DNA of 64,000 nt from Caldisericum exile AZM16c01 (GTDB taxonomy: Bacteria; Caldisericota; Caldisericia; Caldisericales; Caldisericaceae), in contig NC_017096.1 in assembly GCF_000284335.1 (NCBI RefSeq), positions 1,178,001-1,242,000 on the forward strand. Reading direction: 5' to 3'. Of the stretch, positions 1-64,000 are shown one piece after another. Under the pieces are notes generated by a model. It was not told the DNA's origin. It did not search any database and saw only the letters and a list, made by a program, of their open reading frames with translations. Each line of letters begins with the position of its first letter. Position 1 is the stretch's first letter. A program made the translations under genes and the position numbers.

Positions 1-1
1 A

Positions 2-2122
2 GATTACCTAAACGTAAGAGCTGGCCCTGGCACAGAATTTAACCTTGTTAAAAGGCTTAATTACGGAACGAAAATAAGCGTCACACGTTTAATAACAAGA
101 AGCGACTCTCAGATTTGGTATAAGTATAAAGATGGAAATAACTTTTATTTTGTTGCAAGTTGGTTCACCGTGAAGGTGGAGGAAACAAAACCTAACAATC
201 AGGACAATAACTCTTCCAATAATAACTCAAATCAAAATAATAGTGGAACACAAAATAATACACAACCAAAAGATAATCTTACAATTCCTGCAACTTCAAC
301 GGATTTTGTGAATTTAAGAGAAGGGCCATCAACTGATTACGGAAAAATTACTCTTATAAATAAAGGTGACCAAATTACAATAATAGGTTTTGCAAAAAAC
401 CACAACGGGGAATTGTGGCTCCAGTGCAGATACAACGACAAAATAGGATTTGTTATAAGCGACTATTTCAAGTTTGATGCAAATAAAATTGCTCTGGATA
501 TTTCGACAATAGGAAGTGATGCAAAGACAAACGACTCTACAAATCTAAGGGAAGGTCCTTCTACATCATACAATGTCCTCAAAGTAGTACCTACAAATAC
601 CACATTTAACATAGTTGGTGTTTGTCTAAATAAAGATAAAGAGATGTGGTTTGAGGTAAATTTAGATGGAACAAATTATTGGGTTAGAAGCGATACAATT
701 ACATTTGCTAAAAAAGAAAAGGGTATTCTTGAAAGCGCCTTGTGGAAAATAACAGAAGACGGCATTGACATCCAAATTGGCGGTAAAAACTTGCCAAAGC
801 CAAATATTAATACATTGAGCGATCCAATAAGATTGGTTCTTACATACAATAACACCAATTTACTTGATACACCAAAACAAGCAGACCTCAACATCTATCC
901 TTTTACAAGATATACTCTTCACGCTGACAACAACAATACAGTTGTTACGATTTATTTACTTTCGGAAATTCCATACCAATTTGAGGTAAAGGATAATCAA
1001 CATTTAATTCATTTCAAACTTCCTAAGGTTAATCAAGAAATTGTGGAAATAGGAGGGAGCGTAACATTCATAAATATTGAGAAGACTAATAATATTACAT
1101 ATATAAGCCTCGATGACTTCTTGAACTTTTTCAACCTAAATATGGATAACTATGCTTTAAACTTCTTTGGCAAAACCATTAAAATAAACAATGAGGACAT
1201 AATTAATTCTAAAGGTGAAAACTTTATCTCTTTAGAGAATTTGGCAAAGTATTTTAATGTTTCAATTATACAAACAAGCAACGAAATATATATAGATCCG
1301 CTTCTTCTTGATTTTAAGAAGGATGGCTCGTCAACAATACTTACCTTCAGTTTTCCATTCAAAGCGAAAAAGATTAATGAAAATAACAAAGATTTTCTTG
1401 TGATTTTTGCAGAAAATCCGCTAAATATACCTTACAAAAGTACAAAAAGAGAAACAACAACTGCTCCTCAAATTATTATTGAACTTGGAAATATTTCGTA
1501 TAGTGCAAAAGACAATACGCTAACCTTGGCTCAAATAAAAACCGGAAATTCAAATTTACTTTCAAACAGAATTATAGTTATTGATCCAGGACATGGAAGC
1601 TATTCTGGTCAATACCTTGATGTAGGTGCAATTGGTTTCTCTGGAACAAAAGAAGCTTACATAGTGCTTGATATTGCACTACGCCTTAAAAAATTATTGG
1701 AGGATGCAGGTGCCAAAGTCATAATAACTCATAACACTGTAGATAATCCAAACAATCCAACACTAAAAGGAAGAGTAGATATTGCAAACTCATCTGGTGG
1801 AGATCTATTTATTTCAATACACCTAAATTCAAGTATAAATAGTGACGCTTCTGGCACAGAAACATACTACTGGTATGACTCTTCAAAACGTCTTGCAGAT
1901 ACAATACAATCATCACTTGTAAAGACTTTAGGCACTTATGATAGAGGAATAAAAAAGGATTATCTATATGTATTGAGAGGAGTGACAACAATGCCTGCAA
2001 TTCTTACAGAAATTGGGTTTATTTCAAATCCAAAAGAAGAAGCACTTCTAAAAGATTCAAACTTCCTTGATAAGGTTGCAAAAGCACTCTTCGACGGCAT
2101 TGTGAGGTATCTCAATGGCTAA
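2..2122 (+). CDS. N-acetylmuramoyl-L-alanine amidase with SH3b repeats (5' end missing)
   Basis: The reading frame is open from base 2, so the GTG at 170 is not the start: bases 2-169 encode a good SH3b domain (YLNVRAGPGTEF). Two more SH3b units follow (NLREGPSTDYG near 310, NLREGPSTSYN near 540), separated by an Asn/Gln-rich linker. Then come an AMIN-like beta domain (about 740-1030), a copper-amine-oxidase-N-like domain (about 1040-1320) and a C-terminal Amidase_3 domain (about 1560-2119). The amidase has the expected zinc ligands (His in DPGHG, Glu in GTKEA, His in ISIHLNSS) and the catalytic Glu in LTEIGF. The family cleaves the amide between MurNAc and the stem peptide in peptidoglycan; SH3b and AMIN units normally target the wall. 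The signal peptide should lie upstream of the window. The stop overlaps murI by 8 nt, coupling wall turnover to D-glutamate supply. Confidence 0.93.
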   Translation, partial: DYLNVRAGPGTEFNLVKRLNYGTKISVTRLITRSDSQIWYKYKDGNNFYFVASWFTVKVEETKPNNQDNNSSNNNSNQNNSGTQNNTQPKDNLTIPATSTDFVNLREGPSTDYGKITLINKGDQITIIGFAKNHNGELWLQCRYNDKIGFVISDYFKFDANKIALDISTIGSDAKTNDSTNLREGPSTSYNVLKVVPTNTTFNIVGVCLNKDKEMWFEVNLDGTNYWVRSDTITFAKKEKGILESALWKITEDGIDIQIGGKNLPKPNINTLSDPIRLVLTYNNTNLLDTPKQADLNIYPFTRYTLHADNNNTVVTIYLLSEIPYQFEVKDNQHLIHFKLPKVNQEIVEIGGSVTFINIEKTNNITYISLDDFLNFFNLNMDNYALNFFGKTIKINNEDIINSKGENFISLENLAKYFNVSIIQTSNEIYIDPLLLDFKKDGSSTILTFSFPFKAKKINENNKDFLVIFAENPLNIPYKSTKRETTTAPQIIIELGNISYSAKDNTLTLAQIKTGNSNLLSNRIIVIDPGHGSYSGQYLDVGAIGFSGTKEAYIVLDIALRLKKLLEDAGAKVIITHNTVDNPNNPTLKGRVDIANSSGGDLFISIHLNSSINSDASGTETYYWYDSSKRLADTIQSSLVKTLGTYDRGIKKDYLYVLRGVTTMPAILTEIGFISNPKEEALLKDSNFLDKVAKALFDGIVRYLNG

Positions 2123-2909
2123 TCCAAAACCAATCGGTATTTTTGACTCAGGAGTTGGCGGGTTAAGTGTAGTAAGAAGTATAAGAAAAGTTCTTCCCAA
2201 CGAGAATATCATATACGTTGGTGACTTAAAGCATTTTCCATATGGCACAAAGACAGAAGAAGAGGTTAAAACTTTTGCAAAGAACATAACTAAATTTCTC
2301 ATTTCACAAGGCGTCAAACTCATAATTGTTGCATGCAATACAGTTTCGTCAATTGCAATGGACGATTTAAGAGTTTTAGCAAAACCTATTGAAGTAATTG
2401 GTATGATTCAATCAGGTGCAGAATATGCCGTAAAAACTACAAAGATTAAAAAGGTTGGTGTTATTTCAACACCACTTACCGCAAGAAAACACGCATATAA
2501 AAACGAAATTAAAAAACTTGATAGTTCTATTGAAGTATTTGAGGTTGGCTCTCAGGAACTTGTAAACCTCGTTGAAGACGGCGTAAGTTTTAACGATTAT
2601 GCCTGCGCACTTGCAAGAGAAAAATTGGAAGAGCCGTTAAGTAATGGCATCGATACACTTGTGTTGGGGTGCACTCATTTCCCGTTTCTCTATAAGGTTG
2701 TTAAAAATGTTGTAGGTGAAAAAGTTGAAGTAATTGATCCCGCAGAATACATTGCAATAAGAACAGTAGAATATTTAAAGGAAATTGGCGAAAACAAGGA
2801 TAGCCAAAAAACAGTTTTCTATACTACATACGATAAAGACTCTTTCAAAGAGAAACTATCACTTTTTTTAGACATTGAAAACCCTGAGGTTTACGAAGTA
2901 GATATTTAA
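2115..2909 (+). CDS. murI: Glutamate racemase
   Basis: MurI interconverts L- and D-glutamate to supply D-Glu for peptidoglycan. The 264-residue protein has the family's normal length. The N-terminal motif GIFDSGVGGLSV carries the active-site Asp, and the two catalytic cysteines sit in VACNTVSS (about residue 73) and LGCTHFPFL (about residue 186). Its ATG lies inside the last codons of the upstream amidase (8 nt overlap), so the two are probably co-translated. It ends tail-to-tail with the minus-strand alcohol dehydrogenase, the two stop codons sharing the palindrome TTAA. Confidence 0.96.
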   Translation: MANPKPIGIFDSGVGGLSVVRSIRKVLPNENIIYVGDLKHFPYGTKTEEEVKTFAKNITKFLISQGVKLIIVACNTVSSIAMDDLRVLAKPIEVIGMIQSGAEYAVKTTKIKKVGVISTPLTARKHAYKNEIKKLDSSIEVFEVGSQELVNLVEDGVSFNDYACALAREKLEEPLSNGIDTLVLGCTHFPFLYKVVKNVVGEKVEVIDPAEYIAIRTVEYLKEIGENKDSQKTVFYTTYDKDSFKEKLSLFLDIENPEVYEVDI

Positions 2910-3922
2910 GAAATTTTCAATACCGCCGCACCTTGAATTTTTCCGTGCTTAACCGAGAGAAGCGCTTCCTGTGCTTTCTCTAAGGGAAAAACTGTAACCT
3001 TTGGAACAATAGGAATAACTGAAGCAAGTTTTAGAGCATTTTCTACATCTTCTCTTGTAACATTTGCAACACTCTTAACGGACCTTTCTCCCCAAATAAG
3101 GGTAAAGTCAAACGCATCAATTGGGGTCTCTTTTCTTATTGCATTTACAACAACAAGGCCCCCTTTATTAAGGTATTTCAGGGCATAAGGAATCACACTT
3201 CCCGAAGGTGTTGTATCAATTGCTTTATCGTATCTTATGGGAATATCACTAAAGGTTTCGAAAATATAATCTGCTTTTAACTCCTCTGCTAACTTTGTTG
3301 CGTTATCACCAAGTTTTCGCACAAAAACTATAATTTTTGAAGACGGATTAAGATACCTAATATATCTATAAACGATATGATTTGATGCGCCAAAACCAAA
3401 AAGTGCAACTGTTTCTCCATCTTTAATTTCTGCAAGTTTATACGCCCTAAAGCCAACTGCACCTGCACATAAAATTGGGGCAGTTGTTTCGTCTTGCAAG
3501 TTTTCTTTCAATTTATAAGCAAAACTACTTTCAACAACCATATACTCTGCATAGCCACCGTCTTCATCTGCTCCAGTTGCAACAAATTCGTTACAAAGAT
3601 TTTCCCTGCCACTCTTACAATATTCACACTTACCGCAGGCATGCTTTATCCAGGCAACACCAACTCTATCGCCAATTTCAAGATTTGTAACATTTTTCCC
3701 TTTTTCAACAACATAACCTACAACTTCGTGCCCTGGGATAACAGGAATTTTAGGCATCCTTCGCCCTTCAATTTCGTCAATCTCAGTATGGCACACACCA
3801 CAATAAGAAACTTTTAACAAGACTTCATTATCCTTAGGTGTAGGGACTTCAACCTCTCTTAAAACAAGAGATGTTTCCTCTAATCTTCCAATTTTTTCAA
3901 TAAACATTGCTTTCATTTTCAT
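2906..3922 (-). CDS. Zinc-dependent alcohol dehydrogenase, MDR family
   Basis: This is a medium-chain dehydrogenase/reductase of 338 residues. Catalytic zinc ligands are visible as Cys44 (CGVCHTEID), His65-Glu66 (GHEVVG) and the later Cys in LCAGAVGF; the structural zinc loop has Cys96, 99, 102 and 110 (CGKCEYCKSGRENLC). The nucleotide-binding segment reads ALFGFGASNH rather than the canonical GxGxxG, as in a subgroup of adhP-like enzymes. It should oxidise or reduce an alcohol/aldehyde with NAD(P); the substrate cannot be told from sequence. Its start overlaps the tsaD stop by 4 nt (ATGA), so it is the distal gene of the t6A cluster, with no obvious functional link. Confidence 0.9.
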   Translation of the reverse strand: MKMKAMFIEKIGRLEETSLVLREVEVPTPKDNEVLLKVSYCGVCHTEIDEIEGRRMPKIPVIPGHEVVGYVVEKGKNVTNLEIGDRVGVAWIKHACGKCEYCKSGRENLCNEFVATGADEDGGYAEYMVVESSFAYKLKENLQDETTAPILCAGAVGFRAYKLAEIKDGETVALFGFGASNHIVYRYIRYLNPSSKIIVFVRKLGDNATKLAEELKADYIFETFSDIPIRYDKAIDTTPSGSVIPYALKYLNKGGLVVVNAIRKETPIDAFDFTLIWGERSVKSVANVTREDVENALKLASVIPIVPKVTVFPLEKAQEALLSVKHGKIQGAAVLKIS

Positions 3923-4926
3923 AGTTCTAATCTCGATATTGCATCAAGGGTAAGGTCTGAAGTTTCTCCCTTTATTGTGTAGTGTAAATACCCAGTAAGA
4001 GCAATCATTGCTGCGTTATCCGTGGAAAGTGCTTTTTGCGGAAAATACACATTAATAGGCGAAACATTTGCAAAAGTTTCTCTAAGCCTTTTATTTGCAG
4101 AAACACCACCTACAACCCCAATCCCTTTTACATTAAAATCTGTTGCGGCACGAACCGTGCGTTCAACAAGAATCCTTACAAGAGCGTTTTCGAAACTTGC
4201 CGCAAGGTTTGATAAATCATTTTGCACAACATCAGGGTGATTTTGAATAAAATAAACACCTGCCGTTTTAAGGCCACTAAAACTAAATTCATATGGACTT
4301 CCCTTAAAAGTTAAATTTGGAAATTCATACTTATTTGGATCGCCTTCAAGCCCCAATTTTTCAACTATTGGTCCACCTGGATAACCATATCCCAAAAACC
4401 TTGCAAATTTGTCAATTGCTTCACCTGCTGCATCATCGCGAGTTCGTCCCAAAACTTTGTATATCAAAAAATTTTCCATCAAAATAAGTTCAGTGTGCCC
4501 GCCTGAAACTATAAGAATTAACAATGGAAAGATATCCTTTTGCTTGTAGAGTGGTGCACCTTCAAGAAAAAGTGAATATATATGCCCTTCCAAGTGATTT
4601 ACTCCAATTAATGGTTTATCAAGTGCAAAACTCAATGACTTCGCTGCTTCAAGCCCAACAAGAAGGGATCCAACAAGACCAGGACCTTTTGTAACAGAGA
4701 TCAAATCTATATCGCGTAAAGAAATGTTAGCAAGTTTGAGTGCTTCAACAATCGTGTATCCTATAAGTTCTGCATGTTTTCTTGACGCAATCTCAGGAAC
4801 TATACCACCAAAATCCCTGTGAAACACCTCTTGTGAAGTTAAAACGTTACTTAAAATTTTCCCATCGTTTTCAATGACTGAAACAGCGGTATCATCACAA
4901 GATGTTTCAATACCAAGCGTTATCAT
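3919..4926 (-). CDS. tsaD: tRNA N6-threonylcarbamoyladenosine transferase
   Basis: TsaD (Kae1/YgjD family) transfers the threonylcarbamoyl group from TC-AMP to A37 of ANN-decoding tRNAs. The 335-residue protein starts with the ASKHA phosphate-binding loop (LGIETSCDDTAVS). It has the metal-binding histidines in NHLEGHIYS, the GGHTEL segment, and a late DNAAMIAL motif carrying the last metal-site Asp. It is fourth in a minus-strand run tsaE-tsaB-rimI-tsaD and overlaps rimI by one base (TAATG). The partner TsaC/Sua5, which makes TC-AMP, is not in the window. Confidence 0.97.
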   Translation of the reverse strand: MITLGIETSCDDTAVSVIENDGKILSNVLTSQEVFHRDFGGIVPEIASRKHAELIGYTIVEALKLANISLRDIDLISVTKGPGLVGSLLVGLEAAKSLSFALDKPLIGVNHLEGHIYSLFLEGAPLYKQKDIFPLLILIVSGGHTELILMENFLIYKVLGRTRDDAAGEAIDKFARFLGYGYPGGPIVEKLGLEGDPNKYEFPNLTFKGSPYEFSFSGLKTAGVYFIQNHPDVVQNDLSNLAASFENALVRILVERTVRAATDFNVKGIGVVGGVSANKRLRETFANVSPINVYFPQKALSTDNAAMIALTGYLHYTIKGETSDLTLDAISRLEL

Positions 4927-5390
4927 TAATTTCCTTCCTCCTTAGTGATTTTTAGTTCCATCCTTATACCATCTTCGCCATCTTGGTAATATCCTTTGAG
5001 CTCCTCCACCTCGATAAAACCCAACTTCTTATAAAGTTTTTGTGCAGAAATATTAGACTTTCTTGCTTCAAGGTAAACAACTTCATAACCAAGTTCTTTT
5101 GCAAGAGATATGGCAAACAAAAGTAGCGATGTGCCAATTCCTTTTCCACGCTCGTTTGGATGCACTGCAACATTAATAATGTGAAGCTTCTTACCTTCAT
5201 ACCAAACGCCAATAAATCCAATAACTTTTCCGTGAAGTTTTGCAACAAAGTAATCTGACGATGCATTAAAAAGATAATCAACCATAAAAATTTCACGTGG
5301 CCAAGGGTCATTATAAGATAGCTCCTCGATTTCAATTATTTTTTTTACGTCATTTATTTTTGCTTTTACTATTTCAATTTCACTTATCAT
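4926..5390 (-). CDS. rimI: Ribosomal protein S18-alanine N-acetyltransferase-like GNAT
   Basis: This 154-residue GNAT acetyltransferase shows the acetyl-CoA pyrophosphate loop VHPNERGKGIGTSLL (motif A), preceded by a beta-strand IINVAVHP and followed by YLEARKSNISAQKLYKKLGF (motif B), the usual RimI pattern. RimI acetylates the N-terminal Ala of ribosomal protein S18. Its position between tsaB and tsaD, overlapping both by 1-4 nt, is the common arrangement and supports rimI over other GNATs. Substrate specificity is inferred from family and context only. Confidence 0.9.
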   Translation of the reverse strand: MISEIEIVKAKINDVKKIIEIEELSYNDPWPREIFMVDYLFNASSDYFVAKLHGKVIGFIGVWYEGKKLHIINVAVHPNERGKGIGTSLLLFAISLAKELGYEVVYLEARKSNISAQKLYKKLGFIEVEELKGYYQDGEDGIRMELKITKEEGN

Positions 5391-6013
5391 CGCATCTTCT
5401 TGAAGAGTTTATCTTCAGCCCGCAAGTATATTGGCTTAAGAGACAGAGGATCAGAAATAGTTTCTTTTTTTGAAATCTTCTCAAGGGAAACTTTTTGGAT
5501 AACCTCGGGACTTACAAAAACCTTCCTGAAATTCTTCAAATTCAAACTCGACAAATCCTCAAAAGAGATAATAAGATCATCAAAGTTCTTCAGTTCGGAA
5601 AGCGTTTTTAACTCATCTTCCGTCTTTCTAATGCCCTTTTCAAATTCCGAAACAAAAAATTCATTTCTTCCGGCGGAGAGCACTGCCTTTACTTTTCCAT
5701 TTTCAACATGTCTTGCAAGGAGTTCCAGTGAGTTAACTGGGATAAGAGGTATGCTAAGTGCAAACGCAAGAATTTTTGCATCAACAACACCAATACGGGT
5801 TCCCGTAAAACTTCCTGGACCGTTAACAACAAGAATGTAGTTTAAATTGTGCTTATCAAATTTCAAAATATCAAACATATTCTTTGTAATGTGTAAGAGA
5901 GTATTCGGATTTTCATCACTTGGATACTGAATAACTGAATATACAACTTTTTCATTACTCCCAAGCAAACTTATCGTGGGGTAAAACGCCTGATTAAGAA
6001 ATAGATAATTCAT
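5387..6013 (-). CDS. tsaB: t6A biosynthesis dimerisation protein TsaB
   Basis: TsaB is the catalytically inactive ASKHA paralogue of TsaD; it dimerises with TsaD and, with TsaE, makes t6A37 in tRNA. The N-terminal half is recognisable (NYILVVNGPGSFTGTRIG, about residues 59-76, corresponding to the family's GPGSFTGLRIG). The C-terminal half is poorly conserved, as usual for the family. Length 208 is slightly short but normal. It begins 20 nt inside tsaE and its end overlaps rimI by 4 nt. Confidence 0.93.
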   Translation of the reverse strand: MNYLFLNQAFYPTISLLGSNEKVVYSVIQYPSDENPNTLLHITKNMFDILKFDKHNLNYILVVNGPGSFTGTRIGVVDAKILAFALSIPLIPVNSLELLARHVENGKVKAVLSAGRNEFFVSEFEKGIRKTEDELKTLSELKNFDDLIISFEDLSSLNLKNFRKVFVSPEVIQKVSLEKISKKETISDPLSLKPIYLRAEDKLFKKMR

Positions 6014-6458
6014 CTAAAACACTCTCCAAATTAAAGGTTTTAATTGATACTAAACGCTCAAATTCACTTACAATTGTAAAATATATCTCAATATCAAAGT
6101 CAAGCAACCCTTCGATTTTGTCCCCCCACTCAATAACATGTATACCCTTTTTTAAAACCAACTCAAAAATCCCAAGATCATCAAAATCTTTAGGGCTGTT
6201 TACTCTGTACAAATCGTAGTGGTATAGAGGGAGTTTACCTTTATAAATATTTAAAAACACAAACGTTGGACTTTCAACGTAATCATTAGCAGAGAGACCT
6301 TCTGAAATACCTTTTACAAGGGTTGTCTTCCCTGCACCAAGAGGACCAACAAGCCCAATAACACAATTCTCTGTTTCTTTTAAAAGTATCTCACCAAGTT
6401 TTCTCCCAAAAATTAGTGTGTCCTCAACACTTTTAAGCGAAAAATTTACCTCTCTCAC
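5994..6458 (-). CDS. tsaE: t6A biosynthesis ATPase TsaE
   Basis: TsaE is a P-loop ATPase required for turnover of the TsaBDE complex. Walker A is GPLGAGKTTLVKG (about residues 38-50), followed by SPTFVFLNIYKG and the YHYDLYRV and IEWGDKI motifs diagnostic for the family. It is the first gene of the minus-strand tsaE-tsaB-rimI-tsaD-adh unit. The only suitable start is GTG at 6458. No Shine-Dalgarno precedes it, and a TATATT hexamer ends seven bases before the GTG, so the message may be leaderless (inference). Confidence 0.95.
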   Translation of the reverse strand: MREVNFSLKSVEDTLIFGRKLGEILLKETENCVIGLVGPLGAGKTTLVKGISEGLSANDYVESPTFVFLNIYKGKLPLYHYDLYRVNSPKDFDDLGIFELVLKKGIHVIEWGDKIEGLLDFDIEIYFTIVSEFERLVSIKTFNLESVLDELSIS

Positions 6459-6534
6459 GTAAATAAATATATCAAAAAAACGTATTTTTTAAAAGTTCTG
6501 ATATAATATGCTGAACTTATAATAGGAGACTTAA

Positions 6535-6738
6535 ATGGCAAAAAAATTTCTTTTGTTAGGCAATTTTACAAATGAAGAGATTGTAAAAATCATGCAAAAA
6601 GTAAAAGAAGTCATTAATATCGAAGATGTAATTTTTGCAACACTAACTGAAACAGTAAAGGAGTGGAAAGTAAAAGATTGGCTGAAAGAATTAGAAGAGG
6701 AAGACGCATATTTTAAGAAACAAAAGAGCAATAAATAG
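6535..6738 (+). CDS. Small DUF3783-like protein
   Basis: This 67-residue protein ends in an acidic/basic helix and contains VIFATLTETVKEWKVKDWLKEL, which I recognise as the core of DUF3783, a small family without assigned function. A good Shine-Dalgarno (aggaga, 6524-6529) precedes the ATG, and a TATAAT hexamer lies at 6502-6507. It is transcribed away from tsaE, and the next genes downstream are groES-groEL with their own promoter. I cannot assign a role. Confidence 0.75.
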   Translation: MAKKFLLLGNFTNEEIVKIMQKVKEVINIEDVIFATLTETVKEWKVKDWLKELEEEDAYFKKQKSNK

Positions 6739-6783
6739 CCATTTTTAAAAATTTTTCAACACAAAAAAGATTAATTCTCCCTC

Positions 6784-6811
6784 TTGACATAAATTCTAAA
6801 CCCTATATAAT
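6784..6811 (+). promoter_or_regulatory. groESL promoter
   Basis: TTGACA (6784-6789), 16-nt spacer, TATAAT (6806-6811): a perfect consensus vegetative promoter. Transcription would start a few bases further on, inside the inverted repeat described in the next entry. Confidence 0.85.
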
Positions 6812-6814
6812 AAA

Positions 6815-6841
6815 TTAGCAAACTTAATACAAATTTGCTAA
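6815..6841 (+). promoter_or_regulatory. CIRCE-like heat-shock operator upstream of groES
   Basis: The inverted repeat TTAGCAAAC-N9-ATTTGCTAA has the 9-9-9 geometry of CIRCE (TTAGCACTC-N9-GAGTGCTAA). The outer six bases of each arm are identical to CIRCE and the inner three diverge. Eight bases of each arm are perfectly complementary (TTAGCAAA / TTTGCTAA). It begins four bases after the -10 box, the usual position for HrcA repression of groESL. No hrcA gene is in the window. Confidence 0.75.
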
Positions 6842-6876
6842 AAATTCACAATAAAACAAGAAGGGAGGTTGGTTGT

Positions 6877-7167
6877 ATGGCAGAAATTATACCCATTCAC
6901 GACCACATTGTAGTAAAAATCGAAGAGGAAGAAGAAAAAACAAAAACAGGCATTGTGTTGCCTGACACAGCAAAGGAAAAACCTCAAAAAGGTAAAGTTG
7001 TTGCAGTAGGTTCAGGAAGAATCCTTGACAACGGAACCAAAGTCCCCCTTGAAGTAAAAGTTGGTGACACTGTTATTTTCTCAAAGTATGCAGGCACTGA
7101 GATTAAACTTGACGATGAGAAGTATCTCATCCTTTCAGAAAAAGAAGTACTTGCAATCCTTAAATAA
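6877..7167 (+). CDS. groES: Co-chaperonin GroES
   Basis: GroES caps the GroEL folding chamber. I place the start at the ATG at 6877 ([14 protein letters not shown]), preceded by gggagg (6863-6868); an in-frame upstream codon at 6835 lies inside the CIRCE-like operator and is not credible. The 96-residue protein has the usual beta-barrel and mobile loop ([18 protein letters not shown]) and the [15 protein letters not shown] segment. groEL follows after 12 nt, behind the promoter and operator at 6784-6841. Confidence 0.97.
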
Positions 7168-8793
<1,626 letters not shown>

Positions 8794-8813
8794 TCCAGAA
8801 ATTAAGTAGTTAT

Positions 8814-8840
8814 GCCCTCCATAAAGGAGGGCTTTTATTT
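8814..8840 (+). terminator. groESL intrinsic terminator
   Basis: GCCCTCC (8814-8820), loop ATAAA, GGAGGGC (8826-8832), then TTTTATTT. It lies 20 bases after the groEL stop. Confidence 0.9.
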
Positions 8841-8862
8841 ATTGTATGAGTTCAGTACATCG

Positions 8863-9968
8863 TGAACATTTACACCTAAAAAATTATACAAGCTTTTATA
8901 ACACTCCTCCAGAGTTGTTAACTCTTCTATCCCCATAAGCTACCTCTCCAGAAGTTCTGTAGTCTAAAGCACAATGAGGCCTTACAAAATTGTACTGTTG
9001 TTAAGATGGTCTATAGTATAATTTATTCCTTCTATAAACCATAATTCTTCTCCTATGGTTCTTATGACTCTTTCTACATTATCATTTGTTTTTGGTTTTC
9101 TTAGATAGTTATAGTAATACCCTATGCCAAGTTCATTCAAATACTTATCAAACTCTCCCATGAATTCAGTACCATTATCTGTCTGGACTTTAGCAACACT
9201 AAACCCAAAGTATTTGATATCCTCTTTAATAAAAAGTTTTGTATTTCTTGATGTTTTATTCTCATAGACCTTTGCAAAGACAAGTCCGCTGTGTTTGTCT
9301 ATAGCTGTGAATTGGTAATAAGTAACACCCACTGCTTTAGGTCTATCTGAACTACTTCTTCCGGGGCTCTATCTTTTAGACCTGTCTTTGTTCTTTTTCT
9401 GCTTTGACTTTGTTTTCTCTTTTGTTTAAGACTTTTTGTTCTCTCTATAAGGCCAAAGGCTTTCAATACCCTATATACTGTAGAGGGGATACCTTTATAT
9501 CCTTTTCCTTTTCAAGATATCTCGCTATTTTCTCTTTGCTTTAAGTAGGATTTTCGTTTCTTATTCTTATTACATCTAATTCATATTGTTTCCTTACAGT
9601 AGGAGCTCTTTTTCTCAAAGGAGTTTTAGGTCTGTCCAACAAAACTTGCAAGCCGTATTTTTCATATCTTTTTAGCCATTTGTAAAATGTAGTCCTTGAT
9701 ATACCAAAATGTCTACAAGTTTTAGAAATATTGTTTACCTTTTTATAGTACTCTATCCAGATAAGTTTTATCTTTGCCTTTTTTGTAAGCTTTACATCAT
9801 TGACATACTTTAACTTTTTAACTAAACTTAAAGGATAGAGGGCAAATAAGACAGTCTGGGTACCTATCCTTCCCTTTACGGTACCTACCTCCTTTGCTAA
9901 GTTTATAGAAAATTTTAACAAAGGTAAGTGTTCATAATGTTTGTGAACTTGTACATTTAGGTGTAACA
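8863..9968 (-). mobile_element. Decayed insertion sequence (DDE, integrase-core type)
   Basis: This element of about 1.1 kb sits between the groESL terminator and the sigma factor gene. An 11-base inverted repeat marks the ends: TTACACCTAAA at 8870-8880 and TTTAGGTGTAA at 9956-9966. Exact tips are uncertain; TG...CA tips at 8863 and 9968 are my best guess. No target duplication is evident. The single transposase gene on the minus strand is broken (see the pseudogene entry). The fold and motifs suggest the IS481/IS3-like integrase-core group. Confidence 0.75.
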
Positions 9969-9969
9969 T
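8896..9969 (-). pseudogene. Transposase pseudogene, rve integrase core
   Basis: Read from ATG at 9969, the frame gives an HTH region (ISKTCRHFGISRTTFYKWLKR) and continues to RIRNENPT, where TAA at 9541-9543 replaces an expected Tyr codon. Homology then resumes with SKEKIARYLEKEK. A frameshift near 9505 leads to the next segment, ending EEVVQIDLK (first catalytic Asp). A further frameshift near 9340 leads into VGVTYYQFTAIDKHSG, then VQTDNGTEF (second Asp) and NDNVERVIRTIGEE (Glu). A last frameshift near 9000 leads to FVRPHCALDYRTSGEVAYGD and the stop at 8896. All three DDE residues survive, but one nonsense codon and three frameshifts make the gene dead. Confidence 0.85.
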
Positions 9970-9990
9970 TTTTAGAAGGTGGAGCATATT

Positions 9991-10500
9991 ATGGATGTGG
10001 AAGATAAGTTAAAGGAAATTGTTCCAAAAGTAAAACAGGGTGATTTAGAGGCTTTTGAAATGCTTTACAATTTAACTTATAAGTATGTTTATAAAATTGC
10101 TTATGCAATAACCCTCTCAAAAGAGGATGCAGAAGATATTGTACAAAATACGTATCTTAAAATTTACGAAAAACGAAAGATGCTTGATAATGGAGACACA
10201 GTTTTAGGTTACATTAAGCGCATTACAATAAACTATGCATTAAAAAACGGTAAAAAGCAACCTTTGAAATTCATTGAAAAAGAATCAAAGAATAATTCAG
10301 ATGATATAAAGGAAATAGTTGAAGATGCGTTGAAACAACTTGATGCAAAGGATAGAAGCATAGTTACTCTTTTTTACATCGATAACATGACTACAAAAGA
10401 GATTGCATTTCTATTAAATGAATCAGAGGAAAATATAAGAGTAAGATTGCATAGAGCAAGAAACAAATTAAGGGAGGTGATAGAGAATGGAAAAGTTTGA
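9991..10500 (+). CDS. ECF-type RNA polymerase sigma factor
   Basis: A 169-residue sigma-70 family protein with only regions 2 and 4. Sigma2 includes the core-binding stretch ITLSKEDAEDIVQNTYLKIYEK (about residues 37-58), and sigma4 contains the helix-turn-helix MTTKEIAFLLNESEENIRVRLHRARNKLRE at the C-terminus. I chose ATG 9991, with aaggtgga at 9976-9983, over GTG 9979. The gene overlaps the downstream membrane protein by 14 nt, the usual ECF/anti-sigma arrangement. The decayed IS abuts it on the 5' side, so its original promoter may have been displaced. Confidence 0.9.
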   Translation: MDVEDKLKEIVPKVKQGDLEAFEMLYNLTYKYVYKIAYAITLSKEDAEDIVQNTYLKIYEKRKMLDNGDTVLGYIKRITINYALKNGKKQPLKFIEKESKNNSDDIKEIVEDALKQLDAKDRSIVTLFYIDNMTTKEIAFLLNESEENIRVRLHRARNKLREVIENGKV

Positions 10501-11761
10501 AAAAATTGTTTCAAATTACTTAGAAGACAATATACCCGATTCTGAACTAAAAGGCAAAGTTATGAATAAGATTAAAAACGCAAAAAGGATGGAACATATA
10601 AGGCATAATGTTTTTCTGGGATTAGCGATTGCAATTGCCTTTACATTCCTTCTATCTTTTGTTGTACCTGTTTTCGGAAAATCTGGAACACTTCCGCAAC
10701 TTATTAAAAGTATCAAAATAGAAACGCAAGCAAAGAGTTTCGAAGGAATAATTGAAATCGATTCAAGCGTTTCTGAGAAGATTACCGAAGCAAATCTTCC
10801 ATTTGCAGATGCCGTTGTAATTTCTGCACTTTCAAAGGATAAAAATATCGATATTGATAAAGTTATTGAGTTACGAAAAGAAGGTTTTGGTTGGGGTAAA
10901 ATTCTTGATACCCTAAATACCACTTTAAGCGAAAAAGACCTAACGGGTGAAAGTGCGTCTTCGGGTGTAAGTAAAGCGACAAATACTACAAATAATTTAA
11001 GTGTTTCGCAAAATGAAATAGAACAGAACACAAACAAAAATCAAAATAAGAATCAGGGTAGCACAACTTCCCCTCAAAATAAGGAAAAAGAAACTGAGAC
11101 CGAACGAAATGAGAACGACCTTATTATAGTTGTAAAAGGAACTATCAAAGAAGTAAGTGAAAATACTCTCACTATAGATAACACAGCGATAACTCTTAAC
11201 GAAAACACAAGTGCAAAATATCTTGGAAAGGTAATAGCGTTAACTGACCTTAAAGTAGGTGATACCGTTTTGGTGCATGCAGTGAAAGATGGAGATACAC
11301 TTTTTGCACGAGATATAATTCTCTACAAGGATACAAAAGGAACTGAAAAAGAAGCCTCTCAAAATAAAAACACTCAAGAACAGAGCCAGGAACAAAATCA
11401 GGAACAGAACGAATCTCAAACTACGCAAAATGAAGAGAAAAATCAACAACAAAATTCTCAAAAAGAATACGAAATAAATACAAAGATTGTAAATATTTCA
11501 AACAATATGATTACTTTGGAAGACTTCGCAAATCCCGTTTACATAGATGATTCAACCAAGATAGAACAAAACGGAAAAGGCAGGGTCGATATAAGCGCAT
11601 TAGAAGAGGGACAAAAGGTTCAAATTCACATAAGATTTGACGGAACAAACTATAAGGCAACACAAATAATAATTCAAACAAGACCCGAATCTAAAGATAA
11701 TTCAGAAAACTCAAAGACAAACAAACCTAACGAAAACTCAAAAAATAGTAAAAAACCATAA
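10487..11761 (+). CDS. Probable anti-sigma membrane protein with DUF5666-like domains
   Basis: A 424-residue protein with a short cytosolic N-terminus (about 1-40), one transmembrane helix (VFLGLAIAIAFTFLLSFVVPVF, about 42-63) and a long extracytoplasmic part. That part has two small beta domains resembling DUF5666 (VVKGTIKEVSENTLTIDN near 208, TKIVNISNNMITLED near 333), separated and followed by Gln/Asn/Glu/Lys-rich low-complexity linkers. The Shine-Dalgarno gggaggtga lies inside the sigma factor gene. By position and topology it probably sequesters the upstream sigma factor. No standard anti-sigma signature such as a zinc motif is visible, so the role is inferred. Confidence 0.7.
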   Translation: MEKFEKIVSNYLEDNIPDSELKGKVMNKIKNAKRMEHIRHNVFLGLAIAIAFTFLLSFVVPVFGKSGTLPQLIKSIKIETQAKSFEGIIEIDSSVSEKITEANLPFADAVVISALSKDKNIDIDKVIELRKEGFGWGKILDTLNTTLSEKDLTGESASSGVSKATNTTNNLSVSQNEIEQNTNKNQNKNQGSTTSPQNKEKETETERNENDLIIVVKGTIKEVSENTLTIDNTAITLNENTSAKYLGKVIALTDLKVGDTVLVHAVKDGDTLFARDIILYKDTKGTEKEASQNKNTQEQSQEQNQEQNESQTTQNEEKNQQQNSQKEYEINTKIVNISNNMITLEDFANPVYIDDSTKIEQNGKGRVDISALEEGQKVQIHIRFDGTNYKATQIIIQTRPESKDNSENSKTNKPNENSKNSKKP

Positions 11762-11787
11762 ATATACTCATTCATATATATATTTAC

Positions 11788-11819
11788 TTACCCCGGGCAA
11801 AGCCGGGGTAATTTTATTT
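11788..11819. terminator. Bidirectional terminator between convergent genes
   Basis: TTACCCCGG (11788-11796) and CCGGGGTAA (11803-11811) form a GC-rich hairpin followed on the plus strand by TTTTATTT. It lies between the anti-sigma gene and the minus-strand TPR/F420-ligase-like gene, whose stop (11814) falls in the T-rich tail. The minus side is less T-rich. Confidence 0.8.
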
Positions 11820-13067
11820 CGAAAATCTTACGATAACTATTGGGGTTCCTTCGTCTTCATTCCCTGCAGGGTTATCACTTAAAACTTTTTCTAATTCCTT
11901 TTTATTAATCCCTTCCGTTGCGCCTACAACCCATGCTCTTCCAAGTTCGTTTGCATCAACTATTGCAACTTCAGAGTTAATTTCCTTCTTAATTTTCCTT
12001 ACAAGTCCATTAGAATCAATAGGACCAGGGATAATGTAATAGTCATAAGGAGGAATTGCACCAGGTGGATCGTCGATCAGGGCTGATTGTTCTCCTGCAA
12101 CTCTGTAAAAAACTCCATCAAGCCCAAAAACTTTTCCTATCGCACCTGCCAAGAATCCTAAAATTATTCTAATAGGACCAACTTCCTCAATTGCAACTTG
12201 CATTGCATATGGATTTGCAAGAGGAGCGGCGCCACCAAAAGGTATACTTTCTTGATTCACAAAGTGGGAGACAAACCTTGCAAGTTTGCTTACCTTAATC
12301 GAATCAACGGGGAATAATCGCCCTTCTGCTATGGCTGCAACACATGAAGATATTGTAACTATATCACCAACTTTAAGGTATGGTAATGCATATTTTTTTA
12401 TTATTTCAATAAGATCATCGTCTTCCTTCACAAGAGGAGTTCTTACAGGAATTTTCTCAATAAAAGTTTCAAGTGTATTATTTTCAAAAACATAGTTACC
12501 GCCCAAGTATTTATTTGCAAACTCTTTTAGTTCTTTTTTCTTTGGATGTGTTTTTATCCCTGTTTCAATCACTTTCCTTGCTTCATCAATTTTCCCTTCC
12601 TTAAAAAGTAATTCTCCGAATCTTACAAAATCCGTTGCATAAAAGTCAGATGGTTCAATTGCATAGAATAGTTCATAAAATCTTCTTGCTTCGTCAAGCT
12701 TACCTTTGTTGTAGGTAATTGTTGTAAGTCTTTTTAAAACATATCGATATGGAGAAAGGGTGCTTCTTTCAGGCTTAGAAAATTTTGTGAATATATTTCT
12801 ATATATTTCTTCTGCTCTTTCAACATCCTCAAGGGTGAAAAAGTAAAAGTCACCCAATTCAAGTTGAAGCCATAAATTATTTGGATTTTTTTCGATACCG
12901 TATTTGAGTGTCTTTCCGGCGGAACTTAAATCACCTTTCAAAACATAAAGATGACTCAAATACCTGTAAGCCCCAATTCCATCTTCGGGATGCTTCTTGA
13001 GATATGATTCTAAAATACGAATCCTCTCATCCAAGTCTAATTTTCTAATTCTATCTATAAATCTCAT
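11814..13067 (-). CDS. TPR domain fused to F420-0:gamma-glutamyl ligase-like domain
   Basis: The 417-residue protein has two parts. Residues 1 to about 190 are helical TPR-type repeats (GAYRYLSHLYVLKGDLSSAGKTL and similar). Residues about 205-415 resemble the F420-0:gamma-glutamyl ligase (CofE-like) family: VGDIVTISSCVAAIAEGRLFP, VSKLARFVSHFV, PYAMQVAIEEVGPIRIILG, VFGLDGVFYRVAGEQSALID and EVAIVDANELGR. CofE adds glutamate to coenzyme F420, but many bacterial relatives lack an F420 pathway and their substrate is unknown. No other F420 gene is in the window. It overlaps the HD-domain gene by 4 nt. I am confident of the domains, not of the reaction. Confidence 0.82.
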   Translation of the reverse strand: MRFIDRIRKLDLDERIRILESYLKKHPEDGIGAYRYLSHLYVLKGDLSSAGKTLKYGIEKNPNNLWLQLELGDFYFFTLEDVERAEEIYRNIFTKFSKPERSTLSPYRYVLKRLTTITYNKGKLDEARRFYELFYAIEPSDFYATDFVRFGELLFKEGKIDEARKVIETGIKTHPKKKELKEFANKYLGGNYVFENNTLETFIEKIPVRTPLVKEDDDLIEIIKKYALPYLKVGDIVTISSCVAAIAEGRLFPVDSIKVSKLARFVSHFVNQESIPFGGAAPLANPYAMQVAIEEVGPIRIILGFLAGAIGKVFGLDGVFYRVAGEQSALIDDPPGAIPPYDYYIIPGPIDSNGLVRKIKKEINSEVAIVDANELGRAWVVGATEGINKKELEKVLSDNPAGNEDEGTPIVIVRFSK

Positions 13068-13609
13068 AACCCAAGTTCATCGCTTATTCTTTTCATTGCC
13101 GTTAGGCCAAGATCAACGAAATCTTCTAAAGACATTCCAAAATCCTTACAACTTGCAATTTGTTCTCTATTCGCACCTTCTGCAAAGCGCTTTTCCTTAA
13201 ATCTCTTTAAAACGAATTCTTTGTCCACATTTGAAAGTTTTCTTCCTTTAACAAGAGCACAGGCTGTGATAAGTCCCGTTAAGGGATCTGCTGCATAAAG
13301 AGTCTTCTCCAGTAAAGTTTCACGCTCTAATTTGTGTAAGGGGTTGTGCTTTTTAACTGCAAGAACAATTTCTTCGCTAAAACCAAGCGATTTTAGATAT
13401 TCGCTTCCAACAATACTATGGAGGTGTGGTTTATCCTTTGTTGTATCAAGATCTATATCATGCACAAGCCCTGCAATGCCAAATTTCTCTTCATCCTCAT
13501 TAAAGCGCTTTGCAATTTCTTTCATTACCGCTTCAACTGCAAGTGAATGCTTGTAGAGATTTTGGTCAAGTTTACTTTTCACAAGTTCCACAATTTGTTT
13601 TCTTTCCAT
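13064..13609 (-). CDS. HD-domain phosphohydrolase-like protein (HDIG type)
   Basis: A 181-residue single-domain HD protein. Metal ligands are seen as His20 (LYKHSLAVEAVMKEIA), the HD pair in GLVHDIDLDTTKDKPHLHSIVGSEYL with the two further histidines, and a late Asp in AADPLTGLITA. Relatives include small HDIG proteins annotated as metal-dependent phosphohydrolases; the substrate cannot be inferred. It is the 5' gene of a two-gene minus-strand unit with the TPR/CofE-like fusion (4-nt overlap) and is divergent from rsmE. Confidence 0.85.
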   Translation of the reverse strand: MERKQIVELVKSKLDQNLYKHSLAVEAVMKEIAKRFNEDEEKFGIAGLVHDIDLDTTKDKPHLHSIVGSEYLKSLGFSEEIVLAVKKHNPLHKLERETLLEKTLYAADPLTGLITACALVKGRKLSNVDKEFVLKRFKEKRFAEGANREQIASCKDFGMSLEDFVDLGLTAMKRISDELGL

Positions 13610-13652
13610 ACCGAGATATTATAATATACATTGGGAGTTTTAAAAAGAAAAA

Positions 13653-14366
13653 ATGGCCATTTACTATTTAAGAGAAAGTAAAATCAAAAGGGATTTAATC
13701 TTTGTAGAGAACGACCTTCTCCACCACCTTCGAAATGTGCTTCGTATAAAAAGAGGAGAAGTCATTAAATTTTTTGACGAAGATTTCATTTATAAGGCCG
13801 AATGCACAGAAATAGAAAAAGATTTTCTTACCTTTAGAATTATTGAAAAATCTAAAAAAACTTCACCAAAAGTGCAATTACAAATTGTCCAAAGCATAAT
13901 TGATAAAAGCGAACTTGAAGATGCAATAAGGTTTCTTGTAACTACAAAAGTTTTACAAATTATACTTGTAAAAACTGAGAGAAGCACAAATTCGCTTAAA
14001 GAAGCACAACTGAAAAGACTCAAAGAAATCATCTTGAATACCTCCGAGCAAAGCGAAATTTGTTTCATACCGGAACTGCAATACTTTGAAAATCTCAATA
14101 AGGCAATTTCAATGTTTAAAGAAAACGCATTTGTGCTTCATTTTGGTTCAAATTTATCCTTAAAAGATACTGTAAAAATTGCCAATCTATCAAAACCAAT
14201 AACACTTTTTGTTGGTCCTGAAGGTGGATTTAGCGAAAAAGAAATTGAAATATTCAATCAAAATGAAATCCCAAGCATTACTCTAAAAAGTGGTGTATTT
14301 CGTTCTCAATTTGCAGGTGCCATAGCAGTGCTTACTCTTCTTGAATTGACTTACTTATTAAACTAA
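13653..14366 (+). CDS. rsmE: 16S rRNA (uracil1498-N3)-methyltransferase
   Basis: RsmE methylates U1498 of 16S rRNA. The 237-residue SPOUT-fold protein has an N-terminal PUA-like region (LLHHLRNVLRIKRGEVIKFFD) and a C-terminal SAM-binding trefoil knot with VGPEGGFSEKEIEIF and LKSGVFRSQFAGAIAVLTLLE. The ATG at 13653 has no strong Shine-Dalgarno nearby. The 3' end overlaps convergent gltX by 35 nt. Confidence 0.95.
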   Translation: MAIYYLRESKIKRDLIFVENDLLHHLRNVLRIKRGEVIKFFDEDFIYKAECTEIEKDFLTFRIIEKSKKTSPKVQLQIVQSIIDKSELEDAIRFLVTTKVLQIILVKTERSTNSLKEAQLKRLKEIILNTSEQSEICFIPELQYFENLNKAISMFKENAFVLHFGSNLSLKDTVKIANLSKPITLFVGPEGGFSEKEIEIFNQNEIPSITLKSGVFRSQFAGAIAVLTLLELTYLLN

Positions 14367-15786
14367 TTGCTTCTTTTAATCTCTCTTTTATTTCATCCTT
14401 TCCAAGGATAAGGAAAATCTTCCATAATTCTGGCCCATTTCGAGAGTAGAAAAGAGAAATTCTCAATGGATGGTATATCTTTTTTCCAGAAATCTGAAGC
14501 ACATCCTTGAGGCTATTGAGAAACTTTTCAATATCATCTTGAGTGAATTCTACACTATCAAGGTTATTTAACACGTACTTGAGAGCCTTCAAGGCGTGAG
14601 GGTCTTGAAGTGCTTTTAAATCAGTTTCTGAAATTGAATTAAGAGTCCTTTCAAAAAATGGCTTTGAAAGAGGAACAACATCTTTTGTAAAATTCATGTT
14701 TCCACGGACTGCATCAAGAATCAAAAGAGTTCTCTCGGAGCAATCTAAAACATTATACGCATCTTTCAAATAAGGAAGTGTTTCGCTACAAAGACTTTTT
14801 AAATCTTTATCGAGTATATACTTATGATTCATCCATTTTAGTTTTTCAAAGTCAAAGATAGCAGGTGCTTTATTGACATTTGATAGGTCAAAGAGTTCAA
14901 TGAGTTCTTCTTTTGTAAAGAATTCTCTATTGTCTTTGGGAGACCAACCAAGGAGAGCAAGGAAGTTAAACATTGCTTCAGGAAGAATACCCATCTCCCT
15001 AAACTGTCCTAAGGATGTTGCACCATGTCTTTTGGAGAGTTTTGTTCTATCTGGTGCAAGGATAAGGGATATATGTGCAAATGTAGGAAGAGAGAAGTTG
15101 AGTGCTTCAAAGATGAGAATCTGTTTTGGAGTATTTGAGAGGTGTTCTTCTGCTCGTATCACATGGGTTATTTTCATGAGGGCATCATCAATTACTGTTG
15201 CATAGTTATATACGGGAAGGCCATTGGATCTTCTTATTACAAAGTCTTTGAATTCGTTTGAGTTAAAGACAACATCTCCTCTTACAAGGTCATGGACTAC
15301 AATTTCTTTGTTTTCTTCTACCTTGAAGACTATGGCAGGGGTGAGTCCTTTTTCTTTGAAGGATTTTCTTCTTTCTTCTGTTTCATTTTCTTTTAATTTT
15401 CTATAGGAGAAGGTTTTAAGTGTTTTTTCGTACTCTTCACGGATTGAATCTACTTCTTCGTCTGTGTAGTAGAGTTCATAAGCAAAACCATTTTGAAGGA
15501 GGATATCGATGTAGTGGTTGTATATATCAAGGCGTTCTTTTTGCCTATAGGGACCAAAATCTCCCCCTTTTAGGTATCCTTCATCCCAATCAAGGCCAAG
15601 CCATGTTATGTCCCTTATCATGCTATCAATGGCTTCTTTGGTTGAACGTTTTTCATCTGTATCATCAAGCCTTAAAATGAATGTCCCTTTATTGTGACGA
15701 GCAAATAGATAATTGAATAATGCAGTTCTTGCATTACCTATGTGTATCTCTCCTGTTGGAGAGGGTGCATAACGAACTCTTACCAC
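14332..15786 (-). CDS. gltX: Glutamyl-tRNA synthetase
   Basis: GltX charges tRNA-Glu. I start it at GTG 15786 (VVRVRYAPSPTG), four to five bases after ggaggt; the nine extra upstream residues of the longer frame are not family-like. The class I signatures are HIGN (residues about 14-17, the HIGH motif) and KLSKRHG (the KMSKS loop, near residue 242). The 484-residue length is normal. Whether it also misacylates tRNA-Gln cannot be told; no gatCAB or glnS is in view. It ends inside convergent rsmE. Confidence 0.97.
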   Translation of the reverse strand: MVRVRYAPSPTGEIHIGNARTALFNYLFARHNKGTFILRLDDTDEKRSTKEAIDSMIRDITWLGLDWDEGYLKGGDFGPYRQKERLDIYNHYIDILLQNGFAYELYYTDEEVDSIREEYEKTLKTFSYRKLKENETEERRKSFKEKGLTPAIVFKVEENKEIVVHDLVRGDVVFNSNEFKDFVIRRSNGLPVYNYATVIDDALMKITHVIRAEEHLSNTPKQILIFEALNFSLPTFAHISLILAPDRTKLSKRHGATSLGQFREMGILPEAMFNFLALLGWSPKDNREFFTKEELIELFDLSNVNKAPAIFDFEKLKWMNHKYILDKDLKSLCSETLPYLKDAYNVLDCSERTLLILDAVRGNMNFTKDVVPLSKPFFERTLNSISETDLKALQDPHALKALKYVLNNLDSVEFTQDDIEKFLNSLKDVLQISGKKIYHPLRISLFYSRNGPELWKIFLILGKDEIKERLKEAISLISKSIQEE

Positions 15787-15875
15787 GTGTACCTCCGAAA
15801 AAGAAACTAACAAATTTTATCAGAAATTTCCATATTTTAAAATGCATACTATAATGTGAAAGTAGGAGGATACAA

Positions 15876-16247
15876 ATGAAAAAATGCCCAAAGTGCGGCT
15901 TTGAAAATGAAGATGATGCAAAAATTTGTGTAAACTGCGGATATTATTTTGACCCAGTTGAAAAGAATTTTGAGTGGGTTTTGCTTAAAACATGCGAAAA
16001 TCAATTTGAAGCAGAAGTGCTATCGAATTTATTGGAAATAAATGGCATAAAAACGATGATGAAGCGCCCAGGACCTATGAGACAAGGCGGAATTGTAATT
16101 GATAATATTGGAGCAAATCCGCTTCTTGGAGCAACAGGACAGTTTAATGTATTTGTTATGAGAGTCGATTTGAAGGAAGCAAAAGAATTAATGCAAGCAT
16201 TTGAATCGGGGGATAGCGATGGAGCTCATGAAGATGACAATGCATGA
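15876..16247 (+). CDS. Zinc-ribbon plus DUF2007 protein
   Basis: A 123-residue protein. Residues 1-25 form a zinc ribbon (CPKCGFENEDDAKICVNCGYY, four Cys), followed by a DUF2007-type domain (LKTCENQFEAEVLSNLLEINGIKTMMKRPG ... NVFVMRVDLKEAKELMQ). DUF2007 is described as a putative signal-transducing domain with no proven ligand. The Shine-Dalgarno gtaggagg is well placed. The 3' end overlaps the creatininase-like gene by 29 nt. Confidence 0.8.
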   Translation: MKKCPKCGFENEDDAKICVNCGYYFDPVEKNFEWVLLKTCENQFEAEVLSNLLEINGIKTMMKRPGPMRQGGIVIDNIGANPLLGATGQFNVFVMRVDLKEAKELMQAFESGDSDGAHEDDNA

Positions 16248-16926
16248 AGTAAAAGAGTATCTTAAAACAAATCAAACTATTATTATTCCAATCGGTGCAA
16301 CAGAAGAACATTCTAACGCACTTCCCTTAGGAACCGATACACTTACAGCAGAGGCACTTGCAAGAAAGTTGGGTGAAGTAAGTTTAAGAATTGTAGGACC
16401 AACGATCAATGTAGGCAATTGCCATTCTATAACATATAGTTTTCATGGGACGATTTCAATAAGCCCAACAACACTTATAAATTACCTAAAGGACTACATA
16501 ACATCGCTTCATAAACATGGCTTTAGGAATTTCTTTTTTGTAAATGGACACGGTGGAAACATTGCACCTTTGAGATGTGCTTTTGATGAACTTGCAAACA
16601 CACTTACAAACTCTAAATTTTTGGTTACATCCTGGTGGCTTATGGAAGAGCTGAAAGAGTTGTACAATAACGCAGGGCATGCAGGAAGAGGAGAAGTTTC
16701 AATGATCATGTATATTGATAAGTCCCTTGTGAAAACAGCATTTCTAACAGAAGAAAAAAGAGAAATCCCCAAATATTATGTTACAAACGATTTAGCACAA
16801 AAATACATAACTGAAACAGGAATTATTAACGACAGTCAAGAAGGCTCTTATGAATTGGGAGAAAAACTTTTCAATGCTTCGGTTGAAGCAATGCTAAAAC
16901 TCCTTAAGCACCTTGAGGAATCTTAG
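16219..16926 (+). CDS. Creatininase-family amidohydrolase
   Basis: A 235-residue protein of the creatininase superfamily, which includes creatinine amidohydrolase, FAPy deformylases and the mycofactocin protease MftE. The metal site is intact: Glu and His in GATEEHSNALPLGTD, Asp in the same motif, His in NGHGGN, and Glu in GHAGRGEVSMIM. I start it at ATG 16219, five bases after ggggga, rather than the TTG at 16201. The physiological substrate cannot be assigned. It overlaps the preceding DUF2007 gene and, tail-to-tail, yjbQ by 23 nt. Confidence 0.85.
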   Translation: MELMKMTMHEVKEYLKTNQTIIIPIGATEEHSNALPLGTDTLTAEALARKLGEVSLRIVGPTINVGNCHSITYSFHGTISISPTTLINYLKDYITSLHKHGFRNFFFVNGHGGNIAPLRCAFDELANTLTNSKFLVTSWWLMEELKELYNNAGHAGRGEVSMIMYIDKSLVKTAFLTEEKREIPKYYVTNDLAQKYITETGIINDSQEGSYELGEKLFNASVEAMLKLLKHLEES

Positions 16927-17314
16927 GGACAATTTCCACAAATACTTCCCGTGTTCGAGGTCCATCAAATTCAACAAAGAAAATTCCCTGCCATGTTCCT
17001 AAGACAAGTCTTCCGTCTCTAATAATGATAGCTCTCGATTGACCCATAATAGATGCCTTTATATGTGCATCTGCATTTCCTTCAAGATGAGAATAATTAG
17101 CATTTTCTGGAATGAGTTTAGATAGGTAATTAATGATATCTTTCTTTACACTTGGGTCAGCATTCTCGTTAATTGTAATCGAGGCAGTCGTATGAGGAAT
17201 ATAAACAACACATATACCACTTTGGACTTTTGAATTTCTTACGATTTCTTGAACCCTGGAAGTTATTTCAATCATTTCTTCTCTTTTTGAAGTGCGCACA
17301 GTAAAAATTTCCAT
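16904..17314 (-). CDS. yjbQ: YjbQ/UPF0047 family protein
   Basis: A 136-residue protein of the UPF0047/YjbQ family, a small beta-barrel trimer annotated in some databases as secondary thiamine-phosphate synthase. Conserved stretches are CVVYIPHTTASITINENADPSV, HLEGNADAHIKASIMGQS and LGTWQGIFFVEFDGPRTR, containing the conserved His residues. The start is ATG 17314, preceded by aggtga; the nine upstream residues of the longer frame are unlikely. The in vivo function is uncertain. It lies just beyond the ferritin operon terminator. Confidence 0.9.
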   Translation of the reverse strand: MEIFTVRTSKREEMIEITSRVQEIVRNSKVQSGICVVYIPHTTASITINENADPSVKKDIINYLSKLIPENANYSHLEGNADAHIKASIMGQSRAIIIRDGRLVLGTWQGIFFVEFDGPRTREVFVEIVPKIPQGA

Positions 17315-17351
17315 ATTTTCACCTCTTTTGTATTTTAGCACAAAATTAAAA

Positions 17352-17373
17352 GCCCCCTAATAAATTAGGGGGC
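17352..17373 (-). terminator. Terminator of the oxygen-defence operon
   Basis: GCCCCCTAA (17352-17360), loop TAAA, TTAGGGGGC (17365-17373); on the minus strand it is followed by TTTTAATTTTG. It lies 22 nt past the ferritin stop. Confidence 0.9.
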
Positions 17374-17395
17374 AAAAGACAAAAAATGTTTATAA

Positions 17396-17887
17396 CTAAC
17401 CCTGTCTTTGAGCAAGTTCTCTATCAAGCATGTAGAGTGCTTGCCCGTGTTCTCCTACAAGTTCCAATTTCTTTACAATTTCAAGCGTTTGCGCTTCTTC
17501 CTCAACCTGCTCGTCTAAGAACCAATTGAGAAGATTTTGTGTGGAAAAGTCATTCTCCTCAACTGCAATCTTCATTATGTCTTCAATTGAAGAAGTGATG
17601 AATTTTTCGTGGTTATATGCTTCATTAAACGCATCAAGTGCGCCGTTCCATTCAACTTTTGGTGCAGGAATACCATTGAGAATTACTCTCCCGCCCTTCT
17701 CGTTTAAGAAACTAATGAACTTCTCTGCATGTTTGAGTTCTTCTTTGTATTGCACATAAAACCAGTGCGCAATGCCTCTCAAAAATTTACTCTCAAAGTA
17801 CTGACCCATTGAAAGATACAGATACGCTGAGAAAAACTCTTTATTAATTTGCTCATTTATTGCATCTTGAAGTCTTGTGCTAATCAT
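17396..17887 (-). CDS. Ferritin
   Basis: A 163-residue non-haem ferritin that oxidises and stores iron in a 24-mer shell. Ferroxidase-centre residues are visible: Glu in INKEFFSAYLYLSM, Glu/His in YKEELKHAEKF, and Glu/Gln in FLDEQVEEEAQTLE. I start it at ATG 17887 (MISTRLQDAINEQIN), preceded by aaaggggg; the longer frame would overlap the desulfoferrodoxin gene. It is the last gene of the operon flavoprotein - SOR - desulfoferrodoxin - ferritin. Removing free iron fits the operon's oxidative-stress role. Confidence 0.95.
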   Translation of the reverse strand: MISTRLQDAINEQINKEFFSAYLYLSMGQYFESKFLRGIAHWFYVQYKEELKHAEKFISFLNEKGGRVILNGIPAPKVEWNGALDAFNEAYNHEKFITSSIEDIMKIAVEENDFSTQNLLNWFLDEQVEEEAQTLEIVKKLELVGEHGQALYMLDRELAQRQG

Positions 17888-17898
17888 TTTAGCCCCCT

Positions 17899-18291
17899 TT
17901 AAATCCTTTTTGCCCAAAGACCATGCTTGTTGCAGTATGCCCTTACCTCAACAATATTTTCAATTGACCAACCAATATGGGCTTCTGCCTTATCTCCTGG
18001 CTTTAATGGAACTTTGACAACTTTCCCATCCTTATTAAATGCTTCAATCCACTCAATATAGTGCTCCTCTTCCATTGGGTGAGGAACAGATCCGACTTTA
18101 ATGAGAGTGCCATGTTCCATTTTTTCGAGAACTGGAATATGTTTTTCTTGTCCTGCTTCAGACTCGCTAATTTTTTCTCCAATAAGCGTCATTGGTTGTC
18201 CACAGCAAACAAGAGTTCCCTGCCCTTCGTGAACGACTTCAACAATGTTTCCACAAATTTCGCACTTATAAATTTGGAATTTCTGAGTCAT
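17899..18291 (-). CDS. dfx: Desulfoferrodoxin (2Fe superoxide reductase)
   Basis: A 130-residue class I superoxide reductase, which reduces superoxide to peroxide without releasing O2. The N-terminal desulforedoxin-type centre has Cys in YKCEICGN and LVCCGQPM (four Cys). The C-terminal catalytic centre has its ligands in KHIPV, VPHPMEEEHYIEW and AYCNKHGLW (four His, one Cys), plus the Glu/Lys-type gating region. It is 12 nt from the second SOR gene upstream and is followed directly by ferritin. Confidence 0.96.
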   Translation of the reverse strand: MTQKFQIYKCEICGNIVEVVHEGQGTLVCCGQPMTLIGEKISESEAGQEKHIPVLEKMEHGTLIKVGSVPHPMEEEHYIEWIEAFNKDGKVVKVPLKPGDKAEAHIGWSIENIVEVRAYCNKHGLWAKRI

Positions 18292-18303
18292 TAAATACCT
18301 CCC

Positions 18304-18681
18304 TTAAATTTTTACTACTTCACTTTCCCAAAGCCCATGAATATTACAATAAGAAAGTGCAAAAAGTTCTCCATCAGTGCCAATCTTTGCAACAAATGTT
18401 ACATCTGGCTCAGTATAAACCTGTGATGTGTTTGGACCATTTGTAGATGCACCGTGAGAGTCAAATGTAAATCTCGCAAGCAAATACGGGAATTTTCCAT
18501 CTGCTGGTTTAAAGTAAACCTCGATCCACTCAATGTGATGTTCAGTTGTATTAGGATGCGGAATTTCTTTACCAACAGAAACCCTAATCTTTGTCTTATC
18601 TCCTTTTTCAAGAACTTCAATAACTGGGGTGTGCTTCTCTTTTGTAAAATCTGCCGTTTGAATTAAATCTTTTAGTGCCAT
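18304..18681 (-). CDS. Class II superoxide reductase (neelaredoxin type)
   Basis: A 125-residue 1Fe superoxide reductase with only the catalytic domain. Ligands are His in KEKHTPV, IPHPNTTEHHIEW and Cys/His in SYCNIHGLWES. It lacks the N-terminal desulforedoxin centre of its neighbour. Having both classes side by side is unusual but not unprecedented in anaerobes. The Shine-Dalgarno is aaggagg. It sits second in the operon, 53 nt after the flavoprotein. Confidence 0.94.
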   Translation of the reverse strand: MALKDLIQTADFTKEKHTPVIEVLEKGDKTKIRVSVGKEIPHPNTTEHHIEWIEVYFKPADGKFPYLLARFTFDSHGASTNGPNTSQVYTEPDVTFVAKIGTDGELFALSYCNIHGLWESEVVKI

Positions 18682-18734
18682 TTCCTACCTCCTTATTTAT
18701 AATTATTTTAAATCACTTAATTATACCATAAATT

Positions 18735-19919
18735 TCATAAAATTCCAATAGACTTATGTGCCTCTACAATACGCATTACAATTTCATTAACTTTTTCGAT
18801 ATCTTCCTTTTTTGGAAGGCCCTTAAATTCAAGTTCACCAAGCATTTCTACCTTTAGGTTTCCTATGTGTTCTTTTACCCATTTAATAGTCATTCCACCC
18901 CAGCCATAAGAGGTAATGAAAGATGCAAATTTTGTTTTCGGTTTAATGGCATTCACAAAATAAGTAATGCTTGCCCCAAGTGGATGCGGCCCTGTTAAAA
19001 CTGTTGGAAAGGCAAAAATAATCGTTGCAGCATCAACAAGAGAAATTGCAATTTCCCCAAGATCCGCAGAGACAAGGTTAAATGGTGTAACTTTTATTCC
19101 ATTTTCAACCAATCTATTATAGAGTTCATCTACAATTACTTTTGTGCTCCCATGCATCGATGTGTAAAGAACCACAACTTCATTTTTAACGACAGGAGAA
19201 ATCCAGTCAAGGTAAGCATTTATTATAAACTTAGGGTCATTCCACATAGGACCATGACTTGGAGCAATAATTTCAAAGTCAAATTTTTCAATTTTGTTTA
19301 TATTACTCTTTATAAAATTCCTAAATGGCATCATTATCTCAGCGTAGTATCTTTTTGCCCCTTCGAGAACAATTTCGCTATTCTTTGCGTACAATTCAGA
19401 AGTTGCATAATGGGATCCAAAGAAATCACATGTAAAAAGTATTTTATCTTCTTGAAGATATGTACTCATCGTTTCTGGCCAGTGAACCCAAGGAGTAAAA
19501 ATAAAAGTGAGGGTTTTATTACCCAAGGAAAGCTTGTCGTAGTCTTTTATTACAATAAATTTTTCATCAGGAATTCCAAGATGCTCAATCAAAAGTTCTT
19601 TACACTTTTCATTTGTAACAACTTTTGCATCTGGATACATCTCAAGAATTTTTGGGATACTACCCGAATGATCTTGTTCTGCATGTTGAGAAATTATATA
19701 ATCAACTTTCAAATCCTTAAATTCCTTTAAATTGTTTATAAGACCATCTTGAAGTGCAGGATCAACAGTATCAATAAGTGCCGTATACTGTGAACCTATT
19801 ATTAAGTATGAATTATAACTTGTGCCGTTTGGAAGTGGAATAATTTCATCAAATAATTTTCTATCCCAGTGATTTACGCCTACTGCATAGACGCCATCTT
19901 TAATTTTTCTAACACTCAT
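18735..19919 (-). CDS. fprA: A-type flavoprotein (FprA-like O2/NO reductase)
   Basis: A 394-residue flavodiiron protein that reduces O2 (or NO) to water (or N2O). The N-terminal metallo-beta-lactamase-like diiron domain has the flavodiiron signature H-x-E-x-D-H (SQHAEQDHSGSIP, near residue 79) with further ligands in FTPWVHWPETM, CDFFGSH and APSHGPMW. The C-terminal flavodoxin domain (about 250-394) starts VVLYTSMHGST. A C-terminal rubredoxin is absent. It is the first gene of the oxygen-defence operon, with a consensus promoter at 19940-19967 and aaggagg before the ATG. Confidence 0.96.
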   Translation of the reverse strand: MSVRKIKDGVYAVGVNHWDRKLFDEIIPLPNGTSYNSYLIIGSQYTALIDTVDPALQDGLINNLKEFKDLKVDYIISQHAEQDHSGSIPKILEMYPDAKVVTNEKCKELLIEHLGIPDEKFIVIKDYDKLSLGNKTLTFIFTPWVHWPETMSTYLQEDKILFTCDFFGSHYATSELYAKNSEIVLEGAKRYYAEIMMPFRNFIKSNINKIEKFDFEIIAPSHGPMWNDPKFIINAYLDWISPVVKNEVVVLYTSMHGSTKVIVDELYNRLVENGIKVTPFNLVSADLGEIAISLVDAATIIFAFPTVLTGPHPLGASITYFVNAIKPKTKFASFITSYGWGGMTIKWVKEHIGNLKVEMLGELEFKGLPKKEDIEKVNEIVMRIVEAHKSIGIL

Positions 19920-19939
19920 TTTCGACCTCCTTCTTATTA

Positions 19940-19967
19940 ATTATACCACTAAATTATTACTTTTCAA
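19940..19967 (-). promoter_or_regulatory. Promoter of the oxygen-defence operon
   Basis: On the minus strand TTGAAA (19967-19962), 16-nt spacer, TATAAT (19945-19940). The -35 box overlaps the stop region of the upstream membrane-protein gene. I see no clear operator beside it. Confidence 0.7.
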
Positions 19968-20539
19968 GTATTAATTTCTTGCTTCTCAATCTTTTTCATT
20001 GAAAGTTGCACTCTTATAAAGCCAATAAGAAAAGTTATAAAGCCTATTATCATTGAAATTATACTTCTAATAATTTTACCAATGTCTTTCGTAACATATG
20101 GAGTGGATTCCTTTATTATCTTACCGCTTTCGTCTATAACTGGTGGCGGATAATTTATATTGTAAAAACCACTCACAAGGTTTATAGAAGAAATAATAAA
20201 AATCGTTATACCAACATAGCAAAGAAGATAAAAGAAAATCGCCTCAAAAAAATTCATTGAGGATTCATATTGTATATCCGAAATTTTCCCAAGCCGTTTT
20301 TCTTTAACAATAAAATACCAGTGAAAAAGGAAAATTATAAGACCCAAAAAAGTCATTACGATGCCCTCATATAAATCTTTAAAATAAAAATACTTATTAT
20401 ACCATATTTCCGTTCCTGGGTAATAAATCGAAGTTAAAGCATTCGTAGTCTTTATGAGACCGACAATAAGAAAGATTACACCTGTAAGGCTAACGTAAAA
20501 AAGATAGATACTTCTTACAATATCAACTTTGTTTTTCAT
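19964..20539 (-). CDS. Four-helix membrane protein, DUF5671-like
   Basis: A 191-residue integral membrane protein with about four hydrophobic helices: SIYLFYVSLTGVIFLIVGLI, VMTFLGLIIFLFHWYFIV, IFFYLLCYVGITIFIISSI and IISMIIGFITFLIGFI. The overall look resembles DUF5671, but the match is by eye only and no function is known. The Shine-Dalgarno ggaggga precedes the ATG. It is separated from ispF upstream and the flavoprotein operon downstream by short gaps. Confidence 0.7.
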   Translation of the reverse strand: MKNKVDIVRSIYLFYVSLTGVIFLIVGLIKTTNALTSIYYPGTEIWYNKYFYFKDLYEGIVMTFLGLIIFLFHWYFIVKEKRLGKISDIQYESSMNFFEAIFFYLLCYVGITIFIISSINLVSGFYNINYPPPVIDESGKIIKESTPYVTKDIGKIIRSIISMIIGFITFLIGFIRVQLSMKKIEKQEINT

Positions 20540-20584
20540 TTTTCCCTCCTTTATTTTCTATTCTACTGTATTATAAATTATCTA

Positions 20585-21061
20585 TTAAATTTCTAAAACT
20601 ACAATTGCAAGTGTCTGAACGCCCTCTTTTCTACCAACAAACCCCATGCCTTCGTTTGTTTTTCCTTTTATACTTATCCTATCTTTTTCAATTCCAAGAA
20701 TTTTTGCGATTACCTCACGCATTGAATCAGTAAAAGGAGCAATTCTCGGCTCTTCAAGAATCACTACGCTATCGATGTTAATAATACTTACATGATTCTG
20801 ATCAAGTTTCTCTTTTACTCTGGATAGAAGGACTGTGCTTCTTATATTCTTTAGGTTCGGGTCGTTGTCAGGAAACCACTTGCCAATATCACCCCAACTC
20901 AATGCACCTAAGATTGCATCAATAATTGCATGAATTAGAGCATCACCATCGGAATGTCCATACAGGCCTTTATCAAACGGAATCTCAACTCCTCCAAGAT
21001 AGAGAGTCTTGCCTTCTACAAATCTGTGGGAATCGTAGCCAATACCTATTCTTGTTTCCAT
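20585..21061 (-). CDS. ispF: 2-C-methyl-D-erythritol 2,4-cyclodiphosphate synthase
   Basis: IspF makes MEcPP in the MEP isoprenoid pathway. The 158-residue protein has the zinc-binding motif GYDSHRF (Asp, His), GHSDGDALIHAIIDAILGAL, GDIGKWFPDNDP, and the late IKGKTNEGMGFVGRKEG. It overlaps ispD by 16 nt, matching the frequent ispD-ispF pairing, and is the last gene of the operon coaX-dus-greA-lysS-radA-ispD-ispF. Confidence 0.97.
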   Translation of the reverse strand: METRIGIGYDSHRFVEGKTLYLGGVEIPFDKGLYGHSDGDALIHAIIDAILGALSWGDIGKWFPDNDPNLKNIRSTVLLSRVKEKLDQNHVSIINIDSVVILEEPRIAPFTDSMREVIAKILGIEKDRISIKGKTNEGMGFVGRKEGVQTLAIVVLEI

Positions 21062-21714
21062 GTCCGTGAAAATATTTCTGCTAAAAATATATCAAGTGGG
21101 GTCGTTATTTTAAAATTTTCGTAAAGCCCATCCACGACTTTCACAGGAATATTTGCCCTTTCAAAAAGAATGGATTCGTCGAATATCGAGTCATCTAATA
21201 TAGAATTTTTGTATAATTGAATAAGGAGATCTTTTCTGAAACCCTCGGGTGTTTGTACTTCAAAGAGTTTTGTCCTGTCAAAAGTTTTTTTGACAAAACC
21301 ATTTTCTACTTCTTTTATTGTGTGCCTTACGGGAACTGCAGGTATTACACAATCAAAATTTTTGAGATTTTCTAAAATTCTTACAACAAGTTCTCTATTT
21401 ATAAAAGGTCTTGCACCGTCATGCACAAGCACTCTCTCGCCTTTTGCAATCTCAACCCCATTTTTAACAGAAACTGCACGAGTTTCTCCGCCTTTAATAA
21501 GTGAAAGATTTTTATATTTATTTGCAAGGTTTTTTCCTTTTTCAAAGTTGTCATCATTAAGAACAAGAATTATCTCTTTTATTTCGTCAACTTTTAAAAA
21601 AACCCCGATTGAGAATTCTACAACAAATTTCCCGTTAATCTTTACAAAATTCTTGTCAACACCATTTGCGCGTGTAGACTTACCTGCTGCAACAATGATA
21701 GCAGAAACATCCAT
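21046..21714 (-). CDS. ispD: 2-C-methyl-D-erythritol 4-phosphate cytidylyltransferase
   Basis: IspD attaches CMP to MEP in isoprenoid synthesis. The 222-residue protein has the nucleotidyltransferase start AIIVAAGKSTRANGVDKNFVKI, GGETRAVSVKNGVE, VLVHDGARPFI and VRHTIKEVENGFVKKTFDR, all family motifs. It overlaps radA upstream by one base and ispF downstream by 16. The uridylyl alternative (TarI) is less likely given ispF next door. Confidence 0.96.
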   Translation of the reverse strand: MDVSAIIVAAGKSTRANGVDKNFVKINGKFVVEFSIGVFLKVDEIKEIILVLNDDNFEKGKNLANKYKNLSLIKGGETRAVSVKNGVEIAKGERVLVHDGARPFINRELVVRILENLKNFDCVIPAVPVRHTIKEVENGFVKKTFDRTKLFEVQTPEGFRKDLLIQLYKNSILDDSIFDESILFERANIPVKVVDGLYENFKITTPLDIFLAEIFSRTWKQE

Positions 21715-23039
21715 TAGAAAACTATCTCCTTTGCTTCTTCAACTGTAGAAACAAAAAATAAATTTATGTCATTAATTTTTAATTTCCCTTCAAAAAACTT
21801 TGGGATAACAAAGTTTTCAAAGCCGAGGCTTTTCCCTTGTTTTACCATTCTCTCAATACCAACAGTTGGGCGAACTTCTCCCGAAAGTCCCAATTCACCC
21901 AAAACAACTGATTTGTTAATCAATGGCTTCTCGTAATAGGAAGAAACTATTGATAATGCAAATGCAAGATCGTTTGTTCTATCATCTGGTTTAAATCCAC
22001 CTACAACATTCACATAAATATCAAAACCACCCAATTTTATTCGTAATCTTTTCTCAATAATTGCAATCAAAAGCAAAAGTCTATTATAGTCAATGCCGCT
22101 TGCAACTCGCCTTGGGATTGGGAATATCGTAGGCGTAACAAGAGATTGCACCTCAAAGAATATGGGAAGGCTTCCCTCTAATGCCGATGTTATAACAGAC
22201 CCTTCCTTCAAAACCCCACCTGAAAGAAACTCAAGCGACGGATTTTTAACTTCGATAAGCCCTTGTTCCCCCATTTCAAAAAATCCAACCTCATTTGTTG
22301 TGCCAAAACGATTTTTAACTCCCCTAAAAAGCCTTAAGATATCATTTCTCGTTCCGTCGATATAAAAAACGCCGTCAACCATGTGTTCAATAGTTTTTGG
22401 TCCTGCAATTGTTCCTTCTTTCGTTACATGTCCAATGAGAATAACGGAAACTCCGTGTTTTTTTGCAATTTCAATGAGGATTCTAGTGCACTCTTTTACT
22501 TGGTTTATGTTTCCTTGTGCACCTTCAACATCTTTAGAAAACACCGTTTGAATGGAATCAATAACAAGTAATATTGGTTTTCTTGACAATGTTAAATCTC
22601 TTATTAGGTCTATGTCTTGCTCTGTGAGAAGTTCTATGTTCTTGTTGTGGATATTTAGCCTTTCTGCACGCATCATTATCTGTTCTTTTGATTCTTCACC
22701 AGAGACATAAAGCACACGTCCAAATTTTGCAACCCTATCAAGCACTTCAAGGATAAGAGTTGATTTTCCTATACCTGGTTCTCCACCTATTAAAATTATA
22801 GAGCCCCTGACGATACCACCACCAAGGACTCTGTCAAATTCGTTAATACCTGTTTTTATACGCTCAAATTTCTCGCTCTTACCAGTTTCAAGTGTTACTA
22901 TATTTACGTCCTCTTTTTCGGATTCTTCTTCCTCAACAAACGAATTCCAACTTCCACACTGAGGACATTTACCTAATTTAACTGGCGATTTATACCCACA
23001 AACAGTGCAAACATATCCACTACTCTTCTTCTTTTTCAT
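21714..23039 (-). CDS. radA: DNA repair protein RadA
   Basis: RadA (Sms) is a RecA-like ATPase and helicase that drives branch migration in recombination. It has an N-terminal zinc finger (CTVCGYKSPVKLGKCPQCGSW), Walker A GGEPGIGKSTL (about residue 86), the RadA-specific KNRFGTTNEVGFFEM, and a C-terminal Lon-like domain (VGGFKPDDRTNDLAFALSIVSS, GELGLSGEVR). Length 441 is normal. Its start overlaps the lysS end by 20 nt. Confidence 0.97.
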   Translation of the reverse strand: MKKKKSSGYVCTVCGYKSPVKLGKCPQCGSWNSFVEEEESEKEDVNIVTLETGKSEKFERIKTGINEFDRVLGGGIVRGSIILIGGEPGIGKSTLILEVLDRVAKFGRVLYVSGEESKEQIMMRAERLNIHNKNIELLTEQDIDLIRDLTLSRKPILLVIDSIQTVFSKDVEGAQGNINQVKECTRILIEIAKKHGVSVILIGHVTKEGTIAGPKTIEHMVDGVFYIDGTRNDILRLFRGVKNRFGTTNEVGFFEMGEQGLIEVKNPSLEFLSGGVLKEGSVITSALEGSLPIFFEVQSLVTPTIFPIPRRVASGIDYNRLLLLIAIIEKRLRIKLGGFDIYVNVVGGFKPDDRTNDLAFALSIVSSYYEKPLINKSVVLGELGLSGEVRPTVGIERMVKQGKSLGFENFVIPKFFEGKLKINDINLFFVSTVEEAKEIVF

Positions 23040-24510
23040 TAACCTCTTTTTTCTTAAGTTGTGGGAAAAGAATTACTTCTCTTATTGAATCTTTGCCTGT
23101 TAAAATCATTACAAGCCTATCGATCCCTATTCCAAGCCCACCAGTTGGTGGCAAACCATACTCCATTGCCTCGATATAGTCCATATCCATTTCCTGCGCT
23201 TCAACATCACCCTTTTTCTTTGCTTCCATCTGCTCATAGAATCGCTCATATTGGTCCTGTGGATCGTTTAACTCAGAGAATGCATTTGCAAGTTCAAGAC
23301 CGCCTATAAAGAGCTCAAATCTGTCAACCATATGAGGATCGTATGAAGTTCTTTTTGCAAGTGGAGATATTTCGATTGGGAATTCATAAACAAAAGTTGG
23401 CTGTATGAGATGTTCTTCAACCTTCTTATCAAAGACTTCGTTGATGAGGTTCCCAACAGTAAGTGGCTTGTCCATCTTGATATCGAGCCTATTTAAAATA
23501 CTCTGTGCATTACTTAAATCTCTTAACTCTTCAAGAGTCACTCCTGCATATTCATTAAGTGCCTCTTCAAACTTTATCCTTCTGAAGGGTGGAGTAAAGT
23601 CAATTTCATGCCCTAAAAATGTCACCTTTGGTGTCCCATTTACAGAAAGTGCAACTTCGTAAAGAAGATTTTCTACAAAATTCATCACGTCTGTGTAATC
23701 TGCATAAGCCCAATAGGCTTCGAGCATGGTAAATTCAGGATTGTGCTTTGTTGAAATACCTTCGTTTCTAAAGTTCCTATTTATTTCATAAACTTTCTCA
23801 AATCCTCCAACAATCAAACGCTTTAAATAAAGTTCTGGTGCAATTCTCAAATACATCTCTTGGTCAAGTGCGTTGTAGTAAGTCTTGAATGGCCTTGCCG
23901 ATGCACCACCAGCAATTGGCTGCAACATGGGTGTTTCAACTTCAATAAAACCGCTCTTATCGAAAACTTCCCTTATCTTTTGGATAATTTTGCTTCTTTT
24001 GACGAATGTTTCAAGGACGTCTCTATTTGCAATTAAATCAAGGTATCGCCTTCTATATCTAAGTTCGGTGTCCTTAAGACCATGATATTTCTCTGGAAGT
24101 ACTTTTATTGCCTTTGTAAGAAGTTCGAAATCTGTTACCTCAATTGTTATTTCGCCCGTATGAGTTTTAAAAAGTTTTCCTTTAACTCCAATAAAGTCGC
24201 CTATGTCTATTGCTTTCTTAAAGAAATTATACTTTTCTTCCCCAAGGTTATCGAGCCTGAAGTATAGTTGAATATCAGATGAAAAATCTCTCAGAACTAC
24301 AAAACTTGCTTTTCCATGACCTCTTATAGCCATTATTCTGCCACGTGCTTCAATAACTTTGTCTATAAGTTCATCAAAATGATCTTTAAGATATTTATTA
24401 TTAAAAGACGTTATAAATCTTCGCCCATACGGATCTACGCCTGAAGCCTTTAAAATTTGGACTAATTCTGCCCTCTTTCTCTCTACTTCGTTTAGGTTTG
24501 GAAGTTCCAT
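23020..24510 (-). CDS. lysS: Lysyl-tRNA synthetase, class II
   Basis: LysS charges tRNA-Lys. The 496-residue protein has an OB-fold anticodon domain (about 55-145) and the class II core: motif 1 around FIEVETPMLQPIAGGASARPF, motif 2 FRNEGISTKHNPEFT, and motif 3 GLGIGIDRLVMILTG near residue 470. I prefer ATG 24510, behind aaagggtgat, to the GTG at 24519; it starts within the greA stop region, so translation is probably coupled. In the operon greA-lysS-radA this order is common. Confidence 0.97.
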   Translation of the reverse strand: MELPNLNEVERKRAELVQILKASGVDPYGRRFITSFNNKYLKDHFDELIDKVIEARGRIMAIRGHGKASFVVLRDFSSDIQLYFRLDNLGEEKYNFFKKAIDIGDFIGVKGKLFKTHTGEITIEVTDFELLTKAIKVLPEKYHGLKDTELRYRRRYLDLIANRDVLETFVKRSKIIQKIREVFDKSGFIEVETPMLQPIAGGASARPFKTYYNALDQEMYLRIAPELYLKRLIVGGFEKVYEINRNFRNEGISTKHNPEFTMLEAYWAYADYTDVMNFVENLLYEVALSVNGTPKVTFLGHEIDFTPPFRRIKFEEALNEYAGVTLEELRDLSNAQSILNRLDIKMDKPLTVGNLINEVFDKKVEEHLIQPTFVYEFPIEISPLAKRTSYDPHMVDRFELFIGGLELANAFSELNDPQDQYERFYEQMEAKKKGDVEAQEMDMDYIEAMEYGLPPTGGLGIGIDRLVMILTGKDSIREVILFPQLKKKEVNEKEEE

Positions 24511-24511
24511 C

Positions 24512-25003
24512 CTAATCACCCTTTACTATCTTTAAAATCTTGTATCTAACTGTTCCTTTTGGAATTTGTATTTCAACTATCTCGTTTACTTTGTGCCCAA
24601 TAAGACCTCGTCCAACAGGAGAAGTTGATGAAATTTTTCCATCGTCAGGGTCGGATTCAGCTGGACCTACGATGTAATAACTTACAACTTTTCCCGTTGA
24701 AAGGTTCTTCAATTCGACTTTACAACCGATATTTACCTTATCTGTATCAACTGCATCTTCATCTATTATCTCTGCCTTTGAAAGGATTGCTTCCAATTCT
24801 GCAATTCTACTTTCGTTAAAGGCCTGTTCCTGCTTTGCCGCATCATATTCAGAATTTTCAGAAAGATCTCCAAAAGTTATCGCCTGCTTGATTCTTTCAG
24901 AAATCTCCTGACGAATGACTGTTTTTCTTTCTTCTAATTCTTTTTTAAGTTCCTCATAACCTTTACGAGAAATTTGGATTTTCCCTTCAACTTGTTCTTC
25001 CAT
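24512..25003 (-). CDS. greA: Transcription elongation factor GreA
   Basis: GreA rescues backtracked RNA polymerase by stimulating transcript cleavage. The 163-residue protein has the N-terminal coiled coil with the acidic tip (FGDLSENSEYDAAKQEQAF) and a C-terminal FKBP-like domain ending TSPVGRGLIGHKVNEIVEI. The start is ATG 25003, preceded by ggaggt; the 12 extra residues of the longer frame lie inside the dus coding region. It overlaps dus by 17 nt. Confidence 0.97.
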   Translation of the reverse strand: MEEQVEGKIQISRKGYEELKKELEERKTVIRQEISERIKQAITFGDLSENSEYDAAKQEQAFNESRIAELEAILSKAEIIDEDAVDTDKVNIGCKVELKNLSTGKVVSYYIVGPAESDPDDGKISSTSPVGRGLIGHKVNEIVEIQIPKGTVRYKILKIVKGD

Positions 25004-25988
25004 CTTTAACCTCCGTTTCATCAAAAAAAGCCCTGACAAGAGCTATTGCTTCTTCCTTAGTTTTTATACTATTTGCATATCTTCTAAACTCTGCTGCTCT
25101 TCTTATTCCTCTTGCATACTTAATAAAGTGTTTTCTCATCTCAACTATTCCTTTTTCCTCTCCATAAAATTCAACGGCACTTTCTATATGTCTTACTATT
25201 ATATCTATTTTTTCTTTATTTGGAATATCTAATTTGATGTTTTCTTTTAAAAATTTATAGGAAGATTTCAAAAACCACGGACGCCCTATTGTTGCACGTC
25301 CAATCATAACATAAGGTGCATTTGTCTTCTCAAAAAGCGCCTTTACGTCTTCCTCCTCTTCAACACCTCCATTTGCTACAATAGGAATTTTTGCCTTTGC
25401 CACAATTTCAGCAATCGCATCCCAATCTTCGCTTTCCTTTTTAAAACCTTCTTCCGTCGTTATTGCATGGATCGTTAAAAATGACACGCCCTCATTCTCT
25501 GCAATTTTTAAAACTCCAGATAGCACATTTTCGCCTTTATTAAAACCTTTCCTTACTTTAAGAGATACAGGTAAGTCCGAAGAACTTTTAACAGCATGAA
25601 CAATCTTTGCAAGTCTCGTAAGATCTTTCAAAAGATATGATCCAGATCCATCTTTCACAATTTTTGGGACTGGGCAACCTGCGTTTATGTCAATTCCATC
25701 AAATTTAAGATTAGTCACGAATTTTGAAGCATGTGCAAACGCATCGATATCCGAGCCAAAAAGTTGCACGAAAATCGGGTGCTCTTCGGGATAAAACTTA
25801 AGAAGCCCAAGTGTATTTTTATCCTTGAATTTTATTCCCATCACAGAAACCATTTCAGTAAAAACAATTCCCGCACCAAAAGATCGAACAACCCTCCTAA
25901 AAGGGGAGTCAGTGTATCCTGCAAGAGGTGCAAGAAATATAGGAATTTCGGGATTAAGCCTATTCAAGGTGTCATTTTCCTTTAACAT
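24987..25988 (-). CDS. dus: tRNA-dihydrouridine synthase
   Basis: A 333-residue FMN enzyme that reduces uridines in tRNA D-loops. Family motifs are APLAGYTDSPFRRVVRSFGA, the catalytic Cys in DINAGCPVPKIVKDGSGSYLL, SLKVRKGF, ANGGVEEEEDV and MIGRATIGRPWF. It resembles the DusB branch common in bacteria, but the exact target uridine is not determinable. It lies between greA and coaX, overlapping each by 17 nt. Confidence 0.95.
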   Translation of the reverse strand: MLKENDTLNRLNPEIPIFLAPLAGYTDSPFRRVVRSFGAGIVFTEMVSVMGIKFKDKNTLGLLKFYPEEHPIFVQLFGSDIDAFAHASKFVTNLKFDGIDINAGCPVPKIVKDGSGSYLLKDLTRLAKIVHAVKSSSDLPVSLKVRKGFNKGENVLSGVLKIAENEGVSFLTIHAITTEEGFKKESEDWDAIAEIVAKAKIPIVANGGVEEEEDVKALFEKTNAPYVMIGRATIGRPWFLKSSYKFLKENIKLDIPNKEKIDIIVRHIESAVEFYGEEKGIVEMRKHFIKYARGIRRAAEFRRYANSIKTKEEAIALVRAFFDETEVKDGRTS

Positions 25989-26742
25989 ATTCGTAAATGC
26001 TATAAAGCCCTTTTATTGTAAGAAGTTTGTCAAATATTTCTATTCTCTTTGAAACACCTTCCATAATATGGGATATACCACCAGTGCCAATGACACGTAC
26101 TTTTTCTCCAAGTTCTTCTTCAATGAGTTCTATAAGTCTATCAACAAGGCCACCAAAACCATTTATAACACCTGACTGCATTTCTTCAACGGTATTTCTT
26201 CCTATCGCACTTTTTGGTTTCACAAGTTCAATTCTTGGTAGTTGTGCAGTTTTTCTAAAAAGTTCTGTTGAAGCAGGAAGCACGCCAATTGTTATAGGAC
26301 CTCCAACGAATCTTCCATCTTTTGTAATTACAGAGAATGTTGTTGCCGTTCCGAAATCAACTGTTACGGCATTTTCATTCGGAAATAATTTATGTGCCTC
26401 AAAAATGTCGCAAATTCTATCTGCACCTACAAACCTTGGTTCGTCAACATCAAATTTTATTCCAATCGGTAACTCAGAGTTAATAAGAATTGCATCTCTC
26501 CCAGCCATTTTTCGTGCAACTGCTCTAAAGACAGGTGTAAGAGATGGGACAACAGAAGAGATTACAACATCCTCAACGTTTCCGTGAAGTTTCTCTTCTC
26601 TAATAAATTGCAGAAGTAACAACCTATATTCATCAGATGTCCTTCCGCTATCTGTTACAATTCTTAAAGTATTTAGAAGCATTCCCTTTTCAAAGAATCC
26701 AAACACAATATTTGTGTTTCCAATATCTACCGTTATAACCAT
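25972..26742 (-). CDS. coaX: Type III pantothenate kinase
   Basis: CoaX phosphorylates pantothenate, the first step of CoA synthesis. The 256-residue ASKHA-fold protein begins VITVDIGNTNIVFGFF (phosphate loop), and has FVGADRICDIFEAH, VDFGTATTFSVI and GGPITIGVLPASTEL as in the family. The Shine-Dalgarno taggagg precedes the ATG. It is the first gene of the seven-gene minus-strand operon and is divergent from the aldolase gene. Confidence 0.96.
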   Translation of the reverse strand: MVITVDIGNTNIVFGFFEKGMLLNTLRIVTDSGRTSDEYRLLLLQFIREEKLHGNVEDVVISSVVPSLTPVFRAVARKMAGRDAILINSELPIGIKFDVDEPRFVGADRICDIFEAHKLFPNENAVTVDFGTATTFSVITKDGRFVGGPITIGVLPASTELFRKTAQLPRIELVKPKSAIGRNTVEEMQSGVINGFGGLVDRLIELIEEELGEKVRVIGTGGISHIMEGVSKRIEIFDKLLTIKGLYSIYEYVKGK

Positions 26743-26816
26743 TTTTACCTCCTAACTTTCTATTTTACACAAAAAACAGGTATTTTGGTATAATAATTTG
26801 GCGAAAGGTGGTTAAA

Positions 26817-27449
26817 ATGAAGAGACAAATAAAAGAAGATATAGCAGCGATTGGAAGAAGACTGTATGAGCATCAACTTAACGGAAGTTACGGTGGAAAT
26901 TTTTCAGTAAGAGAAGAGGAATTTATATACATAACTCCTTCAGGTGTTCCCAAAGACGAATTAGACTACTCAGATATTCTTGTAATTGATTTCAGTGGAA
27001 ACGTCGTTGAAGGTGAAGGGAAACCTTCTTCGGAAATTCTTTTTCACATAAAAATTTATAAAGTTCGTCCTGACGTAAACGCAATAATACATGCCCACCC
27101 ACCATATGCAACAGGTTTTGCTATTGCAAACTCTTCAATTCCAAACAATGTCCACGAAGAATCTACTCTAATATTGGGAGATGTGCCTGTAATTCCTTAT
27201 GAGATAACTTCCTCAAAAGAACTTGCAGAAAATATTGGTAAGGCAATACAAGACCATAACGCTCTCCTTCTTGCAAACCACGGTGCACTTACCGTTGGGG
27301 ACACACTGGAAAGAGCATTTAGAAGAATGGAAGAACTCGAAAATCTGTGCAAGATGCTAACTGTTGCAAACCTTCTTGGTGGAGCAAAGCCAATTCCTCA
27401 AGATAAACTTGAAAATCTCCTGACTTTATCACTTACTCTTCATTTTTGA
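26817..27449 (+). CDS. Class II aldolase/adducin-family protein with IS-altered C-terminus
   Basis: A 210-residue zinc aldolase fold related to L-fuculose-phosphate aldolase. Substrate and metal motifs are SGVPKDELDYSDILVID, IIHAHPPYATGFAI (His-x-His) and LLANHGALTVG (His). I start it at ATG 26817, five bases after aaggtgg. The gene has been cut by the IS1634-type element: from about 27419 the frame runs into the IS end and finishes TLSLTLHF. The duplicated copy beyond the IS carries what was presumably the native end (ELKKKRGL, stop at 29482-29484). Because all catalytic motifs are upstream, the protein may still work. The sugar substrate is unknown. Confidence 0.88.
   Translation: MKRQIKEDIAAIGRRLYEHQLNGSYGGNFSVREEEFIYITPSGVPKDELDYSDILVIDFSGNVVEGEGKPSSEILFHIKIYKVRPDVNAIIHAHPPYATGFAIANSSIPNNVHEESTLILGDVPVIPYEITSSKELAENIGKAIQDHNALLLANHGALTVGDTLERAFRRMEELENLCKMLTVANLLGGAKPIPQDKLENLLTLSLTLHF
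27324..27418 (+). repeat. Left copy of the target duplication around the IS
   Basis: These 95 bases (96 if base 27419 is counted) within the aldolase 3' region are identical to 29359-29453, base for base. The two copies directly flank the inserted element. They begin agaatggaag and end gaaaatct. Confidence 0.93.
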
Positions 27450-29358
27450 GTATTTTTATCTAAAGAATGTAGTATTTATGTAGCTGTAATTTTTTGTTTT
27501 TTAAAATTGTAGTAGCAATATTTTATCATTTATTTCTTGTTTTTGCTTGCATTTTTTAATATTTATGATACAATAGGATATGTTTGTAAAAGTTACTAAG
27601 TCTGGAAAGCATAAGTATGTCTCCATAGTCTCGGCATACAGAGACAAAGAAAAAAGTATCATAAAGCACAAGGTGATCCTTAACCTTGGTAGATTAGATA
27701 TGATTGAGAACAACCCAATGTTTGGAAGATTAGGCCTTCGCCTTGCAGAACTATCAAAGTTTAAGGATATGATTGACCTGAATACGGTAAAAGGTGGAAA
27801 TGTCGTTAATACTGGCTATGCTGTCTACAAGAAACTCTGGGATAACTATGGATTAAATAAACTGCTTAATGATATGAGAGAGAAAACAAATATCCAGTTT
27901 GACTTAAACACTTCTATCTTCTTAATGGCAGCAGAACACCTTATGAATCCAAAGAGTAAGCTTGGAACATACAACAATCAACTGCACTATGCTAATCTTC
28001 CTTCTGTAGGATTAAACCACCTCTATCGTTCCCTTGACATACTATCAGAGCATAAAGAAACAATTGAAGATTACCTTTTTAACAAACAGAAGAGCCTATT
28101 CAATATGAATGTTGATGTTGTCTTCTATGATGCAACAACATTCAGGTTTGAAAGCGTAAAGAAGGATACATTAAGAGACTTTGGATTCAGCAAAGAAAAT
28201 AGGGTTAATGAAGTGCAGGTTGTCTTAGGACTGCTCATTGATATGGTTGGTCGGCCAATAGGATATGAACTCTTTCCTGGCAATACCTTTGAAGGTAAGA
28301 CACTTGAGTCGTCCCTTGATAAACTCAGTGGAAGGTTTGGCATACGCAGGGTAATCATCGTTGCAGACAGAGGGCTAAATTCAAAGCTCAACTTAAAGAA
28401 AATCAAAGATAAAGGGTATGATTACATTGTTTCATCACGCATAAAGAGCATGAAGAAGGATGTGCAGGAAAGTATCCTGAATGAAGAGGGGTACGTCACA
28501 ATAAAAGGGAAAGATACCCTTAACCTCAATTCAGCCGATTCAAGCCAAGATGAAGAAACCTTCAGATACAAGCTGCTTGATTATGTAAATACTGTAAGAG
28601 ATACAGATAACAAACTGTATGACCTCAAAGAGAAGCTCCTTGTAACTTATTCTCCCTTGAGAGCTCAAAAGGATAGAGAGGATAGGCAGAGGTTGATTGA
28701 TAAAGGAGTAAAATTTCTTGATAACCCTTCTGCTATCAGTGGAAGCTTGAAGCGTGGAGGAAGAAAATACCTCAAGGAGACAAACAAGCTGAACTGGGAA
28801 TTGGATAAAAATGCAATGTCAAGGGATGAGATGTTTGATGGATACTATGCAATAGAGGTAAGCAAGACTGATATGAATGTAAATGACATTCTTGATGCAC
28901 ACCATGCTCTATGGAAGATAGAAGAATCATTCAGGATAATGAAGAGTACGTTGGAGGTTAGGCCAATCTTCCACTGGACCGAAAAAAGAATCAAAGGCCA
29001 CTTTGTTGTTTGTTTCCTCTCTTTCCTTCTTGAAAGAACGCTTGAACTAACACTTAAAGAGAATAATATCAAAGCATCACCTGAAAGAATCAAAGAAGCA
29101 CTCAACTTAATGAATCTTACAGAATTTAGTGCAGAAGGACATTCATTCTATCTTAAAACAAAGTGGGATGAGCTTGGTAACAAGATTCTTAAAATACTTC
29201 ATATTAAACCTCCAAAAAACATTACTCCCTTTGAAGAGTTAAGAATCTAATCAGAACAAAAAGATCAAACAGAAGTTTGTAGTAGCAAAATGAAGGTTTT
29301 TAAAAATTAATTCTTAGGATTTATGCGGGTTGGTTCAAGGTCAACTGATAAAGTCGGG
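27419..29358 (+). mobile_element. IS1634-family insertion sequence, apparently intact
   Basis: A 1940-bp element bounded by 13-base terminal inverted repeats matching at 12 of 13 positions: CCTGACTTTATCA at the left (27419-27431) and, reading inward from the right end, CCCGACTTTATCA (29358-29346). It carries one full-length transposase gene and sits in the 3' end of the aldolase gene. It is flanked by a perfect 95-96 bp direct duplication. IS1634-type elements are known for unusually long, variable target duplications. The identity of the duplications and the intact gene suggest recent insertion. Confidence 0.92.
27580..29250 (+). CDS. IS1634-family DDE transposase
   Basis: A 556-residue transposase of the IS4 superfamily. 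The N-terminus MFVKVTKSGKHKYVSIVSAYRD is typical of IS1634-like proteins. Catalytic residues are visible: first Asp in FYDATTFRFES (about residue 184), second Asp in IIVADRGLNSK (about 263), and Glu in the YREK-like segment LWKIEESFRIMKSTLEVRP (about 450). No frameshift or internal stop is present, so it may be active. No strong Shine-Dalgarno precedes the ATG, in keeping with low transposase expression. Confidence 0.93.
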   Translation: MFVKVTKSGKHKYVSIVSAYRDKEKSIIKHKVILNLGRLDMIENNPMFGRLGLRLAELSKFKDMIDLNTVKGGNVVNTGYAVYKKLWDNYGLNKLLNDMREKTNIQFDLNTSIFLMAAEHLMNPKSKLGTYNNQLHYANLPSVGLNHLYRSLDILSEHKETIEDYLFNKQKSLFNMNVDVVFYDATTFRFESVKKDTLRDFGFSKENRVNEVQVVLGLLIDMVGRPIGYELFPGNTFEGKTLESSLDKLSGRFGIRRVIIVADRGLNSKLNLKKIKDKGYDYIVSSRIKSMKKDVQESILNEEGYVTIKGKDTLNLNSADSSQDEETFRYKLLDYVNTVRDTDNKLYDLKEKLLVTYSPLRAQKDREDRQRLIDKGVKFLDNPSAISGSLKRGGRKYLKETNKLNWELDKNAMSRDEMFDGYYAIEVSKTDMNVNDILDAHHALWKIEESFRIMKSTLEVRPIFHWTEKRIKGHFVVCFLSFLLERTLELTLKENNIKASPERIKEALNLMNLTEFSAEGHSFYLKTKWDELGNKILKILHIKPPKNITPFEELRI

Positions 29359-29484
29359 AGAATGGAAGAACTCGAAAATCTGTGCAAGATGCTAACTGTT
29401 GCAAACCTTCTTGGTGGAGCAAAGCCAATTCCTCAAGATAAACTTGAAAATCTCTTAGAATTAAAGAAAAAAAGAGGATTATAA
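29359..29484 (+). pseudogene. Displaced, duplicated 3' end of the class II aldolase gene
   Basis: The right copy of the duplication (29359-29453) plus 31 further bases that end the presumed original aldolase frame: ENLLELKKKRGL then TAA at 29482-29484. It has no start codon or upstream domain, so it is an orphan fragment. It preserves the pre-insertion C-terminus. Confidence 0.88.
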
Positions 29485-29489
29485 AAATA

Positions 29490-29509
29490 GAGGGAGCTTT
29501 TGCCCCCTC
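29490..29509 (-). terminator. Terminator after the M18 aminopeptidase gene
   Basis: GAGGGAGC (29490-29497), loop TTTT, GCCCCCTC (29502-29509), one mismatch in the stem. On the minus strand it is followed by TATTTTTAT. It probably also served the plus-strand aldolase before the IS insertion. Confidence 0.7.
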
Positions 29510-29521
29510 AAATTCAAAGTC

Positions 29522-30886
29522 TTATTCAAATTTCTCTAAAAATGCTTTATATCCAAGGTAGGAAGAATACAAATCTACTTTTGATGCAAGTTCAAATGGT
29601 GCATGCATCGAGAGAAGTGCAGGCCCAACATCAAGCACCTGAATGCCTCTATTTGCCATAAATTTAGCAACAGTTCCCCCACCACCTACATCCACTTTAC
29701 CAAGTTCGCCAATTTGCCAAGGTACCCCATTTTCATTAAAAAGTTTCCTTACCTTGAATACCAATTCAGCAGAAGCGTCAGATGCAGAATATTTTCCACC
29801 AGAACCTGTAAATTTGGTGACAACAACTCCATGTCCAAATATTGGAGAATTTTGATCATCAAAAACATCCCTATAAAGAGGATCAATCGCTGCATTTACA
29901 TCAGCAGATAGTCCGTATGATTTATGTAAAACTTCCCTTACAGAGACATTCTTTATACCTTTTAAGGCAAGATACTTTTCAATTGCATAGTCAAGAAAAT
30001 CTGATTGAGCACCAGTAATACCATCGCTTCCAATTTCTTCCTTATCAAATAGCATTACACCAATAGTTCTTTTTGGATTTGTTGCATCTATAAGCGCCAT
30101 TGCCCCTGTAAAGCCACAAATTCTATCATCATGCCCGTAAGATGCAATTGCACCTCTATCAAAACCCACATCACGGGCTTTACCTGCAGGCACAAGCGTT
30201 AATTCAGAACTTATAAAATCCTCTTCAACTATTCCATATTTTTCGTTCAAGAGTTTAAGTATTGCGGTCTTGAATTTCTCCTTGTCAGACTCTTTGTCAG
30301 GGATACTTCCTACAATTGGATCAAGTGCTTCTCCCTGAATAACTTCTCTTGCATTTTGTTCCATCTGCTTCTTTGCAAGATGTGGCAGTAAATCCGAAAT
30401 AACAAAAACTGGGTCAGTTTCGCTCTCTCCTATGCTAACTTCCAATTTGGTGCCATCTTTTAGTATTATAACGCCATGAAGTGCAAGAGGAATTGTCACC
30501 CACTGATACTTTTTAATACCACCATAGTAGTGTGTTTTAAACATTACAACATCCGCTCCCTCGTAAAGTGGGTTTTGTTTAATATCAATTCTTGGGGAAT
30601 CAATATGCGCAAATACAAAATTCAAACCATTTTCCACTCCGAGGATTCCGTCTTTCAATAGAAAAATGTTTTTGTTATCATTTATTGCATAATACTTTCC
30701 CGAGTGCGTATCTCCTTTAAACAGGTCAACAAAACCGTTTTGCTCTGCAACATTCTTCAAATACTTTACTGCTTCTCTTTCAGTTTTTGCGTTACTTATG
30801 AAGTCCTTGTAAGACTCAGAAAAATTAATTACCTCATCATGTTTTAATACTTCCCATGCATTTTTTGTTGAATACTTAAGTTCCAC
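29522..30886 (-). CDS. M18-family aminopeptidase
   Basis: A 454-residue cytosolic zinc aminopeptidase of family M18. Conserved pieces are FVFAHIDSPRIDIKQNPLYE (first metal His and Asp), DKEEIGSDGITG (catalytic Glu pair), GYDDRICG-like segment YGHDDRICGFTGAMAL, and the C-terminal LLSMHAPFELASKVDLY with the last metal His. These enzymes trim acidic or neutral N-terminal residues from peptides. It is a monocistronic minus-strand gene with a good Shine-Dalgarno (ggaggc). Confidence 0.95.
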   Translation of the reverse strand: MELKYSTKNAWEVLKHDEVINFSESYKDFISNAKTEREAVKYLKNVAEQNGFVDLFKGDTHSGKYYAINDNKNIFLLKDGILGVENGLNFVFAHIDSPRIDIKQNPLYEGADVVMFKTHYYGGIKKYQWVTIPLALHGVIILKDGTKLEVSIGESETDPVFVISDLLPHLAKKQMEQNAREVIQGEALDPIVGSIPDKESDKEKFKTAILKLLNEKYGIVEEDFISSELTLVPAGKARDVGFDRGAIASYGHDDRICGFTGAMALIDATNPKRTIGVMLFDKEEIGSDGITGAQSDFLDYAIEKYLALKGIKNVSVREVLHKSYGLSADVNAAIDPLYRDVFDDQNSPIFGHGVVVTKFTGSGGKYSASDASAELVFKVRKLFNENGVPWQIGELGKVDVGGGGTVAKFMANRGIQVLDVGPALLSMHAPFELASKVDLYSSYLGYKAFLEKFE

Positions 30887-30976
30887 GTTTGCCTCCTTAA
30901 AAATTTTTTACCCTTTATTATAACTTGATTTGCATTTTTAAAAAATTTTCATACTATATGTAAAGGAGAAAAGGAG

Positions 30977-31507
30977 ATGGCTTTACAGGGAAATTTAAAC
31001 GATTTTAAATTGGAAGAAGTAATACAGAGTATCTCAACAAGCAAAAAATCTGGCAAACTTGAAGTTGATGGGGTTATGGGGATGTATGGTATTTACTTTT
31101 CAAACGGAGAAATTGTGCATGCAAATGGACCATTTTCGATTGGAGAGGAGGCAATTCTTGATGTATTTCTTGAAATTAACGGAGTATTCTCATTTATCAC
31201 AAATATCGTTCTTCCGCCAAGGACAATTAAGAAAGATTTATTTGATATTATAGCGACCGGTATAAATCTTAGAGAAGAAAACTTTGAAATCATAAAAAAG
31301 ATTACAAAAACTACAAAAATGCTTCCAAACACGAAAAATGATAAAAATGGCGTTGAATTATCTAAAGATGAAATAAAATTACTTAAATATATCTTGGATG
31401 GCACACCAATTTCTATTATAATGGAAGAGATGTCCATGAGTTATGTTAAGTTCTTAGAGGTATTAAAAGGATTATTAAGGAAAGAAATTGTTACTTTGGG
31501 AGGCTAA
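30977..31507 (+). CDS. DUF4388 protein
   Basis: A 176-residue protein whose first 100 residues match DUF4388: ALQGNLNDFKLEEVIQSISTSKKSGKLEVDG, then GIYFSNGEIVHANGPFSIGEEAILDVFLEINGVFSF. The rest is a predicted helical tail ending in a small winged-helix-like stretch (ELSKDEIKLLKYILDGTPISIIMEEMSMSY). DUF4388 proteins (PatA-like) often accompany two-component or small-GTPase systems; here a Roadblock protein and an MglA-type GTPase follow. The start is ATG 30977 after aaggag. Confidence 0.82.
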   Translation: MALQGNLNDFKLEEVIQSISTSKKSGKLEVDGVMGMYGIYFSNGEIVHANGPFSIGEEAILDVFLEINGVFSFITNIVLPPRTIKKDLFDIIATGINLREENFEIIKKITKTTKMLPNTKNDKNGVELSKDEIKLLKYILDGTPISIIMEEMSMSYVKFLEVLKGLLRKEIVTLGG

Positions 31508-31930
31508 AAACAGTTAATAAAACTGTTTTAATTAAGGATATTAAATATGAGGAATAGAGAGTTGTTAAACGTGCAAAACTTAAACAAGATTTATGGAATA
31601 ATTAGAAAATTCTCAAGCACTCTAAAGCTCCAAGAACTTATAGATCTAAGAAAGGAAAAGATTAGGGAAGAGTTAAAACACTCTTTAAAACTTAGGAAAG
31701 TTATTAAGGTAGCCTTTGGTATCCCTATCTTTGGGAGGTCATTTATTAGGGACTTCTCTCCGTTAAAAACACTCTTAACGGATTGGGCAAGGTTACCAAA
31801 TAGGTTAGTCCCTGTGCTTGGTGCAGGGACTATGGTTAGCCAAATTCCGCCTGTAGGCTATATGGCTAACTTGAATTGGCGGATTAAAAATAAGCCTACC
31901 AAAAGCTATCCAATTTCGGATAGTTTTTGA
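31507..31930 (+). other. Unexplained palindrome-rich element between DUF4388 and Roadblock genes
   Basis: This stretch carries at least six inverted-repeat pairs. Simple hairpins: AAAACAGTT/AACTGTTTT (31507-31529), CCGTTAA/TTAACGG (31760-31781), GTCCCTG/CAGGGAC (31808-31830), and AAAAGCTATCC/GGATAGTTTTT (31901-31928), the last looking like an intrinsic terminator. Three further perfect pairs are mutually interleaved: GTTAGCCA 31835-31842 with TGGCTAAC 31863-31870; TCCGCC 31846-31851 with GGCGGA 31878-31883; GTAGGCT 31853-31859 with AGCCTAC 31893-31899. An open frame of 127 codons (31547-31930) spans it, with aagga eight bases before the ATG. Its AGG-heavy codon use and lack of recognisable family make coding doubtful. 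It could be a structured RNA, a dispersed repeat or a mobile-element remnant. Confidence 0.5.
31901..31928 (+). terminator. Terminator-like hairpin just before the Roadblock gene
   Basis: AAAAGCTATCC, loop AATTTC, GGATAGTTTTT, with one G-T wobble in the stem. It ends 15 nt before the next ATG, so it could end an RNA made from the palindromic element or attenuate the downstream genes. Confidence 0.6.
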
Positions 31931-31942
31931 AACCAGGATAAA

Positions 31943-32428
31943 ATGGAAGGAAGACTTTCAAAAGTACAAATTGTTTTAAATGAAGAAGAACTCAAAAAAA
32001 TAGAAGAATTATTTGGTGAGTATCTTGTCGAATCTGAAGCAAGGGACATCGTTCTTCTTAACAAAAGCGGCGAACTCCTTGCAAAAAGTGGAGATATAAC
32101 TTCTGATGTTGCACAAAACATATCTGCACTTGCAGCAGGAGTATTCTCTGCAACAAATGAACTTGCAAGGCTTTTGGGTGAGAAGGAATTTACAATTACA
32201 TTCCACCAAGGACAGGAAACAAACATTCACATATCCCTTATTACTCAAAACGCACTCCTTGCTATGATTTTCGACAATAAATTACCGATTGGCGCAATAA
32301 GATTTTGGGCAAAGAAAACAGGTAATGAAATAAAGCCAATAATCGAAGGTGCAGAAAAAAGAGCAGAGAACCAAACTCAAAAGGTTATAAACGAGGACGT
32401 AGAAAAGGATATTGAAGACCTATTCTAA
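31943..32428 (+). CDS. Roadblock/LC7 (MglB-like) protein
   Basis: A 161-residue protein with a Roadblock/LC7 fold in residues about 15-120: ESEARDIVLLNKSGELLAKSGDI, ISALAAGVFSATNELARLLGEKEF, ISLITQNALLAMIFDNKLPIGAIRF. A charged helical tail follows. In MglA/MglB systems the Roadblock protein is the GTPase-activating partner of the Ras-like GTPase encoded next. Only 9 nt separate the genes. Its start is close behind the terminator-like hairpin at 31901-31928. Confidence 0.85.
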   Translation: MEGRLSKVQIVLNEEELKKIEELFGEYLVESEARDIVLLNKSGELLAKSGDITSDVAQNISALAAGVFSATNELARLLGEKEFTITFHQGQETNIHISLITQNALLAMIFDNKLPIGAIRFWAKKTGNEIKPIIEGAEKRAENQTQKVINEDVEKDIEDLF

Positions 32429-32437
32429 GGAGAAAAG

Positions 32438-33016
32438 ATGAGTACAATCAATTTTGCAAAGAGAGAAATCTCTTTTAAGATAGTATATTATGGACCTGCA
32501 ATGAGTGGAAAAACAACAAATCTCAGGCACATTTATACAACCCTGCCGGACAAAGTAAAAGGCGATTTTACAAGTATCGCAACCGAAACAGAAAGAACGC
32601 TTTTCTTTGATTTTTTACCCCTTGAACTTGGAAGCATCAAGGGTTTCACAATAAGACTAAGCCTTTATACTGTGCCTGGACAATACATCTATAAACTTAC
32701 GAGAAAATCGGTTTTAAGAGCAACTGATGGGATTGTTTTTGTTGCTGATTCTCAAATTGAAAAGCGACAAGAAAACATTGATAGTTTTCAAGATATGATT
32801 GAAAACCTCATAGAATTTGGGGAAAATGTTGAAACGATGCCAATTATCCTTCAATACAATAAAAGGGATTTACCAAATATCCTTTCAATAGAAGAACTGC
32901 AACAGGATTTAAACAAAGATAACAAATACCAATATTTTGAAGCAATTGCGCAAGAAGGCATAAATGTAGTAGAAACTTTAAAGGCAATCACAAAACTTGT
33001 AGTCCAAAAGGCATAA
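32438..33016 (+). CDS. MglA-type Ras-like small GTPase
   Basis: A 192-residue bacterial small GTPase. G1 P-loop is YYGPAMSGKTTN (about 17-28), G3 is TVPGQ in LYTVPGQYIYK (replacing DxxGQ, as in MglA), and G4 is NKRDLP (about 150). MglA proteins control polarity and motility in Myxococcus; homologues elsewhere are less understood. It sits with its probable Roadblock partner and a DUF4388 gene, and overlaps udk by one base. No motility or polarity gene is nearby, so the process controlled is unknown. Confidence 0.9.
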   Translation: MSTINFAKREISFKIVYYGPAMSGKTTNLRHIYTTLPDKVKGDFTSIATETERTLFFDFLPLELGSIKGFTIRLSLYTVPGQYIYKLTRKSVLRATDGIVFVADSQIEKRQENIDSFQDMIENLIEFGENVETMPIILQYNKRDLPNILSIEELQQDLNKDNKYQYFEAIAQEGINVVETLKAITKLVVQKA

Positions 33017-33633
33017 TGAAACCGACATTTATTGGTATTGCAGGTGGCACAGGCTCAGGCAAAACAACTGTTGCAAAGATAATCCAAAAATCTTTGGGAA
33101 AAGATAAAACTGCAATCATTTCGATGGATTCATATTACAAGGACTTTCCAGAGTTAACAATCGAAGAAAGAAAGAAACTTAATTATGACCATCCATCAAT
33201 TTTTGACATTGAACTTTTAAAAAAGCATCTTGAAGATTTAAAGCATGGAATCCCAATAAAAGTGCCTATTTACTCTTTTGAAAAATACGCAAGAACGGGG
33301 GAATTTGAGGATATCTATCCCAAGCCAATTATTATCGTTGAAGGTATTCTTCTTTTTTATTATGACGAAATAAGAGATTTCTTTTCAATCAAGATCTTTG
33401 TCGATACCGACCCTGATGTAAGAATTATAAGAAGAATTGAAAGAGATGTTCTTGAAAGAGGAAGAACCTTAAAATCAGTTATAAACCAGTATCTTGAAAC
33501 AGTAAGACCAATGCATATCCAATTTGTAGAACCAACTAAACAGTTTGCAGATATTATTATTCCTCGTGGCGGCAAAAACGAAATTGCAATGGACATAATT
33601 CTTGCAAAGATTAAATCAATTTTAAATCAATAA
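33016..33633 (+). CDS. udk: Uridine kinase
   Basis: Udk phosphorylates uridine and cytidine in nucleotide salvage. The 205-residue protein has Walker A GIAGGTGSGKTTVA (about residues 6-19), MDSYYKD, NYDHPSIFDIELL (substrate site) and IIVEGILLFY; the lid contains IRRIERDVLERGRTL. It begins on the stop of the MglA-like gene (TAATG), so it is the last gene of that operon, probably by chance of packing. Confidence 0.95.
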   Translation: MKPTFIGIAGGTGSGKTTVAKIIQKSLGKDKTAIISMDSYYKDFPELTIEERKKLNYDHPSIFDIELLKKHLEDLKHGIPIKVPIYSFEKYARTGEFEDIYPKPIIIVEGILLFYYDEIRDFFSIKIFVDTDPDVRIIRRIERDVLERGRTLKSVINQYLETVRPMHIQFVEPTKQFADIIIPRGGKNEIAMDIILAKIKSILNQ

Positions 33634-33697
33634 TAAATTTCTTTTTTCTTAATTTTTGTCGTAAAATATATACCCAAAATAACATTAAGGAGGTAGG

Positions 33698-36004
33698 ATG
33701 AAAAAAATAATTATTATTTTATTAACTCTTATCTTTCTCCTAACAGGTGCATCTTACACTAACGCTAAGGAACCTATATTCACTAAACCTATTGGTCTTT
33801 ACGGTGGCGAAATTGACAAAGTTGTCGTTTCAACAAACTTTTCAAATGATGGAATAATCTTTGCAGGTGGTCCTGAAGGATTTTATGTCTCGAAAGATGG
33901 TGCAAAAACTTTTAACTCTATAAACCTTTCCGTTGGATATAACTTAACGTTTGAAGGTATAAATGATTTTGCACTTTCAAAAGATTTTTCAAAGGACAAC
34001 ACGGTCTATATAGGAACAAAAAACGGCATTTATATGACAAGCGATTTTGGAAAATCTTTCAAACCCTACCAAATGGGCATTGAAGCAACCTACATTACTC
34101 AATTAACAAGCGACCCAATAACGAATACCCTTATGGCCGTTTCAGTGAGTTTCGAAAAACGAAGCGATGGAAAAGTTTTAAACACAAACTTGATTATGGT
34201 AAATAATGGATCTTCATGGAAAACAGTTGCAAAATTTACATCAGAATATGTCACCGCAATTGCAACATACAACGACAACTATTTTATCGGAACAGAATTT
34301 GGAAAGTTTTACAAAATTGACGGAACAAATAAAACTCTTCTTTATACTGTAAACTCGCCAATAACATCAATATCCATTAAAAATAACGCTTATGCATTTT
34401 CAACACTCGGAAGTGGGATTTATCTTTCAAATGATCTGAAAACATTCAATCAGGAATTAAATGGGAACAAAATTATTGGTATAAAGATAGATGACTTGAA
34501 CAATCTTTACGCACTTTCACGAACTAAAAAAATGTTTGTCAAAGTTAATGGAAGTTATACAACTTACGAAATTCCAGTACCTTCAACCAATATCTCCTTT
34601 GATGTTTGTGCTGATGCTATTTTTATCGCTTCATATGAATATGGTATCATTAAATTTGACAAGGCAAGCAAAACTTTTTCACTTTCAAATACAGGAATAA
34701 CTAATATAAATACGACAACTTTGAGCTTCTCACCTAATTATTCAACAAACAAAACCGTCTATCTTGGGACTGCAAATAATGGGTTATACGTTTCAAGAGA
34801 TGGAGGTAAATCATTCGAAAGCATTGGCAATCTTGATACACACGAAATTCTTGAGGTAAAAGAGATTTCAAATGGGACAATTCTTATTGGAACACTTGGG
34901 GAGGGAATATTTGCTTCAACCGACGCAGGAAAAACTTTCAAACAACTCGACATTTTAAAAGATCACTCAGTTTCTGTTATTTATGAATATAACAAAACAT
35001 TATTCATAGGGACAGAGGATGATGGCCTCTATAAATCGGATCTCAATCTTTCAAATTTAGAAAAAATAAAGGATCTTTATCCATATGACTTAAATATAAA
35101 CTTTGTCAAAGGGATAGGCAATTATATTTTTATTGCAACGAATGGTGGAAACCTCTATAGGTCAGAAGACTCAGGTAAAACGTTTAAAGAAATTGCAAAC
35201 AATAAATTCTGGGGAATGAGTATTACGGGGCTTGATATTTCAAAAACATTTTTAAGTGACGGGCTTGTTCTTGTCGGGACTGCAGCAGGTGAATTTATAT
35301 CAAACGATAGAGGAAACACTTTTATGCAAATTTACGATCTTGGAACAACATGGGCAGATGGCGTTCAAATATCTCCAAACTATGCAAGCGACGGATTTAT
35401 GGTTGTAGGTGCATGGGGATCATCTGGTACCACATACGGCAATATATACATAACTAAAAATAGAGGTTTAAGTTATGAAAATATTGGTTTTAGCCTAACT
35501 AATAGATATGTTATAAATGTATTTTTATCGCCTGACTTTTATTACGGCAAAAGTGGAAGCCTTTTTGTTCTAACCTCATCAGGTGGCTTATTCAGATATT
35601 CATTTGAAACTACTCCTGTTGAAATAATCCTTACAGTTGGAAAAAACGAAATCATTATAAATAGTGATAAAAAAACAATTGATGCGGCACCTTACATCAA
35701 AAACGGAAGAACTCTTGTCCCAATAAGATTTATCTCAGAAGCATTTGGCGCAACTGTTGAGTGGAACAATACAACTAAAGAGGTTACAATCAAATATCAA
35801 AATAAAACAATTATTTTAAAAATTGGAAGCTCATATGCAATTGTAAACGGAAAACAAACCCCAATAGATATTGACCCTAAAGTGGTTCCAGAAATTACAA
35901 GTGGAAGGACGTTTGTGCCTATAAGATTTATTTCAGAAACATTCGGGGCAAAGGTTGAATGGGATAACATAACAAGACAAGTAAGAATAACTTTAGGAGG
36001 CTAA
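33698..36004 (+). CDS. Secreted beta-propeller protein with copper-amine-oxidase-N-like tail
   Basis: A 768-residue secreted protein. The signal peptide is KKIIIILLTLIFLLTGASY (cleavage near TNA-KE). The bulk is BNR/sortilin-type beta-propeller repeats with recurring FYVSKDGAKTF, IYMTSDFGKSF, LYVSRDGGKSF and IFASTDAGKTF units. Residues about 640-768 are two units of a copper-amine-oxidase N-terminal-like domain (NGRTLVPIRFISEAFGATVEW and GRTFVPIRFISETFGAKVEW), a frequent cell-envelope module. Its role is unknown; binding of polymers or partner proteins at the surface is plausible. The PLD-like gene follows after one base. Confidence 0.87.
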   Translation: MKKIIIILLTLIFLLTGASYTNAKEPIFTKPIGLYGGEIDKVVVSTNFSNDGIIFAGGPEGFYVSKDGAKTFNSINLSVGYNLTFEGINDFALSKDFSKDNTVYIGTKNGIYMTSDFGKSFKPYQMGIEATYITQLTSDPITNTLMAVSVSFEKRSDGKVLNTNLIMVNNGSSWKTVAKFTSEYVTAIATYNDNYFIGTEFGKFYKIDGTNKTLLYTVNSPITSISIKNNAYAFSTLGSGIYLSNDLKTFNQELNGNKIIGIKIDDLNNLYALSRTKKMFVKVNGSYTTYEIPVPSTNISFDVCADAIFIASYEYGIIKFDKASKTFSLSNTGITNINTTTLSFSPNYSTNKTVYLGTANNGLYVSRDGGKSFESIGNLDTHEILEVKEISNGTILIGTLGEGIFASTDAGKTFKQLDILKDHSVSVIYEYNKTLFIGTEDDGLYKSDLNLSNLEKIKDLYPYDLNINFVKGIGNYIFIATNGGNLYRSEDSGKTFKEIANNKFWGMSITGLDISKTFLSDGLVLVGTAAGEFISNDRGNTFMQIYDLGTTWADGVQISPNYASDGFMVVGAWGSSGTTYGNIYITKNRGLSYENIGFSLTNRYVINVFLSPDFYYGKSGSLFVLTSSGGLFRYSFETTPVEIILTVGKNEIIINSDKKTIDAAPYIKNGRTLVPIRFISEAFGATVEWNNTTKEVTIKYQNKTIILKIGSSYAIVNGKQTPIDIDPKVVPEITSGRTFVPIRFISETFGAKVEWDNITRQVRITLGG

Positions 36005-36005
36005 C

Positions 36006-36959
36006 ATGAAGAAACTAAAACTTTTGTTCATCTCCTTAATAATTTTATCTGTTGTATTTCTTGGAACTTTTAAGACTGTTAAATCAGAAAATACAAATGA
36101 AATTCTTATTTCAGAAACATTTGGCGGAAAGCAAGCAATTCTGAATGAATTGATGAAAGCAAAAAATGAGCTTTTCATTAATATCTATGGCTTTACAGAC
36201 TTTGATTTTATTCCTCCTATAATAAATCTTGCAAAACAAGGAGTAGAGGTTAGGGTCATTCTCGAAGAAGCACCATATCAATCGGAAACCCAAAATTTCG
36301 ATATAAGAGAAATGCTCAAAAAATATGGAATAGAAGTAAGATGGGCAAGACCTGAATTCTTCTTAACACATGCAAAATATGTTGTAATTGATGATACCGA
36401 AGCAATTGTCCTCACCGGGAATTTTACTTATTCAAGTTTTGCTAAGAATAGAGAATTTGGTCTTGTAACATATAATAGGGAAGATGTGGAAACCTTAAAA
36501 AACCTTTTCAATGCTGACTGGAATAGAACTAACTTTACAAACACAAATCCAAATGTTATTGTAAGCCCCATTGATTCAAGAGAAAAAATTGAAAATGCAT
36601 TAAAAAGTGCAAAAAGTAGTATTAAAATTTGGGAACAAAGTATTTCTGACCAATCAATAATAAATATCCTCAAAGAGCAAAAAGCAAAAGGTGTTGATGT
36701 AAAAATTCTTATGCCAACATCCTATGCAGCAGATGCTAAAAAAGAACTTGGGGACTCTGTCCTCGCTTTGCCAAATCCGTATATCCATGCAAAGACATTC
36801 ATCATTGATGATACATATGCCTATATCGGCTCTAATAACTTCACTCAGCCTTCACTTGAAAATGAAAGAGAAACAGCGCTTTTCACTTACAATAAAGATA
36901 CTATTAATGAACTTGAACTTATTTGGAATTGGGACTTATCTCATGCAATAGTTCCATAA
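36006..36959 (+). CDS. Secreted phospholipase D-like protein
   Basis: A 317-residue protein with a signal peptide (KKLKLLFISLIILSVVFLGTF) and two HxK(x)4D catalytic motifs: HAKYVVIDDTEAIVLTGNFT (about residue 122) and HAKTFIIDDTYAYIGSNNFT (about 262). The two halves pair to form one active site. Secreted or membrane-bound members of this group act as nucleases or phospholipases; sequence alone does not decide. It follows the beta-propeller gene by one base and likely shares its transcript. Confidence 0.9.
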   Translation: MKKLKLLFISLIILSVVFLGTFKTVKSENTNEILISETFGGKQAILNELMKAKNELFINIYGFTDFDFIPPIINLAKQGVEVRVILEEAPYQSETQNFDIREMLKKYGIEVRWARPEFFLTHAKYVVIDDTEAIVLTGNFTYSSFAKNREFGLVTYNREDVETLKNLFNADWNRTNFTNTNPNVIVSPIDSREKIENALKSAKSSIKIWEQSISDQSIINILKEQKAKGVDVKILMPTSYAADAKKELGDSVLALPNPYIHAKTFIIDDTYAYIGSNNFTQPSLENERETALFTYNKDTINELELIWNWDLSHAIVP

Positions 36960-36960
36960 A

Positions 36961-36988
36961 TTGACTTCTCAGGAAAATTTGGTAAAAT
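36961..36988 (+). promoter_or_regulatory. Promoter of the sugar permease genes
   Basis: TTGACT (36961-36966), 16-nt spacer, TAAAAT (36983-36988), directly after the PLD-like gene's stop. The -35 box is the same hexamer as in the promoter of the convergent solute-binding protein gene, which suggests coordinated expression. Confidence 0.65.
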
Positions 36989-37010
36989 AATTTGAGAAAG
37001 GAGTATGGAA

Positions 37011-37952
37011 ATGGAAGAAGCACAAGTACTTGCTGGTCTTAAAAGGAGGAAAAAAATCCTTGAATACATTACTAGTTATGGATTTATTACGCCTGCCCTA
37101 ATCATCTTGGGAGTTTTTGCAATTTTTCCAACATTCTATGTATTTTATCTTTCTCTTTTTGATTGGTCGATGATAGGAGGAAAAACATTCATTGGTTTGC
37201 AAAACTATTTAAACCTTTTAATTAAACCTCCTTATTCCCAGGATTTTTGGCACGCAGCATTGGTTACAGTAGAGTATGTTGCACTACAAGTTCCAATTAC
37301 TATGGCATTATCTCTTTTCCTTGCAACACTTTTGATGAAGCCCATAAAATTTAGGAGTTTCTTTAGGCTTGGAATTTTTGTTGCATATGTTACACCACTT
37401 GTTGCAACTTCAATTGTTTGGGAATGGATTTTTCACCCAGACTATGGAATCCTAAACTCAATTTTAAAATTACTCAATCTTCCACCTTCGCCATGGTTAA
37501 TTGGCTTTCCTTCGGCACTTTTTGCAATTGTCATTTACACGGTTTGGCATGACCTGGGATATTCAACGATTTTATTTATGGCAGGCCTTACTGCTGTTTC
37601 AAAGGAATTACAGGAAGCAGCACAAATTGATGGTGCAAATGCATGGGGAGTATTTTGGCATGTAACGTGGCCTTTACTTTCACCGACAACCTTCTATATC
37701 TTCATAATCTCCTTAATAGGAGCATTCAGAATGTTTACGCCAGTCCTTGTTTTAACTCAAGGAGGGCCGTACAATTCAACGACAACTATAGGCTATATGC
37801 TCTACCGTGAGGCATTCCAATACTGGAAGTCAGGTTTTGCAAGTTCCATTGCTGTAGTTCTCTTTGGCATCATATTTAGTATCACTCTTATCCAATTTAG
37901 AGTAACAGGAAGAAGAGTTTTCTATTCAGAGGGAACGGAGGGTGAAGAATAA
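37011..37952 (+). CDS. ABC sugar transporter permease, MalF type
   Basis: A 313-residue inner-membrane permease with six predicted helices, starting FITPALIILGVFAIFPTFYVFYLSLFDWS. The EAA loop, which docks the ATPase, is EAAQIDGANAWGVFWHVTWPLL near residue 200. I choose ATG 37011, seven bases after aaggag, because the ATG at 37005 abuts the ribosome-binding site. It pairs with the MalG-type permease that overlaps it by one base. The substrate is presumably a sugar or oligosaccharide. Confidence 0.93.
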   Translation: MEEAQVLAGLKRRKKILEYITSYGFITPALIILGVFAIFPTFYVFYLSLFDWSMIGGKTFIGLQNYLNLLIKPPYSQDFWHAALVTVEYVALQVPITMALSLFLATLLMKPIKFRSFFRLGIFVAYVTPLVATSIVWEWIFHPDYGILNSILKLLNLPPSPWLIGFPSALFAIVIYTVWHDLGYSTILFMAGLTAVSKELQEAAQIDGANAWGVFWHVTWPLLSPTTFYIFIISLIGAFRMFTPVLVLTQGGPYNSTTTIGYMLYREAFQYWKSGFASSIAVVLFGIIFSITLIQFRVTGRRVFYSEGTEGEE

Positions 37953-38788
37953 TGAAAATAAATTTCAAGAAGTCGTATTTTTTTTCATACCTAATTCTTG
38001 CATTTGTAACAATTGTTATGGTGTTCCCATTTTATTGGATGATTGTAACATCTCTAAGCAAACCTGAGAACCTTTTTAGATATCCTCCAAAACTTTGGCC
38101 GGATTTTCAGTGGAAAAACTACATAGACATGTGGAAATCAAATCCCCAAGGCGTTCCTTGGACCCGTTATATTCTTAATACCATTTTTGTTGCAACCACT
38201 ACAACTTTACTTTCCCTCTTCAACTCATCTCTTGCAGGTTTCGCATTTGCAAGGCTCAAATTTCCTCTTAAGAATCAGATCTTCATGTTAATCCTTGGCA
38301 TTATGATGATCCCGGGAGAACTTATGCTTATCCCGAACTATTTGACACTTTATAGACTTAATTGGCTCAACTCATATCAGGCGCTAATAATACCATTTGG
38401 CGCAAGCGTATTTGGAACATTCCTAACAAGACAGGCATTTAAGCAAATACCAAACGAGTTATGGGAGGCAGCACAAATTGATGGATGCTCTATCGGAAGA
38501 TTTTATTTTAATATTGCGCTACCAATTATTAAGCCAACTCTTTTTGCTCTTGCACTTTTTGTATTCCTTGGTGCATGGAACGCATTTTTGTGGCCTTTAA
38601 TCGTAAATACAGATCCAAGATTCATGCCACTTGAAGTTGCACTTTACTCGTTTATTGGAGCAGAAAGTACAAACTGGCAATTGCTTGCAGCAGCGGCAAC
38701 AATGGCTACAACACCAGTTTTGATTCTATTTCTCATATTCCAAACGCAATTCATCGAGGGAATTTCAAGAGGAGCAATCAAAGGATAA
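37952..38788 (+). CDS. ABC sugar transporter permease, MalG type
   Basis: A 278-residue permease of the MalG/CUT1 type. It has an N-terminal helix (YLILAFVTIVMVFPFYWMIVTSL), five further helices and the EAA loop EAAQIDGCSIGRFYFNIALPII near residue 170. It forms a heterodimer with the preceding MalF-type protein. No ATP-binding subunit gene is present, so a shared MsmK/UgpC-type ATPase encoded elsewhere is likely. Confidence 0.93.
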   Translation: MKINFKKSYFFSYLILAFVTIVMVFPFYWMIVTSLSKPENLFRYPPKLWPDFQWKNYIDMWKSNPQGVPWTRYILNTIFVATTTTLLSLFNSSLAGFAFARLKFPLKNQIFMLILGIMMIPGELMLIPNYLTLYRLNWLNSYQALIIPFGASVFGTFLTRQAFKQIPNELWEAAQIDGCSIGRFYFNIALPIIKPTLFALALFVFLGAWNAFLWPLIVNTDPRFMPLEVALYSFIGAESTNWQLLAAAATMATTPVLILFLIFQTQFIEGISRGAIKG

Positions 38789-38811
38789 TTTTACAGTAGG
38801 TCTTAACTTTT

Positions 38812-38840
38812 AAAGCGTGTGCTAAAGCACACGCTTTTTT
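38812..38840 (+). terminator. Terminator after the permease genes
   Basis: AAAGCGTGTGC (38812-38822), loop TAAA, GCACACGCTTT (38827-38837), followed by more T. A strong 11-bp stem. Confidence 0.93.
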
Positions 38841-39120
38841 ATTAAATGCACAACCTAAATACTTACAAATGATACTTAAAAACGAAAAACATCTTATTTC
38901 CAATTTAACCTAAAACACCATAAGATTTTCTAACAAAATGAAATTCGATCAAAAATACAAAACTTCAATTTTGAATATTTCATTTGGTAAGAATCCTTCG
39001 TTATTTTTCAAAGTTAAATTAGTTTACCTAAAGTGCTTTCCAAAACCTTTATAAAAATAACCTTTATGTTTCCTTTAGGAGAAATTAAAGTATACTTAAA
39101 AATTTCGCGATATTGAAATA
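38841..39120. other. Gene-free interval between convergent transporter genes
   Basis: This 280-base AT-rich stretch lies between the terminators of the permease and binding-protein genes. It holds no convincing open frame. I see one 9-base inverted repeat, AAATGAAAT (38936-38944) and ATTTCATTT (38977-38985), with partly complementary interior. Nothing else is recognisable. Confidence 0.6.
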
Positions 39121-39124
39121 AAAA

Positions 39125-39150
39125 ATCCCCGAAGGGAGCCCTTCGGGGAT
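39125..39150 (-). terminator. Terminator of the solute-binding protein gene
   Basis: ATCCCCGAAGGG (39125-39136), loop AG, CCCTTCGGGGAT (39139-39150). On the minus strand it is followed by TTTTTATTTC, 25 nt after the stop codon. Confidence 0.9.
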
Positions 39151-39175
39151 ATATAATTAGTTATTTTTTTCCTTA

Positions 39176-40843
39176 CTATCTAATATATGATCTTAACTTC
39201 TGGCCAAGTTCTTTAATTCCATCTGCAGGAGAAATCTTTTGGAGATATATCTTTTGAAGTTCTGCACCAATGTCGGAACGTGCCTGGTTCCACTCTTTTG
39301 TTGGTGGCTGAACAATAGCAAAATTAAGTGAATCAAGTCCTGCTTTTCTTTCTGGATGCTCTGATAGGAATTGTTTAAACACTGGAAGATCAAGTGCAGA
39401 TTTTCTAACAGGGAGGTATCCTGTATCAATTGACCATCTTGCTGTTTGATAGGGTGCATCAAACCATTTTACAAACTCCCAAGCCCCACGCTGGACATCT
39501 GCACTATATTTTTGACCAAAAATAACTACGTTCGTACCATACATTGAAGTGTATTGACCTTTTGGTCCTGCTGGAATTGGTGCTTGCGACCACTTGAATT
39601 TACCCGCAACCGCTTGATCTATATATGTATACGATGCAACTGAAGCAAATACAAATGCGCATTTCTTATTACCAAAGTCTGTTTGGTAGTTATATCCTGT
39701 TGTAAAGTGAATATAACCATTCTTATAAAGATCGTTCATGAATTCAACTGCCTTCAAGACATTTGTATCCTTATCAAATAATACGTTTCTATAATCATCT
39801 GTTAAAACTCTTCCACCCCATGCATACACCATTGAATACCAAAGGTCAACGTCAGCACCTAAGGATGCACCCCACTGAGAGCCATCTGTTTTTGTAAGAG
39901 CCTTAACCATAGTTGCAAACTCATCCCATGTTTTTGGAGGGTGATCAAAACCTGCTTCTTTAAGCATATCTACATTGTAGTACATTACCTCGACACTCTT
40001 ATTGAAAGGCAGCATCCACATCTTACCATCTGGCATATAGCCATCTTTCCACATGATTGGGAAGAAGTCATTAATATCTGCTTGTGAAAGCCCCATTGAA
40101 GGATCTTTTACAAATTTCTCCATCGGTGTGAGAAGGTTACCAAGCATATAGTTTGCAACCCAGTTTTCATAAGCCTGAGTTAAAACCGGTGGTTGACCTG
40201 ATGCAACTGCTGCTGTTGTCTTTTGTTGCAGAGAAGAGTAGTTTGCAACAGCGGTTTGAACAATCTTATATCTTGGGTGAGTTGCATTAAATTCATCAAT
40301 GAGTTTTGTAAGTGCCTTCCCAAGTGCTGCTTGCATTGCATGCCAGAAGGTAATTTCAGTTGGATTCTTTATCCAATCTTCAGAGAATTTAACGGTAACA
40401 GATTTTTCAGTTGCATTCCACGTAATATCTGCACCAAGTGAATCAGATACAAATCTTAGAGGGACAACAGTTCTTCCTGTTTGTTTAATGATTGTTGCAG
40501 GTGAATCAAGATAGACTGTATAACCATTGACAGTTGCAGTTGATGAATCAATCTTGAGGACAATTGTGTTTCCAAGAAGTTTAATTGTTGCTTCACGAGT
40601 GGATCCATTCCAATCAACTGTTGCGCCAAATGCCTCTGAGATAAATCTAATTGGAACAAGAGTTCTTCCATTTACGATAACAGGTGCCTGATCAAGAGTC
40701 GTAGATTTTCCATCGATTGTGCCAGTGGTTTTTCCTACATAAACTACAATGGTCTTCACATTCTGTGCCTGAACTGATGGAACTACCTTTACAAAGGTAA
40801 AGACCATAACTAAGATTGCAAGTACTGCAATCAGTTTCTTCAT
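39176..40843 (-). CDS. Sugar ABC solute-binding protein with N-terminal copper-amine-oxidase-N-like domain
   Basis: A 555-residue secreted protein. It has a signal peptide (KKLIAVLAILVMVFTFVKV, cleavage near VQA-QN) without a lipobox Cys. Residues about 30-152 are two copper-amine-oxidase-N-like units (NGRTLVPIRFISEAFGATVDW, GRTVVPLRFVSDSLGADITW). Residues about 155-555 form a family 1 extracellular solute-binding domain (EITFWHAMQAALGKALTKLID, QAYENWVANYMLGNLLTPM, GKMWMLPFNKSVEVMYYNVD). It should deliver a sugar to the two permeases encoded convergently. The N-terminal domain is an unusual addition to a binding protein and may replace a lipid anchor as the surface attachment. Confidence 0.9.
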   Translation of the reverse strand: MKKLIAVLAILVMVFTFVKVVPSVQAQNVKTIVVYVGKTTGTIDGKSTTLDQAPVIVNGRTLVPIRFISEAFGATVDWNGSTREATIKLLGNTIVLKIDSSTATVNGYTVYLDSPATIIKQTGRTVVPLRFVSDSLGADITWNATEKSVTVKFSEDWIKNPTEITFWHAMQAALGKALTKLIDEFNATHPRYKIVQTAVANYSSLQQKTTAAVASGQPPVLTQAYENWVANYMLGNLLTPMEKFVKDPSMGLSQADINDFFPIMWKDGYMPDGKMWMLPFNKSVEVMYYNVDMLKEAGFDHPPKTWDEFATMVKALTKTDGSQWGASLGADVDLWYSMVYAWGGRVLTDDYRNVLFDKDTNVLKAVEFMNDLYKNGYIHFTTGYNYQTDFGNKKCAFVFASVASYTYIDQAVAGKFKWSQAPIPAGPKGQYTSMYGTNVVIFGQKYSADVQRGAWEFVKWFDAPYQTARWSIDTGYLPVRKSALDLPVFKQFLSEHPERKAGLDSLNFAIVQPPTKEWNQARSDIGAELQKIYLQKISPADGIKELGQKLRSYIR

Positions 40844-40886
40844 ACTCTACCTCCTTTCAAAATTTGGGTTTTACCCATTGTATTAA

Positions 40887-40914
40887 ATTATACTACTTAC
40901 TAAAACTCAGTCAA
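40887..40914 (-). promoter_or_regulatory. Promoter of the solute-binding protein gene
   Basis: On the minus strand TTGACT (40914-40909), 16-nt spacer, TATAAT (40892-40887). The -35 lies in the last codons of the upstream RNase J-like gene. The leader has a small hairpin TGGGTAAAACCCA before aaaggagg. Confidence 0.8.
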
Positions 40915-42198
40915 TACACCTTTTTCAAGGATTTGAACATTCTTGTGCACCACATTAAACCGCTCTGGTATCTGTGTATGAATAGGAAGAAGTATCTCCG
41001 GATTTATTTCTTTTGCCATCCAAAGGATTTCTGTCTCTGAAGCATGCCCTGGTGAGTGGATCCTAAATAAAGGAAGATTAAATTTTGAAAGCCAATTTTC
41101 TAATATTTTTGTATTTGCAGGATCAACGGATGAAAGTGGCTCTCCACCTGACATAATATAGGCAGAACCTACAACTGGCTTAATATCAAGAAGTTCGGTA
41201 ATGTGGTTAAAATTTAATAATAAAATTTCTTTATTCTGATTTGCAAGAAATTCCTCTTTTGTAATAAACTTTTCCTTTGGTAAGTTAAGTTTACTTCCGA
41301 ATGGTGCATAGATAAAAGTGTTAGGCGCATTTAATATTTGAAGTGCGCCTCGATCAAATTCACCATATTTAAGAAGCGTATTTGCATAATCTTCATGAAT
41401 AATAAATTTTTTATCAAGCTCAACTGCTGCGTTATAGAAGGTTTCAATTCTTGCAAGGTGGATTTCATAAACATTTCCTATAATAAGTCCTTTAAATACA
41501 TTTGCAACTTCCTTAATCTGCTCCTTAAGTTCAACCTCAGTGTTGCTAACAATTCCATTCCAGCCTATACGGGTTCCTTCAGTGATGAGGATGTAAGGTT
41601 TAAGAGATTTTGCATATTCAACAAATCTATAAGAAAGTTCGCTTTTAACACCTTTAAAGTAGATATCCCCCGTATAAATTACTAATCCCTTGGGTGTCTC
41701 AACAAAATAGGCAACCGCACCAGGAATATCATGGTCTATAAAGTAGGGCATTATTTTAAAATCGCCAATTTGAATAGTTTTTCCGTCAATAATTTCAATA
41801 TTTGAAGGCATACACTCAACGATGCCCTTTTCAACAAAATAACTAAGTGTTGCAAAACTTCCCTTGGTCATAAATTTCTTTAAGGAATCGCTCAAATAAC
41901 AAATTTGCCCAATGTGGTCAAGATGTGCGTGTGAGAAAAATAATCCGCCAATTTCTATTGGAAGACTTTTTTCTTCGGGCAATTCGCTTTTGTAAAAACC
42001 TATAAAAGGCGGAAGTTCGCCTAAATCTACATAGTCTTCAAAACCTTTTTCAGGACGCCCTTTAATTGTATCGTTAAAGAAGACTTGCGATGTAGGAAAC
42101 CTTCTTCCAAAATCAAAAACAATACCAACACCGTTTGACTCCATAAGAATTATATTTCCGCCAATTTCTCTTACACCACCATAAAATCCTATTCTCAT
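40900..42198 (-). CDS. RNase J-like metallo-beta-lactamase/beta-CASP protein
   Basis: A 432-residue metallo-beta-lactamase-fold protein. The zinc motif is FFSHAHLDHIGQ (about residues 83-94), with IDHDIPGAVAYFVETPKGLVIYTGD carrying further ligands. A beta-CASP-like insert follows, then the C-terminal HSPGHASETEILWMAKEINPEILLPIHT, which mirrors the RNase J end (HxSGHA ... PVHG). It may be an RNA exo/endonuclease, but it lacks the usual RNase J C-terminal domain and is shorter than 550 residues. I start it at ATG 42198 (MRIGFYGGVREIGGN) after gggagtg. Confidence 0.8.
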   Translation of the reverse strand: MRIGFYGGVREIGGNIILMESNGVGIVFDFGRRFPTSQVFFNDTIKGRPEKGFEDYVDLGELPPFIGFYKSELPEEKSLPIEIGGLFFSHAHLDHIGQICYLSDSLKKFMTKGSFATLSYFVEKGIVECMPSNIEIIDGKTIQIGDFKIMPYFIDHDIPGAVAYFVETPKGLVIYTGDIYFKGVKSELSYRFVEYAKSLKPYILITEGTRIGWNGIVSNTEVELKEQIKEVANVFKGLIIGNVYEIHLARIETFYNAAVELDKKFIIHEDYANTLLKYGEFDRGALQILNAPNTFIYAPFGSKLNLPKEKFITKEEFLANQNKEILLLNFNHITELLDIKPVVGSAYIMSGGEPLSSVDPANTKILENWLSKFNLPLFRIHSPGHASETEILWMAKEINPEILLPIHTQIPERFNVVHKNVQILEKGVLTEF

Positions 42199-42265
42199 AG
42201 TATCACTCCCTTTTCTCAATTATTTAGAGCACATATTATACACATAATAGGGTGTTTGTCAAGTA

Positions 42266-43141
42266 TTAATCGTATTGCACCCAACCGTTTTTTATGCCCT
42301 CTTCTTTTACGATTTTCTTTACCTCATTTATTTCTTCTTTTGTAAGTTTTCTTGAAAGTTCCTTAAATTCATGTGCTCGATATACTGGGACATACTGAGT
42401 CATCACAGAAATGAAAATAGAATCACCAAATTCACGCTTGAGAACTTTGAGTGCTCTACGAAGATCATTTAACCTTCCCGGAAATACAAGATACCTCACA
42501 ACAACACCCTCTTTAAGAAGACCGTCGTTCCCAAATTTTATACTTTTATTTTTTACCATTTCTCTCAACGCTTCCATTGTAATCTCGAAGTAATTAGGTG
42601 CATTTGAATATTTCAAAGCATCTTCATCATTTATGTATCGAAGGTCCGGAAGGTATATATCGATAAAGTTATTGAGAAGTTTTACAAGTTCAACAGTTTC
42701 GTAGCCTATGGTATTCCAAACGGCTGGTATTTTTAAGCCTCTTTCTCTTGCAAGTGTAAGTGAAGCCATCGCTTGTGGTGCATAGTGTGTTGCCGTTACA
42801 AAGTTAATGTTAGAAGCACCCTTTTTCTCAAGCCAAAGCATTATATTTGAAAGTTCTTTCACTGAAACAAATTTCCCTGCACCTAACTGACTAAAATTGT
42901 AATTTTGACAATAAACGCATTTAAGATTACAATTGCTGAAAAAAATTGTGCCAGACCCAAAAGGTCCAGACAAAGGTGGCTCTTCTCCTTTGTATAAAAC
43001 GGCAGAAGAAATTTTAATAATAGCATTAGAATTGCATATACCTATTTCACCTTTTAACCTATCCACCTCACACCTAAGCGGGCAAAGATTACATGGAGAA
43101 AGCAACTTATACAACTCTTCGAGAGATTTATAATTTTTCAT
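42266..43141 (-). CDS. Radical SAM protein, PflA-like
   Basis: A 291-residue radical SAM enzyme. The 4Fe-4S motif is CNLKCVYC (about residues 73-80, C-x3-C-x2-C). An extra N-terminal Cys cluster, CNLCPLRCEVDRLKGEIGIC, is typical of the PflX/AmmeMemoRadiSam-like group related to pyruvate formate-lyase activating enzyme. It lies third in a minus-strand run dprA-trmFO-radical SAM, overlapping trmFO by 4 nt. The substrate is unknown. Confidence 0.88.
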   Translation of the reverse strand: MKNYKSLEELYKLLSPCNLCPLRCEVDRLKGEIGICNSNAIIKISSAVLYKGEEPPLSGPFGSGTIFFSNCNLKCVYCQNYNFSQLGAGKFVSVKELSNIMLWLEKKGASNINFVTATHYAPQAMASLTLARERGLKIPAVWNTIGYETVELVKLLNNFIDIYLPDLRYINDEDALKYSNAPNYFEITMEALREMVKNKSIKFGNDGLLKEGVVVRYLVFPGRLNDLRRALKVLKREFGDSIFISVMTQYVPVYRAHEFKELSRKLTKEEINEVKKIVKEEGIKNGWVQYD

Positions 43142-44415
43142 AAGCTTCTCCGCAATTTTTCTATTGCGTTTAGAGAATCATTGATGAAAATCTCTTTTCT
43201 TTTACTTTTAGGAATTTCAAAGTACTTTTTAGGGATAAGTCCGAAATTAGCTCGCATTGGTTGTGGATTATTAAGGTCATTTTCCACAAGAAAGCGAATA
43301 AGACTTCCTATCATTGTTTCTTCTCCAATTTCAAGAAGTTCCTTGCCATTAAACAACCTTACTACATTCAAACCTGCAACAAGTCCAGTTAAAATTGCTT
43401 CGCTATACCCTTCGGATCCTGTAATTTGCCCTGCAAGGAAAATATTTGGATATTTTCTTGTTTGAAGAGTTTTTAGAAGTATCCTATTTGCTTTGAAATA
43501 GGCGTTTTTATGAATACTTCCATATCTTACAAATTCAGCATTTTCAAGGCCGGGAAGAAGACCAAACACTCTTTTTTGCTCTGGATATGTTAAAGATGTT
43601 TGAAAGCCAACAAGTTCAAAAAGATTTCCGTGAACATCTTCTCTCCTTAACTGTACAACTGCAAAGTAATTGTCGGAAAAACCTTTCGGCGTAAGTGGAC
43701 CAAATCGCAACGCATCAAAGCCACGCCGGGCAATTTCTTCAATAGGAAGACAGGATTCAAAAAACACTTTATCGAAATCGTGAGGTGTATGAGTCTTTGC
43801 TTCAATAAGTTCTTTATGAAATCTTGTATACTCTTCATATGTAAGCGGGATATTCAAGTAGTCAGGGGATTGGTTATAACGTCCGCCAAAAAACATCTTC
43901 GTTAGGTCAAGTGATTCTCTTGTTACAACAGGAGAAATTGCATCGTAAAAGAAAAGGTTCTCTCCAAAAAGTTTTTGTAATTCGTTTAATAGTGCATCAC
44001 TTGTTAAAGGACCTGAGGCAATAACTACAATATCGTTTTCAAAATCTATTTTGGTAACTTCCGCTCGCTCAACATGAATCTTTGGATGATTTAAAATAAT
44101 ATTTGTAATTTCCTCTGAAAACTTTACTCTATCAACAGCAAGCGCTTTTCCAGCAGGCACTCTGTTTTTGTAAGCAATCTGAAGTAAGATTGACCCCAAC
44201 TTTAAACCTTCCTCTTTTAAGAGTCCTCTTGCATCAGTTAGTTCAATCGATCCCAAGGAATTACTGCATACAAGTTCTGCAAAATTTCCAGTTCGGTGTG
44301 CTTCGGTCAGTTTTCCAGGCCTCATTTCATATAGAATTACATCTATACTATGCTCTGCAATTTGTAGTGCTGCTTCGCTTCCTGCAAGACCACCACCAAT
44401 TACAACAACTTTCAT
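43138..44415 (-). CDS. trmFO: tRNA (uracil54-C5)-methyltransferase, folate/FAD-dependent
   Basis: TrmFO uses methylene-THF and FADH2 to make ribothymidine at tRNA position 54. The 425-residue protein has an N-terminal FAD-binding VVIGGGLAGSEAALQIAE, LYEMRPGKLTEAHRT, AELVCSNSLGS, and the C-terminal LAGQITGSEGYSEAILTGLVAGLN, all signatures of the family. It overlaps dprA and the radical SAM gene by 4 nt each. SAM-dependent TrmA is not present here. Confidence 0.96.
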   Translation of the reverse strand: MKVVVIGGGLAGSEAALQIAEHSIDVILYEMRPGKLTEAHRTGNFAELVCSNSLGSIELTDARGLLKEEGLKLGSILLQIAYKNRVPAGKALAVDRVKFSEEITNIILNHPKIHVERAEVTKIDFENDIVVIASGPLTSDALLNELQKLFGENLFFYDAISPVVTRESLDLTKMFFGGRYNQSPDYLNIPLTYEEYTRFHKELIEAKTHTPHDFDKVFFESCLPIEEIARRGFDALRFGPLTPKGFSDNYFAVVQLRREDVHGNLFELVGFQTSLTYPEQKRVFGLLPGLENAEFVRYGSIHKNAYFKANRILLKTLQTRKYPNIFLAGQITGSEGYSEAILTGLVAGLNVVRLFNGKELLEIGEETMIGSLIRFLVENDLNNPQPMRANFGLIPKKYFEIPKSKRKEIFINDSLNAIEKLRRSL

Positions 44416-45437
44416 ATCTTGTAATACCTCCCAGCGGACTTCTTTATATATCGTTTTACTTCAAGACTGGTTAGCACAACTAAGAGTTCAGAATCCAATA
44501 CCAATTTATTCCCAATGGAAATTTTCTCTTTCAAAGTATCAAAAGTATCCCCATCTTCAAGTGCATTAAGGATAAATTGCTCAATTTCTGAAAATTGTTT
44601 AATATCTTTATTTGATTTTAAATGGCTCAACTCTTTTATATTCTCAAAAATATCATTCACATCAAGCAAAGGAATTGCTCCATCTCTTATAAGGGCATTT
44701 GACCCTGCACTTGTTGGGTTTGTAATATTTCCTGGCACTGCAAAAACCTCTTTTCCTTGTTCTATTGCATGTGTTGCAGTAATTAAAGAGCCACTTTTTA
44801 ACTCTGCCTCAACCACAACCACGCCAAGACTTAAAGCACTTATTATTCTATTTCTAAACGGAAAATTGTACTTTAAAGGCGTTGCTCCAAAAGGAAACTC
44901 AGAAACAAGAAAGCCATTATTTTCAATTTTTTTTGCTAAATTTATGTGGTCCTTTGGATATATTATATCAACACCGCTTCCCAAGACTGCAATCGTTCTT
45001 CCGTTTGCATCAAGTGCTCCATTATGTGCTGCACTATCGATGCCATATGCAAGCCCACTAACTACTGTAACTCCTGCACCTCCAAGGTCATATGCAATTT
45101 TATAAGCAACACTTTTCCCGTAATTTGAGCATTTCCTTGAGCCAACAACTGCAATTGCTTCATTGGGAAAACTAATAAAGTCCCCCTTTACATACAATAG
45201 GAGAGGTTTATCCTTTAAAACTGACAAGGCTTCGGGATATTTTTCATCGTAGAAAGGAATAATTTTTACATTTAGTTTTTCTGCCTTTTTGATTTCTTTT
45301 TCTGCAAACTCAACATATTGTTTCTCGATCTCGAATTCAAAGGAATTATTTTCAGTAAACTCTTTCAAGTAAATTTTTGCTTGTTTCGGCTTATTAAACC
45401 TAAGATAGTTTAAAGCAACGACTTTTAACAAATCCAT
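44412..45437 (-). CDS. dprA: DNA processing protein DprA
   Basis: DprA loads RecA onto single-stranded DNA during transformation. The 341-residue protein has the Rossmann core: VVGSRKCSNYGKSVAYKIA, TVVSGLAYGIDSAAHNGAL, VLGSGVDIIYPKDH, FPFRNRIISALS and EAELKSGSLITATHAIEQG, plus a C-terminal winged-helix domain. It is the first gene of the dprA-trmFO-radical SAM unit. No com genes are nearby, so competence is not implied by this gene alone. Confidence 0.95.
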   Translation of the reverse strand: MDLLKVVALNYLRFNKPKQAKIYLKEFTENNSFEFEIEKQYVEFAEKEIKKAEKLNVKIIPFYDEKYPEALSVLKDKPLLLYVKGDFISFPNEAIAVVGSRKCSNYGKSVAYKIAYDLGGAGVTVVSGLAYGIDSAAHNGALDANGRTIAVLGSGVDIIYPKDHINLAKKIENNGFLVSEFPFGATPLKYNFPFRNRIISALSLGVVVVEAELKSGSLITATHAIEQGKEVFAVPGNITNPTSAGSNALIRDGAIPLLDVNDIFENIKELSHLKSNKDIKQFSEIEQFILNALEDGDTFDTLKEKISIGNKLVLDSELLVVLTSLEVKRYIKKSAGRYYKI

Positions 45438-45453
45438 ACCAAAACAATATAAT
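45425..45453 (+). promoter_or_regulatory. Candidate promoter of the FMN riboswitch/ribU transcript
   Basis: TTAACA (45425-45430), 17-nt spacer, TATAAT (45448-45453), giving a start near 45460, upstream of the aptamer. The -35 lies in the first codons of divergent dprA. A second candidate, TTGAGA (45459-45464) with TAAAAT (45481-45486), would start inside stem P1 and is less suitable. Confidence 0.55.
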
Positions 45454-45489
45454 GAATTTTGAGATTTTTACAAAATATGTTAAAATAAA

Positions 45490-45641
45490 GAGCCTCCAGG
45501 GCAAGGTGAGTTACCTAAAATAGGTAACAATTCCTGATCGGTGGTGATAGGGTATTCCCCTTAAGCCCACGAGCAACCCAAAAGGTTGTTGATTGGGTGA
45601 AAATCCCAAGCCGACAGTAAAGTCTGGATGGAAGGAGGTTT
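45490..45641 (+). ncRNA. FMN riboswitch (RFN element)
   Basis: The conserved RFN blocks occur in order: AGGGCAAGGTGAG, GATCGGTGGTGATAG, AAGCCCACGAGC, GATTGGGTGAAAATCCCAAG, CCGACAGTAAAGTCTGGATG, then GGAAGGAGG. Stem P1 is AGCCTCC (45491-45497) with GGAGGTT (45634-45640), one G-T wobble. The 3' strand of P1 contains the Shine-Dalgarno GGAGG six bases before the ribU ATG, so FMN binding would hide it directly. No separate terminator is seen between aptamer and gene. Confidence 0.97.
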
Positions 45642-45644
45642 GAA

Positions 45645-46199
45645 ATGTCCTGGAAAAATTTAAGAAGTATTATCTTTACTGGTATTCTTGCAGCCCTTAG
45701 TTTTGTTTTAATGCGTTTTACTGAGTTTCCTTTGCTTCCTCAGGCAAGTTTCCTTAAAACAGATTTAGGAGACATTCCGTTACTTGTCGGCGCTTACTTC
45801 TTTGGCCCTATTACAGGTATTGCCATTGCATTTATAAAAGATTTATTATTCTTTGTAAGTGGGGCAGGACAAGGTGGTCCAATTGGAGTGCTCTTAAATT
45901 TTATTGCAACAGGAACCTTTGCACTTGTTGTAGGAATTGTAAGCCTTAAAAAGAAAAATAATCTAACACTCCTTTTAGGGCTAATCCTTGGGACGATAAC
46001 GTTCACTCTCATGATGATTCCTGCAAACCTTTGGGCAATACCTAAATTTTTGCCGTCATGGACAAAGGAGCAAATACTCAATTACATCTATACAATAAAT
46101 ATTCCGTTTAATCTTTTAAAAGGGCTGCTTGACACAGTAGTAACGTTCTTAGTTGTAAAACCGCTACAAAGTCGAAGAATTTTCTCACAGACTTCGTAA
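45645..46199 (+). CDS. ribU: Riboflavin ECF transporter S component
   Basis: RibU is the substrate-binding membrane subunit of an energy-coupling factor riboflavin importer. The 184-residue protein has five to six helices, with the family-type start RSIIFTGILAALSFVLMRF, LKTDLGDIPLLVGAYFFGPITGIAIAFIKDLLFFV and IPFNLLKGLLDTVVTFLVV. The FMN riboswitch immediately upstream confirms the flavin link. The energising ECF subunits (EcfA, EcfT) must be encoded elsewhere. A terminator follows at 46217. Confidence 0.95.
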   Translation: MSWKNLRSIIFTGILAALSFVLMRFTEFPLLPQASFLKTDLGDIPLLVGAYFFGPITGIAIAFIKDLLFFVSGAGQGGPIGVLLNFIATGTFALVVGIVSLKKKNNLTLLLGLILGTITFTLMMIPANLWAIPKFLPSWTKEQILNYIYTINIPFNLLKGLLDTVVTFLVVKPLQSRRIFSQTS

Positions 46200-46216
46200 G
46201 CGAAAAAAAGAAAATT

Positions 46217-46240
46217 GGGGAGCACACATGCTCCCCTTTA
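46217..46240. terminator. Bidirectional terminator between ribU and rplT
   Basis: GGGGAGCA (46217-46224), loop CACA, TGCTCCCC (46229-46236), followed on plus by TTTAAAATT and on minus by AATTTTCTTTTTTT. It serves both convergent units. Confidence 0.9.
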
Positions 46241-46262
46241 AAATTAGATTTCACTTTTAGCC

Positions 46263-46634
46263 TTATGCCTTTACTCCGTTTTTTTCGAGTGCTTCTTTTG
46301 CCTTATTAACAAGTTCTTCAAAAGCCTTTACATCATTTACTGCAAGATCTGCAAGTATTTTTCTGTCAATTTCAACATTTGCAAGCTTCAGTCCGTTAAT
46401 AAATCTGCTGTAAGTTAACCCATATTCTCTTGCAAGTGCGTTAATTCTTGCAATCCAGAGTTTCCTAAATTCTCTCTTCTTTTCTCTTCTGTGAATGTAT
46501 GAATACTTGAGCGCATGCATTACTGCTTCATTTGCAACCTTAAATCTACGCGAAGCAGCACCCCTATAACCTTCTGCTAACTTCAAAATCTTTTTATGTT
46601 TTCTTCTTGTTACAATGCCTGCCTTAACTCTCAT
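46263..46634 (-). CDS. rplT: Ribosomal protein L20
   Basis: The 123-residue L20 starts [20 protein letters not shown] and has the basic helix [20 protein letters not shown] and [17 protein letters not shown] of the family. I start it at ATG 46634, not the upstream codon at 46652. L20 binds 23S rRNA early in assembly and, in several bacteria, represses its own operon; the attenuator at 47438-47513 fits that. It is the last gene of infC-rpmI-rplT. Confidence 0.97.
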
Positions 46635-46661
46635 GATATCACTTCCTTTCAAAAATTTTTG

Positions 46662-46865
46662 TTACTTCAAATAAGGTGCAACACCTAAAATGTTCTTTAC
46701 ATCAGTTTTGGAGATTACATGCAAACTGTTTAATCTTTTCTTTCTTCTTGAAGATTTCTTTTCAAGATGGTGGCTGTGGTTTGCACCATAAGCAACAAGT
46801 TTACCTGATCCTGTAACTCTAAACCTCTTCATTGCTGATCTGCTTGACCTGATTTTGTTTTTCAT
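46662..46865 (-). CDS. rpmI: Ribosomal protein L35
   Basis: A 67-residue basic protein: KNKIRSSRSAMKRFRVTGSG, HSHHLEKKSSRRKKRLN and a C-terminal VKNILGVAPYLK. It lies between infC and rplT in the usual order and begins 47 nt inside the end of infC. Confidence 0.96.
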   Translation of the reverse strand: MKNKIRSSRSAMKRFRVTGSGKLVAYGANHSHHLEKKSSRRKKRLNSLHVISKTDVKNILGVAPYLK

Positions 46866-47412
46866 GTGCTTCTCTCCTTTCCCTTAATTTCTTTAAAACT
46901 TCTTTATTCGGTTCAAGAGAAAAGACCAAGTTTTTGCCAGCCATTTTGGGGGGGCTTGCAACAATTGCAACATCGGAAAGTGCATCAATTATTTTGTTTG
47001 CAAGTTCAAATCCTTGGTCAGTAAAAGCCATCTCTCTTCCCCTGAACCATATTTCAATATTTACTCTATTACCATCCTCAATAAACTCTCTTACTTTCTT
47101 GTTTTTTATTGCAAGGTCATTCGTGTCAATCTTCAACCTGTAGCGCATCTGCTTAACTTCAATTTTTGTTTGTTTCTTTTTTGCCTCTTTTTCTTTCTTC
47201 GTCTGCTCGTAGAGATACTTGCCTAAATCTACAATCCTACACACTGGCGGATTTGCATTAGGTGCTATTAACACCAGATCAAGTCCCTTTTCTCTTGCAA
47301 TGTTCAAGGCATCCCTTGAACTCATGATTCCAACCTGAGCGCCATTTTCATCAATAAGGCGCACTTCCTTCAGGCGGATGTTTTCGTTTGCAATTACGTC
47401 TTTACTGTTAAT
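46819..47412 (-). CDS. infC: Translation initiation factor IF-3 with ATT start
   Basis: IF-3 keeps the 30S subunit free and checks the start codon. The protein core begins NENIRLKEVRLIDENGAQVG, so translation must start upstream of the GTG at 47364. The codon at 47412-47410 is ATT, six bases after ggagg, and an in-frame TGA lies two codons further upstream (47418-47416). No ATG, GTG or TTG exists between. An ATT start is known for infC in other bacteria and lets IF-3 repress itself. The resulting protein is 197 residues, with the N-domain to about 75, a lysine-rich linker and the C-domain. Confidence 0.95.
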   Translation of the reverse strand: MNSKDVIANENIRLKEVRLIDENGAQVGIMSSRDALNIAREKGLDLVLIAPNANPPVCRIVDLGKYLYEQTKKEKEAKKKQTKIEVKQMRYRLKIDTNDLAIKNKKVREFIEDGNRVNIEIWFRGREMAFTDQGFELANKIIDALSDVAIVASPPKMAGKNLVFSLEPNKEVLKKLRERREAHEKQNQVKQISNEEV

Positions 47413-47437
47413 ACCTCACCTCCATAAAATAAATATA

Positions 47438-47513
47438 GGTAGCCGAGAGGCTACCGTAAACAATAAAACAAATTACTCATAAAAACCATAAAACCTTTTC
47501 GCAAGCTCTCGGC
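47438..47513 (-). promoter_or_regulatory. infC-rpmI-rplT leader attenuator
   Basis: Reading the minus strand, GGTAGCC-TCTC-GGCTACC (47455-47438) followed by TATATTTATTTT is an intrinsic terminator 26 bases before the infC start. Upstream, GCCGAGAG (47513-47506) is perfectly complementary to CTCTCGGC (47449-47442), the loop and 3' arm of that terminator, and can form an antiterminator. Another hairpin, AGGGCAAAGCCCT, precedes it. This is the architecture of the L20-controlled leader known from Bacillus; control by L20 here is inferred. Confidence 0.82.
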
Positions 47514-47559
47514 CGCTTAAGGTAGGGCTTTGCCCTTTCTCTTCAATTGTCCAAATGTA

Positions 47560-47587
47560 ATTATACAAAATCTTCAAAATAAATCAA
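47560..47587 (-). promoter_or_regulatory. Promoter of the infC operon
   Basis: On the minus strand TTGATT (47587-47582), 16-nt spacer, TATAAT (47565-47560). Transcription would begin near 47553, giving a leader of about 140 nt. Confidence 0.8.
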
Positions 47588-47600
47588 GCCCACATTTTAG

Positions 47601-49508
47601 TTAGTCTATAACTCTGTTTCTAACCTCATTTAAAATGCGTTCCTTGAAAGCATCAACATCCATAGCACCAAGGTCGCCTACACGTCTTTTTCTTACGGAA
47701 ACACTATTTGATGAGACCTCTTTATCTCCTATTATGAGAATATAAGGGATTTTTTCGGTTTCAGCATCTCTAATTTTTGCATTCATTTTCTCTGATCTTT
47801 CATCAACCTCTACACGCAAACCGTTCAAGAAGAGTTTTTCTTTAACACTCTTAGCATATTCAAGATGTCTATCTGCTATTGGAACAATGCGAACTTGCAC
47901 TGGCGCAATCCATGTAGGGAAAGCACCTGCATATTGCTCGATGAGTGTGCCAAAGAATCGCTCCATTGAGCCAAGCACAACTCTATGAATCATAATAGGT
48001 CTGTGCTCTTTTCCATCTTCACCAATATATGTAACGTCAAATCTTTCTGGGAGGTTAAAATCAACCTGAATCGTTGGCCCTTGCCACTCACGTCCAATTG
48101 CATCAACAAGTTTTATATCGATCTTTGGTCCATAGAAAACCCCTTCTCCTGGATCGATTTTATAAGGGATCTTAAGCTCATCAAGAGCAACTTTAAGTGC
48201 ATTGGTTGCCAATTCCCAATTTTCAAGACTTCCTACATATTTCTCAGGACGTGTAGAAAGATAAACGTTGTAGTTTTTGAATCCAAACGTCTCAATCATA
48301 TATTTTGCAAACTCAACAACACCTATGATTTCCTCTTCTAGCTTTTCTGGTTGCACAAAGAGGTGTGCATCATCTTGAGTAAATCCTCTTACCCTCAAAA
48401 GACCATGAAGGACTCCTGCTCTTTCATACCTATAAACTGTGCCAAGTTCTGCAAGCCTCAAAGGCAAATCCCTATAACTTCGAGTTCTTGATTTATAAAT
48501 TGCAATATGGAATGGACAGTTCATTGGCTTTACCATGTATGATCCTTTATCTACTTCCATTGGGGAAAACATATTTTCTCTGTAAAAATCCCAATGCCCT
48601 GAGGTCTTCCACAACTCAACCCGAGCAATATGAGGGGTATAAACAAAGTAATATCCACGCTTTATATGTTCATCACGCCAAAAATCCTCAATGATTTTTC
48701 GAATCATTGCACCTTTCGGGTGCCACAGTATTAATCCTGGCCCAATTTCTTCTTGAATACTAAAGAGGTCAAGCTCCTTTCCAAGTTTTCTGTGATCTCG
48801 CTTTTTTGCTTCCTCAAGGAAATTTAAATATTCTTTCAAGCGCTCTTCTGTTGCAAAGGCAGTGCCATATACACGCTGAAGCATTTTATTCTTTTCATCG
48901 CCTCGCCAATATGCCCCTGCAACACTTAACAATTTAAAGTATTTTGCATAGGAAGTGTCTGGAATATGCGGACCCCTACAGAGATCTGTAAAATCACCCT
49001 GTTTATATATTGAAACAGTGTCTCCTTCAACTTCTTCTATAATTTCAATCTTATATGGTTGATTCAATTCTTTGAAAAGTTCGATTGCATTATCCTTTGG
49101 AAGGTCAATACGCTCAAAAGGTAAATGTTCATTAACGATCCTCCTCATCTCTTCTTCAATTTTTGTTAGGCCCTCTTCTGTTAGTGGATTTTCAAGATCA
49201 AAATCATAGTAAAAACCCTTTTCAATTGCAGGTCCAATAGTATACTTTGCATTTGGAAATAGATGCATTACTGCCTGTGCAAGAATGTGAGATGTGCTGT
49301 GTCGTAAAATTTCTTCTCCCTCTTCTGTATCGATGAATATTGGCTCAATTTCAACATCGCCATTTACTTTTGTTAACAGATCCTTTTGAACACCTTGAAC
49401 TTTTGCTGCCACAATTTTTGAAAGATCAAAATTAAGTCTCTTAAGAATTTCTTTTATTGTAAGTCCATCTTCAAATTGATAAATTTCATTTGATATCTGT
49501 ATTTTCAC
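47601..49508 (-). CDS. thrS: Threonyl-tRNA synthetase
   Basis: A 635-residue class II synthetase. Domains in order: TGS (1-60), editing domain with HSTSHILAQAVMHLFP, the catalytic core with MVKPMNCPFHIAIYKS (zinc Cys), motif 2 YRYERAGVLHGLLRVRGFTQDDAHLF and motif 3 PIMIHRVVLGSMERFFG, and a C-terminal anticodon-binding domain (APVQVRIVPIADRHLEYA). The Shine-Dalgarno aaggagg lies just after the tRNA-Val gene, and I see no T-box leader. It is probably read from the tRNA-Val promoter. Confidence 0.98.
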   Translation of the reverse strand: MKIQISNEIYQFEDGLTIKEILKRLNFDLSKIVAAKVQGVQKDLLTKVNGDVEIEPIFIDTEEGEEILRHSTSHILAQAVMHLFPNAKYTIGPAIEKGFYYDFDLENPLTEEGLTKIEEEMRRIVNEHLPFERIDLPKDNAIELFKELNQPYKIEIIEEVEGDTVSIYKQGDFTDLCRGPHIPDTSYAKYFKLLSVAGAYWRGDEKNKMLQRVYGTAFATEERLKEYLNFLEEAKKRDHRKLGKELDLFSIQEEIGPGLILWHPKGAMIRKIIEDFWRDEHIKRGYYFVYTPHIARVELWKTSGHWDFYRENMFSPMEVDKGSYMVKPMNCPFHIAIYKSRTRSYRDLPLRLAELGTVYRYERAGVLHGLLRVRGFTQDDAHLFVQPEKLEEEIIGVVEFAKYMIETFGFKNYNVYLSTRPEKYVGSLENWELATNALKVALDELKIPYKIDPGEGVFYGPKIDIKLVDAIGREWQGPTIQVDFNLPERFDVTYIGEDGKEHRPIMIHRVVLGSMERFFGTLIEQYAGAFPTWIAPVQVRIVPIADRHLEYAKSVKEKLFLNGLRVEVDERSEKMNAKIRDAETEKIPYILIIGDKEVSSNSVSVRKRRVGDLGAMDVDAFKERILNEVRNRVID

Positions 49509-49530
49509 GCCCGCCTCCTTAAATAAAAAA

Positions 49531-49605
49531 TGGTGGGCGATAGTGGAATCGAACCACTGACCTCTTCGGTGTCAACGAAGCGTTCTACCTCTGAACTAAC
49601 CGCCC
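49531..49605 (-). tRNA. tRNA-Val (GAC)
   Basis: The minus strand folds as a complete cloverleaf of 75 nt. Acceptor GGGCGGT pairs with ATCGCCC (one G-T), the anticodon arm is CTTCG-TTGACAC-CGAAG giving anticodon GAC, and the T arm is CAGTG-GTTCGAT-TCCACT-like. The 3' CCA is encoded. Confidence 0.96.
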
Positions 49606-49619
49606 ACTCCGCATAACTA

Positions 49620-49647
49620 TTTATATCAAAATTCATCTTTTTGTCAA
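49620..49647 (-). promoter_or_regulatory. tRNA-Val promoter
   Basis: On the minus strand TTGACA (49647-49642), 16-nt spacer, TATAAA (49625-49620), with the tRNA 5' end 15 bases further on. No terminator separates the tRNA from thrS. Confidence 0.8.
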
Positions 49648-49651
49648 GAGT

Positions 49652-50293
49652 TTAGACCTCTTTTATAAGGATATTAGCAATGAGATCCGCAGCCTCTGAA
49701 ATCCTGTCTGCTGAATTGCTTATGTGCCTATAAACTTCTCTCATTTTAAAGATGTAGTGGAAATTATCGTTTGAGAATAGTTCGGCAAGTGCTTCATGAT
49801 AGGTTTCTTCAATTTCATTCTCCACAACCTTTGCAGAAACAACATTGCTATTTGCAAGATTTTTATCAGTAAACATGTTATCCACCGCATAGCTTATGTG
49901 ATTCACACCACGAGAAATTTTTTCAATCATTTTCTTCAAGTAGAAGTTTGGATACAGTTGATATATTATCATTTCTTCAATTGTGTTGTAAGCGTAGTCA
50001 AGGATATTGTCTATTGTATTTGAAAGTGTATAGATATCCTGCCTGTCGATAGGAGTAATAAGGCTCTTGTTGAGCTCATTTAATAGATCTCTTCTTATAT
50101 TGTCGCCTTCGGATTCTATTCTTTTTATTTGCATCTTAAGATTATGTCTTAGCACATCTTTATTGACAACATCTTCACTAATTCCCATAAATTCATTTAA
50201 AGTATTAACACCCTCTACAGTCTTTTTTGCCTGCTCCTTTAGCAGGTTCTGGAACACATCAGGCCTTTTAAACATTGAATCCCAAACTTTCAT
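49652..50293 (-). CDS. DUF47/PhoU-like phosphate transport accessory protein
   Basis: A 213-residue all-helical protein of the DUF47 family, distantly related to PhoU. It has ESEGDNIRRDLLNELNKSLITPIDRQDIYTLSNTIDNILDYA, where the E..D and D..D residues are the usual metal-site positions. I start it at ATG 50293 after gaggtgat. It lies 15 nt downstream of the Pit transporter gene; this pairing is standard and implies it regulates or assists phosphate uptake. Confidence 0.92.
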   Translation of the reverse strand: MKVWDSMFKRPDVFQNLLKEQAKKTVEGVNTLNEFMGISEDVVNKDVLRHNLKMQIKRIESEGDNIRRDLLNELNKSLITPIDRQDIYTLSNTIDNILDYAYNTIEEMIIYQLYPNFYLKKMIEKISRGVNHISYAVDNMFTDKNLANSNVVSAKVVENEIEETYHEALAELFSNDNFHYIFKMREVYRHISNSADRISEAADLIANILIKEV

Positions 50294-50308
50294 TTTTATC
50301 ACCTCACA

Positions 50309-51301
50309 TTATTTTAATATTGTAATAAAAATTGTCGATACTCCATAAGAAATAAGAATTGACATTGGTACTGTTACAAGCCAAGTAAGGACAAGATTTC
50401 TAACAACGTTAAACTTTACCGCATATGGTTTTTCTGCAACCCCAATACCTACAACTGACATATTTAAAGTTTCTGTTGAACTTACGGGCAAACCAAATTG
50501 TGCAAACGTTAAAACCGTTGCAGATGTTATTGTTTGTGCAAGAAATGTCTCTTTTGGATTACTTTTCATAAGACGAAATCCTGCTGTTAAAAGTGAATTT
50601 GCACCAAAGAAAAGTGTCCCAACAATAAACAGAAACGAGAGAAGCGAAATAACAAAAATATTTTTAGGATTGACAGCAAAGTTAACCCCTGAGATCATGC
50701 TTGCTGTATATACCAAACTCAAAGTTTTCTCTGCATCGTTTGCACCATAACCCATAACAAGAAAAATTGATGAAATTACCTGAAAAATCTTAAAAAACGG
50801 AGAAGCCTTTGGGGTTAACAACCGCAAAATAAGGTTAAAAATCTTGGTTAATAAGTAAGAAACTATTAAACCTATAAAGATAGATGCAATAAGTCCACCA
50901 AAAACTTTTAAAATTTCAACTGTATTAATTTGCGTGTGGACTTTTCTTGCAATTGCACTTCCAACGAGTGCTCCAACAAAGGTGTAAGAAATACTTACAG
51001 GGTATTTAATCCTCTGCGCAATAATCACCCAAATCATCGTGCCAATGATTGCCCCATACAACATAGGTAAGGTAATATATTGAATTGGGACAATTTTAGT
51101 ACCTAAAGTTTTAACAACTTCTGTTCCAAAGACAAGAGGCGCAACAGTTAAAGATAAAAATAGCAAAATAACTCCAAAGAGGGGATGTATTACATTTGAA
51201 GAAATAATAGATCCAAGCAACACGCCTCCGTCGTTTGCTCCCATTAATATTTGAAAAACTCCTGCTACAATTAAAAAAACTAAAAAACTTAGGTTATCCA
51301 T
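50309..51301 (-). CDS. pit: Pit-family inorganic phosphate transporter
   Basis: A 330-residue polytopic membrane protein of the PiT family (H+/Pi or Na+/Pi symport). The two duplicated signatures are visible: MGANDGGVLLGSIISSNV near the N-terminus and MGYGANDAEKTLSLVYTA near residue 185 (GANDxxK type). About ten helices are predicted. It forms a two-gene unit with the DUF47 protein. Confidence 0.95.
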   Translation of the reverse strand: MDNLSFLVFLIVAGVFQILMGANDGGVLLGSIISSNVIHPLFGVILLFLSLTVAPLVFGTEVVKTLGTKIVPIQYITLPMLYGAIIGTMIWVIIAQRIKYPVSISYTFVGALVGSAIARKVHTQINTVEILKVFGGLIASIFIGLIVSYLLTKIFNLILRLLTPKASPFFKIFQVISSIFLVMGYGANDAEKTLSLVYTASMISGVNFAVNPKNIFVISLLSFLFIVGTLFFGANSLLTAGFRLMKSNPKETFLAQTITSATVLTFAQFGLPVSSTETLNMSVVGIGVAEKPYAVKFNVVRNLVLTWLVTVPMSILISYGVSTIFITILK

Positions 51302-51342
51302 GGTTTAAAATAATAACACAAATTGAGATTTTGTCAAGATTG

Positions 51343-51879
51343 TTAAGATAGAAGTGGCAAAATGAGATTTTTTAAGAATTCTTTAAATTCTTCTTCGATT
51401 GACTCCAAATTCCTTTGTAAATTCACAAAAACGCTATTTCCTTCAACCTTAAATTGGAAATCTCCATTAACAATTATAAAATCTGAAACTAAGAGAAGTT
51501 TTTTTGCATCTTCCTTTATAGGTTCATTTTCCTTTTCGACAAAAATAAACAAGTCTGGTTTTGTGATTGTGTAAAAAATGTTGCCCTCTACAAGTAACGG
51601 ACCTTCTATACTTTTAACAAAATCTCTTAAGTGTTCATTAAGATAATCAAAATCACCTTTTGCCCAAAATACCTTCTTTGCATTCTCAAAAAGAAAGTAT
51701 GTATCTTTGCCAAACGGCGCAGTCTTATAAGTTTCTTCAGTAATTCCAAACCCGTGTAATAGATTGTTTGTAATTTTTAGCGCAATAAAAATTTTGGGAA
51801 ATAATTTGAGAATTATCCTTGATAGTGTCGTCTTACCGACATTACTTTTGCTTCCGCCTATAAGAACGATTTTTTGCAT
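51343..51879 (-). CDS. MobB-like P-loop nucleotide-binding protein
   Basis: A 178-residue protein beginning MQKIVLIGGSKSNVGKTTLSRIIL, a P-loop of the SIMIBI/MobB style. Further parts include LLVEGNIFYTITKPDLFIFVEKE and VSDFIIVNG, suggestive of Walker B and base-recognition segments. It may be distantly related to molybdopterin-guanine dinucleotide protein MobB, but no molybdenum gene is nearby and the match is loose. It overlaps the topoisomerase gene by 38 nt. Function unassigned. Confidence 0.7.
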   Translation of the reverse strand: MQKIVLIGGSKSNVGKTTLSRIILKLFPKIFIALKITNNLLHGFGITEETYKTAPFGKDTYFLFENAKKVFWAKGDFDYLNEHLRDFVKSIEGPLLVEGNIFYTITKPDLFIFVEKENEPIKEDAKKLLLVSDFIIVNGDFQFKVEGNSVFVNLQRNLESIEEEFKEFLKNLILPLLS

Positions 51880-54241
51880 TTTTATTATCAAATTCAAATT
51901 TTACGCTTCCATTTTCTAAAACAAGGTACGCTTTAAAATTCCTTCCTTGTGATGAAACAAAATCTGTTATAAGGTCTGTTTTATGGTCTTGTAGAAGTTT
52001 TTTTAATTCGTCTCTTGTAATTTCTCTTCCGCCCATAAACTTCTTAATCCTAAAAGTGCATTTATCTGGATAATTTTCACATGCATATACCGTCTCTTTT
52101 TCATAAACGGATCCGCCACACTTCGGACAAAGACCAAGAGGTTCTTCATTTGTAATATTTTCTTCTTTTGGTTTTTCAAATATGAAGGAAACCTTATTAT
52201 CGACAAGTTGAATTTCGGCATCAAAATATTTTTTACCCTTTGATAGCACTCTTTTTAATTTAACACGGTTCCCTTTTAGAAGTTCTTCTGCCATATCTCT
52301 TGTAATCGTTTTGTTTTTTAGTTTTTTCCAGATCACAAAATCACATGTTCCCTTTTCAACATTTTCACAAGTAAAGCCTTTTACCGTTTCGTAAACAGAT
52401 CCACCGCATTTCGGACAGATACCAACTGGATCAGGAGAACCTGTTTTAATATGATAATCGCCACTATATGTCTTTACTTTATTTACAATATTAATCGTTA
52501 GTTCTTTTATTCCTTCAATAAACTTATCTACATCATATTTACCTTTCTCTATCTTTAACAACTTGTACTCCCATTCTCCAGTTAGAGCAGGAGAAAGGAG
52601 TTCCTCAACTTTAACCTGCGAAACAAGTTCAATAAGTCTCATGCCTTTTTCGGTTGGAACAAGCGACTTTCCCATTCTTTCAACATAGCCAACTTCAACC
52701 AATCTTTCAATGATTTGTGCTCTTGTTGCAGGTGTGCCAATGCCTTTTTCTTTTAACGCTTCCTTTAATTCGTCTTCTTCGACTAGACGCCCTGCATTTT
52801 CCATAGCAGATAAAAGGGTTGCATCCGTAAATCTTGAAGGTGGCTGCGTCTCCTTCTCAAGAATTCTTAGATCTTTTACGAGAACCAAATCACCTCTTTT
52901 GAATGATATTGCATCTTCTTTTTCTTTGCCATATACCTTTTGAAATCCAGGCTCGATAAGGAAACTAATCGACGAGACAAACCGGTTTTCCTCAACCTTT
53001 GTTATAAGATTTATTTTTTTAGTTTCAGAATAAGGATAGAACACAGAAAGAAATCTTCGCATGATGAGGTCAAAAATCTTCTCTTCATCTTTTGTAAGAT
53101 CTTTCAAATTGGAGAAATCTCCCGTAGGAATAATTGCATAGTGGTCAGTTACACCTTTATCGTTTATGATTCTCCCTGTAAAATTTATTCCCATTTGCTG
53201 AATCTCTTTTGCAAAGTAAGAATATGGTTCAAACTTGATTGACTTTATTATTTGTGGGATATAAGACTTTAATGAGCTTGGTAAATACCGTGAATCTGTT
53301 CTTGGGTAGGTGATGAGTTTTCTCTTTTCGTAAAGGCTCTGTGCAATATCAAGGGTTCTCTGCGCAGAAAATCCAAATGTCTTATTTGCATCTCTTTGAA
53401 GTTCTGTTAGATCATATAGAAGTGGTGGAGGAGTTTTTACAATGTTTTCTTCAACGCTTTCAACAATTCCGTTTTTCCCTTTAATACTATTTGCAATATT
53501 TTCAAGAAGTTCTCTTTTCTTAAATTTAGTCTCGTTATCTTTTATGAAAGTGCCACTATAAACAAAAGTTTTCTTGCCAAATTCTCCTTCTAACTCAAAG
53601 TATTTCTCGCTTACAAAACTTTTTATTTCTTTCTCTCGTGATACAAGTATATTTAGCGTTGGGGTTTGTACCCTTCCCAAAGATAGCAAATCTCCCCATC
53701 TTCTTGTAAATGCTCTTGTTGCATTTATCCCCACAAGCCAGTCTGCCTCTTCTCTTGCAAAAGATGCCTTTCCAAGATTATCAAATTCACTTGCATCTCT
53801 CAGGTTTTTAAACTCTCTTACAATTTCCTCTTTTGTCATTGAGGAGAGCCACAATCTTTTGAGACTTTTCCCTTTTGGATTTACTAAAAGCAAAATTTCT
53901 CTAAAGATGAGTTCACCTTCTCTTCCGGCATCGCATGCATTTACAATGGTATCAATATCTTTTCTTAAGATGAGTTTTTTAAGGACGTTGAAGCGACTTT
54001 TTGTATCCTCTTTTGGCTTAAATTTGAATTCCTCAGGGATAATTGGAAGATCTTGTAAAGTCCAGAAACTCAATTTTTTATTGTAGTCTTCTGGCTCAAA
54101 GAGTTCGCAAATATGACCCAACGACCACGAAATTACGTATTCCTCGTTTTCCAAATATTCTTTTTCATCTTTGAATTTTCCAAGCGCTTTTGCGATATCC
54201 CTTGCAACAGTTGGCTTTTCTGCAATTATAAGCGTTTTCAC
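51842..54241 (-). CDS. topB: DNA topoisomerase III-like type IA topoisomerase
   Basis: A 799-residue type IA topoisomerase. The TOPRIM domain shows TLIIAEKPTVARDIAKALG and NACDAGREGELIFREI, and the catalytic Tyr sits in LITYPRTDSRYLPSSL (near residue 312). LGRVQTPTLNILV and GIGTPATRAQIIERL are also typical of TopB. The C-terminal 200 residues hold two zinc ribbons (CPKCGGSVYETVKGFTCENV and CPKCGGSVYEKETVYACENY), each followed by a repeated KxxGRxITRDE-type unit. It decatenates or relaxes negatively supercoiled DNA. Confidence 0.95.
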   Translation of the reverse strand: MKTLIIAEKPTVARDIAKALGKFKDEKEYLENEEYVISWSLGHICELFEPEDYNKKLSFWTLQDLPIIPEEFKFKPKEDTKSRFNVLKKLILRKDIDTIVNACDAGREGELIFREILLLVNPKGKSLKRLWLSSMTKEEIVREFKNLRDASEFDNLGKASFAREEADWLVGINATRAFTRRWGDLLSLGRVQTPTLNILVSREKEIKSFVSEKYFELEGEFGKKTFVYSGTFIKDNETKFKKRELLENIANSIKGKNGIVESVEENIVKTPPPLLYDLTELQRDANKTFGFSAQRTLDIAQSLYEKRKLITYPRTDSRYLPSSLKSYIPQIIKSIKFEPYSYFAKEIQQMGINFTGRIINDKGVTDHYAIIPTGDFSNLKDLTKDEEKIFDLIMRRFLSVFYPYSETKKINLITKVEENRFVSSISFLIEPGFQKVYGKEKEDAISFKRGDLVLVKDLRILEKETQPPSRFTDATLLSAMENAGRLVEEDELKEALKEKGIGTPATRAQIIERLVEVGYVERMGKSLVPTEKGMRLIELVSQVKVEELLSPALTGEWEYKLLKIEKGKYDVDKFIEGIKELTINIVNKVKTYSGDYHIKTGSPDPVGICPKCGGSVYETVKGFTCENVEKGTCDFVIWKKLKNKTITRDMAEELLKGNRVKLKRVLSKGKKYFDAEIQLVDNKVSFIFEKPKEENITNEEPLGLCPKCGGSVYEKETVYACENYPDKCTFRIKKFMGGREITRDELKKLLQDHKTDLITDFVSSQGRNFKAYLVLENGSVKFEFDNKNAKNRSYRRKQK

Positions 54242-54293
54242 GATTTAAATTATATTGATTAAAGTAATTTTACAAAATTTATCAAAAAATATT

Positions 54294-54314
54294 AGCCCCG
54301 CTTGATGCGGGGCT
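54294..54314 (-). terminator. Terminator of the cold-shock gene
   Basis: AGCCCCGC (54294-54301), loop TTGAT, GCGGGGCT (54307-54314). On the minus strand it is followed by AATATTTTTTG, 24 nt after the stop. Confidence 0.92.
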
Positions 54315-54337
54315 TTAAAAGTGTTTAGATTGTTTTC

Positions 54338-54550
54338 TTAGCCAATAACTTTAACGTTTACTGCTTTGTCACCTTTATCTGTTTGTTCAATCTCAAATTC
54401 TACCTTTTGACCTTCCTTTAACGTCTTGTAACCACTCGTTTGAATTGCTGAGAAATGCACAAAAAGATCCTTACCACCATTGTCTGGGACAATAAACCCA
54501 AAACCCTTCTGTGAGTTAAACCACTTAACTCTTCCTGTTTGTTTTTCCAC
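54338..54550 (-). CDS. csp: Cold-shock protein
   Basis: A 70-residue CspA-family protein that binds single-stranded nucleic acid. RNP1 is KGFGFI and RNP2 is LFVHFSAI, within the five-strand OB fold; the start is [15 protein letters not shown] and the end AVNVKVIG. The start codon is GTG 54550, nine bases after ggaggt. It has its own terminator and is monocistronic. Confidence 0.97.
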
Positions 54551-54634
54551 TTCTAAAATACCTCCGTAAAAAATTCCGCAATTCTTTGCGGTTAAAAAAT
54601 TATAATACGATTCAAAAAAATTGCAATAAAAAAA

Positions 54635-55828
54635 CTAACTACCCTTCAAAAATTTCTTTCCCTTGAGTTCCTTGGGTAAATAGTTTTCACCTTTAACGAT
54701 ACTCCCTGGGTAATCGTGTGGATATTTATAGTCTTTGCCATATCCAAGGTTTTCCATGAGTTTTGTTACAGGATTCCGGAGTTTCAATGGAACCTCAAGA
54801 GATCCAGTTTTTTTGATTGTTTCTTTTACTTCACCTTCTGCAAGGTAGAGGCTATTATCCTTTGGTGCTTTCGAGAGATATACGCATGCTTCCGCCAAAA
54901 TCAAATAGCCCTCAGGTGGTCCAACTACATTAAATCCCTGAAACGCAGAGACTGCAACAACAAGTGCCATTGGGTCTTTTAAGCCAATATCTTCAGAAGC
55001 AAATCGAATCATCCTCCTTGCAATATAGAGGGGGTCTTCTCCTGCTTCAATCATACGATACATGTAATAGAGTGCAGCATCTGGATCGCTTCCTCGCATA
55101 CTTTTAATAAATGCAGATATAAGGTCGTAATGTGCCTCCTTGCCATAAGAAAGCGTTACATTAGAAAACTTTTTTGCAATGTCAAGGGTGACAACACCAT
55201 CTTTTGCATTCTTTGAAATATTTTCAAGGTTGTTTAGCGCAATGCGTGCATCTCCATCGGAAATTTCTGCAATAAAGTCAACAACACCATCTTCAAACTT
55301 CAACTCTTTTAGAATTTCGTCTTTTTTAATTGCATTAAGAATGATCTTTTTAATTTCTTCAAGAGTGAGTTTGTTAAACACAAATACGGAAAGCCTTGAA
55401 AGAAGAGCATTGTTTACATAGAAAGATGGATTTTCAGTTGTGAGTGCAATAAGTATAATTTTTCCCTGTTCAATAAATGTAAGAAATGCATCTTGTTCCT
55501 TACGATTAAAATGCTGAATCTCATCAACAATCACAATCGGCGTTTCCTTTGAGAATAGATTTTCTTTTGTTAATTCCTGCATGAGTTTTTTTACGTCTTT
55601 TATATGCTCTGTTGTTGCTGAAATCGTTATGGTTTTTCTTCCTTGCGTTAAAATCTGTGCAATAGTTGTCTTCCCAGAGCCTGGAGGCCCCCAGATTATA
55701 AAAGAAGAGAGTTTTCCACTTTTATACATATTAAAAAGAGGAGCACCCTCTCCTACAAGGTGCTCCTGCCCAACAAACTCATCAAGTGTTTTGGGTCTTA
55801 CTCTTATTGCAAGTGGCTCTAATTCCAT
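54635..55828 (-). CDS. rarA: Replication-associated recombination protein A
   Basis: RarA (MgsA) is an AAA+ ATPase acting at stalled forks. The 397-residue protein begins RVRPKTLDEFVGQEHLVGEG, has Walker A WGPPGSGKTTIAQIL (about residue 46) and Walker B VDEIQHFNRKEQDAFL, and carries the RarA C-terminal domain with SAFIKSMRGSDPDAALYYM and ASEDIGLKDPMALVVA. It starts at the base after the stop of the nicotinate phosphoribosyltransferase gene. Confidence 0.96.
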   Translation of the reverse strand: MELEPLAIRVRPKTLDEFVGQEHLVGEGAPLFNMYKSGKLSSFIIWGPPGSGKTTIAQILTQGRKTITISATTEHIKDVKKLMQELTKENLFSKETPIVIVDEIQHFNRKEQDAFLTFIEQGKIILIALTTENPSFYVNNALLSRLSVFVFNKLTLEEIKKIILNAIKKDEILKELKFEDGVVDFIAEISDGDARIALNNLENISKNAKDGVVTLDIAKKFSNVTLSYGKEAHYDLISAFIKSMRGSDPDAALYYMYRMIEAGEDPLYIARRMIRFASEDIGLKDPMALVVAVSAFQGFNVVGPPEGYLILAEACVYLSKAPKDNSLYLAEGEVKETIKKTGSLEVPLKLRNPVTKLMENLGYGKDYKYPHDYPGSIVKGENYLPKELKGKKFLKGS

Positions 55829-56989
55829 CTACAACTCTTCAATTTGAGCAAGTTGCTCTAATACAAAATTCCTAATTTCCTCGGGTGTTTTATTATCGTA
55901 GACAACTTTACCGTTAAGGATTACAGGAACAAGCGCTTCTTCTCCGTTTCCTATTTCACCTTCTTTTTTCACCTCGTAAATGACTTTACCATTCTCAAAT
56001 CTCTTATAAACCTTTTTCCTTCCAGAGTATTTACCTCTCTTTGCAATTGGTGTGCCATTCACCTCAACAATATCCATTGCAAAATCTATTGTGTCGGCAT
56101 TCGAGATAGACGTTCCAACACCGAAACCATCAACCACATGGGATTCGGTTAGTTTTTGAACTGTTTCCTCGTCAAGTCCACCAGAGACAAGAATCTTTAC
56201 ATGGTTAAATCCACGAAGGTCAAGTTCCCAGCGGACCTCCCTTGCAATATCAACAATATTTCCACGCCTTGATCCTGGTGTATCAAGCCTCACACCATAG
56301 AGGTGTTTTCCTATTGCCTGTGCCGCAAGTAGAGATTCAAATTTTTCATCTTGGAATGTATCAACGAGTGCAAGTCTTGGAACTGAAGGGTCAATTATCT
56401 CATCAAATGCCTTTACAGCCTCAACAATGCCACCCATATTTATAATTAGTGCATGCGGTATTGTTCCTGTCGGAGGTTTTCCAATTGTCTTTGCGCCAAT
56501 TAAACTTGAAACAGCATCACAACCGCCTATATATGCAGATCTGTCAATCATTGGTGCAATTGCAGGATGCATTCTCCTTATACCAAAAGAAAGAAGAGAT
56601 TTGTTTTTTGCAATCTTTCGAAGCCTTGCGGCCTTCGTTGCAATGCCTGATGCTTCACAAATAAACCCAAGGATTGGCGTCTCAAAACGGGCAAACTCAA
56701 GGTAAGGCCCCTCAATTACCATTACAGGAACAGGATAACCTCTTACATCTCTTGCAGTGAAAACACTTCCCTCAGGAAGTGCATACAAATTAACATTTTT
56801 CCCTTCAAGAACCTCTATTACCTCGGGAAGTCCTACAAACACACCCCAAGGATACTTAAGCCCCTGAACAGTAAAATCAGCAACAACATTGTTATTAATG
56901 CCCCTTTTTTTTAAAATTTCTTCTGTGCGAGTAAAATAAACATCGGTTGTCAAACCATCTTTTATTTCTTTCTCATTTGCAATAAACAC
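55829..56989 (-). CDS. pncB: Nicotinate phosphoribosyltransferase
   Basis: A 386-residue enzyme joining nicotinate and PRPP to NaMN in NAD salvage. Family parts include LPEGSVFTARDVRGYPVPVMVIEGPYLEF, the FGIRRMHPAIAPMIDRSAYIGG segment with active-site His/Arg, LVDTFQDEKFE and VRLDTPGSRRGN, and SGGLDEETV / GFGVGTSIS phosphate-binding loops. It resembles the shorter archaeal/bacterial NAPRTase type. A Sir2 deacetylase, which consumes NAD and releases nicotinamide, is encoded nearby on the same strand. Confidence 0.93.
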   Translation of the reverse strand: MFIANEKEIKDGLTTDVYFTRTEEILKKRGINNNVVADFTVQGLKYPWGVFVGLPEVIEVLEGKNVNLYALPEGSVFTARDVRGYPVPVMVIEGPYLEFARFETPILGFICEASGIATKAARLRKIAKNKSLLSFGIRRMHPAIAPMIDRSAYIGGCDAVSSLIGAKTIGKPPTGTIPHALIINMGGIVEAVKAFDEIIDPSVPRLALVDTFQDEKFESLLAAQAIGKHLYGVRLDTPGSRRGNIVDIAREVRWELDLRGFNHVKILVSGGLDEETVQKLTESHVVDGFGVGTSISNADTIDFAMDIVEVNGTPIAKRGKYSGRKKVYKRFENGKVIYEVKKEGEIGNGEEALVPVILNGKVVYDNKTPEEIRNFVLEQLAQIEEL

Positions 56990-57008
56990 TCCAAGCCTCC
57001 TTACAAAC

Positions 57009-58001
57009 CTATTTTTTCACATCCACTGCCCTTGCAAGAATAAGCACTGCATCCTTTCTTTTTATTGGATCATTCGGATAAAACATAAGTTGCATATTGG
57101 AGACTGTCCCTTGTATTATATTCAAATCAAAGGCAGTTCCAATTTCTTTATAGCCAAAATATGTATAGGAAACATCGGAAAATGGCGATACTGCATCAGG
57201 TTTTGTTAAAGAAAGTGCTCTCATAAGAAGTGTAACAAATTCTCCTCTTGAAATAACTCGTGTTGGAGCAAATTGGTCAGAGGAAATTCCTTTAACAATT
57301 CCTCTTTTTACGCCCTCCTCTATGTAATTATGAGCCCAATATGTAATACTTACATCTGAAAATGACGAAGTTGGATAGTTCTTAGGTGTAATTTCAAGTG
57401 TCCTTAAAATAAGAACTGTTGCTTCTGCTCTTGTAAGGTTGCTGTCACTTCTGAATGTGTTATCAGGATATCCCTTTACAATACCCTTATCAACAAGAAT
57501 CTTTAGATATTTAGAAACATAGTAATCATTTACATCAGGGAATACTGGCGTAAAACTTGGAGTTCCGATTGTAAAATTCGTTGTTGCTTCAACCCCGTAA
57601 TTATTCACAAGGTAAAATTTTACAGTATAAGTCCCCACACCAACTTTATTCCCTTTTGTGTCAACCATATCCCAAGAAACTGAGAATGCCCTTGTTCCGT
57701 GTGCTGGCACTGTAACCTCGGTAATTACCTGAGCAAACATTCTATCAATGCCCCACTTAAAGATGATTGTATTTCCCTTCATAACAACAAAATCATAAAT
57801 TTGAGAAGTGTTGAACTTCAAAGTAATAGGAGAATCAGATGTGTTTGTAATAGTGTAAAGAAATCTTACCGTTTCATTAAGAGCGTATTCATTTCTATCA
57901 GTTACAACTTTCCCTACAAGAGGAAGATTAGCACTCTTTCCTTCAAACATACTCGTGAAAAGCATAAACATCACCAAAAAAACTACCAATATCTTTTTCA
58001 T
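57009..58001 (-). CDS. Secreted SLH-domain protein with BsuPI-like domain
   Basis: A 330-residue secreted protein. Signal peptide KKILVVFLVMFMLFTSMFEG, then a beta-rich domain resembling BsuPI/intracellular proteinase inhibitor (VTDRNEYALNETVRFLYTITN ... GTYTVKFYLVNNYG, about 30-140). Three S-layer homology repeats follow (FPDVNDYYVSKYLKILVDKG, FSDVSITYWAHNYIEEGVKRG, FSDVSYTYFGYKEIGTAFDL). SLH repeats anchor proteins to the cell wall or S-layer. The start is ATG 58001 after ggaggtgag. The target of the N-terminal domain is unknown. Confidence 0.9.
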   Translation of the reverse strand: MKKILVVFLVMFMLFTSMFEGKSANLPLVGKVVTDRNEYALNETVRFLYTITNTSDSPITLKFNTSQIYDFVVMKGNTIIFKWGIDRMFAQVITEVTVPAHGTRAFSVSWDMVDTKGNKVGVGTYTVKFYLVNNYGVEATTNFTIGTPSFTPVFPDVNDYYVSKYLKILVDKGIVKGYPDNTFRSDSNLTRAEATVLILRTLEITPKNYPTSSFSDVSITYWAHNYIEEGVKRGIVKGISSDQFAPTRVISRGEFVTLLMRALSLTKPDAVSPFSDVSYTYFGYKEIGTAFDLNIIQGTVSNMQLMFYPNDPIKRKDAVLILARAVDVKK

Positions 58002-58049
58002 TTCTCTCACCTCCATTATTTAGATACAAATTTCTTGCATTTTGTTCCA

Positions 58050-58736
58050 TTAAAATGCCTCTCCCGGTTTTAAAATAAGGCAAGTTGAACGCGTTTCCTT
58101 ATCTACCATTTCTTTGAATTTTTCAATGTCAACAGAAATTATATCCCATGTATTATAGTGCATCGGAACAACATATTTCGGGTGTATCATCTTCACTGCC
58201 ATAAGTGCATCGTTTATATCCATCGTAAAATAACCACCAACGGGTAAGAACGCAACATCAATTGAAAATTGCGAACCTATAATACTCATATCTGAGAATA
58301 GTGCCGTATCACCTGCATGATAAATCGTTAGATCTTCAAGTTTTATGACAAACCCTGCAGGCACTCCACCATATATAAGGGATCCGTTAACAGCAATCGA
58401 AGAACTGTGAACTGCCGGTACCATCTTTACAGAAAATTTATCAAAAGAGACTGTTCCACCAATATTCATTTGAACAAGATTTTTTACACCAAAACTTTCA
58501 AGATAATGTGCAATTTCGTAAACTGCAACAACAGTTGCGTCGTTATTTTTTGCAATTTGCGCAGCATTACCAAGATGATCTGAGTGTCCATGCGTAATAA
58601 GAATGTATTTTGCCTTGCATTCTTCAACTTTCATTGGATTCAGGGGATTACCTGTAAAAAACGGGTCAATAACAATGTTTCCAAAATCATTGATGATCAC
58701 AACTGTTGCATGCCCCAAATAAAGAATTTTGCTCAT
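58050..58736 (-). CDS. UPF0173-family metal-dependent hydrolase
   Basis: A 228-residue metallo-beta-lactamase-fold protein, the UPF0173/YtkL type. The metal motif is THGHSDHLGNAA (about residues 48-59), with AVHSSSI, YHAGDTALFSDM and VPMHYNTWDII carrying other ligands. The substrate is unknown. It overlaps the Sir2 gene by 4 nt, forming the unit smc-TPR-sir2-UPF0173. Confidence 0.92.
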   Translation of the reverse strand: MSKILYLGHATVVIINDFGNIVIDPFFTGNPLNPMKVEECKAKYILITHGHSDHLGNAAQIAKNNDATVVAVYEIAHYLESFGVKNLVQMNIGGTVSFDKFSVKMVPAVHSSSIAVNGSLIYGGVPAGFVIKLEDLTIYHAGDTALFSDMSIIGSQFSIDVAFLPVGGYFTMDINDALMAVKMIHPKYVVPMHYNTWDIISVDIEKFKEMVDKETRSTCLILKPGEAF

Positions 58737-59458
58737 ACAATCCCTCCTTTACTTTGCAATTCTTTAAAGAAATTGTCGAGGTCTTCGTGAACTACAATAT
58801 CAAAAAGATAATCCATCTCAGTTTCTTTCTTGTTTATAAGAATTTTATTACCCCTTGCAAATTGGACAAGACTGTTTGCAGGATATACTTCCAATGACGT
58901 GCCAAGTGCAAAGAAAATATCTGAAGCAGATACACATTCAATTGCCTTGTCAAAATCAATTACAGGCTCGGAAAAGAACACAATGTCCGGCTTGATTAAT
59001 CCTCCACATGATTCACAATAAGGAACGGCACTTTTAATAACCAATTCCTTTAATCGCTCAAAAGAATATTCTTTCCCGCATTTTAGACAATGAGAGCGTT
59101 CTACACTACCGTGCAAATGGATTACATTTTTAGATCCCGCTTTCTCGTGTAAAAGATCAATATTTTGAGTTACAATACAAACAGAATGGTTATGGTCAAG
59201 ATCTGCAAGGAATTTATGAGCAAGTGTTGGCTTTGCTTTTTCAAAAACCGGATACATAACTCTCACAAAATCATAAAAAGGTTTGGGATTCTCAAAAAAG
59301 TAATCTATATCAAATACATTTTCGCTGTAAAGTCCTCTTGTATAAATACCTGTCTCTCCTCTAAAGTCAGGAATGCCTGCATTAACTGATATACCTGCGC
59401 CTGTCAAAACTGAAATACTTTTTGCATTTTTTAAAACCTGTATAACAGTTTCAATCAT
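58733..59458 (-). CDS. cobB: Sir2-type NAD-dependent protein deacylase
   Basis: A 241-residue sirtuin. Motifs: NAD-binding GAGISVNAGIPDFRG (about 21-35), TQNIDLLHEKAG with VIHLHGSV (catalytic His), the zinc ligands CLKCGKEY and CESCGG, and GTSLEVYPANSLV. It should remove acetyl or other acyl groups from lysine, using NAD. It overlaps its neighbours by 4 nt each. Confidence 0.95.
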   Translation of the reverse strand: MIETVIQVLKNAKSISVLTGAGISVNAGIPDFRGETGIYTRGLYSENVFDIDYFFENPKPFYDFVRVMYPVFEKAKPTLAHKFLADLDHNHSVCIVTQNIDLLHEKAGSKNVIHLHGSVERSHCLKCGKEYSFERLKELVIKSAVPYCESCGGLIKPDIVFFSEPVIDFDKAIECVSASDIFFALGTSLEVYPANSLVQFARGNKILINKKETEMDYLFDIVVHEDLDNFFKELQSKGGIV

Positions 59459-60690
59459 AGACTTTTGATTTTTTCTACGACACTTGCTATATTTTGTGCT
59501 AACTCTTTATCAAAGTTTTCTGAAACGCGAAGCGACTGTTCATAATGCGCAAGTGCTTTATCTTTATCTCCAAGATAGAAATACGCTTCCCCAAGGAAGA
59601 ATTGAGAGGTAAGGTAAGTGTAAGGATTTTTTGTTTCGTTAATATCATCGATAATTTCCTCTACATGCTCTTTAACGCCCTCAATAAGACTTCTGTCGTC
59701 CGTAAGGAAGAAAAGCTCTCGGAGACATACTGCAATCTCATAATTTATCCTTATAAAGCTCTCGATATTTGTATCTTTTGGGAAATAGTTAAGTGCCTCT
59801 TCAAAATAATTTAATGCGTTTTCGAGAAGTTCAATCTTTGTTTTTTCATCAAGATCTTTGAGTCTTGACTCATTAAGATAAAGGGTCCCAATATTAAAAA
59901 GTGTCGTTGCATAATCTTCTGGATTTTTATCTTTATATACATCAAGCACAAACCTATAATGTTCCAAGGCTTCTTCAAAAAGCACCTTATCCTCTTTTAA
60001 AAGCGCAAGTTCAAGAAGAGACGATGCAAGATTAGAACGGCTTGATGCAATATCAAGCACATCGTCACTTTCAAAGTAATTCAAACTTTCCTTAAAGGCA
60101 TCAATTGCCTTCTCAAGATGTTCCACCTTTTTTTCGGGATTGCCCTCAAACTTACCTAAAAGAAAATTCGATACACCAATGCCGTGATAAATGAGTCCTA
60201 TAATTTTGCTGTCTTCTGCATCGTCTTTCAACTTCAGCGCTTCTTCAAAGTATTTTAAAGCCTCTTTTATGGAATCAATTTCCTTTCCCATAAGGTATGT
60301 ATTTGCAAGGTTGTAATAAACCCTTACAAGTTTTGATTTATGATTCGTTTCTTTTAAGAGATTAACAGCATTAAGGTAATGCTTTGCTGCAGTTTCAAGA
60401 TTGTACAGAGGGTCTTCAATGTGAGCAAGTTTATAAAAAACGAATCCTTTGTTCGATTCAATCTCTGCAAGATCTTCTTTATTCTCAACAGTTTTTACAA
60501 TTTTTTCAGCTTCGTCAAAATTAAGTAAGGCACTAATTATGTTTTCACGTTCATCTCCCATATCAGAAAGAAGCAAATATATCAGTCCCAAATTCATATA
60601 GATGCGCAGTTTTTCGTAAGAAGACTTCGCATTCTTTAACTCTTCTTTTAAAGACAAAAGTGAATTCATCAATTCGTCGTAACTTTCCAT
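59455..60690 (-). CDS. Tetratricopeptide-repeat protein
   Basis: A 411-residue protein made almost wholly of TPR-like helical pairs, for example AEIESNKGFVFYKLAHIEDPLYNLETAAKHY, KSKLVRVYYNLANTYLMGK and TSQFFLGEAYFYLGDKDKALAHYEQSLRV. No signal peptide or catalytic domain is seen, so it is probably a cytosolic scaffold. It lies between smc (30 nt) and the Sir2 gene (4-nt overlap). Confidence 0.88.
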   Translation of the reverse strand: MESYDELMNSLLSLKEELKNAKSSYEKLRIYMNLGLIYLLLSDMGDERENIISALLNFDEAEKIVKTVENKEDLAEIESNKGFVFYKLAHIEDPLYNLETAAKHYLNAVNLLKETNHKSKLVRVYYNLANTYLMGKEIDSIKEALKYFEEALKLKDDAEDSKIIGLIYHGIGVSNFLLGKFEGNPEKKVEHLEKAIDAFKESLNYFESDDVLDIASSRSNLASSLLELALLKEDKVLFEEALEHYRFVLDVYKDKNPEDYATTLFNIGTLYLNESRLKDLDEKTKIELLENALNYFEEALNYFPKDTNIESFIRINYEIAVCLRELFFLTDDRSLIEGVKEHVEEIIDDINETKNPYTYLTSQFFLGEAYFYLGDKDKALAHYEQSLRVSENFDKELAQNIASVVEKIKSL

Positions 60691-60720
60691 TTTTCATCTC
60701 CTTCAAAAAAATTATACTAC

Positions 60721-63700
60721 TTATGCAAATTTAAGGGAAACTACCTTTGAAACACCTGCTTCTTCCATTGTTATACCGTAAAGGACATTTGCTTTTTCCA
60801 TCGTTTGTTTATTATGAGTGATAACTATGAGTTGAGACTTTTTCGACATATTTTCAAGAAGTTTCCCAAACTTATACACATTTTCATCATCAAGGGCAGC
60901 ATCCACTTCATCAAGAACATAGAATGGCGATGGATTTACTTCAAATATCGCAAAAAGAAATGCAAGTGCAACAAGTGATTTTTCTCCACCAGATAAGACG
61001 CTCAAAGGTTGTTTCTTCTTAAATGGAAGTCTAACACTTATTTCAACTCCTTTTACTTCTGAAAACTCATCAATGATTTTCTCTATCTTTGCTTCTCCAT
61101 CTCCAAAAATTTCAAGGAAAATGCGTTCAAAATGTTTGTTTAAAGAATCAAAAGTACTTTCAAATTTTGTCTTTATCGTACGCTCAAGGTCTTCTATGTA
61201 TTTTTCGAGTTCCTTCTTTGCACTTACTATATCATCAAAGACAATTTTCTTTTCTTCGTAATTTGCTTTTAATTCGCCTTCTTTATCAATTGAAGTAAAA
61301 TCAAGTGGTTGGAGGCTTCCAATTTCACTTTTAAGCCTTTCAATTTCTTTTTTTAAATTTTCTTCTAAAAGCCCTTCGGAAACAAGCACTTCTTTCAAGC
61401 CCTTTTCTTCCAATTCACTCAATAAGTTTGAAATGTTTACTTCAATTTTTGCAATACTTAATTCAATCCTTTCTATTGCTCCACGGACTGATTCCTTCTC
61501 GTCATTTAACTTTTCAAGCATTATCCTCAAATTTCCTTCTTGACCTTTCAGTGCATTCAACTCACTTTTCACTTTTTCGATTTCACTTGAAATAGCTTTA
61601 AGTTCTAACTCTGTTTCGTTTAAAAGCGCAATTTGGCTATTAAGAGTATGTTCATTCTCATCAATTTCCTTTAAAATGTTTTCTTTCTTCTCTTCCAATT
61701 CTATAAGATCCCTTTCAATGCTTTCGATTCTTCTTTGTAGTTCAGAGTTTTCTTTTTCAATGTTTTGAATTTTTAGTTCAATTTCTCTTTTTCTCATCAA
61801 AATCTTTGATATTTCATCTTTCAATTTATCGGTTTGGTCTCTTATGTTTGTAAGTTTCGAAAAATCAAAAGATGCATTAAGTTTCAATTTTTCTCCACGC
61901 TCATTCTTCAATTCCGTTAATAAGTTCTTTAGCCTTTCAATTTCCGATTTATTTTTTTCAAGTTCATCTTCAAGTCTTTCTCTTTCAAGGATTTTTCTTT
62001 CGATATCTTTTGCGTTTGTTTGTTCGTTTAATAAATTCCTTCTTCTGTTTTCAAGAACATTCAAGGCAACTCTCTCATCTTGAACAAGCGCTTTAAGAGT
62101 CTGTAATTCCAAAAGCATTGCATTATACTGGTGTTCCTCTTCGACATTTATACCAGAACTTCTTTCAACCTCAAAAGGTGAAAGAACAACATATCCATCG
62201 CCCGTTACAATTTTCCTTATAAAAGTTTTTCCTTGAAGTTCTTTAAATTTCTCAATTGCTTCATCAAGTGTTTCTGTATAAAAGATCCCCGTAAGGAATT
62301 TGCTATTTACACCAATCACTTCACTAATAGGCTCAAGACCATGATTGTCCTCATTATTGTTTGCAAGTGGCAAATCCAAGAAATACTTTTTTGCATTTCC
62401 CTTTTTAATTTCATTAACAGACCTTACCACCACACCTTCAAAATAATCCTTCAAACCAAAGAGATTTTTATTAATGTTAAGGAGTTTCCCAAGTGTTCCA
62501 TCCTTAAATGATGGAATTGTTGCGCTATCGAGAATATTTTTCAGTGTTTTAATCCTAAACTCAAGGACTGCAATCTCCTTTTCCTTATCTTCAATTATCT
62601 TCTTCTTTTCATCAATAGAAATATTTACTTTTTCGAGTTCTGAATCAATCAAACTTAAATCGATGGGCTTTAAATCTCTTAATGGAATAATTTTATGCTC
62701 AAGTTCATCAGATTTTCTTTTGAGGAACTCTAATTCTTTTTCAAATGCGCTAATTTTTCTTTCTATTTGGACTCGTTCTGATTCCCTTTGCTCAAGGACT
62801 CTGTTAAATTTGTTGTATTCCTCTTCGAGTGCATCTCTTTCGTTTTTTTTCATAGTAAATTGCGCTTTTAAGACATTTTCCTCATTTTCAATATTAAGTT
62901 GTTCCTGTTTAAGTTTCTCTATATTTTGCTTATTCTTTTCGATATCAAATAAAATATACGACTTTGTCTTTTCAAGACGCTCTTTTCTCAAATTTAGTTC
63001 TGTAAGTTCTTTTTCTTTTATTTCAATGAGATTTTTAATTGAATCGATATTGTTTGATAACTTGTTCTTTTTTATGGTGAGTTCTTCTCTTTTTTGATTT
63101 TGAATCTCAAAAAGAGTTTGTGTTTCTTCAAGTTTTTTGCTTAACTCTTCGTACTTACCCTTTACTTCAAGCATATTCTTTTGAATATCACTTTCTTCTT
63201 TTTTCTTTTCTGCTAACCCAATTTTTAAAGTAGATAGTTCGTTTCTTAATTTTGCAAGTTTAAGACCATAGAACTTTTCTTCGAAAGATTTTAATTCAGA
63301 TGTAAGAGCATAATAAATATGGACCTTTTTTGCTTCTCTTAGGACTCTATCATATTCACTTTTTACAGAGGAAAGTGCAACTGATGCCTTTGCTAAGTTT
63401 TCTTCAGTTTCTTCAAGTTTCTTTTTTGCTTCCTCTTTCCGTTTTCTCAGATCTGTAATGCCTGCAACTCTATCAATGATGTTTTTCTTTTCCTCTGGTT
63501 TTGCAATGAGAATTTCTTCAATTCGACCTTGCCCAACTATTGCATGCGTAAGCCCAAAAATATTTGAAGATTTGAAAATTTCTTGCACGCTTTGAAGGCT
63601 TGAGTCATTTCCATTAACGATATATTTTGTTTCCTTTCCCCTTATAATACGCCTTTCAATAATAACTCTCGGTGTTTTTATTGGAAGGATTTTATCTTCA

Positions 63701-63957
63701 TTATTAATAACAATTTTTACAGAGGCAACATTCATAGGCTCCTTACTTGTGGAACCTGCAAAGATGAGGTCAGAGGATTCGCCCGCCCTTAAAAGTGATA
63801 GCCTATTTTCCCCAAAAAGGAATCTAATTGCGTCAACGATATTACTCTTTCCTGAGCCATTAGGACCTACAATACATGTTATCCCTTTGGAGAGGATAAA
63901 TTTCGTATTGTTTACAAAAGTTTTGAAACCATAGATTTCAATGCTTTCTATATACAT
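60721..63957 (-). CDS. smc: Chromosome segregation ATPase SMC
   Basis: A 1078-residue SMC protein. Walker A is VGPNGSGKSNIVDAI (about 32-46), with the Q-loop VGQGRIEEIL. Long coiled coils occupy about 165-460 and 640-910, with a hinge near 480-590 (GTLGKLLNINKNLFGLKDYFEGVVV). The C-terminal head has LSGGEKSLVALAFLFAIF and Walker B FYVLDEVDAALDD. It compacts and segregates the chromosome with ScpA/ScpB, not encoded here. It is somewhat shorter than typical SMC (about 1150-1190). It starts on the stop of the gene upstream (TAATG). Confidence 0.96.
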   Translation of the reverse strand: MYIESIEIYGFKTFVNNTKFILSKGITCIVGPNGSGKSNIVDAIRFLFGENRLSLLRAGESSDLIFAGSTSKEPMNVASVKIVINNEDKILPIKTPRVIIERRIIRGKETKYIVNGNDSSLQSVQEIFKSSNIFGLTHAIVGQGRIEEILIAKPEEKKNIIDRVAGITDLRKRKEEAKKKLEETEENLAKASVALSSVKSEYDRVLREAKKVHIYYALTSELKSFEEKFYGLKLAKLRNELSTLKIGLAEKKKEESDIQKNMLEVKGKYEELSKKLEETQTLFEIQNQKREELTIKKNKLSNNIDSIKNLIEIKEKELTELNLRKERLEKTKSYILFDIEKNKQNIEKLKQEQLNIENEENVLKAQFTMKKNERDALEEEYNKFNRVLEQRESERVQIERKISAFEKELEFLKRKSDELEHKIIPLRDLKPIDLSLIDSELEKVNISIDEKKKIIEDKEKEIAVLEFRIKTLKNILDSATIPSFKDGTLGKLLNINKNLFGLKDYFEGVVVRSVNEIKKGNAKKYFLDLPLANNNEDNHGLEPISEVIGVNSKFLTGIFYTETLDEAIEKFKELQGKTFIRKIVTGDGYVVLSPFEVERSSGINVEEEHQYNAMLLELQTLKALVQDERVALNVLENRRRNLLNEQTNAKDIERKILERERLEDELEKNKSEIERLKNLLTELKNERGEKLKLNASFDFSKLTNIRDQTDKLKDEISKILMRKREIELKIQNIEKENSELQRRIESIERDLIELEEKKENILKEIDENEHTLNSQIALLNETELELKAISSEIEKVKSELNALKGQEGNLRIMLEKLNDEKESVRGAIERIELSIAKIEVNISNLLSELEEKGLKEVLVSEGLLEENLKKEIERLKSEIGSLQPLDFTSIDKEGELKANYEEKKIVFDDIVSAKKELEKYIEDLERTIKTKFESTFDSLNKHFERIFLEIFGDGEAKIEKIIDEFSEVKGVEISVRLPFKKKQPLSVLSGGEKSLVALAFLFAIFEVNPSPFYVLDEVDAALDDENVYKFGKLLENMSKKSQLIVITHNKQTMEKANVLYGITMEEAGVSKVVSLKFA

Positions 63958-64000
63958 TACAATCCTTTTATAAATCCGTTTTCATCTATATCAAGTTTTG
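63957..64000 (-). CDS. 3' end of an unidentified gene upstream of smc
   Basis: The minus strand from 64000 stays open to TAA at 63959-63957, reading KLDIDENGFIKGL. Its stop overlaps the smc ATG by one base. Such tight coupling is the local style, so it is probably a real gene end, but 14 codons are too few to identify it. Confidence 0.5.
   Translation of the reverse strand, partial: KLDIDENGFIKGL

Follow-up and report, generated by a model that had tools for sequence, protein, structure and literature searches.

An insertion sequence (IS) of the IS1634 family has interrupted a class II aldolase gene of Caldisericum exile AZM16c01 and duplicated 95 bp of its target; we put at about 97% the probability that this insertion was recent and that long duplications of variable length are the normal product of the transposase clade to which the element belongs. 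When a transposase grips its target at a set stagger, the accepted signature is a short target duplication, a few bases in length and fixed. The window analysed here is a 64,000-nucleotide stretch (positions 1178001–1242000) from a genome that consists of one contig and measures 1,558,103 bp, and the element occupies 27419–29358 on its plus strand (1,940 bp), with the same limits in six identical genomic copies. Its 13-base terminal inverted repeats, CCTGACTTTATCA on the plus strand at 27419–27431 and CCCGACTTTATCA as read on the minus strand at 29346–29358, match at 12 of 13 positions, and between them lies a plus-strand gene (27580–29250) for a 556-aa transposase. The 95 bp to the left of the element (27324–27418, plus strand), which form the end of the aldolase coding region, recur to its right (29359–29453, plus strand) with identity at 95 of 95 bases, or 96 of 96 if the C shared by 27419 and 29454 is counted. 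A sequence-only reading of this DNA had claimed an IS with these limits, 12/13 inverted repeats, an intact DDE transposase and flanks identical at every base, and in each of these respects our analysis agrees with it.

Several features place the element in the IS1634 family. The transposase scores 392 bits against the NCBIfam IS1634 model (NF033559; cut-off 100) and matches Pfam DDE_Tnp_1 (PF01609) with an E value of 5e-11. Its DDE residues, D184, D263 and E448, are invariant in the transposase alignments, with spacings of 79 and 185, the second spacer being long. Members of the IS1634 family are 1500–2000 bp long, with ends of the form C-----YT and a YREK motif that is not complete (PMC2266710); the size of this element and its ends, CCTGACTT and CCCGACTT, fit that description, and in the transposase H441 and L444 stand at the Y and R positions, with E448 and K455 present (positions read by eye). 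The IS4 family (Tn5/IS10/IS231), which has a complete YREK motif and duplications of 7–13 bp, was rejected on a score of only 26.7 bits against NF033592 (cut-off 115) and on duplications of 57–451 bp. The nearest named relative of the transposase comes from a Caldisericum MAG. The predicted fold of the window transposase is closest to that of the Tn5 transposase (E 2e-9, TM about 0.4), with sequence identity of only about 12%, and a sequence search of solved structures returned chance nucleoporin matches only. No Rfam family was found within 26300–30500.

The six genomic copies of the element show 100% identity across their full 1,940 bp. Each is bordered by a perfect duplication of its own length: 95 bp for the copy in the window, and 202, 104, 451, 57 and 181 bp for the others. 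In all six, the repeat begins with A and ends with T. The element is absent from four genomes of the same genus, two of them 98–99% complete, and this absence, together with the identity of the six copies, bears out the earlier suggestion of a recent event. For four of the six sites (those with 95-, 202-, 104- and 451-bp duplications), we joined the flanks and compared them with the four IS-free genomes of the genus and with other members of the family. At all four, the duplicated segment is single and uninterrupted in the IS-free same-genus genomes: the empty aldolase site was found in two genomes (82–83% identity over about 700 bp), the empty 451-bp site in four, and the empty 202- and 104-bp sites in two each. 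Because IS-free genomes hold the segment once, the repeat must have arisen with the insertion; the duplication arises together with insertion, and its length varies. The sequence-only reading had named two observations that would count against it. Empty sites already carrying two copies of the segment were not found, nor were short, uniform duplications at the other copies, all five of which differ in length (57–451 bp).

These data also bear on two readings in which the transposase has no part in the repeat. Repeats of this size can form without transposons, and the duplication might be older than the IS or a product of homologous recombination, with the IS at the junction by coincidence; yet the repeat lies exactly at both IS limits in six of six copies, and the single segment in IS-free relatives at all four sites tested refutes this account, which we regard as scarcely credible. 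We give equally negligible weight to an assembly artefact. Repeats that border repeats are prone to misassembly, but in this single-contig genome the six flanks are all different and so are their lengths, and the pattern recurs in many unrelated assemblies, several of which are also one-contig.

Transposase relatives were gathered from genome contigs, whole genomes and plasmids and scanned for inverted repeats with an adjacent direct repeat, exact duplications of at least 14 bp being counted; a scan of viral_contigs yielded one partial match, which was left out. The related elements provided 78 independent exact duplications of 14–470 bp (median about 137), whose lengths fit a gamma distribution with a shape of about 1.8; the survey trims the window copy to 91 bp owing to an ambiguous end, and the value is 95 bp with consistent IS ends. 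In control chimeras, made by joining the left part of one element to the right part of another, none of 151 had a flanking repeat of at least 14 bp beside the inverted repeats, which excludes a chance origin of the flanking repeats. In most of the remaining full-length copies the repeats are long but show slight divergence or an interruption. Copies of one element within a single genome, that of Syntrophomonas sp. DTU019, have duplications from 21 to 284 bp. The longest repeats are a 1,362-bp repeat in G823 (L263), 100% identical between about 4.6–5.9 kb and 7.8–9.2 kb, and a 1,253-bp direct repeat in G567 (L262), 99.7% identical; each lies at both limits of a related IS, and both exceed the published range of 8–514 bp cited in PMC2266710. 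As a side observation, the short duplication in Syntrophomonas sp. DTU019 (L086/L143) coincides almost exactly with a hairpin that resembles a terminator and has a T run, and T runs occur at the left IS end in several copies.

Other relatives make short duplications. Duplications of 5–7 bp are found in Geobacillus, two Alicyclobacillus elements, ISAzo6, Acidiphilium and several Mesorhizobium copies, and the terminal repeats are alike across the two modes (for example, CCCGAGTTCGACAGT with 5 bp and CCCGAGTTTGACACTT with 85 bp). On a 60-row transposase tree, a quick tree that includes only seven short-mode elements, the long mode (44 elements, a set found partly by sequence patterns of the long clade itself) and the short mode are separated by a single change (SH-aLRT 98), and none of 500 shuffles needed as few. 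The sole distant element with a long duplication, from Persicobacter (406 bp), joins the tree on a long branch, so its placement is unsure, and two Mycoplasmopsis gallopavonis relatives group within the long clade. These results show that duplication mode follows the transposase clade. The earlier assignment of a long, variable, IS1634-type duplication therefore holds for the window IS but not as a trait of the whole family, since it marks one transposase clade only. Residues that separate long from short transposases include N77, S358, W445, E449 and F475; because just seven short sequences enter this comparison, these candidates are a lead and not a result.

The distribution of the two modes also speaks to the idea that a property of the host, such as unusual gap repair in Caldisericum, and not the transposase sets the long duplication. 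Long duplications occur in Enterococcus, Syntrophomonas, Thermoanaerobacter, a Bacteroidia bacterium and Mycoplasmopsis, and 5 bp is the duplication length of L019, which is related to the short clade and comes from the class to which Caldisericum belongs. Nothing was found in favour of a host property, which we consider very improbable.

The norm for the IS1634 family is a duplication of 5–6 bp, with IS1634 and IS1549 as exceptions at 8–514 bp, and as of 2008 the long duplications of these two elements were without a mechanistic model (PMC2266710). The window IS falls in this exceptional long class and not in the typical one. Like it, IS1634 of Mycoplasma mycoides subsp. mycoides SC belongs to NF033559 and has long direct repeats of variable length (Vilei 1999, as cited in PMC2266710 and PMC1798306); its host is of a different phylum, and the two are likened by description, not by sequence. 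IS1549 of Mycobacterium smegmatis is a member of the same family that makes long direct repeats on insertion (Plikaytis 1998, as cited in PMC2266710), but it is actinobacterial, unlike the window IS, and is likened to it by description. ISGka5, with a duplication of 6 bp (PMC8024623), and the other 5–6 bp members (PMC2266710) share the family and have similar terminal repeats, but their duplications are short. Tn5 (IS50, IS4 family), whose transposase is the best fold match, belongs to a group with duplications of 8–9 bp (PMC2266710), against 57–451 bp here. Insertion flanked by a long copied target, of variable length, has also been described for restriction-modification systems (Nobusato 2000, as cited in PMC3031569), which, unlike the window IS, imply no IS1634-family transposase.

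Long variable duplication is thus already known from IS1634 and IS1549, and the window element adds another case. What is added here is the set of 78 exact duplications, the 1,253- and 1,362-bp cases, and a transposase tree that parts the long mode from the short by one change. In the open-access literature searched, we found no later survey of long duplications, a scope that leaves the priority of the clade result unestablished. Because the long mode lies on one side of a single branch and short-mode relatives with similar ends lie on the other, the question can be approached directly through domain swaps and in vitro assays.

We examined base composition at the ends of the duplications. Of 75 insertions, 60 have A as the first duplicated base, compared with 32% inside duplications (p 1e-17), and in 53 the duplication ends in T, equivalent to A on the opposite strand, compared with 31% inside (p 3e-12); with one insertion per element, the counts are 31/43 and 29/43. 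The first six bases at the two duplication ends are 83% and 72% A+T, against 63% inside. Both joins therefore share a first-base preference, A on either strand, and that each join has its own local preference is as expected if the two IS ends choose their sites separately. A 10–11 bp periodicity of the duplication lengths was tested for and is absent, giving no sign of a fixed helical face.

We propose that the DDE transposase would bring the two IS ends together, and that each IS 3′ end would attack its own A/T-rich site, A first, on opposite target strands and with the usual 5′ polarity, the attack sites being separated by tens to hundreds of bases and not by 5–6. Host synthesis would then copy the stretch between the attack sites, leaving one copy on each side of the IS. 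Duplication of the segment in nearly every case, and the local preference common to both ends, lead us to favour two transfers of normal polarity at separate sites of one target. As the predicted fold resembles that of the Tn5 transposase, the chemistry is probably ordinary, with only the spacing unusual. We infer that both sites are attacked from a single synaptic complex and that the host copies the duplex between them, and a contribution of the replication clamp would be a further such step; two-site attack, deduced from end products, stands as an overall mechanism at roughly even odds. The best explanation taken whole, IS identity together with the two-site mechanism, we consider quite likely. 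More broadly, we see the chances as evenly balanced that a clade of DDE transposases has lost its fixed strand-transfer spacing, with each IS end joining independently at an A-first, A/T-rich site, on opposite strands and 14 to 1,362 bp apart, and with a single switch between this mode and 5–7 bp on the sampled tree.

The main rival to two-site attack is that the IS ends join two sister chromosomes behind a replication fork at non-matching positions, yielding a duplication or a deletion of what lies between. Sister joining would account for the variable length and for the independent choice of target by each end, and it gains some appeal from a report of binding between an IS1634-family transposase and the replication sliding clamp, with stronger binding raising transposition (PMC4549789). 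That family member, from Acidiphilium, is distant from the window transposase, in which no clear clamp motif was seen by eye; clamp binding makes a link to replication no more than plausible here, by analogy. The two proposals also differ over six full-length copies in the long clade that have no repeat (L265, L269 in G642, L267 in G759, L268 in G539, L048 and L118). Flanks of up to 8 kb around the repeat-less copies still held no repeat, and an exchange of flanks between copies was sought as their cause and not found in three genomes. These copies possibly reflect later rearrangement or deletion at insertion; if they are deletion products, they are not predicted by the fixed-polarity model and could be the deletion class of sister joining. 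However, sister joining predicts similar rates of duplication and deletion before selection, whereas there are about 95 long duplications and 6 copies without one. Taking the origin to be at dnaA, position 1, the orientation of the six genomic copies relative to fork direction is 3:3, so no fork polarity is seen and the bias that would point to the fork is missing. Attack on sister chromosomes thus appears doubtful, and we retain two-site attack as the preferred mechanism.

If the fixed spacing has indeed been lost, a single insertion could copy whole genes or spare both neighbours, and examples of each outcome are at hand. The 1,362-bp duplication in G823 doubled two whole genes in one step, one of the YbjQ family and the other with a Met_synt_B12 domain. 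The 451-bp copy (genome 870076–872019) sits between rubredoxin and ferritin-like genes, named by eye from translations; each survives complete in one copy of the repeat, so both neighbours remain intact. Long flanking repeats should also permit precise loss of the IS through homologous recombination, and programs for finding IS elements will misjudge the long clade if they expect short duplications.

The aldolase gene itself (26808–27449, plus strand; assigned by Pfam, Aldolase_II E 3e-56) still encodes 213 aa after interruption. Its last 8 residues now come from the left end of the IS, TLSLTLHF replacing ELKKKRGL; the sequence-only reading was right that an IS-encoded tail had been swapped in and overestimated its extent at ten or so codons. 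As it also proposed, the native end is orphaned beyond the IS, where 29454–29484 (plus strand) encodes ELKKKRGL and a stop codon, and IS-free relatives read through to it. The same IS-encoded tail, LSLTLHF, ends the upstream reading frame at a related element in another genus. Among the remaining genomic copies, two interrupt genes (those with 202- and 104-bp duplications), and the one with 57 bp lies between genes. The 181-bp copy (genome 106879–108821) lies inside the transposase gene of another IS, and IS elements are thus nested in the Caldisericum exile genome.
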